Virus record (IMG/VR): IMGVR_UViG_3300008110_000239
Span: 1 to 31,941 of that record
DNA length: 31,941 nucleotides
DNA from: a virus
Direction: 5' to 3' (one strand)
The position numbers and the translations under genes were made by a program. The notes under the pieces are model-generated. The model did not search any database and had not been told where the DNA came from. It saw only the letters and a list, made by a program, of their open reading frames with translations. Position 1 is the stretch's first letter, and the number at the start of each line of letters is the position of its first letter. Shown piece by piece: positions 1 through 31,941 of this stretch.

Positions 1-69
1 CAAACATCCGTTGGGCCTTATGGCGGATGGAAAATAATTAAAAACCCGAAATCAATAAAACAAATATAA
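1..69 (+). CDS. 3' end of an unidentified gene (partial)
   Basis: The first frame is open from the window edge and encodes 22 residues (ending ...KNPKSIKQI) before TAA at 67-69. The stop lies two bases before the next start, the tight spacing seen throughout this module. The other two forward frames stop earlier, at 35-39. The fragment VGPYGGWKIIK looks protein-like, but it is too short to assign. From the neighbours (exonuclease, small conserved phage protein) it could be the end of a recombination protein; that is inference only. Confidence 0.4.
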   Translation, partial: QTSVGPYGGWKIIKNPKSIKQI

Positions 70-71
70 AA

Positions 72-572
72 ATGACACATTGGAAAAAAAACTTAGATTC
101 CGCTTTTATATCAGGCGAAGACCTTTTAAATGGGGTGGCATTAGGCAAGGGATTACAGCCTGAAATGGTTGTAACTTTAATTGACCAAAAAGACGCACAA
201 ACGTTTGACCAAAATAAACAGGCAAAGGTGACAGTTACCGGGCTGTATTTTAAAGACGCTACTGGTAAGCCTCTTTATAAGCCTGCAATCCTAAACAAAA
301 CCAATGCTAAATTCTTTGAAAAAGAAACTGGTACTTCTGAAATGGAGCAATGGTACGGGTGCACGGTTATTATGTTCGCTCAAAAAGACACGAGACATGG
401 ACACGTTGTTCGTTTTAAAAGGTTTGTTTTACCGTTACTATTGCCTGATTCCGACCAGTACTCAAAGGCGGTAACGGCATTGAAGGGTAAAACTGTTACG
501 CTGGATCAGATCAAAAAGAAATACCAGATTAAGCCGGAAATTGAAACTAAATTATTGGAGGATTCTAAATGA
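72..572 (+). CDS. Conserved phage protein of the replication/recombination module, function unknown
   Basis: A 166-residue soluble protein with no signal peptide or membrane segment. It is rich in beta-forming stretches, with a conserved-looking core around residues 45-120 containing TGLYFKD, LYKPAILNKTNAKFF and RHGHVVRFKRF, and a charged C-terminal tail. It ends by overlapping the exonuclease gene by four bases (ATGA), so the two are probably translationally coupled. In phages, a small gene just ahead of a YqaJ-type exonuclease often encodes a single-strand DNA-binding or annealing partner. That is a context-based suggestion; I do not recognise a family motif here. The start follows an A-rich stretch, as is usual for Bacteroidota. 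Confidence 0.8.
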   Translation: MTHWKKNLDSAFISGEDLLNGVALGKGLQPEMVVTLIDQKDAQTFDQNKQAKVTVTGLYFKDATGKPLYKPAILNKTNAKFFEKETGTSEMEQWYGCTVIMFAQKDTRHGHVVRFKRFVLPLLLPDSDQYSKAVTALKGKTVTLDQIKKKYQIKPEIETKLLEDSK

Positions 573-1183
573 AAACATTCAAAATTCATTGCTCCCAAAT
601 TGGCAAGATTATGGGGAGTGCAAAAAAGCCTGGTAAATTATCGGAAACGTGCCAAACTTTTTTAAAAGAATGGTATGCCGGCGACCGTGAAGAAATTTAC
701 AGTAAATACCTGAATAAAGGTAATTACGTAGAACAGGATAACATTGATTTTATGGCTTCCGTATTGGGTTACGGGATGTTAGAAAAAAACGAAACTATTT
801 TTTCAGATGAGTATATGATTGGTACACCTGACGTTACTGTCCCGGACGCAGTAGCGGATGTAAAGTCTCCTTGGAATAATAAAACGCTTCACGACGCATT
901 GGAAATGAATCCCGACTATGACTGGCAGTTAAGAGGGTATATGAGGCTGGTAGATAGACCAAAGGCTATTTTATTTTATGGACTTCAAAATACGCCGCCT
1001 GAGGTTAATAATGATTTTGAAATTATGTTCGATCATATACCGGAAAACGAGCGCTGGCATGGTTACACTATTACCCGTGACCTTGATATTGAAAAATCGA
1101 TTGTGGAAAAAGTAATAAAGTGCAGGGAGTGGTTGGAAGAGTATGATAAATTTGTTAAATCAAGGTTGGGCAAATTGTTATGA
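569..1183 (+). CDS. YqaJ-like PD-(D/E)XK exonuclease
   Basis: A 204-residue nuclease of the lambda-exonuclease/YqaJ type, which degrades one strand of duplex DNA to make single strands for phage recombination. Visible signatures in order: an N-terminal SQIGKIMG segment (residues 9-16) typical of the family's entry motif, a glutamate at 55 in GNYVEQ, then GTPD (85-88) and D-V-K (97-99) followed by SPWN, which together form the PD-(D/E)XK metal site, and a conserved Q120 in the following helix. The length is normal for the family. It overlaps the upstream gene and the HTH gene downstream by four bases each, so it sits in a tightly coupled operon. Function is well supported; the exact subfamily is less so. 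Confidence 0.85.
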   Translation: MKTFKIHCSQIGKIMGSAKKPGKLSETCQTFLKEWYAGDREEIYSKYLNKGNYVEQDNIDFMASVLGYGMLEKNETIFSDEYMIGTPDVTVPDAVADVKSPWNNKTLHDALEMNPDYDWQLRGYMRLVDRPKAILFYGLQNTPPEVNNDFEIMFDHIPENERWHGYTITRDLDIEKSIVEKVIKCREWLEEYDKFVKSRLGKLL

Positions 1184-1641
1184 CCGGCAATCAATTAGGC
1201 GATTTTCGCCGTAAAATAGGAATAGGGCAATTTGAATTAAGCCAGCTTACCGGCTTTGCCTTTGAAGACATTCAGTTTCACGAATCCAAATATAAAAAGG
1301 AAATTCCTGAATCCCTTGTGGCTAAGATAAGCGAACTTTGGCCTATAGAAATCCCACCTCCAAATGAATTGCAGCCGGATAAAAAGTATCATAAATTAAG
1401 GCATAAATCAAACTATATAAAACGATGTGCGCCACGCCAAAATGTAGAAAGCCCCCAGCTAAAGGAAGAAAACTATGCCATGCCTGCAATAACAAGCGGT
1501 ATCGTAAAAGGAATCCTGAGCGTAATGCCTATAACGTACAGCGAAACAATGCTAAGCGTCGGGGACATACCTTCAGCGTGTCTTTTGAATACTGGCTCCG
1601 ATTCGTACAAAAGACTGGTTACATGGCTGGAAGGGGTATAA
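1180..1641 (+). CDS. HTH (XRE-like) protein with a doubtful C-terminal half
   Basis: Residues 1-55 read as a lambda-repressor/XRE-type helix-turn-helix: GDFRRKIGIGQFELSQLTGF matches the two-helix DNA-reading unit, followed by a PESLVAKISELW helix. It probably binds DNA as a small regulator. From residue 82 onward the frame overlaps 217 bases of the next gene in another frame; this C-terminal half is compositionally plain and probably just the shadow of the HNH-like gene. Either the genes truly overlap, or a frameshift has detached the original C-terminus. It starts by ATGA overlap with the exonuclease gene. The N-terminal assignment is reasonable, the full extent uncertain. Confidence 0.6.
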   Translation: MTGNQLGDFRRKIGIGQFELSQLTGFAFEDIQFHESKYKKEIPESLVAKISELWPIEIPPPNELQPDKKYHKLRHKSNYIKRCAPRQNVESPQLKEENYAMPAITSGIVKGILSVMPITYSETMLSVGDIPSACLLNTGSDSYKRLVTWLEGV

Positions 1642-1829
1642 CAAAGTATAGCTTGCACGTGGATAAGATAGTGGACGCATTAGGTTATGTAGAGGGTAAT
1701 TTGCAAGTGCTTACCAATACCGATAACGTCCGAAAATATCTTGGTTATGAATTTGATGAAAAAGGGAAGCCTTATAATTTTAAGATAAAAAGTAGAGATA
1801 ATGGCAAAACAGACGAAGACCCGTTCTAA
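1425..1829 (+). CDS. Zinc-binding HNH-like nuclease
   Basis: A 134-residue protein with an N-terminal zinc knuckle (C2, C7, C18, C21), then a basic segment (KRYRKRNPERN...KRRGH) and a C-terminal block YSLHVDKIVDALGYVEGN followed by LQVLTNTDNVRKY. That block matches the pattern of phage HNH/endonuclease VII-like proteins, where an H-x-D pair is followed by GYxxGNxxVLT and N..K. Such enzymes nick or cut DNA and often sit among replication or packaging genes. The ATG lies deep inside the preceding frame; in-frame stops at 1392 and 1404 exclude a longer form. It overlaps the CHC2 gene by 29 bases. Activity is unproven because the second histidine of a full HNH triad is not obvious. Confidence 0.65.
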   Translation: MCATPKCRKPPAKGRKLCHACNNKRYRKRNPERNAYNVQRNNAKRRGHTFSVSFEYWLRFVQKTGYMAGRGITKYSLHVDKIVDALGYVEGNLQVLTNTDNVRKYLGYEFDEKGKPYNFKIKSRDNGKTDEDPF

Positions 1830-2055
1830 GGAATTAACCATCAAACGCGTCGGCGAACTAATAAAGCTCCACAAGGTAGGCGTTAATTGGTTTGCTCGTT
1901 GTCCCTTTTGCTCAGACACAGGCAGACACTTCTGTATCACCCATGAAGTAAAAGACTATCGCTGCTTCAATTGCCCAGCTAAAGGTACGCTGGATGAGTT
2001 TTTTGTTCACTTTGGAATTGTGGATAAAAATAATCCAAACCAATTGAGTATTTAG
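1801..2055 (+). CDS. Stand-alone CHC2 zinc-finger (DnaG-type primase zinc-binding) protein
   Basis: An 84-residue protein consisting almost entirely of a DnaG-type zinc-binding domain: CPFCSDTGRHFCIT (residues 34-47) and YRCFNCPAKGTLDEF. These give the C-x2-C ... C-x2-C arrangement (one ligand position may be H) and the family's beta ribbon. In primases this domain reads the single-stranded template at the initiation site. Here no TOPRIM or helicase-interaction domain follows, so it may act as a separate initiation subunit for the primase-ATPase encoded at 6614-8746. That link is inference. It is the last gene of the first transcription unit; its stop is one base before the promoter-like box of the next unit. 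Confidence 0.75.
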   Translation: MAKQTKTRSKELTIKRVGELIKLHKVGVNWFARCPFCSDTGRHFCITHEVKDYRCFNCPAKGTLDEFFVHFGIVDKNNPNQLSI

Positions 2056-2056
2056 T

Positions 2057-2064
2057 TATATTTG
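2057..2064 (+). promoter_or_regulatory. Bacteroidota -7-like box before the first structured leader
   Basis: TATATTTG fits the TAnnTTTG -7 box. The P1 arm of the leader RNA begins three bases later, so the transcript would start at or inside the structure. No TTG -33 element is seen at the usual distance, so host polymerase may need a phage activator, or the match may be chance in AT-rich DNA. Confidence 0.4.
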
Positions 2065-2067
2065 CAA

Positions 2068-2161
2068 TAGCTTACACCGTATGAAGAAATTTAAAATATA
2101 CCAATCCCTTAGCATAGCCCATTCGGGCGACGGTGTAAGCTACTTAGCTTTGTGGGTTGGT
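2068..2161 (+). ncRNA. Pseudoknotted leader RNA, copy A (upstream of ibrB-like gene)
   Basis: P1 is a perfect 13-bp long-range stem: 2068-2080 (TAGCTTACACCGT) with 2130-2142. P2 pairs ACCAA 2100-2104 with TTGGT 2157-2161 and CCC 2106-2108 with GGG 2154-2156, with T2105 bulged. As P2 links the P1 loop to sequence beyond P1, the fold is an H-type pseudoknot. P3 is a GCCC/GGGC hairpin at 2117-2128. The linker 2081-2099 contains AAATTTAAAA; GCTTTG lies between P1 and P2. The start codon follows P2 by 11 bases. The two related copies at 4558 and 6198 support the fold by covariation. A role in translation control of the gene at 2173 is inferred from position. Confidence 0.6.
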
Positions 2162-2176
2162 TATTTTTATTTATGA
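2081..2176 (+). CDS. Possible 31-residue leader peptide inside leader RNA copy A
   Basis: ATG at 2081 lies immediately after the 5' arm of P1 and opens a 31-codon frame (MKKFKIYQSL..., ending in a hydrophobic YLALWVGYFYL). Its TGA overlaps the downstream start as ATGA at 2173-2176, the coupling arrangement used by real gene pairs here. Copy B begins similarly (MKTKFKLI, then stop) and copy C has a lysine-rich 14-codon frame. A translating ribosome would open P1 and P2. It may be a regulatory leader peptide, or merely an open frame across a conserved RNA. Confidence 0.3.
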   Translation: MKKFKIYQSLSIAHSGDGVSYLALWVGYFYL

Positions 2177-3321
2177 TAGATGCCCAAAAACAAATTCTAC
2201 TAAAAAGAATTTCAGATTTCGCAAACGACATTAGCACTCTTATAATGAGTGAAAAAGTCGAAATGATTAATGAAGCACGTGCTATTCTGCACGCTGAAAG
2301 CCCATTCAAGAATGAACCCGTGGATTTTGTAAAGTGGGTGCATTGTGAAGATGTTGTAGGAAATGAGTACAACCCTAACAAAGTTGCACCTGTAGAGCTT
2401 GAGTTACTTGAGATTTCTATACAAAATGACGGATTTACGCAGCCCGTAGTTACGTTTCCAAATAACGGAAAAATAGAGGTTGTAGACGGCTTTCATAGGA
2501 CGCGAGTAAGTAAAGAATCTAAGATTGTTCGTGAACGAGTAATGGGTTACACTCCAACCGTTATAATCCGCAAAGAACAATCCGACAAAAACAACCGTAT
2601 TGCCTCAACAATTCGCCATAACCGGGCACGAGGCAAACACCAGATCGATGCGATGAGTGAGATTGTATTGGAATTAAAAAACCGTAACTGGAAGAACGAG
2701 CGGATTGCACGCGAACTCGGAATGGATGAAGAAGAAATTTTGCGTTTATGTCAGATTACAGGATTACAGGATATTTTTAAAGATGACGATTTTAGCAAGT
2801 CTTGGGAGGCGTCGGATTCCATTGCAAATTATACACCGCTTACTGACGAACTAAATGCAGATGAGGTTGAGCATTACCGCACGACCAACACGAGCGACCC
2901 GGAGCGCATATTCCACACGTTTGATAAATGGGAGTGCCACAAGGCTGGTTTCTATGCGTCCGGTTTGGATGGAATGAAAGCGGTGGACTGTGAGCGCGGT
3001 TTTGTCGGAATATTAACCGATGACGCTGTATTCCGTATAGCATTGCAAGGTGTTTTAGATAATTGGCCAAATAGCTGTGAACATTATCTTACCAACAAAG
3101 CTATGAATCGAATCGCATGGTTAGGCCAGGCGGCTGTGTGTTATGCTACCAGTATTCCCGCAAAATTTTCTTCTGCATGGGAGCAATTAACGCCCGAGCA
3201 AATGGACCGCGCAAATCAAACCGCTCTCGAATATCTCAATAAGTGGCGTGAGAAATATGGTCGCGAACCGATTACCATGGAAGAAGCCTTATCAATTGGA
3301 CGTCAAGTAAACATATATTAA
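2173..3321 (+). CDS. ibrB: ParB/Srx-like nuclease-domain protein, IbrB-like
   Basis: A 382-residue protein. Residues about 50-155 form a ParB/Srx-type domain: NEYNPNKV (65-72), DGFTQPVV (86-93), VVDGFHRTR (103-111) and RHNRARG (148-154) follow the order of the ParB nucleotide/DNA-binding box. Residues 165-200 form a helix-turn-helix (NERIARELGMDEEEIL). The C-terminal 180 residues are an added region I do not recognise. The gene stops three bases before an IbrA-like gene, and this ParB plus PAPS-reductase pairing is the ibrB-ibrA arrangement known from E. coli, where the pair was linked to expression of prophage eib genes; the biochemistry is unresolved. ATG 2173 is preferred over an in-frame ATG at 2152, which lies inside the leader RNA's P1-P2 segment. 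IbrB proteins I know of are shorter, so the C-terminal addition is unusual. Confidence 0.75.
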   Translation: MIDAQKQILLKRISDFANDISTLIMSEKVEMINEARAILHAESPFKNEPVDFVKWVHCEDVVGNEYNPNKVAPVELELLEISIQNDGFTQPVVTFPNNGKIEVVDGFHRTRVSKESKIVRERVMGYTPTVIIRKEQSDKNNRIASTIRHNRARGKHQIDAMSEIVLELKNRNWKNERIARELGMDEEEILRLCQITGLQDIFKDDDFSKSWEASDSIANYTPLTDELNADEVEHYRTTNTSDPERIFHTFDKWECHKAGFYASGLDGMKAVDCERGFVGILTDDAVFRIALQGVLDNWPNSCEHYLTNKAMNRIAWLGQAAVCYATSIPAKFSSAWEQLTPEQMDRANQTALEYLNKWREKYGREPITMEEALSIGRQVNIY

Positions 3322-3324
3322 GCT

Positions 3325-4533
3325 ATGGCAGGAAAATTATATAACGATAAAACAGTATTGCAGGCTAGCCGGGAGAGGGTAGCACAAACTTTTGATAACT
3401 TTCAGCGTATTTACATATCCTTTTCGGGCGGTAAAGACAGCTCAGTAATGACCCATTTGGTTTTACAGGAAGCGCGCCGACGTGGTAGAGTAGTGGGGTT
3501 ACTTATTATTGATTTAGAAGCTCAGTACGCTGACACCATTACTCACATTGAGCAAATGATAGAAATGTACGCCGACGTTATTGATTTGCATTGGGTTTGC
3601 GCTGAATTATTATTGAGAAATGCAGTTAGCAATTACCAACCTCGCTGGGTATGCTGGGATAAAGAAAAACAGGATGTTTGGGTAAGACCAATGCCAGAAA
3701 AAGCTGCCCGCTTAGATCAGTACCCATTTTACATTCCTAAAATGGAATTTGAAGAGTTTATGGTGATTTTTGGCGAGTGGTATTCGCAGCGATTAAATTG
3801 TGCGGCGTTTATCGGAATACGTGCCGACGAATCATTACACCGTTACCGTGCAATTACTTCACGTAAGGACGGTTTAATGTTCAATAATTGGAAGTGGTCC
3901 ACTAAAATGAGCGCCGGATTATTTAATATTTATCCTATTTACGACTGGCGTACAGAAGATATTTGGGTTTTTCATGGCAAATACCCGGAATTACCGCACA
4001 ATAAAGTGTACGATAAAATGATGATGGCCGGTGTTAAAATTAGTCAACAACGTTTATGCCAGCCTTATGGCGACGACCAGCGAAAAGGGTTGTGGCTTTA
4101 TCATATTTTAGAACCTGAAACGTGGTATAAATTAGTAGCCCGTGTGAATGGTGTAAATAGCGGCGCTCTGTATATTCAGGAAAACGGTAATATGACCGGC
4201 TACCACAAAATCACAAAACCAGACGGCCATACATGGCAATCATTCTGCAATCTTCTGCTTTCCACTATGCCTGGTAAAACAACTGAGCACTATAAAGAGC
4301 GTTTCAAAAAGTTTATTAAAGGCTGGCAGGATCGTGGATATTTAGTTATTCCAGACGAAGCGCCGGAAGATCTGGAAAGTAAGTGTTGGGTGCCTAGCTG
4401 GAGGCGAATGTGTAAAGTGATACTGCGAAATGATTATTGGTGCAAAGGCCTTGGCCAAACTCAGCCATTCAGTGAAGCGTATGGAAAATTTAAGGACATT
4501 AAAGCTAAAAGAAAGTTGCAATCCCAATTATAA
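3325..4533 (+). CDS. ibrA: PAPS-reductase-family PP-loop protein, IbrA-like
   Basis: A 402-residue protein with the PP-loop SFSGGKDSS at residues 32-40, the ATP-pyrophosphatase signature of PAPS/APS reductases and DndC-type proteins, then DLEAQY and, further on, IGIRADES and YPIYDWRTEDIW, which are typical of this superfamily. The C-terminal half (AGVKISQQRLCQPYGDD...) matches the DUF3440 extension of IbrA. The reaction is unknown; superfamily members activate a substrate by adenylation, often followed by sulfur transfer. Pairing with the ParB-like gene suggests one system, perhaps modifying DNA or RNA or controlling transcription; that is inference. Several cysteines are present but no obvious iron-sulfur cluster motif. 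It is last in its two-gene unit, and the next promoter box begins five bases after its stop. Confidence 0.8.
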   Translation: MAGKLYNDKTVLQASRERVAQTFDNFQRIYISFSGGKDSSVMTHLVLQEARRRGRVVGLLIIDLEAQYADTITHIEQMIEMYADVIDLHWVCAELLLRNAVSNYQPRWVCWDKEKQDVWVRPMPEKAARLDQYPFYIPKMEFEEFMVIFGEWYSQRLNCAAFIGIRADESLHRYRAITSRKDGLMFNNWKWSTKMSAGLFNIYPIYDWRTEDIWVFHGKYPELPHNKVYDKMMMAGVKISQQRLCQPYGDDQRKGLWLYHILEPETWYKLVARVNGVNSGALYIQENGNMTGYHKITKPDGHTWQSFCNLLLSTMPGKTTEHYKERFKKFIKGWQDRGYLVIPDEAPEDLESKCWVPSWRRMCKVILRNDYWCKGLGQTQPFSEAYGKFKDIKAKRKLQSQL

Positions 4534-4537
4534 TATT

Positions 4538-4545
4538 TATATTTA
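4538..4545 (+). promoter_or_regulatory. -7-like box before leader RNA copy B
   Basis: TATATTTA, one mismatch from TAnnTTTG, lies 12 bases before the P1 arm of leader copy B, the same order of elements as copy A. No convincing -33 TTG is seen. Chance matches are easy in this AT-rich gap, so support comes mainly from the repeated arrangement. Confidence 0.35.
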
Positions 4546-4557
4546 AGCCCACAAAAA

Positions 4558-4656
4558 ACCCACGCCATGAAAACCAAATTTAAACTTATTTAAAAACTGA
4601 CACCCTGAAAAGGCGGTATCTCCATTGGCGTGGGTGTGCTGCTTTGGAGGGGTGTC
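4558..4656 (+). ncRNA. Pseudoknotted leader RNA, copy B (upstream of helicase)
   Basis: P1 is ACCCACGCCA 4558-4567 paired perfectly with 4626-4635. P2 pairs GACACCC 4599-4605 in the P1 loop with GGGTGTC 4650-4656 beyond P1 (7 bp plus a T-G wobble), giving an H-type pseudoknot. The linker contains AAATTTAAACTTATTTAA, close to copies A and C; TGCTTTGG lies between P1 and P2, and the helicase ATG is six bases after P2. P3 is weak or absent in this copy. An 8-codon frame (4567-4593, MKTKFKLI) starts on the last base of the P1 arm. Stem sequences are unrelated to copies A and C although pairing is preserved. Confidence 0.6.
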
Positions 4657-4662
4657 TTTATT

Positions 4663-6132
4663 ATGAACCACCTAAGACCATACCAGATTTCAGCCATTAA
4701 TGACCTCCGAGAGGCTTATAAGTACAATAAGCGTGTTTTACTGGTTATGCCAACGGGCGCTGGCAAAACGGTTGTTTTTTCTCAAATTTGCGCATCTGCT
4801 ATTGAGCGTGATAAGGTGGTGCTTATACTTTCCGACAGGACGGAGATTTTTACTCAAACAATAAAATCAATTGCCAAGCATGAAATTCCTATTTGTAAAA
4901 TAGATCCCGAAACAAAATATTTCCATAAAGACGCTAAATTATTTGTGGGAATGGTCGAAACTTTTAAGCGCAGGATGGACCAATTTGCGAGCGTTCCATT
5001 TGATTTGATAATTGTAGACGAAGCGCATAAAGCCGCTTTTAACAGGGTTTTTGATAAGTTTCCGGATGTAAGGGTATTGGGTTGTACCGCAACACCTGTC
5101 GGAAAAACATTACATAAATACTATTCAAAACTTATACAGTCTATTGACGTACCTGAATTGATTGAACAGGGTTACTTATCACCTTGTCGTGCTTATGAAA
5201 TGCAGGATTCTTTTGATGACTTAAAAACAGATACGACTGGTGAGTTCACCGATCAAAGTCTGTTTTCTCACTTCAATAAAAGTAAACTTTACGAAGGCGT
5301 TATCGAACAGTATTTGTTAAAGGTTAAAGGCAAAAAAACATTGATCTTTAATTGCAACATCCAGCACTCTTTAAACACAACCGCTGCGTTTAATGCTGCC
5401 GGTGTAAAATCTTACTGCATAACCTCCCAAACATCGAAAGAAGAAAGAGATTGGATTCTAAAAGAATATGACCGGGGAGCGTTTCACGTTCTTAACAATG
5501 CCAATATTTTAGTAGCCGGGTATGATAATCCCTCAATTGAGGTAATAATGATTAATCGGGCAATGGGTGTTATAAATCCTTTTTTGCAGGCTTGCGGTCG
5601 TGGCTCGCGTATTTACCCTGGTAAGGATTATTTTACAGTAATTGATTTTGGAGGGAACTTTACACGCCACGGCCTTTGGGATGAACGGCGCACATGGTCC
5701 ATAGCGCCTCCCAAAAAAAGCTCTCATAAAATAGGTGCCGCACCGGTGAAATCCTGCCCAGCCTGTTCCACCATGCTGCCGCCAACTCAAAAAGAATGCC
5801 CTTATTGTGGCTACCTATTCCAACCAAGCGAGAAAGAACTGGCAGAGGGTCGCTTGGTTGAGTTGACTAATAAGATAAGGGGCGGCATTCCTGGCCGTTA
5901 CGTATCTGATCTTACAATACCTGAACTCATAGAATGTGAACGAACCGGTCAATTAAAAGCTACTTACGTGTGGCGAATACTTAGGTCGCGCGGCGCAATG
6001 GATATTGGCGAATATGCTCGTATAAAAAAGTACAAAGACGCCTGGGTTATTCGCCAACTCGAGGCCATTGACCACGAGGGAACCGTTCAATTTATGGATA
6101 AAAAAATAAACGAAATTCAGATGTTACCATAA
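4663..6132 (+). CDS. SF2 DEAH-box helicase with zinc ribbon
   Basis: A 489-residue helicase of superfamily 2. LRPYQ (4-8), Walker A PTGAGKT (30-36), DEAH (119-122), TATP (142-145) and the arginine-finger motif QACGRGSR (309-316) appear in the standard order, so both RecA-like lobes are complete. A four-cysteine zinc ribbon follows (C365, C368, C379, C382), then a roughly 100-residue C-terminal region. This plan resembles phage UvsW/RadD-like DNA helicases that remodel branched DNA or help replication restart. ATG 4663 is chosen because it starts just before the conserved LRPYQ and just after the leader RNA; an in-frame upstream ATG at 4630 lies inside the P1 stem. It stands as its own unit between two leader RNAs, suggesting separately set expression. 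Confidence 0.88.
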   Translation: MNHLRPYQISAINDLREAYKYNKRVLLVMPTGAGKTVVFSQICASAIERDKVVLILSDRTEIFTQTIKSIAKHEIPICKIDPETKYFHKDAKLFVGMVETFKRRMDQFASVPFDLIIVDEAHKAAFNRVFDKFPDVRVLGCTATPVGKTLHKYYSKLIQSIDVPELIEQGYLSPCRAYEMQDSFDDLKTDTTGEFTDQSLFSHFNKSKLYEGVIEQYLLKVKGKKTLIFNCNIQHSLNTTAAFNAAGVKSYCITSQTSKEERDWILKEYDRGAFHVLNNANILVAGYDNPSIEVIMINRAMGVINPFLQACGRGSRIYPGKDYFTVIDFGGNFTRHGLWDERRTWSIAPPKKSSHKIGAAPVKSCPACSTMLPPTQKECPYCGYLFQPSEKELAEGRLVELTNKIRGGIPGRYVSDLTIPELIECERTGQLKATYVWRILRSRGAMDIGEYARIKKYKDAWVIRQLEAIDHEGTVQFMDKKINEIQMLP

Positions 6133-6172
6133 CTTTGTTGATAATTATCTACAAATCTATAAATTTTTTACA

Positions 6173-6180
6173 TACATTTA
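6173..6180 (+). promoter_or_regulatory. -7-like box before leader RNA copy C
   Basis: TACATTTA lies 17 bases before the 5' arm of P1 in leader copy C, repeating the box-then-structure order of copies A and B. The 65 bases between the helicase stop and the P1 arm hold nothing else I can support. No -33 TTG is found at standard spacing. Confidence 0.35.
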
Positions 6181-6197
6181 TACCCACACAAATGCTA

Positions 6198-6298
6198 TGC
6201 TAGGCAAAAAATCAAAAACTTATTTAAGAAAAAGTCATTAACGGGAGGCATCCGCAACGTTCGCGTTGTTTGCCTAGCAGCTTTATTTGCCTCCTGTT
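6198..6298 (+). ncRNA. Pseudoknotted leader RNA, copy C (upstream of zinc-ribbon/primase genes)
   Basis: P1 is TGCTAGGCAAA 6198-6208 paired perfectly with 6269-6279. P2 is the best of the three: 6240-6250 (AACGGGAGGCA) pairs with 6288-6298, 11 bp including one G-T. P3 is CAACG/CGTTG at 6255-6268 with a TTCG loop. The linker has AACTTATTTAA as in copy B, and GCTTTA separates P1 from P2. TTTGCC occurs both in the P1 3' arm and at 6286-6291, so GGCAAA of P1 could pair with either, allowing a switch. A lysine-rich 14-codon frame (6197-6241) starts one base before the P1 arm and stops at the beginning of P2. The next start codon is 18 bases after P2. Confidence 0.6.
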
Positions 6299-6316
6299 TT
6301 TGGCGACTTTTATATT

Positions 6317-6610
6317 ATGGAGCCATTTTTCACTCATACATGCCGTAAATGCGGGGTTACTGATGAAGCCAAATTTTACCATGCAGGCCCGCATTTAAAA
6401 CAAGTTTGTAATTTTTGCGGTTTCTATGTTAAGTTTTTTGATAAGTCAAAAGTTCCGGATGTAAAAGAGATTAAACTAAAAATATTTGCATTAGCCGATA
6501 AGAATTTAGAGGCTATAGAGACCGGTAAAAAAGAAATTGGCTTTGTTTCCGGACTTACGGGTTTGAATGAGAAATTACAGTACTTGAACCTTTATTTGCA
6601 TTTTAGATAA
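6317..6610 (+). CDS. Small zinc-ribbon protein
   Basis: A 97-residue protein. Two CxxC knuckles (CRKC at residues 9-12 and CNFC at about 31-34) form a zinc ribbon, followed by KFFDKSKVPDVKEIK and a helical C-terminal region. It has no signal or membrane segment. Similar small zinc-ribbon proteins occur next to phage primases and may bind nucleic acid, but I do not recognise a family. It lies three bases before the primase-ATPase gene and shares its leader RNA. ATG 6317 is chosen over 6287 because the latter falls in the 3' strand of the leader pseudoknot and would add a non-conserved-looking hydrophobic stretch. Confidence 0.7.
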   Translation: MEPFFTHTCRKCGVTDEAKFYHAGPHLKQVCNFCGFYVKFFDKSKVPDVKEIKLKIFALADKNLEAIETGKKEIGFVSGLTGLNEKLQYLNLYLHFR

Positions 6611-6613
6611 CAT

Positions 6614-8746
6614 ATGATTTCATTTTACAACCGCTTGCCTTCTAAGGGCCAACCGCACAAATCGGATGGAACTATGTCAATTGATGACTTTATAAGCAAT
6701 ATAAAGTTTGGTAAGTGGCGGGAATTGATTGAGCCTGTAAGGGCCGAAAAAGACAAGAAAAAACGCGATGAACTTAAAAGAAATCTAATTTCAGTCACTT
6801 GTTCAGGTGTTTTTAATGAACGCCGTGAAGATGTTCTTATCTCTCACAGCGGATTTTTATGCATCGACATAGATAATTTTACTGATAAATCCAGAATTAT
6901 CTCCGACCAATACACCTACGCCTGTTTCGATTCGGTTTCCGGATTAGGGTTTGCTGTCCTAGTAAAAGTTAATCCGAATAAGCATAAAGAATCTTTTTTA
7001 TTTATTCAGAAGCATTATTTTGATAATTATGGAATAGTAGTTGACCGAGCGCCTCAGAATGTTGCCTCGCTTAGATATGTAAGTTTTGACCCCCTTGTTG
7101 AAGTAAACCGAAAGTCAAAAATATCCAAGGTTTTATATGAACCAAAGAAACGCATACCGTCGCTCGCAATAGTTTTATCTGACGATAAGGTAAGTGAATA
7201 TGTAAAAGAGGCCGTGCAGCGCGGTCTTAATATTGCTGGCTCTTACTTTGATTATCTTAATTTATCTTTCGCCTTGGCACAGGGTTTTGGCGAAAACGGT
7301 CGCTCGTATTTTCATGCACTTAGTTCTCAGGACGCAAAATATAATTCTGTTCATGCTGACCGTCAATTTGATTTAGCATTAAAGCGTGGTAAAACAGGTG
7401 TAACTGTTGGTACATTTTACTATATGCTTAAACAGGCGGGGATTCAAATAAAAAATGATTCCAGTAAAGAGGTTGGTATAGTGGCAATAGCTAAAAAGGC
7501 AGGCCGAACAAAAGAAGCCGTTACTAAACAGTTAATTGAAATTAACGGCGTGAACGCAAAGACCGCCGCTACACTTGTTGATCAGGTTTTCTCTAGGGAT
7601 GACATTACTCTTAAAACCGTAACAGTTGATCCTGAACGTTTAATAGAATCCCTGGTTGAATGGATTACTCAAAACCACCTGCTTCGCAGGAATTGTTATA
7701 CTAAATTAATCGAAGAAAATGGCGCGGTTATAACTACTGAAAAGATGAACTCTATATACCTGCGCGCCCGAGCAGCATTTAACACGAGTGAAGTCACTTT
7801 TGATCTTATTAAGCGTGTTATTAACTCCGATTTTATTCCCACCTTTAACCCGATAACCGAATACATAGAGAAAAATTCTTATCGCAATTCCAACGGCAAC
7901 ATTCATGCGATAGCAACCACAATAAGTTCAGATACAAAAGGTAGTTATATGTTCCTTGAAAAATGGCTTTTGGGAATAATTGCCGTATACATGGGAAAGG
8001 CTGTCCGTTACCGTTTAGCTTTAGTTGGTAAGGGTAGAACGGGTAAAACGCAATGGTTTCGTAGACTGCTACCAACTGCTCTTAAATCCATGTATGGGGA
8101 ATCCTCTTTAGATGCAGGCAAGGATGACGAGTTATTAATGTGCCAAAAATTGGTACTAATGGATGATGAACTTTCATCAAAATCCAGAGTTGATGAAAAA
8201 AGGATAAAAAACCTAAGTTCTAAAAACACATTTTCTCTTCGTGTTCCTTATGGAACCCATAATGAAGATTTTAATCGACTTGCTATTCTTTGCGGCACAG
8301 CAAATGAAACAGATATTATTACCGATAGAACGGGTAATACTCGTTACCTGGTTATAAACGTGGATTCGATTAATCACGCTGCATACAACGAAATTGATAA
8401 AGATGAACTTTTCATGGAACTATACCGCACATACCTTGAACGCGGTCCTGAATGTTGGTATCTTAACGATACTGAGAATGAAGTTCTTATCGAGAGTTCG
8501 GATTCACACGTAGAAATAAATCCAGAACTTGAATTACTTCAAAAATACTTCCTACCACCAACAGAACACGGGTTTTTTACTGAAATGACAGCTACCGATA
8601 TTAAGGTCCACATAGAAACCCATTCCCGCCAGCAAATAAAATCCATGAAATTCTTTGGAATAGAACTTAAAAGGTATTTTGGTGAGGCCAAACGAACGGA
8701 AAAATCTCGATTATATCGGGTAATAATTAAGCAAAGCGGCAACTAA
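6614..8746 (+). CDS. Primase-like BT4734/VirE P-loop ATPase
   Basis: A 710-residue replication protein. The N-terminal part, about residues 50-180, resembles the BT4734-like N-terminal domain (SHSGFLCIDIDN, then CFDSVSGLGFAVLVKVN and the LRYVSFDP segment), a primase-polymerase-type fold in Bacteroidota mobile elements. The middle is helical. The C-terminal part is a VirE/VapE-type AAA ATPase with Walker A GKGRTGKT (472-479), Walker B LVLMDDEL (about 513-520), then FNRLAILCGTANE and a DRTGNTRYLVI arginine-finger segment. It probably primes and unwinds DNA at the phage origin. It ends the replication operon; its stop codon lies in the loop of a terminator hairpin. The CHC2 protein encoded at 1801 may complement it. 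Confidence 0.85.
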   Translation: MISFYNRLPSKGQPHKSDGTMSIDDFISNIKFGKWRELIEPVRAEKDKKKRDELKRNLISVTCSGVFNERREDVLISHSGFLCIDIDNFTDKSRIISDQYTYACFDSVSGLGFAVLVKVNPNKHKESFLFIQKHYFDNYGIVVDRAPQNVASLRYVSFDPLVEVNRKSKISKVLYEPKKRIPSLAIVLSDDKVSEYVKEAVQRGLNIAGSYFDYLNLSFALAQGFGENGRSYFHALSSQDAKYNSVHADRQFDLALKRGKTGVTVGTFYYMLKQAGIQIKNDSSKEVGIVAIAKKAGRTKEAVTKQLIEINGVNAKTAATLVDQVFSRDDITLKTVTVDPERLIESLVEWITQNHLLRRNCYTKLIEENGAVITTEKMNSIYLRARAAFNTSEVTFDLIKRVINSDFIPTFNPITEYIEKNSYRNSNGNIHAIATTISSDTKGSYMFLEKWLLGIIAVYMGKAVRYRLALVGKGRTGKTQWFRRLLPTALKSMYGESSLDAGKDDELLMCQKLVLMDDELSSKSRVDEKRIKNLSSKNTFSLRVPYGTHNEDFNRLAILCGTANETDIITDRTGNTRYLVINVDSINHAAYNEIDKDELFMELYRTYLERGPECWYLNDTENEVLIESSDSHVEINPELELLQKYFLPPTEHGFFTEMTATDIKVHIETHSRQQIKSMKFFGIELKRYFGEAKRTEKSRLYRVIIKQSGN

Positions 8747-8757
8747 GCCGCTTTTTT
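8734..8757 (+). terminator. Rho-independent terminator of the replication module
   Basis: AAGCGGC (8734-8740) and GCCGCTT (8747-8753) form a perfect 7-bp stem around a 6-base loop that contains the stop codon of the primase-ATPase gene. The stem runs into a T-rich tail to 8757. This is the clearest intrinsic terminator in the window and marks the end of the early/replication transcripts. Confidence 0.85.
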
Positions 8758-9044
8758 CTTGTCAAGGAATTTTTACGTGTCAGGATTATATTATTGAATA
8801 TCAGTAATTTGAGATAAGGCTGACAGTAATGACAGGAAAAAAATAATTTTTTTTTGTATAATGGAATACATATTATATTTATGTGCGTGTGTGTGTATAT
8901 ACGATTACTATATATATTTATATAAATATTATATTTTATTGTCATTATACTCTACAGGCCACGTTATTAAAGGCTGACATTAAATTTTTTCTTACGTCAT
9001 TTTAACGTCATTCAATTGTCATGTGTCAGTACCGTATTTAGTCT
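8758..9044. other. AT-rich control region with repeated TGTCA/TGACA-type motifs
   Basis: No gene is supported here. About ten TGTCA, TGACA or ACGTCA motifs occur, for example near 8760, 8778, 8821, 8830, 8940, 8974, 8995, 9006, 9018 and 9025. A 10-bp direct repeat AAGGCTGACA lies at 8816-8825 and 8970-8979, and ACGTCATT recurs at 8994 and 9005. The centre (8881-8940) is an alternating GT/TA tract that should melt easily. It separates the replication module from packaging genes, so it may be an operator array for the early-late switch or a replication origin. Both are inferences. Confidence 0.45.
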
Positions 9045-9052
9045 TATATTTG
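9045..9052 (+). promoter_or_regulatory. Promoter-like box 5 nt before the VRR-NUC start
   Basis: TATATTTG, a full match to TAnnTTTG, ends five bases before ATG 9058. A transcript from it would have almost no leader. TTG at 9016-9018 is a possible -33 element, but the spacing is longer than usual. Confidence 0.45.
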
Positions 9053-9057
9053 CCATT

Positions 9058-9405
9058 ATGCATTCAGAATCAAAAATCCAAGCCGACATCGTTCGTTGGT
9101 ATAATAATGCTTATTGCCTCACCAATCACTCCCCACGCTGTATGATCCTATCCATCCCCAATGGTGGCACACGCAATAAAACAGAGGCTATTACACTCAA
9201 ATCAACCGGCCTACTGCCAGGTGCATCCGACCTTATTGTACTGCATGGGCCACACCTGCTATGGGTAGAGGTTAAAATGCCAACCGGATATCAATCCCCT
9301 GAGCAACGAATATTCCAGCAAAGGGTTGAGGCTTTGGGGTATAAATATATTTTAGTGAGGTCACTTTTGGAATTTCAAGAAATAATTAGTAATTTAGACC
9401 GATAA
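9058..9405 (+). CDS. VRR-NUC domain nuclease
   Basis: A 115-residue protein with the compact VRR-NUC (PD-(D/E)XK) fold: an N-terminal E-x3-Q helix (HSESKIQADIVRW), IPNGG, G-LPGASDLIVL with the catalytic aspartate, then LWVEVKMPTGYQSPEQRIF with the E-x-K pair and the conserved Q. The final YKYILVRSL strand is usual. Phage VRR-NUC proteins act on branched DNA or assist packaging and genome processing. It opens the packaging cluster. ATG 9058 is chosen because the family begins with the E..Q helix and the box TATATTTG lies just upstream; an earlier in-frame ATG at 9016 would include the promoter region. Confidence 0.85.
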   Translation: MHSESKIQADIVRWYNNAYCLTNHSPRCMILSIPNGGTRNKTEAITLKSTGLLPGASDLIVLHGPHLLWVEVKMPTGYQSPEQRIFQQRVEALGYKYILVRSLLEFQEIISNLDR

Positions 9406-9423
9406 TTACGAATAATTACGAAT
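9402..9423 (+). repeat. Tandem 10-bp direct repeat
   Basis: ATAATTACGA occurs twice in tandem (9402-9411 and 9412-9421) plus two extra bases, overlapping the VRR-NUC stop and abutting the tRNA-like element. It could be a processing or recombination scar; its function is unknown. Confidence 0.6.
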
Positions 9424-9493
9424 GGGCGGGTGGCCGAGAGGTTAGGCAAAGGGGTATTCTACCTTCACATTGGTTCGAATCCGATCCCGTCCA
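9424..9493 (+). tRNA. tRNA or tRNA-like element with aberrant anticodon arm
   Basis: A 70-nt cloverleaf is readable. The acceptor is GGGCGGG 9424-9430 with CCCGTCC 9486-9492 (one G-T), with discriminator A9493. The D arm is GCC/GGC, the T arm ATTGG-TTCGAAT-CCGAT with a canonical T loop. The anticodon arm is abnormal: a 5+7+5 reading (AAGGG-GTATTCT-ACCTT) has a mismatch and gives anticodon ATT with C37, while GGTA-TTC-TACC forms a stronger hairpin with a 3-base loop. The variable loop is only three bases and no CCA is encoded. It may be a decayed phage tRNA, or a tRNA mimic or processing site between packaging genes. Amino-acid identity cannot be assigned. Confidence 0.55.
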
Positions 9494-9510
9494 CTAGGCC
9501 TTATTTTAAA

Positions 9511-9792
9511 ATGTCAAAGTTTAAAAAAAATAATCCAGGGAAACCTAAAGGGGCAGTAAACAAGCTAACCCAAAGCGCCAGAGAGGTGTTTAAAGCCACT
9601 TTGGAGAATGAGAGCGCTCATGTAGCTGACGCATTTAAAAAGGTCAGAGAAACGAATCCTGAGAAGTATTTAGAGTTGTTTAGTAGGTATGCACAATACT
9701 TCATGCCTAAACAATTGGATATCACCACGGACGGTCAAAAAATAACCACATTTAATGTCGGATTCAAAAAACCAGAAGATACCGGAGATTAA
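9511..9792 (+). CDS. Small terminase subunit-like protein
   Basis: A 93-residue basic protein beginning NNPGKPKGAVNKLTQSAREVF. The GxPGxPKGxxNK opening followed by a helical segment is common to phage DNA-packaging proteins that precede a large terminase in Bacteroidota phages. A second helical block (NPEKYLELFSRYAQYFMPK) and an extended tail follow. It would recognise phage DNA and regulate the large subunit. It overlaps the large terminase by 38 bases. ATG 9511 is chosen because an upstream in-frame ATG at 9430 would translate through the tRNA-like element. Family assignment is by context and opening motif. Confidence 0.7.
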   Translation: MSKFKKNNPGKPKGAVNKLTQSAREVFKATLENESAHVADAFKKVRETNPEKYLELFSRYAQYFMPKQLDITTDGQKITTFNVGFKKPEDTGD

Positions 9793-11236
9793 TTTCAATC
9801 CTGAACTTTTCAATAATGTATTTTGGCATTTACAGAGATCGGTTGATAACCATCTTATCAGGTACATTTGGGTTTATGGTGGCAGCTCTGCCAGTAAAAC
9901 ATTTTCTGTAGTTCAATTATTGGTCATTAAAATGCTTCAGGGGCCAAACGAAAACTCATTGATCCTGAGAAAATTTGCGGTTGACATTCGGGATTCTATT
10001 TATTCTGATTTTAAGACGGTTATTACTGATTGGGGACTTGCCGAACTTTTTACCATACAGCAAAACTATATTCAATGCAAAACAGGGTCTTATGTCCGTT
10101 TTCGGGGCTTGGATGATAGCGAAAAGATTAAAGGGATTGCCGGCTTTAAGCGCGTTGTTTTGGAGGAAATAAGCCAATTTGATGAGGTTGATCTTAAGCA
10201 GATCCGAAAAAGGCTACGCGGACAGTCAGGACAGCAAATTATCGGAATATTTAACCCGATCAGCGAAGAACATTGGATTAAAGTGAATGTTTTCGATAAA
10301 GAAGTATTGACCGAACAGGAATGCGATATTGGTGGAATGTGGGTTAATGCGTCTGGTAACTTGGTGATAATGAAAACCAACTACCTGGACAATAAATACA
10401 TTGTCGGGCCTCACTTTGTCGATCAGCACGTTATTGATGACTTTGAAAAGGACAAAATAGACGACTTCGATTATTATAACGTTTACGGACTTGGAAATTG
10501 GGGCCGGTTACGTACTGGCGGAGAATTTTGGAAGGATTTCAACACCAATCTTCATGTTAAGCCAAATGAATCTAACCAGCTTTTCGATCCATCCAGGCCC
10601 ATACACATGGTTTGGGATAAAAACGTTCGGCCTTACCAGCCATGCGCTTTATGGCAAATAAAAATTGATGGGCCTAAAAAATATATCACTCAATTCGATG
10701 AGATAGCGTTTCCAGACCCCCGTAACCGAGTTCGGTATGTATTGGAAGCGTTCGTGGCAAAATACCCTCACACCCTTGTTAAGGGTTTATTTGTTTATGG
10801 TGACCGGACCGCAATAAGCGAAGATAGTACGAAAGAAAAAGGGGAGAATATGTTTACTGAGATTATTGGGGCTTTGCGTAATTACCACCCAACGCTCAGA
10901 ATGCAGTCCGTTAACCCAAGCGTTGTTCAGTCCGGAAAATTTGTTAATGCCTGTTATCGGGCAAATGAAGGTGGAATACACGTAACCATTGGTAATAACT
11001 GCAAGAAATCAATACACGATTACCAGTATGCTTTAGAAGACGCTGAGGGTGGCCTTCAAAAGAAACGCATAACCGACAAGGTGACAGGCATAAGTTATGA
11101 AGAGTTTGGACATTTTTCAGATTGTAAACGTTATATCTTCACCGTTGCTTTTGGCGCTGAGTACCAAACTTTCTTAAAATCAGGAAAAGCGACAAAAATC
11201 ACCTCTGGGAAAGCATTTAGCAAAAATATTTATTAA
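9755..11236 (+). CDS. Large terminase subunit (packaging ATPase-nuclease)
   Basis: A 493-residue DNA-packaging motor. Walker A is GGSSASKT (42-49), Walker B VVLEE (134-138), and the coupling motif IIGIFNP lies at 162-168, giving the N-terminal ATPase. The C-terminal half is the RNase H-like nuclease: D288 in HMVWDKN, D350 in VYGDRTA and the acidic HFSDCKRY segment near residue 460 are the likely metal ligands. This order matches terminase_3-type large subunits. The motor docks on the portal encoded at 12578. The start lies inside the small-subunit gene. Confidence 0.93.
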   Translation: MSDSKNQKIPEINFNPELFNNVFWHLQRSVDNHLIRYIWVYGGSSASKTFSVVQLLVIKMLQGPNENSLILRKFAVDIRDSIYSDFKTVITDWGLAELFTIQQNYIQCKTGSYVRFRGLDDSEKIKGIAGFKRVVLEEISQFDEVDLKQIRKRLRGQSGQQIIGIFNPISEEHWIKVNVFDKEVLTEQECDIGGMWVNASGNLVIMKTNYLDNKYIVGPHFVDQHVIDDFEKDKIDDFDYYNVYGLGNWGRLRTGGEFWKDFNTNLHVKPNESNQLFDPSRPIHMVWDKNVRPYQPCALWQIKIDGPKKYITQFDEIAFPDPRNRVRYVLEAFVAKYPHTLVKGLFVYGDRTAISEDSTKEKGENMFTEIIGALRNYHPTLRMQSVNPSVVQSGKFVNACYRANEGGIHVTIGNNCKKSIHDYQYALEDAEGGLQKKRITDKVTGISYEEFGHFSDCKRYIFTVAFGAEYQTFLKSGKATKITSGKAFSKNIY

Positions 11237-11245
11237 CTTAGAGCC

Positions 11246-11524
11246 ATGAGCGAAAAATCAACAATAAAAGCCAGGATTAAAACCATTAAGCAAAACAATC
11301 TGACAATGTTTCCAGGTGTAGAAAAAGTAAAGCAATGGCTATTTCTTAAAGGTATCTGGAATGCTACCCTGACAGAGGATAATGTGCTTTACATTGAAAT
11401 CATACGTGGCCAAATGGTTAATAAAGAGCAATGGCAAACAATGAAGGGAATGGCCGCTTCTATGCCAGAGGCTTTAAAAGACACTATCGATGGTTTTTTC
11501 GCCACAGACTGGTCTAAATTTTAA
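11246..11524 (+). CDS. Small hypothetical phage protein
   Basis: A 92-residue soluble protein, helical at both ends (KSTIKARIKTIKQ; EQWQTMKGMAASMPEALKDTIDGFF) with a short central beta stretch. No signal peptide, membrane segment or known motif is visible. It follows the large terminase by nine bases and ends the packaging cluster just before a promoter-like region, so it is probably a packaging or head accessory protein; that is position-based only. Confidence 0.75.
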   Translation: MSEKSTIKARIKTIKQNNLTMFPGVEKVKQWLFLKGIWNATLTEDNVLYIEIIRGQMVNKEQWQTMKGMAASMPEALKDTIDGFFATDWSKF

Positions 11525-11543
11525 TAGCGCAAAAATAGCGCAA
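11523..11543. promoter_or_regulatory. Tandem AATAGCGCAA pair upstream of neck/portal operon
   Basis: AATAGCGCAA occurs at 11523-11532 and 11534-11543, 11 bases apart, one helical turn. The same decamer is paired again at 18699-18729 before the capsid operon, 21 bases apart. The second copy here is 17 bases upstream of a TAnnTTTG box. A protein-binding site for late-gene activation is the simplest reading. Confidence 0.5.
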
Positions 11544-11560
11544 AGTCTTTGAGTGTTGGT

Positions 11561-11568
11561 TAAATTTG
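11561..11568 (+). promoter_or_regulatory. Promoter-like box 4 nt before the neck-adaptor start
   Basis: TAAATTTG fully matches TAnnTTTG and ends four bases before ATG 11573. Transcripts from it would be leaderless or nearly so. No TTG is seen near -33; the AATAGCGCAA repeat occupies that position instead. Confidence 0.45.
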
Positions 11569-11572
11569 GGCA

Positions 11573-12577
11573 ATGCCTTATTTAATACTCCAAGATTACT
11601 ATTCCAGTATTCAGGATGCTAATTTGCAACAGGTCCTGGCAAGTGTAGACGCTTATCGATTGACTAAGCAGGCGACGGCTTTGGAGGAAATAAAATCCTA
11701 CTTGGTTCAAAAGTACGATATCAGTCAGGAATTTAAGGAAACACTAAAATACAGCTATACTGCAACGTACAACGCGCGTCAGTTGGTTTATCTGGATGCT
11801 GATGCATTTAGCCATGCTGGTACTTATGCGCTGAACGCTGTAGTTGTTTATACCGGTAACGTTTATTACTGCAAATTAGCCGTCGTTACTCCGGGCGTTT
11901 TTAGCCTAACTAACTGGACGCTTTTAGGTCCACAATATTCATTTTACTACATCCCGTTACCTTACCCAGAGTTTGATTACACCGCGTTTTATGCTCAGGA
12001 TGACATTGTATTTTGGGAAAATAAAGTATACACTTGTCTTAAGCCAACAGTAGTGCCGATCGCTCAACAATACGACACTTACTCAAAAGTTCCTTTTCAA
12101 AATCAATTTCCCGGAATAAAAGTAGATCAATGGAGTGCAGGTGTTCCCTACTCAGTATCTGGCTTATGGCCTACGGCAATCCCAGGAGATTTTACGGCAT
12201 GGTCAAATGTGACAATTTACACAACTGGTCAGCGCGTCTATTTTAATTCGATAATTTACCAGGCTCAAGCCAATAGCACAAATATTGAGCCATGCACCGA
12301 CATAACAAAATGGTTACCCGTTTCATTTATATCGGGCGACAACCGAAATCCACAATTAGTCGAATTAAATGTGCACATAGCAATTTACAAGCTTTCAACT
12401 CGAATTTCACCGCGCAACATCCCTGATATTTGGGTAAAGAACTACGACGATGCCATTAAATGGTTAAAGAATGCGGCCAGGGGCAATGATATAACAGCCA
12501 ATTTACCGATGAAACAACCAGATCAAGGGTTTAGAACCCGTTGGGGTGGACACACAAAACAGCAAAATACTTACTAA
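11573..12577 (+). CDS. Mu gp36-like (DUF1320) neck adaptor with inserted carbohydrate-binding-like modules
   Basis: A 334-residue protein. Residues 1-50 are helical (DANLQQVLASVDAYRL...ALEEIKSYL) and residues 254-312 contain SGDNRNPQLVEL, VHIAIYKLSTRI and YDDAIKWLKNAARG. Together these resemble the two halves of Mu gp36/DUF1320, a head-tail connector. Between them are three beta modules (about 82-120, 135-190 and 207-250) with a repeated plan: a turn, V-Y-x-x-N-x-V-Y-x-C/A, and a closing W. This resembles chitin/cellulose-binding (CBM5/12-type) folds. They probably decorate the neck and may touch host glycans. It abuts the portal gene with no gap. The adaptor assignment rests on pattern and position; the CBM likeness is structural inference. 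Confidence 0.65.
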   Translation: MPYLILQDYYSSIQDANLQQVLASVDAYRLTKQATALEEIKSYLVQKYDISQEFKETLKYSYTATYNARQLVYLDADAFSHAGTYALNAVVVYTGNVYYCKLAVVTPGVFSLTNWTLLGPQYSFYYIPLPYPEFDYTAFYAQDDIVFWENKVYTCLKPTVVPIAQQYDTYSKVPFQNQFPGIKVDQWSAGVPYSVSGLWPTAIPGDFTAWSNVTIYTTGQRVYFNSIIYQAQANSTNIEPCTDITKWLPVSFISGDNRNPQLVELNVHIAIYKLSTRISPRNIPDIWVKNYDDAIKWLKNAARGNDITANLPMKQPDQGFRTRWGGHTKQQNTY

Positions 12578-13900
12578 ATGAGCGTCACATCTCGTATAAA
12601 AAACTTTTTTGGCATCACCCCTACTACAATAGGCATTACTTCCACGCGCCCGGATAATAAGCACGATCTTAACCGGCATATTGTCCGGATGAAGTTGGAC
12701 CGGATAAAGCAGGACATTGCTTTGTGGCGCGAAGCGATTAGTCAGGCTGAGAATGTTTACTACCCTAACCGTCTAGCCTTACAAAGGCTATACTTAGATA
12801 CCGTTCTTAATGGTCACGTTAGGGCGTGTATGCGTGAGCGTAAAGATTTGACATTGCTAAAAGACTTTGAATTTCAATCTCCGAATGGTGAGGTCAATAA
12901 AAAGATTACAGACCTCATGCACGCCAGTTGGTTCTATGGATTAATGGAATTTATTATAGACGCTCAATTTTACGGTTACTCTTTGATTAACTGGACCGAG
13001 GTTGAGAAAAGCATTATTAAGGATATCCAAATAATTAAACGTTGGAATATTAGCCCGGACAGACTGCAAGTATTATCGTTTCCGGGCGCATTTAACGGAA
13101 CTAGCATATTTGATCCCGCAGATGTTGATTGGTCGCTATGGGTGCCAACTCCTTCAGAAGATGGTATAAGTAATTGCGGTTGGGGATTATTGCGATCCGT
13201 GGCACCTTATGAAATTTACCTCCGAAATTTAATGGGCTTTAATGGCGACTATGTTGAAACGTTTGCCCAACCCTTTAGGCACGGAAAGACTGATAAAACA
13301 AATGGACCAGAGCGTGACGAGTTTGAAAAATCGGTAGCCAACATGGGCGCAATGGCGTACGCTATTACGGACCCATTGGATGACATAGAATTTAAAGATA
13401 CTACCGGAGGCGGTAACGGATATAAATCCTACGAATCATTTCAGGAACGAAATGAGAAAACTATTTCAAAGCTCTTTTTTGGGCATTCTGATGCTATTGA
13501 TAGCAGAACAGGTAAATTAGGCAGCGAACAAGGTGAAGATAGTCCTGTTGCCAAAGCAATACGCCGTACCGAGGCAAGGGACGCAAGATTCGTTGAAACG
13601 GTTATTAACGATTCTCTTATTGAGAAACTAAATAATTTAGGGTTTGGAATACCAGCCGGAACTAAATTTGTTTTACTTAACAACAAAGAGAAACACGAAG
13701 CGCAAGAGGCCGAAACCGCACAAAATCAAGCCGTAGCAACAGTAGTTAAAACTTTAAACGATTCAGGCTATGAAACGACGCCTGAATGGATCACTAAGCA
13801 AACAAATATTCCTATTACCAAAAAGCCAGAGCCAAAACCTGCAACAGGTTTTAATCCGGCTATAAAAAACAAATTGGAGGAAGTATATGGAAAGCTTTAA
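12578..13900 (+). CDS. Portal protein, Mu gp29-like (DUF935)
   Basis: A 440-residue portal. Features of the Mu gp29 family include the central LDTVLNGHVRACMRERK, a wing region with FIIDAQFYGYSLINW, an APYEIYLRNLMGFNGDY segment, and the C-terminal QERNEKTISKLFFGHSDAIDSRTGKLGSEQGEDS stem region followed by helical EARDARFVETVINDSL. The dodecameric portal sits at one capsid vertex, where the terminase docks and DNA passes. The C-terminus ends in a proline/lysine-rich tail. It overlaps the minor-head gene by 14 bases, as in Mu-like gene order. Confidence 0.85.
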   Translation: MSVTSRIKNFFGITPTTIGITSTRPDNKHDLNRHIVRMKLDRIKQDIALWREAISQAENVYYPNRLALQRLYLDTVLNGHVRACMRERKDLTLLKDFEFQSPNGEVNKKITDLMHASWFYGLMEFIIDAQFYGYSLINWTEVEKSIIKDIQIIKRWNISPDRLQVLSFPGAFNGTSIFDPADVDWSLWVPTPSEDGISNCGWGLLRSVAPYEIYLRNLMGFNGDYVETFAQPFRHGKTDKTNGPERDEFEKSVANMGAMAYAITDPLDDIEFKDTTGGGNGYKSYESFQERNEKTISKLFFGHSDAIDSRTGKLGSEQGEDSPVAKAIRRTEARDARFVETVINDSLIEKLNNLGFGIPAGTKFVLLNNKEKHEAQEAETAQNQAVATVVKTLNDSGYETTPEWITKQTNIPITKKPEPKPATGFNPAIKNKLEEVYGKL

Positions 13901-14615
13901 ATACAATAGCGATTTATTGTTTGATGCAATCTACAAGGGTAAAGTGGGGCTTTCCAACCTTCCGGTAAACCTATATAAAAAGACTGCCAAATTTTTAAAC
14001 AAGGCAGTTACCGGTCCAGCGGATGAACTTACAAAAAACCTTCACTACAGCATTTACATTTTCTCAGCAGCCAAAACCGCTACTCAAATTGCTGACATTT
14101 CCAGCATGGCAGACGGGGTTTCTTTATCTGAATTTAAAAAACGCGCAGCGGTCAGATTTCACACTTATAATGTGGACTGGTTGGAATCTGAATTTATTAC
14201 CGCTAATACAGCGGCAAGTACCGCGGCAAACTACAAATACACCCAGGATAATAAAGAAATATTCCCGCGCCTAAAGTCAATTGCCATTATAGATCAATAC
14301 ACAGCCCCTGAATGCTACAGAATGAATAATGTCATTGCGGACGTAGACGACCCTATATGGAATCATAATCTGGCACCGCGTCACTTTCGGTGCAGGTGTA
14401 GGGAAGAAAGACTGGACAGGTACGATTCCACAAACAGCACCAGTACGGGTAAACTCAGGTACATACAGGCAGAGAATGATAAAGAAATATCGCCGTTATT
14501 TAAGTTTAATCCAGCTAAAGAGCAAATAATATTTTCTAAAAAACATCCGTATTACGAGATTGGGAAAGAACATCCCACGCTCGCAAAGCAGAATTGGGGG
14601 CTGCCTATTCCATGA
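13887..14615 (+). CDS. Mu gpF-like minor head protein
   Basis: A 242-residue protein. The diagnostic block is near residues 130-175: IAIIDQYTAPECYRMNN...WNHNLAPRHFRCRCREE, equivalent to the family's D..T...C..lnG ... W......PP.H..CRC signature with its cysteine cluster. Such proteins line the inside of the portal vertex and help initiate head assembly. The N-terminal part is helical, and the C-terminal tail is basic. It lies directly after the portal, the canonical Mu 29-30 order, and overlaps the next gene as ATGA. It is shorter than Mu gpF. Confidence 0.82.
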   Translation: MESFKYNSDLLFDAIYKGKVGLSNLPVNLYKKTAKFLNKAVTGPADELTKNLHYSIYIFSAAKTATQIADISSMADGVSLSEFKKRAAVRFHTYNVDWLESEFITANTAASTAANYKYTQDNKEIFPRLKSIAIIDQYTAPECYRMNNVIADVDDPIWNHNLAPRHFRCRCREERLDRYDSTNSTSTGKLRYIQAENDKEISPLFKFNPAKEQIIFSKKHPYYEIGKEHPTLAKQNWGLPIP

Positions 14616-15067
14616 AAAGTAACGCAAAGGCAGTAATAAAAAGAATTGAAGCCAAATTAAAGCGCGCTCAGGCAGAAATGCCGAAAGTTTTGGCGAATGA
14701 AGGTGTAAAGCATTTTAATAAAAACTTCACCACGCAGTCAGATGAGGGCCAAAAATGGCCTGAAGTAAAGAGGCGTGAGTCCGGAACATTTTCTTACAAA
14801 TACCCAAAGAAAAGGTACCTTGCCAGGCGAACCAATCCTATACTGGTTGGTAAAACCCGCCGATTAAAGAACGCTGTGAATAGGTCAATAAAGTCTACTT
14901 CACAACGCCGAATAGTATGGGGTGTTTATGGTGATGTGGGTAATTATGGCTTTTTCCATAACTACGGACAGGGCCAAAAAAAGCGTCAATTCATGGCTAT
15001 CACGACAAAACTAAAAATGGTATTGAAAAACAAAGCGTATAACGTATTTAGAAGTGTTCTGAAATGA
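14612..15067 (+). CDS. Mu gpG-like virion morphogenesis / head-tail joining protein
   Basis: A 151-residue basic protein with the pattern of phage virion morphogenesis (gpG/gp10-like) proteins: a long N-terminal helix (KAVIKRIEAKLKRAQAEMPKVLA), then FTTQSDEGQKWPEVKRR, LVGKTRRLKNAVNRS and GNYGFFHNYGQGQKKRQF near the C-terminus. The W...S-G-RL...H..G....RQF order is characteristic. It probably sits at the head-tail interface. ATG 14612 is preferred because it makes an ATGA overlap with the previous stop; a start at 14594 would add six residues. Confidence 0.8.
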   Translation: MKSNAKAVIKRIEAKLKRAQAEMPKVLANEGVKHFNKNFTTQSDEGQKWPEVKRRESGTFSYKYPKKRYLARRTNPILVGKTRRLKNAVNRSIKSTSQRRIVWGVYGDVGNYGFFHNYGQGQKKRQFMAITTKLKMVLKNKAYNVFRSVLK

Positions 15068-15603
15068 AACAATTGTACCTAGGCATAAACGAACAGATTA
15101 GAACCGAATGCCCTCTGATAAAATACAGGGGGATGTGGAACAATCAGGTCAATGACTTGGTAGATAAGGACGGGCAAAGGGTTTATTCATTTCCCTTGCC
15201 CGCTACCTTTATTGAATTTTTAAATGATAATGAAGTGGATTCGGTTGGTGGCGGTGTTCAGATTTATGATCCTTGCGACATAAAAATCCATATTGTACAT
15301 GATTTTTACGATGCTCAGGATGGAACAATGGAAGTGAATTTACAGATATTTGACATAGAGGCCCAGGTTCACGCCGCAATGCAATTATTCTCCGTCAAAG
15401 GCGCTGATTATGGAAGCGGGCCTCTTAGCAGGGTGAGCCAGGAAAGAGATTATGATCACAGTAATGTTTACCATTCTATTCCAACATACCGAACTACTTG
15501 GACGGATAATTCACAATCTCAACCGGTTGGCGGTTACGAAATAGACCCGCCTTTAACACTTGATTTAACAGTAGAAATTTTACCAAAATGGCAAGGACAG
15601 TAG
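15064..15603 (+). CDS. Probable tail completion/terminator protein
   Basis: A 179-residue protein, beta-rich in the centre (CDIKIHIVHDFYDAQDGTMEVNLQIFDIEAQVHAAMQLF), where a strand pair precedes a helix as in small tail-terminator folds. I do not recognise a specific family. It starts by ATGA overlap with the gpG-like gene and overlaps the following gene by 16 bases, the slot where phages encode the tail terminator that caps the tube and joins it to the neck. Function is inferred from position and size. Confidence 0.6.
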   Translation: MKQLYLGINEQIRTECPLIKYRGMWNNQVNDLVDKDGQRVYSFPLPATFIEFLNDNEVDSVGGGVQIYDPCDIKIHIVHDFYDAQDGTMEVNLQIFDIEAQVHAAMQLFSVKGADYGSGPLSRVSQERDYDHSNVYHSIPTYRTTWTDNSQSQPVGGYEIDPPLTLDLTVEILPKWQGQ

Positions 15604-16463
15604 CGCAAATAGAGCAACAAATAAATGATAAGATAGCCTCCATGCCGTCCTTAGCTGCCATTGTGCCTAATCCGTCCCAAGTGGCAAATTGGAAGACTTT
15701 TATACATTCAATTGCTGTGTGCATTGCGGTGTTTGAACAAATTATTGATGTTTTTAAATCAGAAATCGAGGCGAAAATAGCGGCCGGAGCGGTTGGCTCT
15801 GAGCCATGGTTACAGTCAAAGGCTTTTGAATTTCAGTATGACGCTACGACCCCTCAATTACTTGACATTGTTAATTTCGCACCAGCTTATAACCCAATCG
15901 ATCCAAGTAAACGAATTATTACCAGGGCGTCCGTTAAGACGGTCGGGCGCGGCGTGGTGTATGTGAAAGTTGCCAAAAGTGAGCCGCCAGTAGCTTTGTC
16001 TACTCCGGAATTGTCAGCGATTCAGTCTTATTTTACGGATGGTGGCGATGGTACTTATGCCGGTAGATCGCGCGGGTTAGGCTTTGCGGGTATTGATGTT
16101 ATTGCCCAAACGTTCAATGCTGATAAATTATATTTAGCTGGCAAGATTTATTATAACGGTCAATTTTCAGCCTCTATCGCAAACAATGTGATAATGGCCA
16201 TAAATAATTACCTAGCTACGGGCATAGACACAGAGGGTGGAATCAGTTTGGTAGGTATAACAAATGCCATAGAAAGCGCTGAAGGATTTATAGACGTTTT
16301 ACTAGACGACGTGGCTACCCGTCCGGACCTTGGCAGCTATACTTATATGCGTCAAAACAAAACAGATTTTATTCCAAATCAAATTACATACGCCGGGTAC
16401 ATTGTGGAGGAAACTAATCCAGGAAATACTTTTTTAGATAAATTAATTTTTGTAGCAGCATAA
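15588..16463 (+). CDS. Probable baseplate wedge (J-like) protein
   Basis: A 291-residue protein. It starts with a helical region (TVAQIEQQINDKIASMP; KTFIHSIAVCIAVFEQIIDVF), then a WLQSKAFEFQYD segment and alpha/beta parts including GIDVIAQTFNADKLYLAGKIYYNGQF and SASIANNVIMAINNYLATG. Alternating strands with an NNVIMAINNYLAT helix and a late VLLDDVATRPDLG strand recall the core of gpJ/gp47 baseplate wedges. There is no signal peptide or membrane segment. Its separation from the main baseplate cluster (26017-29238) is unusual. Assignment is tentative. Confidence 0.5.
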   Translation: MARTVAQIEQQINDKIASMPSLAAIVPNPSQVANWKTFIHSIAVCIAVFEQIIDVFKSEIEAKIAAGAVGSEPWLQSKAFEFQYDATTPQLLDIVNFAPAYNPIDPSKRIITRASVKTVGRGVVYVKVAKSEPPVALSTPELSAIQSYFTDGGDGTYAGRSRGLGFAGIDVIAQTFNADKLYLAGKIYYNGQFSASIANNVIMAINNYLATGIDTEGGISLVGITNAIESAEGFIDVLLDDVATRPDLGSYTYMRQNKTDFIPNQITYAGYIVEETNPGNTFLDKLIFVAA

Positions 16464-17152
16464 TGCCGGACATATACGATATAAATTTTGAAACTCAGGA
16501 AACTAACATTTTACCGCCTCCAAAAAGGTTAAGAAAGATGTTTGACTATCTTTTTTCTATTTTATACCCGCTTCAATGGCTACGTGATTTACTTCTGGGC
16601 GATTACAAGACAGGTGCAAATTACCCTAATTACAATGCTTTTTCCGCTTACACAAAAGGTGACCGGGTGTTTTTTTTTGGAGATAAAGGGATATACGAGA
16701 GAACGGTAACCGGATCCGCTTCCGGATTAAACGGGCCGCCTTCCGATCCTACTAGGTGGATGAAAATTCAGTATATTTTTATTGGCACCGATGAGAGAAT
16801 AAAATACAATTCTCAAATCATAATGCTTGAGTACGAGTTGAACAGGTATTACAAAGTTAGCACCACCGATCCTCAGATATTTATTAACAATAATTCTGCC
16901 CAAACGAACGTGTTTGTTATGGGAAATACTGGTCCGACCAGTTCGGCAATGGCTAACAATTCCAGTTTTTCAACTTCATGGATGGGTAACGCTCCTACTT
17001 TTCCAGCACCGCTACCTGATTTTACAGTAAACGTTCCAACCTCTTTACTGTCAACACTTGGATTGACTTTGCAAGACCAAATAAACAATGTGCGTCAATT
17101 TGTAGATAAATACAAGTTAGGCGGTATGACTTATAACGTAATAGCCTTTTAA
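16463..17152 (+). CDS. Baseplate/tail-tip protein with a carbohydrate-binding-like module
   Basis: A 229-residue protein. After an N-terminal KRLRKMFDYLFSILYPLQWLRDLLLGDY helix, residues about 55-105 (FSAYTKGDRVFFFGDKGIYER...PTRWMKIQ) repeat the turn-V-x-x-x-x-x-x-Y...W plan of the modules in the neck adaptor at 11573. The C-terminal half is Asn/Ser/Pro-rich and ends with a helical LTLQDQINNVRQFVDKYKLGG. It overlaps the previous stop by one base (TAATG). It probably sits at the tail tip and contacts the surface; family unknown. Confidence 0.6.
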   Translation: MPDIYDINFETQETNILPPPKRLRKMFDYLFSILYPLQWLRDLLLGDYKTGANYPNYNAFSAYTKGDRVFFFGDKGIYERTVTGSASGLNGPPSDPTRWMKIQYIFIGTDERIKYNSQIIMLEYELNRYYKVSTTDPQIFINNNSAQTNVFVMGNTGPTSSAMANNSSFSTSWMGNAPTFPAPLPDFTVNVPTSLLSTLGLTLQDQINNVRQFVDKYKLGGMTYNVIAF

Positions 17153-17153
17153 T

Positions 17154-17912
17154 ATGAATAGAATAAACACAAGTTTCATCGTAGACCCAAACATACAACA
17201 GCCATTTACAGGCAGGTCTTTAAAGTTCTTACAAGATTCGGTTGAGAATCAACTTGCTTACGCGCTTATTGGCCTTATTGGGGAAAGCTATAGCGCAGCT
17301 ATACCTTACGCGCTTTACGGAGTTGTACCGACCGGCGGATCAGTAACGCCTAGCGCGGTAAGTGGTGGGTATATATTTTATGATGCCAAAATCTACATTG
17401 CAGGGGTCGTACTTACACCTGTGACCACCGGTGCAACGTACGTATTAACTCAAACTCAGGATTCCGTTGCCGACCCTTTGGAGTTTACGGACGGAATAAG
17501 CCGGAACGTTCACGATAAATTCGCAATGGTATTGGTTGACCAGGCTTTAGGGTCTGGTACTTTTGACCTGCAAGATGTGGTTTACATAGTCACTTCGCCA
17601 ATAGTTCAATCCATGCTGAATAGCTGGACTGGCACAATTACCTCAAAAAAGCAGATCGGTAATAGGGTCGCGTTAAACGGCGCTTCTTTCCGGGCCACCC
17701 CGGCAACAACCACAATGTTCACATTGCCAGTTGGATCGAGGCCTGCAACAGCAAAAAACATACCGGTTCATGTCTTATATGCAAGTACCGGAGGCTTAGT
17801 GGCAGATCAATTGATTGTGGCAACTAACGGAAATGTAAACATAAGCGGAAGTAATGCTGGTACCGGAAACACTACTGTTTATCTGGACGGGGTAAGTTTT
17901 GGGTTGGAATAG
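17154..17912 (+). CDS. Tail fibre-like structural protein
   Basis: A 252-residue, Gly/Ser/Thr/Val-rich protein composed mostly of short beta strands, with an N-terminal segment (FIVDPNIQQPFTGRSLKFLQDSVENQLAYAL) that looks like a virion attachment region and a C-terminal beta module (PVHVLYASTGGLVADQLIVATNGNVNIS). The composition fits a tail fibre or tail-tip decoration protein. It follows the previous gene by one base and ends this operon. Its stop abuts, with no gap, the stop of the convergent minus-strand gene. No enzymatic motif is visible. Confidence 0.6.
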   Translation: MNRINTSFIVDPNIQQPFTGRSLKFLQDSVENQLAYALIGLIGESYSAAIPYALYGVVPTGGSVTPSAVSGGYIFYDAKIYIAGVVLTPVTTGATYVLTQTQDSVADPLEFTDGISRNVHDKFAMVLVDQALGSGTFDLQDVVYIVTSPIVQSMLNSWTGTITSKKQIGNRVALNGASFRATPATTTMFTLPVGSRPATAKNIPVHVLYASTGGLVADQLIVATNGNVNISGSNAGTGNTTVYLDGVSFGLE

Positions 17913-18383
17913 TCACGTGCTGCCCGTGTAAATAGCTTTATAATAAAAACCACTTCTATCCGTTAAAGGACCTGTAGTTTCTTTAATTATTTTTCTGTTA
18001 AGGGCTTTGTTTTCAATATAGAAATGAATTTTTGATACTTCTAAAGCGTCCCAATTTTCTGATTCAATGTAGTGCTCATAAGTAATAAGCGATTTTACCT
18101 TTTTACCGTCTTTATATTCAACTTTGGTTATCATATTTGGAACGGGATGACCGGTTACATTAACGTATATATCTTGCCAGTCGTACCCGGGAAGTGTCTT
18201 TAATTTCGGGCTAGTCACGGTGACGTCCCCAATTTCATTAGTTGTAACATTATTGAATCCTAGCGGTTGCTCTGGCTCCTTAATCTTCTTATTATACTCT
18301 TTTACCCGTGTAACAATAGCGCCAATTATAACGGTTAGCACTATTGCGATTATAAACACGGAGGCTACTATTGCGTTGGTCAT
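17913..18383 (-). CDS. Membrane-anchored protein in a minus-strand cassette
   Basis: A 156-residue protein. Residues 6-26 form one hydrophobic membrane segment (VASVFIIAIVLTVIIGAIV), then a lysine-rich link and a C-terminal globular domain with mixed strands (VTSPKLKTLPGYDWQDIYV, KVEYKDGKKVKSL, KIHFYIENKAL). It is probably anchored in the inner membrane; the side the domain faces is not certain. It has no recognised family. Together with the gene at 18423 it is read against the late operons, like a moron expressed in the lysogen; exclusion of other phages or host alteration would be typical roles, but nothing here proves one. Confidence 0.7.
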   Translation of the reverse strand: MTNAIVASVFIIAIVLTVIIGAIVTRVKEYNKKIKEPEQPLGFNNVTTNEIGDVTVTSPKLKTLPGYDWQDIYVNVTGHPVPNMITKVEYKDGKKVKSLITYEHYIESENWDALEVSKIHFYIENKALNRKIIKETTGPLTDRSGFYYKAIYTGST

Positions 18384-18422
18384 TTTATCTCATCAGGGTT
18401 TAAAATTCGTGTTTCAATTGCC

Positions 18423-18671
18423 CTAATTCCCATCATCATTCATTTTATTTTGATAAATTCGGTGAGCGTTATATTTGTCAATTAAACTTTTCTTTTCGTG
18501 TTCCGGCATTGTTTTAAAAAATGAGCGGACCATAATATTACCGCACCTGGACATTCGATAATTTACTTTTTCGTACAAGTGAAATGCGTAGGCATCGAAT
18601 AACTCTGATAGTTCAGAGCTGAGGTAAAGTATTTTTCTAACTTCTTTTTTGTAGGTTTTATTATTTAGCAT
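18423..18671 (-). CDS. Small basic helical protein, first gene of minus-strand cassette
   Basis: An 82-residue, mostly helical, lysine-rich protein (KTYKKEVRKILYLSSELSELFDAYAFHLY...MPEHEKKSLIDKYNAHRIYQ) with two cysteines or fewer and no signal segment. No motif is recognised. It is preceded on the minus strand by a box reading TATATTTG (18694-18687), 15 bases before its start, and is followed after about 40 bases by the membrane-protein gene. The pair is likely one transcript, expressed separately from the flanking late operons. Confidence 0.6.
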   Translation of the reverse strand: MLNNKTYKKEVRKILYLSSELSELFDAYAFHLYEKVNYRMSRCGNIMVRSFFKTMPEHEKKSLIDKYNAHRIYQNKMNDDGN

Positions 18672-18686
18672 GGGTTAAGGGTTTGA

Positions 18687-18694
18687 CAAATATA
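18687..18694 (-). promoter_or_regulatory. Promoter-like box for the minus-strand cassette
   Basis: Read on the minus strand this is TATATTTG, a full TAnnTTTG match, 15 bases before the start of the first minus-strand gene. The AATAGCGCAA repeats just beyond it read TTGCGCTATT on this strand. The region between the divergent genes therefore serves both directions. Confidence 0.45.
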
Positions 18695-18698
18695 ATAT

Positions 18699-18729
18699 AA
18701 TAGCGCAATAAAACAAAATAATAGCGCAA
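18699..18729. promoter_or_regulatory. AATAGCGCAA pair upstream of capsid operon
   Basis: AATAGCGCAA lies at 18699-18708 and 18720-18729, 21 bases apart (two helical turns). The proximal copy ends 40 bases before the protease start; at the neck operon the equivalent distance is 29, a difference of 11, so the sites keep the same helical face relative to the start. It is a candidate activator site for late genes. Confidence 0.5.
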
Positions 18730-18757
18730 ATACAATTATACCGCCAAACAAAGCCTT

Positions 18758-18765
18758 TACCTTTA
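18758..18765 (+). promoter_or_regulatory. Promoter-like box 4 nt before the protease start
   Basis: TACCTTTA, one mismatch from TAnnTTTG, ends four bases before GTG 18770, matching the spacing at 9045 and 11561. No -33 TTG is visible. Confidence 0.35.
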
Positions 18766-18769
18766 ATTC

Positions 18770-19954
18770 GTGGAATTTAAATACACCATTGATCCAACTG
18801 CGGAAAGACCAATAATGCTAATTGACAAGCATATTGGGTATGATGAAGAAGATGGGGAGGGGATTATGGGAGATCAGTTTTCACGCGAACTTTTGTTCCT
18901 TGACACGCTTAACAAATCCTGTATTGACATATACATGAACACCCCTGGCGGTTCTGTGGTAGACGGGCAACTGATTTACAACACGATTCTTAAAACAAAA
19001 ACAAAAGTCAATACTCACAACATTGGAATGTGCGCCTCAATCGGTTTACCGATATTTCTTGCAGGCCGTAACAGGTACATGATGGATAACGCCACCGCAA
19101 TGCTTCACCCTTTATCCGGTGGAGATCACAAAAGCAGAACGGCATTAGAAACAGCGGTTAACACCATGTTTACGTCACGTTCAATAATCCCGGCAGAAAA
19201 AATCACCGAAATGATGAACCGTACTACTTGGTTAACAGCCAATGATTGCGGGCCTGAAGGATTAAACATTTGCGAGGTGGAATATTCCGGAAATTACAAT
19301 AAACCGAGAAAAACACCAGACGCTGAGGGTATTAAGGCAAGTTGGAAGGATTATGCAAGCGTTGTTAATAAATTAATTGAAGAAAAAAAACCAATAAAAA
19401 TGGCAAACATAAAAGTTAATAACAAATTGAAGCTCAATCCAGATGCCAACGAAGATTCACAGGTGGCCGCTATTGAACAAATTGAAAACAGGGCAAATAC
19501 AGCCGAATCCAAACTAACCGCTTTGGAAGTGGAAAATAAGGCTAAAGTTGATGCTTTAAACTCTCAACTTGCAGACCTGAAAACTCAAAAGGAAGCTGTA
19601 GAGGCTAAATTAAAAGAACTTGAGGACAAGGATAAAGATGCTGCAAAAGTAGCAAACAAAGCGCGTGCCGAGGAATTAGTTAAAAATCTGGTTGCCACGG
19701 GCCGAATTGTTGATGAGCCGGAAATCGTAAAAGATTGGACAGACCAAGCAATTGAAAATTATGATCGTACCAAAAAAGTAACAGACGCGTTGCCGATCAA
19801 CAAAAAGAAAGCAGCAATCGAACCGCCTGTCAATTTTCAACGTCAAGACCCAGAGGGCTCACAAGCCCCAAGCATCGATGTAAAAAATACAGGCGCATTT
19901 GTGGCTCGTATGAACGCAAAAATCTCAAACAAAGCACTAGAACGTTTTAAATAA
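18770..19954 (+). CDS. ClpP-like prohead protease fused to scaffold domain
   Basis: A 394-residue protein starting at GTG. Residues 1-175 are ClpP-like: NTPGGSV (57-63) forms the oxyanion strand, S90 in MCAS is the nucleophile and H113 in MLHP the base. Where ClpP has its aspartate (R-D-x-F/W-L) this protein reads RTTWL, so the third residue may be missing or supplied elsewhere. Residues about 230-310 are a heptad-like coiled coil rich in A, E, K and L, typical of a scaffolding domain. An in-frame ATG at 19400 (residue 211), after an A-rich stretch, could start a separate scaffold, as in lambda C/Nu3. The protease would release the scaffold during head maturation. It heads the capsid operon. 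Confidence 0.82.
   Translation: MEFKYTIDPTAERPIMLIDKHIGYDEEDGEGIMGDQFSRELLFLDTLNKSCIDIYMNTPGGSVVDGQLIYNTILKTKTKVNTHNIGMCASIGLPIFLAGRNRYMMDNATAMLHPLSGGDHKSRTALETAVNTMFTSRSIIPAEKITEMMNRTTWLTANDCGPEGLNICEVEYSGNYNKPRKTPDAEGIKASWKDYASVVNKLIEEKKPIKMANIKVNNKLKLNPDANEDSQVAAIEQIENRANTAESKLTALEVENKAKVDALNSQLADLKTQKEAVEAKLKELEDKDKDAAKVANKARAEELVKNLVATGRIVDEPEIVKDWTDQAIENYDRTKKVTDALPINKKKAAIEPPVNFQRQDPEGSQAPSIDVKNTGAFVARMNAKISNKALERFK
19400..19954 (+). CDS. Possible nested scaffold protein (internal start)
   Basis: The in-frame ATG at 19400 is preceded by a run of A residues (from 19383), the kind of context that supports initiation in Bacteroidota. The product, 184 residues beginning MANIKVNNKLKLNPDANED, would contain the linker, the whole coiled coil (KLTALEVENKAKVDALNSQL...) and the C-terminal tail NTGAFVARMNAKI, but no protease. 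Lambda Nu3 and analogous phage scaffolds arise this way. Confidence 0.45.
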   Translation: MANIKVNNKLKLNPDANEDSQVAAIEQIENRANTAESKLTALEVENKAKVDALNSQLADLKTQKEAVEAKLKELEDKDKDAAKVANKARAEELVKNLVATGRIVDEPEIVKDWTDQAIENYDRTKKVTDALPINKKKAAIEPPVNFQRQDPEGSQAPSIDVKNTGAFVARMNAKISNKALERFK

Positions 19955-19964
19955 ATAAAAAACC

Positions 19965-20975
19965 ATGGCTGATAGCTTAGTAATAAACGACACCACGTAC
20001 GCCGGTACGTTTGCGCCGTATTTCATCTTACCGGCATTATATGGCATGGACACAGTTGACAAAGGCTGTATTAACGTAATGGATGGTATTAAAAAGAAAA
20101 CCACCATCGGCACGCTGGATTTTGCAGCGCCATGGCAAGTGCGTGTTTCTAACCCGGTTGAAAGCGGTGGGAACATCGTAGTTGGCGCTCGCGTTTTAGA
20201 TCCTCAAGATATGATGCTCTACCAAGAGTTCAACCCGCGTGATCTGGAAAGCCATTGGGAAGCTGAGAAATTAAGCCCGACCTTATTGGCAAGGGAATTG
20301 CCGGTAACGTTTGAAAACTACGTAACCGCGCTAATCGTGGGACGTGCTTTTGAGCAAAACGAGAACCAAATTTGGATGGGTTCGGTTAATTACCAAAACA
20401 ACCCTTTTGTTTCAAAAACAGATACCCGTTATCAGTTACAGTTTTTTGACGGATTACTCGTTCAATTCCTGAATGACGTTTCTGTTTACCAGGCTCCAGG
20501 TCCAGTAGCTTTAACAGCAGCAAACATCGGAACCGCTTTGCAAACTCTATACCAAGCGGCAGCAACTAACAATAAAGCGTTACTTGCTAACTCCAAAAAA
20601 TACCAACGCATGAAATTTGGCGTGTCGGTAAACACGGATTTGATATACGAAGAGTATCTGACCACTCAGCCTTACAAGAACAATAACACTACTGAGGCTG
20701 GTATTCGTAAATACAAAGGGTTTGAAATTGTGCCTTTGGCTGGTTTGCCAGACAATACCATTGTGTTCACAGAAATGATGAACTCAACCGAGGGTAACCT
20801 TAAATTAGGTTTAAACTCCGTGTCCGATGAAACTTTCTTACTAGCCCGTGTTAACGCAGCAAACGAAGCGTTTTTCATTAAAATGCTAGCTAAAATGGCG
20901 GTAAATTACGGACGCGCAGACAAAGTTTTCCTTTACACAACATTAACAACAGCATCATTTATCGCAACATCATAA
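19965..20975 (+). CDS. Major capsid protein
   Basis: A 336-residue protein directly after the protease-scaffold gene, the standard place for the major capsid protein. It has an N-terminal TYAGTFAPYFILPAL arm, AAPWQVRVSNPVESGG, a helical spine with LLARELPVTFENYVTALIVGRAF, and a C-terminal domain ending FFIKMLAKMAVNYGRADKVFLYT, which is consistent with an HK97-like fold. No delta domain is obvious, in keeping with the scaffold on the preceding gene. Assignment rests on order, size and composition rather than a sequence signature. Confidence 0.8.
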   Translation: MADSLVINDTTYAGTFAPYFILPALYGMDTVDKGCINVMDGIKKKTTIGTLDFAAPWQVRVSNPVESGGNIVVGARVLDPQDMMLYQEFNPRDLESHWEAEKLSPTLLARELPVTFENYVTALIVGRAFEQNENQIWMGSVNYQNNPFVSKTDTRYQLQFFDGLLVQFLNDVSVYQAPGPVALTAANIGTALQTLYQAAATNNKALLANSKKYQRMKFGVSVNTDLIYEEYLTTQPYKNNNTTEAGIRKYKGFEIVPLAGLPDNTIVFTEMMNSTEGNLKLGLNSVSDETFLLARVNAANEAFFIKMLAKMAVNYGRADKVFLYTTLTTASFIATS

Positions 20976-20977
20976 CC

Positions 20978-21436
20978 ATGAAAAAACTATTATTAGCCTT
21001 TGCGCTCACAACAATTTTAGCATCATGCGCACTTGCACAAAGCACCAAGCCTAGATTCGGAATCACTAAAAATGACGACAATACTGGTCGAATATTGACT
21101 TTCGCGCTTATAACAACAACGGATGCGGCTCAAGCAGCTCTTGACACGGTTGTTATATCGCCTCGTTCTTGGGAAACAATCGTTCGTCCATCTGCAAACA
21201 TTCAGGATTCAGTATGCTATAAAATTCCAACAGCCGGCTCTTATTCACTTGGAGATATAGTTGAGTTTATGGTAGCTAAGGGGACTGGTGCAGGAAAAAT
21301 TAAAATATTCGGATCAAATGTAGTTTTATCTGGAACCACTATTGCAATTGCATTGGCAGCTAATAAAATGGCAGTAATTAGGTTGAGGTGGAATGGCACA
21401 AAGTGGATAGAAGAGTTTAGAATGGTTCAATCTTAA
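20978..21436 (+). CDS. Lipoprotein-like secreted protein in the capsid operon
   Basis: A 152-residue protein with a clear N-terminal signal: KK, a hydrophobic stretch LLLAFALTTI, then lipobox LASC (C17). A signal-peptidase I site after ALA (residue 20) is the alternative. The mature part is beta-rich and its C-terminal 65 residues share a plan with the next protein (GD-[IVL]2..., final W-x-E-x-x-R-x-[VI]-QS). It sits two bases after the capsid gene. A secreted lipoprotein among structural genes is unusual: it may be an exclusion factor made from a duplicated decoration gene, or the leader may be retained by chance. Confidence 0.75.
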   Translation: MKKLLLAFALTTILASCALAQSTKPRFGITKNDDNTGRILTFALITTTDAAQAALDTVVISPRSWETIVRPSANIQDSVCYKIPTAGSYSLGDIVEFMVAKGTGAGKIKIFGSNVVLSGTTIAIALAANKMAVIRLRWNGTKWIEEFRMVQS

Positions 21437-21447
21437 AAAATTAAATT

Positions 21448-21825
21448 ATGCCTTACACCAACGGAGTTCGTTTTACGGAGTTACCAGGAATAGATAACAG
21501 GTACGTAGTTCCTTCTCGTCGATTTATTCAATTAGCTTACGCATCGACTATTTCATTAGTGCCGCAACATGAAGAGGTTAAAGTTTTTTTTAACAGATTA
21601 ACCGGTAACATGACGATAACATCAAACGTAAATACTCCTTATGTAGGCGATAAATTAATCCTCTTCTTTCAGTCAGATGCTTCGCCAAGAACAGTCACTT
21701 TTAGTACAGGTTTTATAACAAATGCTACTGTCGTCGTTGCCGCTTCAAAAGAAGCAAATATCGAGTTCACATTTAGCGACAAGTCGCAGTCATGGGTAGA
21801 AACAAGTAGATTTATACAATCATAA
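21448..21825 (+). CDS. Decoration-like structural protein
   Basis: A 125-residue, all-beta-looking protein without a signal peptide. Its C-terminal half (VGDKLILFFQSD...FSDKSQSWVETSRFIQS) has the same plan and the same W-x-E-x-x-R-x-[VI]-QS end as the lipoprotein-like protein upstream, indicating a duplicated fold. Position after the major capsid gene and small size suggest a capsid decoration or cementing protein. It ends in a one-base overlap (TAATG) with the next gene. Confidence 0.65.
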   Translation: MPYTNGVRFTELPGIDNRYVVPSRRFIQLAYASTISLVPQHEEVKVFFNRLTGNMTITSNVNTPYVGDKLILFFQSDASPRTVTFSTGFITNATVVVAASKEANIEFTFSDKSQSWVETSRFIQS

Positions 21826-22088
21826 TGAGCGATTTAAGAAGCACGGTTGAGGCCGATCCAAATATTTTAGAAGTACATTTTGACACGAACGGAGTACACT
21901 ATTTTCATGCCCGTAAAAAGGACGGTGAAATGTACGGGCAGTTTTTTAATGGGCTTCCAATTCTTTCAAGTCGGATTACTGAAACAAAGACTCGCGAGGA
22001 AGTTTTGGGCATATCCCGGAATTTTGATAGCGAAGATAAACAGGACTTTATTGATGAACAAAAGGGCGACAAAAAACGCAAAAGATAA
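21825..22088 (+). CDS. Small charged hypothetical protein
   Basis: An 87-residue acidic-then-basic protein: a short beta stretch (ILEVHFDTNGVHYFHARKKDG), then GISRNFDSEDKQDFIDEQK and a very basic end (KGDKKRKR). No family recognised. It is joined to both neighbours by TAATG overlaps between decoration and sheath genes, so a neck or head-completion role is possible but unproven. The basic tail could bind DNA or serve as a small structural arm. Confidence 0.65.
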   Translation: MSDLRSTVEADPNILEVHFDTNGVHYFHARKKDGEMYGQFFNGLPILSSRITETKTREEVLGISRNFDSEDKQDFIDEQKGDKKRKR

Positions 22089-23644
22089 TGGGATTACCAA
22101 AGGTTAGGTTTATATTAGGACAAGGAGGATCAGGCAGGGCATCTACGAATTTTGACAACAATTCGTTAATGATTGCTTACTACTCTGCTACGTCTGCCAA
22201 CTCTGCTTATGCAAATATTGGTAATAAAATTTACACATCTTTACAGGACGCGGTAGCTGACGGAGTAGTGGCTGACTTTGTAGAAGCAACGGCGGCAACT
22301 TCTGCCCAAGTAGTAGCTACATTAGGAGCATTAAACGAAACAATCGCAATCACTTTTACTAATTGGGACGGAACCACAATAACGCTCGCCAACTACACTA
22401 AAGGGGCCGGCGATACTACCGTAACACTTCAGGCTACAAGTATGGTGGCGGCCGTCAATGCTAATACGTATGTTACGGGATTTAGCGCTACGGTTGGGAC
22501 TTCAGGGGCTTACACTTTAATCGCACCTAAACGTCTTGGGATATGGCCTAACACTAAATCTGTAGTAAACACAATCTCTACGGGAGGCACATCTGTAATA
22601 ACAAACAACGCTTTTACCGGAGGCACCGCTTCACCACTCGCTATTTTTAACTATCAAATTTCTGAGTTTTTCCGTCGTCAACCAAACGCACCGTTGTATT
22701 TCGCTATTAAACTGGACACCAGTTCTGATAACGCAGCGGCTTACAATACGAAGGTTACAGCGGACGTAATTTCAGTTTCAAATTTATTTACAGGTCGTGC
22801 GCGTCAGGGATTGGTTTACAATCCATTCAGGACGTTTGCAACTTCCACGCTGGACGCTATTAAAACAGCGCGCACAAATTTATTTAACTCTTATATCCCC
22901 GCTGTATTTGGTTACGTGGGTGGATTTACAGGCTCATTAAGCGCTCAGGTTAATGTAAGAACATTGACAGACGAAGGGGTTGACCCTATTATTGGTCAGT
23001 CGCTATCCGGTTACGGACTTGAATTAAGCAAAACACAGCAATCAGTTATTTGCTCTGGTGGGGCTTATTTAGGTGATCTGTCACGGGTGGCTGTATCAGA
23101 ATCTATTGGCGAACCAATAGCTGAAAACAACGTATCGGACGGGACAGAGTGTGAAACACCTGGATTTTACGATGGTACGACTTATGACTCAGCTACGTCT
23201 ACCAACGACACACTGGTTGACCAGCTTTATGATTTTGGTTACACTTTTTTAAGAAAGTTCAAAGGCGGTTACAATGGCACTTATTGGGTAGGCGCACCTT
23301 GCGCTGTTAACCCAGCAAGTGATTACGCTTTTATGGAAGACGTTCGCACGATCGACAAGGCTATACGAGGCGTTTATTTGGGAATTGTACAAAAACTCAA
23401 CTCAAAAAACAAAGTTAACCCGAACGGCACTTTAGCGGTTGCGTCAATAGCGGATTACACTTCAAAAGCAAGTGCGCCATTAGATGCAATGGTACGTGAT
23501 GAGGATTTGAACGATTTTATCGTGGAGGTAAGTGAAACTGAAATTGTTGCACAAACGTCAACCGTTCCAATTACAATATCATTACAGCAACAGCCATTAG
23601 GCCGCTACATTACAATTACAATAGGATTTAAAGCAACATTATAA
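22088..23644 (+). CDS. Tail sheath protein
   Basis: A 518-residue contractile sheath protein. The N-terminus (VRFILGQGGSGR...NSLMIAYY) and the C-terminal domain (VRTIDKAIRGVYLGIVQKLNS...PLDAMVRDEDLNDF...VPITISLQQQPLGRYITITIGF) match the layout of Bacteroidota-type sheath proteins related to DUF2586. A Thr/Gly/Val-rich insertion near residues 60-190 looks like a surface domain. The conserved C-terminal strand allows the inter-subunit mesh that drives contraction. It is immediately followed by the tube gene, the normal order for myoviruses. Confidence 0.82.
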   Translation: MGLPKVRFILGQGGSGRASTNFDNNSLMIAYYSATSANSAYANIGNKIYTSLQDAVADGVVADFVEATAATSAQVVATLGALNETIAITFTNWDGTTITLANYTKGAGDTTVTLQATSMVAAVNANTYVTGFSATVGTSGAYTLIAPKRLGIWPNTKSVVNTISTGGTSVITNNAFTGGTASPLAIFNYQISEFFRRQPNAPLYFAIKLDTSSDNAAAYNTKVTADVISVSNLFTGRARQGLVYNPFRTFATSTLDAIKTARTNLFNSYIPAVFGYVGGFTGSLSAQVNVRTLTDEGVDPIIGQSLSGYGLELSKTQQSVICSGGAYLGDLSRVAVSESIGEPIAENNVSDGTECETPGFYDGTTYDSATSTNDTLVDQLYDFGYTFLRKFKGGYNGTYWVGAPCAVNPASDYAFMEDVRTIDKAIRGVYLGIVQKLNSKNKVNPNGTLAVASIADYTSKASAPLDAMVRDEDLNDFIVEVSETEIVAQTSTVPITISLQQQPLGRYITITIGFKATL

Positions 23645-23645
23645 A

Positions 23646-24062
23646 ATGGCAACAGTATTAATAGGGGGTACGGCATACGCTTGGTCTAATTTAAACAACA
23701 TTGCATTTGGAGTTCCTGTTCTTGGGATCACGGCCATTAATTACGACATTGACCAGGTTAAGGAAAATAACTACGGCACCGGAATTGACCCTTATAATCG
23801 GGGTTATGGTCAAAAAACCTACTCTGGAACCATTACTGTTTTCCGTGAATGGTGGCAGTCGGTTATTAATGCGGCACCAGGAAAACAACCTTTAGATATT
23901 GCTCCGTTTGATTGGACAATTGCATACGGTAATTTAGGTACACCAATTATTACCGAAACTTTACAGGCATTTGAATTTACAAAAGACGGAATGAAGGCCG
24001 CGCAGGGTGACACTAAATTGTTAATGGATATTCCATTTATTTTTGCAGGCATTAAACGATGA
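23646..24062 (+). CDS. Tail tube protein
   Basis: A 138-residue beta-rich protein (GVPVLGITAINYDIDQVKENNYG, then YSGTITVFREWWQSVI, then ETLQAFEFTKDGMKAAQGDT and DIPFIFAGIKR). Its length and beta pattern fit the FII/gp19-type tube monomer that stacks in hexameric rings inside the sheath. It follows the sheath gene by one base and overlaps the tail chaperone gene by ATGA. Assignment is from position and pattern. Confidence 0.8.
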   Translation: MATVLIGGTAYAWSNLNNIAFGVPVLGITAINYDIDQVKENNYGTGIDPYNRGYGQKTYSGTITVFREWWQSVINAAPGKQPLDIAPFDWTIAYGNLGTPIITETLQAFEFTKDGMKAAQGDTKLLMDIPFIFAGIKR

Positions 24063-24406
24063 AAGAATTGACCACCGAAGAAATAGCGGCTAAGACAGCA
24101 GCAACAATAAAACAGGACGATGCTATCCGGGCGCAATACAATTACGTTCGTAAGGCTGTAAACATTGACGAAAACGGAGTAGAGCATGTGGCTTATTTTA
24201 AAACACCAAGTAGGCTTATCATTGGAATTGCATTAGCCGAAATAGATCGCAATACGCTTTTGGCTTGTGAGTATATTTTTGACGAAACTATTATAAAAGA
24301 GGTTTCGGATGTTGATTATTTTAGGAATGACGATGCCGTATTTATGGGGCTTACCGCCATGTTACAGTCACTTATCCGTGTAAAAAAAAGCACCTTTACG
24401 ACCTAA
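24059..24406 (+). CDS. Tail assembly chaperone, zero-frame product (gpG-like)
   Basis: A 115-residue protein with a charged N-terminal helix (LTTEEIAAKTAATIKQ), a central HVAYFKTPSRLIIGIALAEID and an acidic DETIIKEVSDVDYF, ending shortly after an A8 tract. In contractile and non-contractile phages the gene between the tube and tape-measure genes encodes the chaperone that coats the tape measure during tail assembly and is later absent from the virion. The A tract and an open -1 frame downstream give an extended form, listed separately. It overlaps the tube gene by ATGA. Confidence 0.8.
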   Translation: MKELTTEEIAAKTAATIKQDDAIRAQYNYVRKAVNIDENGVEHVAYFKTPSRLIIGIALAEIDRNTLLACEYIFDETIIKEVSDVDYFRNDDAVFMGLTAMLQSLIRVKKSTFTT

Positions 24407-24579
24407 TAAACAAAGAGGAATCACTTTTAAACGAGTTAAATGCAATAGGTTGTGATACAGCTTTATTGCATTTCTTTTTTAAGGAGAACCCTGACAAGTG
24501 GAGCGACGAAGAATTTGCAAGATACAGGGCTAGATTATATTACGCTCTCGACGTAATGAAAAGCACCCGATTAATATAA
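24059..24579 (+). CDS. Tail assembly chaperone fusion by -1 ribosomal frameshift (gpG-T-like)
   Basis: At 24382-24389 there are eight A residues, read as GTA AAA AAA AGC in the first frame. Slipping back one base on A-AAA-AAA puts the ribosome into a frame that stays open for 63 codons to TAA at 24577-24579, one base before the tape-measure start. The added sequence (KHLYDLINKEESLL... FFFKENPDKWSDEEFARYRARL...) has no start codon of its own near the junction and looks fully protein-like. The result is a 173-residue fusion, matching the gpG/gpGT arrangement conserved between tube and tape measure genes in many phages. Confidence 0.85.
24382..24389 (+). other. A8 slippery site for programmed -1 frameshift
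   Basis: An uninterrupted run of eight A overlaps codons GTA-AAA-AAA-AGC of the chaperone gene. The A-AAA-AAA heptamer is a classic -1 slip site. I see no strong stem-loop immediately downstream. Confidence 0.8.
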
Positions 24580-24580
24580 A

Positions 24581-26017
24581 ATGGCTGAGAAAATAGAGAT
24601 AGTTGCCGAGTTAAAGGACCTTGTAAGTGGTCATTTAAAAGACATTACCAGCCAGGTAGATAGACTTGACAGTTCTTTAAAGTCAGTTGGACGTGGCGGC
24701 GTTTCCGGCGGAGGCGGAGGCGGCATAATGGGACAGGTAATTGGGGCTAACCTGCTTACCGGAGCCATTGAAAAAGCAGCAGGGGCCACATTTGATTTCT
24801 ATAAAGGATCTTTAGACGCATACGGTCGACAGGAACAATTTTTAGTTTCACTAAAAACGCTCTTTCAAGGCAACGAAAAAGAGGCGGATGTTTTAAACTC
24901 CAAACTCTTAACATTAGCCAAAACGACCCCTTTTGAATTAACGGAAATACAGGATGCTACTAGGATGATGATTGCATTAGGTAGCACTTCTGGAGGTGTG
25001 ACGAAAGAAATCAGAATGCTCGGAGACGTAAGTTCCGGCATGGGTCAATCAATAAAAGAGATAGCGTATTTATACGGTACAGCCAGAGCTCAGGGAAGGT
25101 TGTACGCGCAGGATTTCAATCAGTTTACAACCAGGGGCGTTATAAACATAGATAAATTTGCAAAACAATTAGGAATAGGAACAAACGAAGTAAAAAAATA
25201 TGTTGAAGACGGCAAGGTTGGATTTAAAGAGGTAGAGAAATATTTTCAAAACGCAACCAGCGCGGGCGGCCAGTTTTTCAATATGATGAACGAGCAGTCC
25301 AAAACTCAGGTTGGACAATTGAGTAACCTGTCCGATGCGTGGGATCAGTTTAAGTCTAGTGTTGGCAGTAGCTTTAGTGAGGCATACAAGGGCGGTATCT
25401 CGTTCCTAACAGAGCAACTTAATACGCTTAACGATTTAATGATTGACGTTAACAAGAATTTCAAAACGTTTGAAAAGGCTGGGGTAGAAATGAGTGCTTT
25501 TGAAAAAGCGTTCAATTTTAAAGATGTTGGCGAATTGGTTGGGCTTAAAAAATACACAGACAAAGCAATTGATTACGCTGATACCGGAGATAAAGAAAGC
25601 GGAATTGCTGAGCGCGGCCTGCAGGCTTATAAGAAAAAATTAGCAGAGGAATACAATACACAGAAATTGCTGGCTGAAACAAGTGGAGAGGATGGGCCGG
25701 ATGCTACAAAGTTTTTAAGGCAGATAGCGGTAATAGAAGATGCCTTGGGTTCAATAAAGGAATCGAATAGATCACGCAAATCCGAGGCCGACGCTAAAAA
25801 AAATAACGCAAAAGAACCGGCGAAACTTGAAACTCTGGCAAAACAAAACCGGCAAACCGTGACAAATGTTACCATCAATAATTTAGTCGGGGAATTAAAT
25901 AATATTTTTCAAAACTCAGAACAAGGTTTTAAAGCCTCTCTTTCTGACATGGCCCGTGCCGTATCTCAGGTATTAACCGGGGCTGTAAATGATATTTCAG
26001 TATTAGATCAAAGATAA
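24581..26017 (+). CDS. Tape measure protein
   Basis: A 478-residue protein. It starts with a coiled-coil-prone helix (LVSGHLKDITSQVDRLDSSLKSV), a glycine-rich hinge (GGVSGGGGGGIMG, about 38-51) and the tape-measure N-terminal domain (QEQFLVSLKTLF...LAKTTPFELTEIQDATRMMIALG...QGRLYAQDFNQFTTRGV), which matches the tape_meas_nterm type of phage tails. The remainder is helical with lysine/alanine-rich stretches. Tail length scales with this protein; at 478 residues the tail should be short, roughly 70 nm by the usual rule. It lies one base after the chaperone fusion stop and overlaps the next start (TAATG). Confidence 0.88.
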   Translation: MAEKIEIVAELKDLVSGHLKDITSQVDRLDSSLKSVGRGGVSGGGGGGIMGQVIGANLLTGAIEKAAGATFDFYKGSLDAYGRQEQFLVSLKTLFQGNEKEADVLNSKLLTLAKTTPFELTEIQDATRMMIALGSTSGGVTKEIRMLGDVSSGMGQSIKEIAYLYGTARAQGRLYAQDFNQFTTRGVINIDKFAKQLGIGTNEVKKYVEDGKVGFKEVEKYFQNATSAGGQFFNMMNEQSKTQVGQLSNLSDAWDQFKSSVGSSFSEAYKGGISFLTEQLNTLNDLMIDVNKNFKTFEKAGVEMSAFEKAFNFKDVGELVGLKKYTDKAIDYADTGDKESGIAERGLQAYKKKLAEEYNTQKLLAETSGEDGPDATKFLRQIAVIEDALGSIKESNRSRKSEADAKKNNAKEPAKLETLAKQNRQTVTNVTINNLVGELNNIFQNSEQGFKASLSDMARAVSQVLTGAVNDISVLDQR

Positions 26018-26604
26018 TGGCAGAAAAGTTAATTATACCAACCGCACCTTTACAAAGGGTAAGCCCTAAAATGATTATTTCATCTTTTGGATTACCTTTT
26101 TTGCAAACAGAAATTTACAAGGGTAAAATTGGAATCACGGCGAGGGATGAATCTCCAATAAAAAGAAAGTCAGCGCTTGGAACTCCTATTTTTTCAGACC
26201 TTCAGTTTTCAGATGCCGGCGGACTAAAACACATACCTGTTGATGTGGCATTGTACGATGTTCGTCAGGCTAAAAACATAGTGCGAACATCTATAAATGG
26301 CCGTGACGGTCAAATTAAGCAGTATCTAGGACTTGACGACTACGAAATAACAGTACGGGGGGTGATAGCCGGGGCAAACGGCGTTTACCCTTGGGATGCA
26401 GTTAAGAACTTGGCTGACTTTTTTCGATACGAACAGTCTTTAGGTATTGTAAGTAAATATCTGAATGAGATTTTTGATATACAGGAAATCGTGGTTAAAA
26501 ATTTTAGTTTTGAACAGCCAGAGGGTAGCCAATCTTATCAAAAATTTGAAGCGCTTTTATGGTCCGAAAAACCAGTTGAGATTTTAATACAAGAGGGCAA
26601 ATAA
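26017..26604 (+). CDS. Baseplate-associated protein, DUF6046-like
   Basis: A 195-residue protein with a beta-rich N-terminal half (PLQRVSPKMIISSFGLPFLQTEIYKGKIG) and a helical-beta C-terminal half (YPWDAVKNLADFFRYEQSLGIVSKYLNEIFDIQEIVVKN...). It resembles Bacteroidota phage proteins annotated as DUF6046, which sit between the tape measure and the hub. That slot usually holds a protein linking tube, tape measure and baseplate hub. Name recognised from general pattern only. It is coupled to both neighbours by TAATG overlaps. Confidence 0.65.
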   Translation: MAEKLIIPTAPLQRVSPKMIISSFGLPFLQTEIYKGKIGITARDESPIKRKSALGTPIFSDLQFSDAGGLKHIPVDVALYDVRQAKNIVRTSINGRDGQIKQYLGLDDYEITVRGVIAGANGVYPWDAVKNLADFFRYEQSLGIVSKYLNEIFDIQEIVVKNFSFEQPEGSQSYQKFEALLWSEKPVEILIQEGK

Positions 26605-27815
26605 TGTTTGGAGTAATAAACATAGTCACCATAACGCAGGTATCTACTACGCAATACCCCGGGCGGAACGATGTATTTACGTTTAATTTCCTGACCAGCG
26701 GAAACGGTGTGTCTACCTGGGCGCATCTGACTGATACCTTTACATTGGTGCTGCCACGTAATATTTATTTTAGATACGAATCTACCGGCACTACTCAAAC
26801 GTGGAAAGATACTCCGGTGTATGGCAATCCAAAAACGCAGCCTTTGGTATTGAGAGGGGATAAAATAACTGTTGACATTGGCTATTCTTATTTTAAGCCA
26901 ACTCAAGGGGACAGCTTTGACAGGACGCAGGTAGTTCAAAAAACGGCCCGTCGATTTTCTGGCTACATAACCAAGATTAGAAACGATTCACCCATGCAGT
27001 TTGAGTGTCAAGACAATATGTACGCGCTTAAACAGACCAAGGTTGAAAATAAAACATGGAATGTTGACGGGGTGACCTACACGTTGGAAACAATGCTAAA
27101 GGAAATGCTCAGTAAAAGCGACTTCCCGGACGCTAAAAATTTCACTATACGGACCGATAATTACAAACACAATATTGGAAAATACCCGACGCAAGGATAT
27201 ACAATGGCTCAAGTATTGGACGATTTAAGAAAAAACCACCATTTAGAAAGTTTTTTTTATGGCAACGAATTGCACTGTGGAATAATTCGTTACTATCCAG
27301 AGGACCGGGTTGAGCATGAGTTTAATTTCCAAAAAAACATTGTTGGTGACAATCTGGATTACCAACGTGCCGACGATGTTAGGATAGGCATTGTGGCTAA
27401 GTCAATAAGCAAGGTTGAACTTGTGACCACTAACAGCGCTGGCAAAAAAAAGACAAAGCATAAGGAGATAAAGGTAAATGTTGGGGATCAGGACGGAGAG
27501 ATTAGGACTTTATTTTTTTGGGGAATAACGGATCCAGTTGAACTAAAAAGGCAAGCTGAAGCAAAGCTGCCTTACTTAAAATATGAGGGTTTTCGCGGCT
27601 CATTCCTTACTTTTGCATTGCCATACGTTAAACATGGGGATTCGGTTCGTTTTATAAATCCGTATATCCCAGAACAGAATGGCACTTATTTGGTAAAAAA
27701 AGTAGAAAATATTGACACTAACGAGCAGGGAGCCATGCAAGAAATATTTTTGGATATAAGAATTGACGGATTAACCGGAACGCAATTATCGGACTTTCAA
27801 TCTAATGGAATATGA
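26604..27815 (+). CDS. Baseplate hub protein (gpD/gp27-like)
   Basis: A 403-residue protein built of beta-rich domains: an N-terminal strand region (VFTFNFLTSGNGVSTWAHLTDTF), a middle part with RRFSGYITKIRNDSPMQFECQDNMYALKQTKV, a helical GYTMAQVLDDLRKNHHLESF element and a C-terminal AKLPYLKYEGFRGSFLTFALPYVKHGDSVRFIN region. The Y-L-K-Y-x-G-x-x-G pattern before a beta barrel resembles the T4 gp27/P2 gpD hub, the trimer that connects tube and spike. Gene order, hub followed by spike, supports it. It is coupled to the spike gene by ATGA. Confidence 0.75.
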   Translation: MFGVINIVTITQVSTTQYPGRNDVFTFNFLTSGNGVSTWAHLTDTFTLVLPRNIYFRYESTGTTQTWKDTPVYGNPKTQPLVLRGDKITVDIGYSYFKPTQGDSFDRTQVVQKTARRFSGYITKIRNDSPMQFECQDNMYALKQTKVENKTWNVDGVTYTLETMLKEMLSKSDFPDAKNFTIRTDNYKHNIGKYPTQGYTMAQVLDDLRKNHHLESFFYGNELHCGIIRYYPEDRVEHEFNFQKNIVGDNLDYQRADDVRIGIVAKSISKVELVTTNSAGKKKTKHKEIKVNVGDQDGEIRTLFFWGITDPVELKRQAEAKLPYLKYEGFRGSFLTFALPYVKHGDSVRFINPYIPEQNGTYLVKKVENIDTNEQGAMQEIFLDIRIDGLTGTQLSDFQSNGI

Positions 27816-28387
27816 ACTCAGAATCAAGGGAAATACAGGACGCTGTTCAAAAGTTGGCGGGGACTTTTAATAAAAAGCCAACTGTAATAGTCACGGGTGA
27901 AGTTAAGTCCGTGAATAAAGACACTCGCACATGCACAGTTGAAACGGTATTAAGCGAAGCAACAATATTAATTGAGGTAAATCTTTCCGCTGAACAAAAC
28001 GACGGGTATATACTTTTTCCGGCTATTGGCAGCACGGTCATTGTGGCAATGATGCCGGACGGTGAAAATTACGCATTGGCTTTTAGTGATATAGATGAGG
28101 TGCTGTGTTATGTGGATAACCAAAACAGTTACACTTTCAATGCTCAGGGATTTGTATGGAATACGGGGGCTTTCGGTGGCATGGCGAAAACCGGAGTATT
28201 AGCGGCGCGATTAAATTTACTGGAGAACAAAGTAAATTCAATACTAATAGGTATAAACACAACATTTGTACCTGTTCCCGGAGATGGTGGAGCGGCTTTA
28301 AAAGCCGTATTCTTAGCGCCCCCACTTGTTACGCCACTCACAAATACTACACAGGCTCAAATTAGTAATGATAAAATAAAGCATTAA
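27812..28387 (+). CDS. Baseplate spike protein (gpV/gp45-like)
   Basis: A 191-residue protein with an N-terminal OB-fold pattern: VIVTGEVKSVNKDTRTCTVETV, then ILIEVNLSAEQNDGYILFPAIGSTVIVAMM, then NYALAFSDIDEVLCYV. The D-x-x-TCxVE and P-x-x-GSxVxV elements match the Mu gp45/P2 gpV type of central spike. The C-terminal part lacks an obvious repeated beta-helix or metal-binding HxH tip, so the spike is short and its puncturing tip may be encoded elsewhere. It lies between hub and wedge genes, consistent with this role. Confidence 0.72.
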   Translation: MNSESREIQDAVQKLAGTFNKKPTVIVTGEVKSVNKDTRTCTVETVLSEATILIEVNLSAEQNDGYILFPAIGSTVIVAMMPDGENYALAFSDIDEVLCYVDNQNSYTFNAQGFVWNTGAFGGMAKTGVLAARLNLLENKVNSILIGINTTFVPVPGDGGAALKAVFLAPPLVTPLTNTTQAQISNDKIKH

Positions 28388-28388
28388 C

Positions 28389-28709
28389 ATGGCAACACTA
28401 GCATACGATTTTTTACAGGATGAGGATGGGGATCTGTTGATTGAAAACATGGACTTCGTAATTGGCCCGTCCGATCAACAACACGTTAAAGATATTTTAG
28501 GAAGCGTGCCGGGGTGGTTTAAGAAATTTCCATTGGTAGGGATGAATCCTTACCAGTACCTTAACGGAAAAGCCAGTCAAACGGCCATTAACCAAAATGC
28601 CACAATACAGTTACAGTCGGATGGCTATGTAAAAGGACCTGGTGGAATAGAGGTAAAGATTGAATCTGGAATAATTGACATAAGCGCTGTAGATGTTTTC
28701 CGTCCGTAA
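28389..28709 (+). CDS. Baseplate wedge, gp25/gpW-like
   Basis: A 106-residue protein of the T4 gp25/P2 W/Mu gp46 type: an N-terminal YDFLQDEDGDLLIENMDFVIG turn with acidic residues, DQQHVKDILGSVPGWFKKFPLVGM, helical NQNATIQLQSDGYV and a final beta strand ending VDVFRP. It is one of the smallest conserved baseplate wedge proteins, initiating sheath polymerisation. It overlaps the following gene by 17 bases. Confidence 0.78.
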   Translation: MATLAYDFLQDEDGDLLIENMDFVIGPSDQQHVKDILGSVPGWFKKFPLVGMNPYQYLNGKASQTAINQNATIQLQSDGYVKGPGGIEVKIESGIIDISAVDVFRP

Positions 28710-29238
28710 AATACAATCAGGGTTAACCCTGTATGACTATGCAAATGTTTTGTATGGTGGATTTGACAATATTTTAACACTCATTCAGTTTAACCCAAAA
28801 CTGGAATCGATGGATGTTGATTTAAATTCATTTGCCACCCAGGAACTAACGTACGATACTGGCCTTTATCAAAACACGACCACGCAAATACAGTTACCTG
28901 TTACTCCTGCTGCATCTACCATAAAATACACTTTAGGTAAAGATCAGCAAAATTTATACGACCTTAATTTAATGGCCTATTCAGGATTCGATAGCTTCGT
29001 TAAGTTTATGCTCGACAATGACATTAATAGCGCAAACAAACAAGATTTAGCTTTTAAAAATTATAAATTTGATACTAATTTTAACAAAGATTTAAGTTTA
29101 CTCGCTATTGCTTCAAAAAAAGGGTACGTTTTCATTTCAGGCACCTTAAACGAACCAATTGTTGAGACTTATTACCGTATTTCCATAGCCGGAAACAGAC
29201 GTATTTCAGGGCCGGGAAATTACAGGATTTATAGATAA
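28693..29238 (+). CDS. Baseplate/tail protein with LysM-like repeats
   Basis: A 181-residue protein. Residues about 6-40 (KIQSGLTLYDYANVLYGGFDNILTLIQFNP) fit the LysM plan (h-x-SG-x-TL-x-D-h-A...YG...h...N), and a second, divergent copy appears near residues 80-110 (LGKDQQNLYDLNLMAYSGFDSFVKFMLDN). LysM-like modules in tail proteins bind the baseplate or peptidoglycan. The last third is beta-rich with SIAGNRRISGPGNYR. It overlaps gp25-like by 17 bases and the fibre gene by TAATG. Role at the baseplate periphery is inferred. Confidence 0.65.
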   Translation: MFSVRKIQSGLTLYDYANVLYGGFDNILTLIQFNPKLESMDVDLNSFATQELTYDTGLYQNTTTQIQLPVTPAASTIKYTLGKDQQNLYDLNLMAYSGFDSFVKFMLDNDINSANKQDLAFKNYKFDTNFNKDLSLLAIASKKGYVFISGTLNEPIVETYYRISIAGNRRISGPGNYRIYR

Positions 29239-29942
29239 TGGATAAACTAATACCAGATTTAACAGCAGCGACATTACCACTTTCAGGTACTGAGCAAGTA
29301 GAGCTTTGGCAAGGCGGTCCAGAATCCGTACAGGCTACTTTGAGTGACGTTGCCTCGTTAGTTGGCAGTTCATTTGTTCCCTACACAGGCGCTACGGCCG
29401 ATGTTGATATAGGGTCGTTTCGGTTAATAGCTGGATCAATTAGAGATACCTCTAAAACACAAGGCTCTATTTTATTTGCAGGCGTGGGCGGCATATTATC
29501 ACAAGATGTAGCTAATTTATCTTTTGACGAAGCTAATAATATTTTATATGTAGGCGGATCGACAACTTTAAATGGACAATTGTTGTATTCTTTCGGGTCT
29601 CCAGGATTAGGTAAAATACTTACTTCTGACGCCTCAGGTAATGCTACGTGGCAGAATGCGCCATCTGGTTACGCGAGGTCTATAAATACAATATCTAATA
29701 ACACGACAGCAGGATCGGCAGCAAGTACCGATTACTACTATGAATGTACCGCTAATCTTACCTTAACGCTTCCAACCGCAATTGGAAATACAAATGAATA
29801 TACTATTAAAAATAATGGCGGTATCACAACTGTAAATACCAGTTCATCACAGACAATAGATGGTGCTTTGACGGCTGTACTTAGTACTTTATACGCTTCA
29901 ATCACATTATACCCAAGTAACGGAAATTGGTTAATAAAATAA
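29238..29942 (+). CDS. Tail fibre protein
   Basis: A 234-residue fibre-like protein. The N-terminal 60 residues (LIPDLTAATLPLSGTEQVELWQGG...DVASLVGSSFVPYTGATADVDIGSF) are typical of fibre attachment regions, followed by short repeats (ADVDIGSFRLIAGS, LFAGVGGIL...). The C-terminal 70 residues (NLTLTLPTAIGNTNEYTIKNNGG...TIDGALTAV...NWLIK) form a common fibre-tip beta module. No enzymatic motif is seen. The fibre probably contacts the host surface. It starts by TAATG overlap with the previous gene. Confidence 0.75.
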   Translation: MDKLIPDLTAATLPLSGTEQVELWQGGPESVQATLSDVASLVGSSFVPYTGATADVDIGSFRLIAGSIRDTSKTQGSILFAGVGGILSQDVANLSFDEANNILYVGGSTTLNGQLLYSFGSPGLGKILTSDASGNATWQNAPSGYARSINTISNNTTAGSAASTDYYYECTANLTLTLPTAIGNTNEYTIKNNGGITTVNTSSSQTIDGALTAVLSTLYASITLYPSNGNWLIK

Positions 29943-29946
29943 AATT

Positions 29947-31359
29947 ATGGCATACAATCCAATACCAACAATAACAGGAGTTCCAGAAGATGGTCAGGAA
30001 GGGGTAGTAATAAAATCAGCCCCGCAACACGTTTCGCGTATTGGTTTCACTAAAGTAGTTTCAAATGGAGTTGATACTGAGTGGGGGGCTTTAGTAGGGT
30101 CTATTGGCTCAGGCATGGGCGTAAATCAAACAGGCGGCAATCTGGTGATCACATCTGGAACAACCGCACGTTCTGAAACAATAATTCGATCAGACGCATC
30201 ATGGAAGGGCGGCGTTAGAATGAGGGTGAGATCTTTTTTATCTCAGAGGATTGCAAATAATAACTTCTTTGCCGAACTCGTGGACGTTATTGGAGATGGA
30301 CTAACTTATTCCATAGGTAGCGCAACTGCCATTACTGTCACTATTCCATCAAATCCTTTTACTACGGACAATGTAGGTCAATCAATGTATATTGGAGGGT
30401 TTAGTGGAACCGGTACATTCTTATCAGGTCGTTACCCAATAGCTTCTGTAAGCGGAAATGACGTAACATTTACGGTATCTGCTTTTGCGGTCGGAACAGG
30501 AACGTGTTCATTATTTGGATGGAACTATTACCAGTTGCTTTATTCTGGAACAACGGTAACAAACGCTTTATTTGACACTCAGAGAAAAGGATATGCAACC
30601 GGATTTGGATCGCCAGCTACCATTAATACCACCAATACTCCTGGACATATTGCGATAGTAACAGGTAATGATTTGGAATCTGCGTTTTCAGATAAATTAG
30701 TCGCCAGCGTTGCAGGAACGGCAAACGAATTAATAAGAGCTACTAGGTCAGAAAATGTGCCTGACGATGCAACCTTAAGAATGCAGTTAAGGATTGTTAA
30801 CGGATCGACAGCTCCAGCGTCGAATACAACATGGACAGTTGGGTTTATTTCCGTTTCTAATTATGCAGCACAGGATATATCTATTAGGGATGTTAGAACT
30901 TCTAGCACATCGCCGTTGCCCATGGAGTTATTGCGGTCAATTTCTTTGGCGATATCTTCGCTGCCAACTTTGGCAACCGTTACTACAGTTGGAACGGTTT
31001 CATCGTCTACCCCGGTAACACCTACCGTAACCAACGGAACTATAAATAGTGGCGCAAGTACAAACGCCACGCTTATAAAGGCTACAGCAGGCACCTTGTG
31101 GTCTATTGTGATCACAAACATAAACGCATCAGCCAGGTACGTAAAACTTTATAATTTAACAGTAGCGCCAACAGTAGGAACAAGTACGCCTGTTTTAACA
31201 ATTGCCGTCCCTCCAAATGGAACAATCCAGGTAGACGGTGGGGCAAACGGATTAAGATTTTCCACCGGAATTTCACTTGCAATAACTGGCCTTGGGCCAG
31301 ATTCAGATACTACGGCAGTTACAGCATTAGAAACAAAGGTAATTTTAAACTATACATAA
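29947..31359 (+). CDS. Large tail fibre / receptor-binding protein
   Basis: A 470-residue Gly/Ser/Thr/Ala-rich beta protein. The N-terminal 60 residues (PIPTITGVPEDGQEGVVIKSAPQHVSRIGF) look like a virion anchor. The middle has several beta stretches (YSIGSATAITVTIPSN, PIASVSGNDVTFTVSAFAVGTGTCSLFGW). The C-terminal 100 residues (GTLWSIVITNINASARYVKLYNLTVAPTVG...IQVDGGANGLRFSTGISLAITG) form a terminal module known as a tip-like beta sandwich in Bacteroidota phages. It likely recognises the receptor. No hydrolase motif is visible. Confidence 0.72.
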   Translation: MAYNPIPTITGVPEDGQEGVVIKSAPQHVSRIGFTKVVSNGVDTEWGALVGSIGSGMGVNQTGGNLVITSGTTARSETIIRSDASWKGGVRMRVRSFLSQRIANNNFFAELVDVIGDGLTYSIGSATAITVTIPSNPFTTDNVGQSMYIGGFSGTGTFLSGRYPIASVSGNDVTFTVSAFAVGTGTCSLFGWNYYQLLYSGTTVTNALFDTQRKGYATGFGSPATINTTNTPGHIAIVTGNDLESAFSDKLVASVAGTANELIRATRSENVPDDATLRMQLRIVNGSTAPASNTTWTVGFISVSNYAAQDISIRDVRTSSTSPLPMELLRSISLAISSLPTLATVTTVGTVSSSTPVTPTVTNGTINSGASTNATLIKATAGTLWSIVITNINASARYVKLYNLTVAPTVGTSTPVLTIAVPPNGTIQVDGGANGLRFSTGISLAITGLGPDSDTTAVTALETKVILNYT

Positions 31360-31364
31360 AAAAA

Positions 31365-31793
31365 ATGGCAACCTACACAGTAACATCAGAAGGCGCTCCA
31401 ATTCTGCCTATAAACTTGGAAATTACGTTCCCAGTTAACCATACGGTTAATTTGGTTGATGCTGTAATCAGTAATAAATCAGGCACAGAATTAGAGGAGC
31501 AATTCGAGGCGTACACGTTAAATGTGGAAAATCAAACAAAAGAAAGTGCTGATTTTTCGACGCAAGATACCGGCAGAAATGGAACATTTATTCTAACCGA
31601 AACAGGCCCAGGAGCCGAAGGGTATACTCAGTACAATTGCGCTATGACTTTTACAATCGAAAACGCAGTAGTAACCTTAGAACGTCAAGTGCAAACAGAT
31701 TTAACTGGTACTGCCAAAGATACATTTTTGGAAGATTATGCAAATACGACAGAGGTTAATTATTTGGCAGAGCGTCCTTGGATTGCTTTGTAA
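31365..31793 (+). CDS. Small tail-associated protein
   Basis: A 142-residue protein of mainly beta strands with an immunoglobulin-like rhythm (EGAPILPINLEITFPVNHTVNLV, then GRNGTFILTETGPGAEGYTQYNCAMTF). No signal peptide or catalytic motif is visible. It follows the large fibre by five bases, so it may be a fibre accessory, tip protein or chaperone. It is the last gene of the late operon before the convergent gene. No family recognised. Confidence 0.65.
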   Translation: MATYTVTSEGAPILPINLEITFPVNHTVNLVDAVISNKSGTELEEQFEAYTLNVENQTKESADFSTQDTGRNGTFILTETGPGAEGYTQYNCAMTFTIENAVVTLERQVQTDLTGTAKDTFLEDYANTTEVNYLAERPWIAL

Positions 31794-31816
31794 GATAAAT
31801 TATTTTATTTAAAAGA

Positions 31817-31941
31817 TTACAATTTAATTTTAAAAATATCTAATTCGAATGTATTGGAAGCAAAGCTGTAATAAAGCCCCCAATAAACGTTTTGCGACTG
31901 CGCGCTTATAGACTGTAACCCAAAGCAAGTTGCAAATTGTC
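31817..31941 (-). CDS. 3' end of a convergent gene (partial)
   Basis: On the minus strand an open frame runs from the window edge to TAA at 31819-31817. The 40 visible codons end NVYWGLYYSFASNTFELDIFKIKL, which looks protein-like (alternating aromatic and beta-forming residues, as in outer-membrane or surface proteins). The other two minus frames are interrupted or less plausible. It faces the fibre operon with a gap of 23 bases that holds no clear terminator hairpin. It may mark the end of the late module or the host junction; identity unknown. Confidence 0.45.
   Translation of the reverse strand, partial: QFATCFGLQSISAQSQNVYWGLYYSFASNTFELDIFKIKL

Follow-up and report, generated by a model that had tools for sequence, protein, structure and literature searches.

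The leader of bacteriophage T4 gene 32 contains a pseudoknot that lies well upstream of the start codon and nucleates gp32. The leaders described here are likewise H-type pseudoknots in front of phage DNA-replication genes, but their pseudoknot adjoins the start codon and a U-tract comes next. In E. coli pyrBI, an intrinsic terminator is situated within a leader ORF before the first gene, and translation of the leader can suppress termination (PMC4824070). One of our leaders (A) and a subset of its relatives share this arrangement of a terminator-like hairpin inside a leader ORF, just 5' of the first gene; however, a pseudoknot between the 5' strand and the loop is not described in that work, whereas in our leaders this pairing is what is conserved, a leader ORF occurs in the subset only, and the genes downstream serve phage replication or encode homing endonucleases. 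In pT181 repC and pIP501 repR, the last hairpin of the leader is a terminator 5' of the start codon, and a strand further upstream can pair (PMC5703833). A replication gene, a terminator-like hairpin at the leader's end by the start codon and an upstream pairing strand are all found here as well, but the pT181 pre-emptor pairs with the 5' arm of the terminator and the strand in our leaders pairs with the loop.

Leader-peptide attenuation and structured 5' leaders have precedents in the Bacteroidota, leader-peptide attenuators being reported from Flavobacterium psychrophilum (PMC9723704); those, however, lie upstream of host amino-acid operons, and literature searches on phage, pseudoknot, attenuator and kissing-loop leaders turned up no description of the present class, nor of pseudoknot or kissing-loop leaders in phage genes. 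Control of gene expression in Bacteroidota phages is little described, and these leaders offer a concrete example, an RNA element that is widespread and stands at the start of replication units. Judging from their sequences, we lean slightly towards reading them as transcription attenuators that head replication and homing-endonuclease units, a subset being translation-coupled as in pyrBI, with an extra lock between the 5' end and the loop.

Three pseudoknot leaders in one viral sequence

Leaders A, B and C were examined in the window (i.e., the whole stretch of Bacteroidota phage DNA analysed, positions 1-31,941 of IMGVR_UViG_3300008110_000239, one strand). Leader A and its genes comprise:

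2057-2064, +: good -7 box of Bacteroidota type, TATATTTG
2068-2080, +: P1 5' strand, at the very start of the predicted transcript
2081-2176, +: leader ORF MKKFKIYQSLSIAHSGDGVSYLALWVGYFYL, its stop overlapping the main start as ATGA
2100-2108, +: P2 5' strand ACCAA(U)CCC, one U bulged
2117-2128, +: P3 hairpin GCCCauucGGGC / GCCCATTCGGGC (predicted fold)
2130-2142, +: P1 3' strand, within the loop closed by P2
2154-2161, +: P2 3' strand GGGUUGGU
2162-2172, +: U-tract UAUUUUUAUUU, reaching the start codon
2173-3321, +: first gene, IbrB-like ParB-domain protein, 382 aa
from 3325: next gene, PAPS-reductase/DUF3440 (IbrA-like)

Leader B and its gene comprise:

4558-4567, +: P1 5' strand
4567-4593, +: short ORF MKTKFKLI, stopping before P2, which may be due to chance
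4599-4606, +: P2 5' strand
4610-4619, +: P4 5' strand, partner of 4636-4645; a GAA/GGA internal loop links it to P2 (predicted fold)
4626-4635, +: P1 3' strand, in the apical region of the hairpin
4636-4645, +: P4 3' strand, with GCTTT within it (predicted fold)
4649-4656, +: P2 3' strand
4657-4662, +: U-rich tail UUUAUU, short and weak for a terminator
4663-6132, +: SF2 helicase (ResIII/Helicase_C)

Leader C and its genes comprise:

6198-6208, +: P1 5' strand
6229-6236/6305-6311: possible outer helix
6240-6250, +: P2 5' strand
6253-6268, +: P3 hairpin CGCAACGTTCGCGTTG (predicted fold)
6269-6279, +: P1 3' strand
6288-6298, +: P2 3' strand, continuing into a U5 tract
6317-6610, +: first gene, Cys-rich protein, 97 aa
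6614-8746: next gene, BT4734/PriCT_2/VapE primase

A preliminary description had proposed three leaders that fold, through stems P1 and P2, into H-type pseudoknots, and each strand was recovered in place: P1 has 13 perfect pairs in A (2068-2080/2130-2142), 10 pairs in B (4558-4567/4626-4635) and 11 in C (6198-6208/6269-6279). The P2 stems of the window (7-11 bp) close large loops; that of A has 8 pairs and a single bulged U, and that of B has 7 pairs (4599-4605/4650-4656) with a possible U-G pair besides. The main ATGs (2173, 4663 and 6317) begin 11, 6 and 18 nt beyond P2, in agreement with the spacing of 6-18 bases first put forward. Stems of the three leaders share no sequence. The 5' strand of P1 is single-stranded in the window's leaders and, in most relatives, sits in the loop of a 5' hairpin, such that P1 forms a kissing-loop complex. 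Some hairpins may contain a tandem G-A internal loop (GGA/GAA).

That these leaders represent a regulatory RNA class at the heads of replication units is borne out by their shared architecture, which reaches other phages: about 58 leaders of the same kind were located in Bacteroidota phages and prophages, heading replication and homing-endonuclease units, and Firmicutes phages probably carry them too. The short motifs thought to recur did not hold up. GCTTTR had been regarded as a linker and class motif, but GCUUU in leader B is the 3' strand of a predicted helix (AAGGCGGUAU/GUGCUGCUUU), and a GCTTT-anchored scan of relatives returned essentially the window's own leaders, so that GCTTT was rejected as a class feature. 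Only A (as AAATTTAAAA) and B contain the segment AAATTTAAA, and only B and C contain AACTTATTTAA; neither is a general motif in the leaders of other phages.

These observations bear on whether the leaders are read by a factor acting in trans, either as riboswitches or as autoregulatory operators like that of T4 gene 32. Several leaders per genome, heading genes of related function, and the G-A loop recurring in some hairpins would suit such an element. No unpaired sequence is conserved class-wide, however, and the leaders match no family in Rfam 15, where the preliminary description would have sought them (nothing matching at the three leader sites with the window searched at E<1, and no match at 11 other leader loci at the gathering threshold). 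A ligand- or protein-binding leader is thus improbable.

Pairing beyond chance and covariation

Scores of leaders A, B and C (51, 47 and 54) were matched by 0/300 dinucleotide shuffles for each, which settles in their favour the early concern that shuffled sequences might pair equally well; a scan of the entire window for pseudoknots in general returned the three leaders and one weak match within a coding region. Covariation had been claimed from the three copies alone. Complementarity is indeed kept, now also in orthologs and in two formal alignments, with the reservation that P2 of leader A contains its bulged U. Orthologous primase leaders of other phages retain P1 and P2 in different sequences (in L094, the ortholog of the leader C primase unit is preceded by a pseudoknot leader whose sequence is unrelated), and P1 covaries in both alignments, strong evidence of the compensatory changes anticipated for homologs. 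Among 10 primase-family leaders, aligned with the pseudoknot helix included, 9 pairs changed on both sides (shuffled mean 4.2, 0/500), and 81.8% of cells were paired vs at most 52% when slid; P1 was 95% paired, with 3 double-changed pairs. Three homologous primase leaders had 97% of cells paired, vs at most 46% when slid, and 7 double-changed pairs spread over all four helices, with P1 100% paired and 3 double-changed pairs in it. Interior G-U pairs number 55 and A-C mismatches only 3, so function lies with the sense RNA strand.

The P4 helix has a modest overall excess (mean score 8.8 vs 6.6 shuffled) and covaries where homologs align, and a 5' hairpin, P0, is present by a lenient criterion in 40/58 leaders vs 25.7 expected. 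A box-anchored scan, which is noisy at low thresholds and whose lone low-scoring matches we distrusted, gave 51 real vs 23 shuffled matches at scores of at least 42, and 13 vs 2 at scores of at least 48.

Rapid divergence of the stems (leader identity is 71% vs 91% for coding sequence in L105/L107) would be expected if, as in pT181 repC or pIP501 repR, a counter-transcribed RNA bound the 5' pairing strand and freed the terminator, with the loops as fast-diverging specificity determinants, and the layout is alike in outline (leader, terminator 5' of a replication gene and upstream pre-emptor strand; PMC5703833). Yet some leader families are more conserved than their gene (L097/L004, 94% vs 75%), and antisense -7 boxes in the leaders number 9 vs 5.8 +/- 2.1 expected, which is not a significant excess, making an antisense-RNA attenuator quite improbable.

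Promoter, U-tract and hairpin stability

In 30 leaders picked without regard to their tails, a T-run of at least 4 follows P2 in 63%, vs 12% of 329 background ORF starts, and a run of at least 5 in 43% vs 5%. Since this U-tract is directly 3' of P2, the core is an intrinsic-terminator-like hairpin. The succession of stem and U-tract is seen class-wide and in A and C; against a terminator speak the weak tail of B and the large loops closed by the P2 stems of the window, which a standard terminator scan did not report.

The leaders are positioned between promoter and start codon, with the ATG 4-27 nt downstream of P2 in all members and a -7 box upstream of P1 in 25/38 (vs 2.5 expected, in a set partly selected for the box). 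Bacteroidota -7 boxes are spaced at -12 to -5 (PMC6847099), and by this spacing transcription of leader A is predicted to start near 2069, i.e., at the first bases of P1; leaders B and C have TTTA-type boxes only. With a predicted start in, or a few bases before, P1, the fold would close the 5' end, and it might serve merely to protect that end, or be a stable sRNA-like by-product, with no regulated switch. Such a role is highly improbable, as it leaves the fixed distance to the start codon and the frame of the leader ORF unexplained.

The same proximity to the start codon would suit a translational operator, in which a fold ending 6-18 nt before the AUG blocks the 30S subunit in a host that initiates without Shine-Dalgarno pairing and is opened either by a phage protein or by a ribosome on the leader ORF, the U-tract being just an unstructured landing site. 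In F. johnsoniae, translation is reduced by structure close to the start (PMC6847099), and the leader ORF stops overlap the main start. But a T-run after a stem is the signature of a terminator, ORF starts on the same contigs are A-rich (44% A, 30% T), and the Shine-Dalgarno-like GGAG of L058 and L076 sits beyond the U-tract, outside the stem; we therefore regard translational control as unlikely. The preliminary description, which had favoured it, was right about a shared, covarying RNA structure at unit heads, but had missed the U-tract, the P4 helix, the 5' hairpin of most relatives and the leader ORF, all of which transcription attenuation fits better.

In nearly all leaders, the P1 form (median -14.9 kcal/mol) is less stable than the hairpin domain (median -22.6 kcal/mol), but in leaders A and C it is the favoured one; hence the two forms compete. 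The topology allows P1 and P2 to coexist, so P1 may support the hairpin instead of working against it.

Leader ORF and proposed transcription attenuation

Leader A and some ten relatives carry a leader ORF that runs through the hairpin toward the first gene; such an ORF is absent from B, from C and from most leaders of the kissing-loop type. Stops of the first-ATG frame fall between -12 and +3 relative to the main ATG in 9/29 leaders vs 0/58 control frames (p 2e-5), and the frame stays open at least as far as -40 in 20/29 vs 8/58 (p 4e-7). This test was designed after examples were known and pooled some related leaders; the independently fetched leaders, at 2/7 vs 1/14, are too few on their own.

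Under transcription attenuation, the leader RNA would begin at the unit's own promoter and end in a conditional intrinsic terminator, made up of P2 with P4 or P3 and then the U-tract, just 5' of the first start codon. The hairpin loop, being the 3' strand of P1, is the complement of the transcript's own 5' end, and P1 could pair once this strand emerges from RNA polymerase, earlier than P2 can close. In leader A and its ten or so relatives, the leader ORF begins in or beside P1 and would be translated across the hairpin as far as the main ATG, so that an early-loading ribosome might keep P1 open and stop P2 from closing, allowing polymerase to read through, and then continue on the main ORF where stop and start overlap. 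If no ribosome has loaded, P1 would mask the start of the leader ORF and the hairpin would close. The sequences show the pairing, the covariation, the U-tract, the position of the promoter and the openness of the ORF; termination, the direction in which P1 acts, the role of the ribosome as signal and the generality of the scheme are inferred, the last with a reservation, as a long leader ORF is missing from many leaders of the kissing-loop type.

If the leaders are indeed attenuators, the phage would need no dedicated regulator to couple expression of its replication genes to host translation, and the leaders would form a family of RNA switches that are naturally orthogonal because their stem sequences differ from copy to copy. 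It is possible, though rather doubtful, that they make up an undescribed, sequence-independent switch shared by phages of one bacterial phylum at least and probably of two, in which a terminator loop kisses or pseudoknots with its own 5' end and gates early replication genes by ribosome loading against polymerase speed, free of ligand and protein.

Occurrence among orthologous genes

Orthologs that abut or overlap the preceding ORF at their start are without a leader, and most IbrB orthologs have none because the gene is internal to an operon. A close protein search with the window's helicase as query gave no matches. The cultured Flavobacterium phage vB_FspS_mymlan6-1, NC_048838, which infects Flavobacterium sp. 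LMO6, carries two such leaders, at about 11597-11738 and 12655-12801, making direct testing possible.

Leaders in the window

Leaders A, B and C, the three pseudoknot leader RNAs of the preliminary description, each precede a gene as follows.

Leader A, main ATG at 2173: IbrB-like gene with a ParB domain, then a PAPS-reductase/DUF3440 gene
Leader B, main ATG at 4663: SF2 helicase gene
Leader C, main ATG at 6317: gene for a Cys-rich protein of 97 aa, then a BT4734/PriCT_2/VapE primase gene

All of the strands originally named were found in place, and the two crossing helices, P1 and the hairpin stem P2, are as described, with 13, 10 and 11 perfect P1 pairs in A, B and C. Their combined scores (51, 47 and 54) were reached by 0/300 dinucleotide shuffles in each case, and a generic pseudoknot scan of the whole window returned these leaders and one weak match in a coding region. 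An Rfam search at the three loci gave no match. The window, a 31,941-base virus record, has Bacteroidota phages and prophages as its relatives, and a Bacteroidota -7 promoter box (TATATTTG) occupies 2057-2064; applying the published spacing from this box to the start (PMC6847099), leader A is predicted to begin at about 2069, such that P1 would form the 5' end of the message. The boxes of B and C are of TTTA type only.

The IbrB/IbrA-like pair (ParB domain plus PAPS reductase/DUF3440; 2173-4533) lies within a phage replication module, and relatives of the IbrA-like protein are encoded on 553 viral contigs.

Covariation and distribution

Sequence comparison with homologs settles the predicted P1/P2 structure, including the compensatory changes expected by the preliminary description: both formal alignments, in which P1 was counted as a pseudoknot helix, contain pairs changed on both sides. 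Among 10 related leaders there are nine such pairs, and 81.8% of cells are paired, against 29-52% when slid; in three homologous leaders the values are 97% and 34-46%, every one of the four helices has pairs changed on both sides, and P1 has three of these. Where primase orthologs (46-55% identical as proteins) have a gap in front of the gene, most also carry a leader of unrelated sequence in which P1 and P2 cross, whereas four whose gene directly abuts the preceding ORF have no such leader. The gene behind leader C likewise has an ortholog, on contig L094, with its own pseudoknot leader of unrelated sequence. Because interior G-U pairs outnumber A-C mismatches by 55 to 3 across curated leaders, the functional form appears to be sense RNA rather than DNA. 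The primase leaders of L097 and L004 are 94% identical, against only 75% for the gene's first 900 bases; either recombination or a strongly constrained leader could account for this.

The class is widespread: about 58 leaders were found by scanning upstream regions, first within about 1.9 Mb of sequence and then within 0.86 Mb of separately fetched contigs. Flavobacterium phage mymlan6-1 has two, ahead of an HNH endonuclease and a helicase-primase unit, and others occur in a Pedobacter prophage region and a Chitinophaga MAG. In a few loci, probably of Firmicutes phages to judge from the sequence, a GGAG lies beyond the U-tract and before the ATG. Where families could be assigned, the downstream genes encode primases, SF2 and PIF1 helicases, ERF, DUF6291, IbrB, and HNH or GIY-YIG endonucleases.

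A probable attenuator layout

Beyond the features first described, a U-tract directly follows the P2 3' strand. In leaders picked regardless of their tail, T-runs of at least four follow P2 in 63% (12% of background ORF starts), and of at least five in 43% (5%). A promoter comes first, then a terminator-like hairpin, the U-tract and the start codon, which is how an attenuator is laid out. In most relatives the P1 5' strand sits in a 5' hairpin loop, making a kissing-loop complex (40/58 leaders by a lenient test; 25.7 expected). Leaders B and C lack this hairpin, and the one called in A has four pairs, A-T only; P1 is longer in leaders like these. The sequences flanking the P1 3' strand often pair with each other (P4), leaving as loop exactly the 7-nt P1 strand (L105, L005, L019, L065, L028).

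In several unrelated leaders (L118, L026, L092:4180 and B), P2 and P4 are separated by a possible internal loop of tandem G-A type, 3x3 and symmetric (GGA/GAA or CGA/GAA). Variant primase leaders (L212, L213, L222, L224 and L249, with a looser fit in L229, L239, L240, L250 and L251) carry a T7-T10 tract after the stem, which in the best cases is GAGGGG/CCCCTC. Their loop, e.g. TTCACTGTT, is complementary to a strand beyond the U-tract, AACAGTGAA, so that this pairing is possible only in readthrough RNA.

Where a leader ORF starts within or next to P1, it often remains open across the hairpin and ends at the main ATG; in a test designed post hoc, after examples had been seen, it remained open to -40 or beyond in 20/29 leaders (8/58 control frames; p 4e-7) and stopped within -12 to +3 of the ATG in 9/29 (0/58; p 2e-5). 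The newly fetched set alone, a small sample, gave 2/7 against 1/14. Leader A's ORF has 31 codons, its stop overlapping the main start as ATGA. At L077 (about 10151), a GIY-YIG endonuclease gene follows a leader with a 16-bp P1; leader ORF and gene share a reading frame, so the protein may have a longer N-terminus.

The hairpin domain usually has the lower predicted free energy (median -22.6 kcal/mol, against -14.9 for the P1 form), but P1 can form first, and it wins in nested folds of A and C. In the attenuator model, early ribosome loading at the 5' end would prevent P1, then P2, and allow readthrough, and with no early ribosome the leader would close. Members with no long leader ORF would need another trigger or be fixed attenuators. 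The leader ORF, where present, recalls pyrBI, whose terminator sits within the leader-peptide gene and is suppressed by translation (PMC4824070). It is also possible that the leader blocks translation. Antisense-controlled attenuators of the pT181/pIP501 kind have a similar outline (PMC5703833), but there the upstream strand binds an arm and here the loop, and antisense promoters are not significantly enriched in the leaders. A ligand- or protein-bound class is disfavored because unpaired sequence is not conserved.

Attenuators, pseudoknots and kissing loops are each of known kind; their combination in phage replication leaders was found neither in Rfam nor in the literature searched. That the leaders constitute a genuinely new switch class is possible, though less likely than not.

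Other features near the primase

ARAGORN calls a tRNA-Asn at 9424-9494 with the unusual anticodon att; it overlaps a predicted ORF at 9430 and is possibly spurious. Iteron-like short repeats follow the primase gene in the window (8755-9000; TGACAG/CTGACA), L003 (4018-4291) and L005 (3052-3208; both GGTGTAAAG) and L092 (8157-9065), with GGTTACC in the Flavobacterium phage, and may be replication origins.
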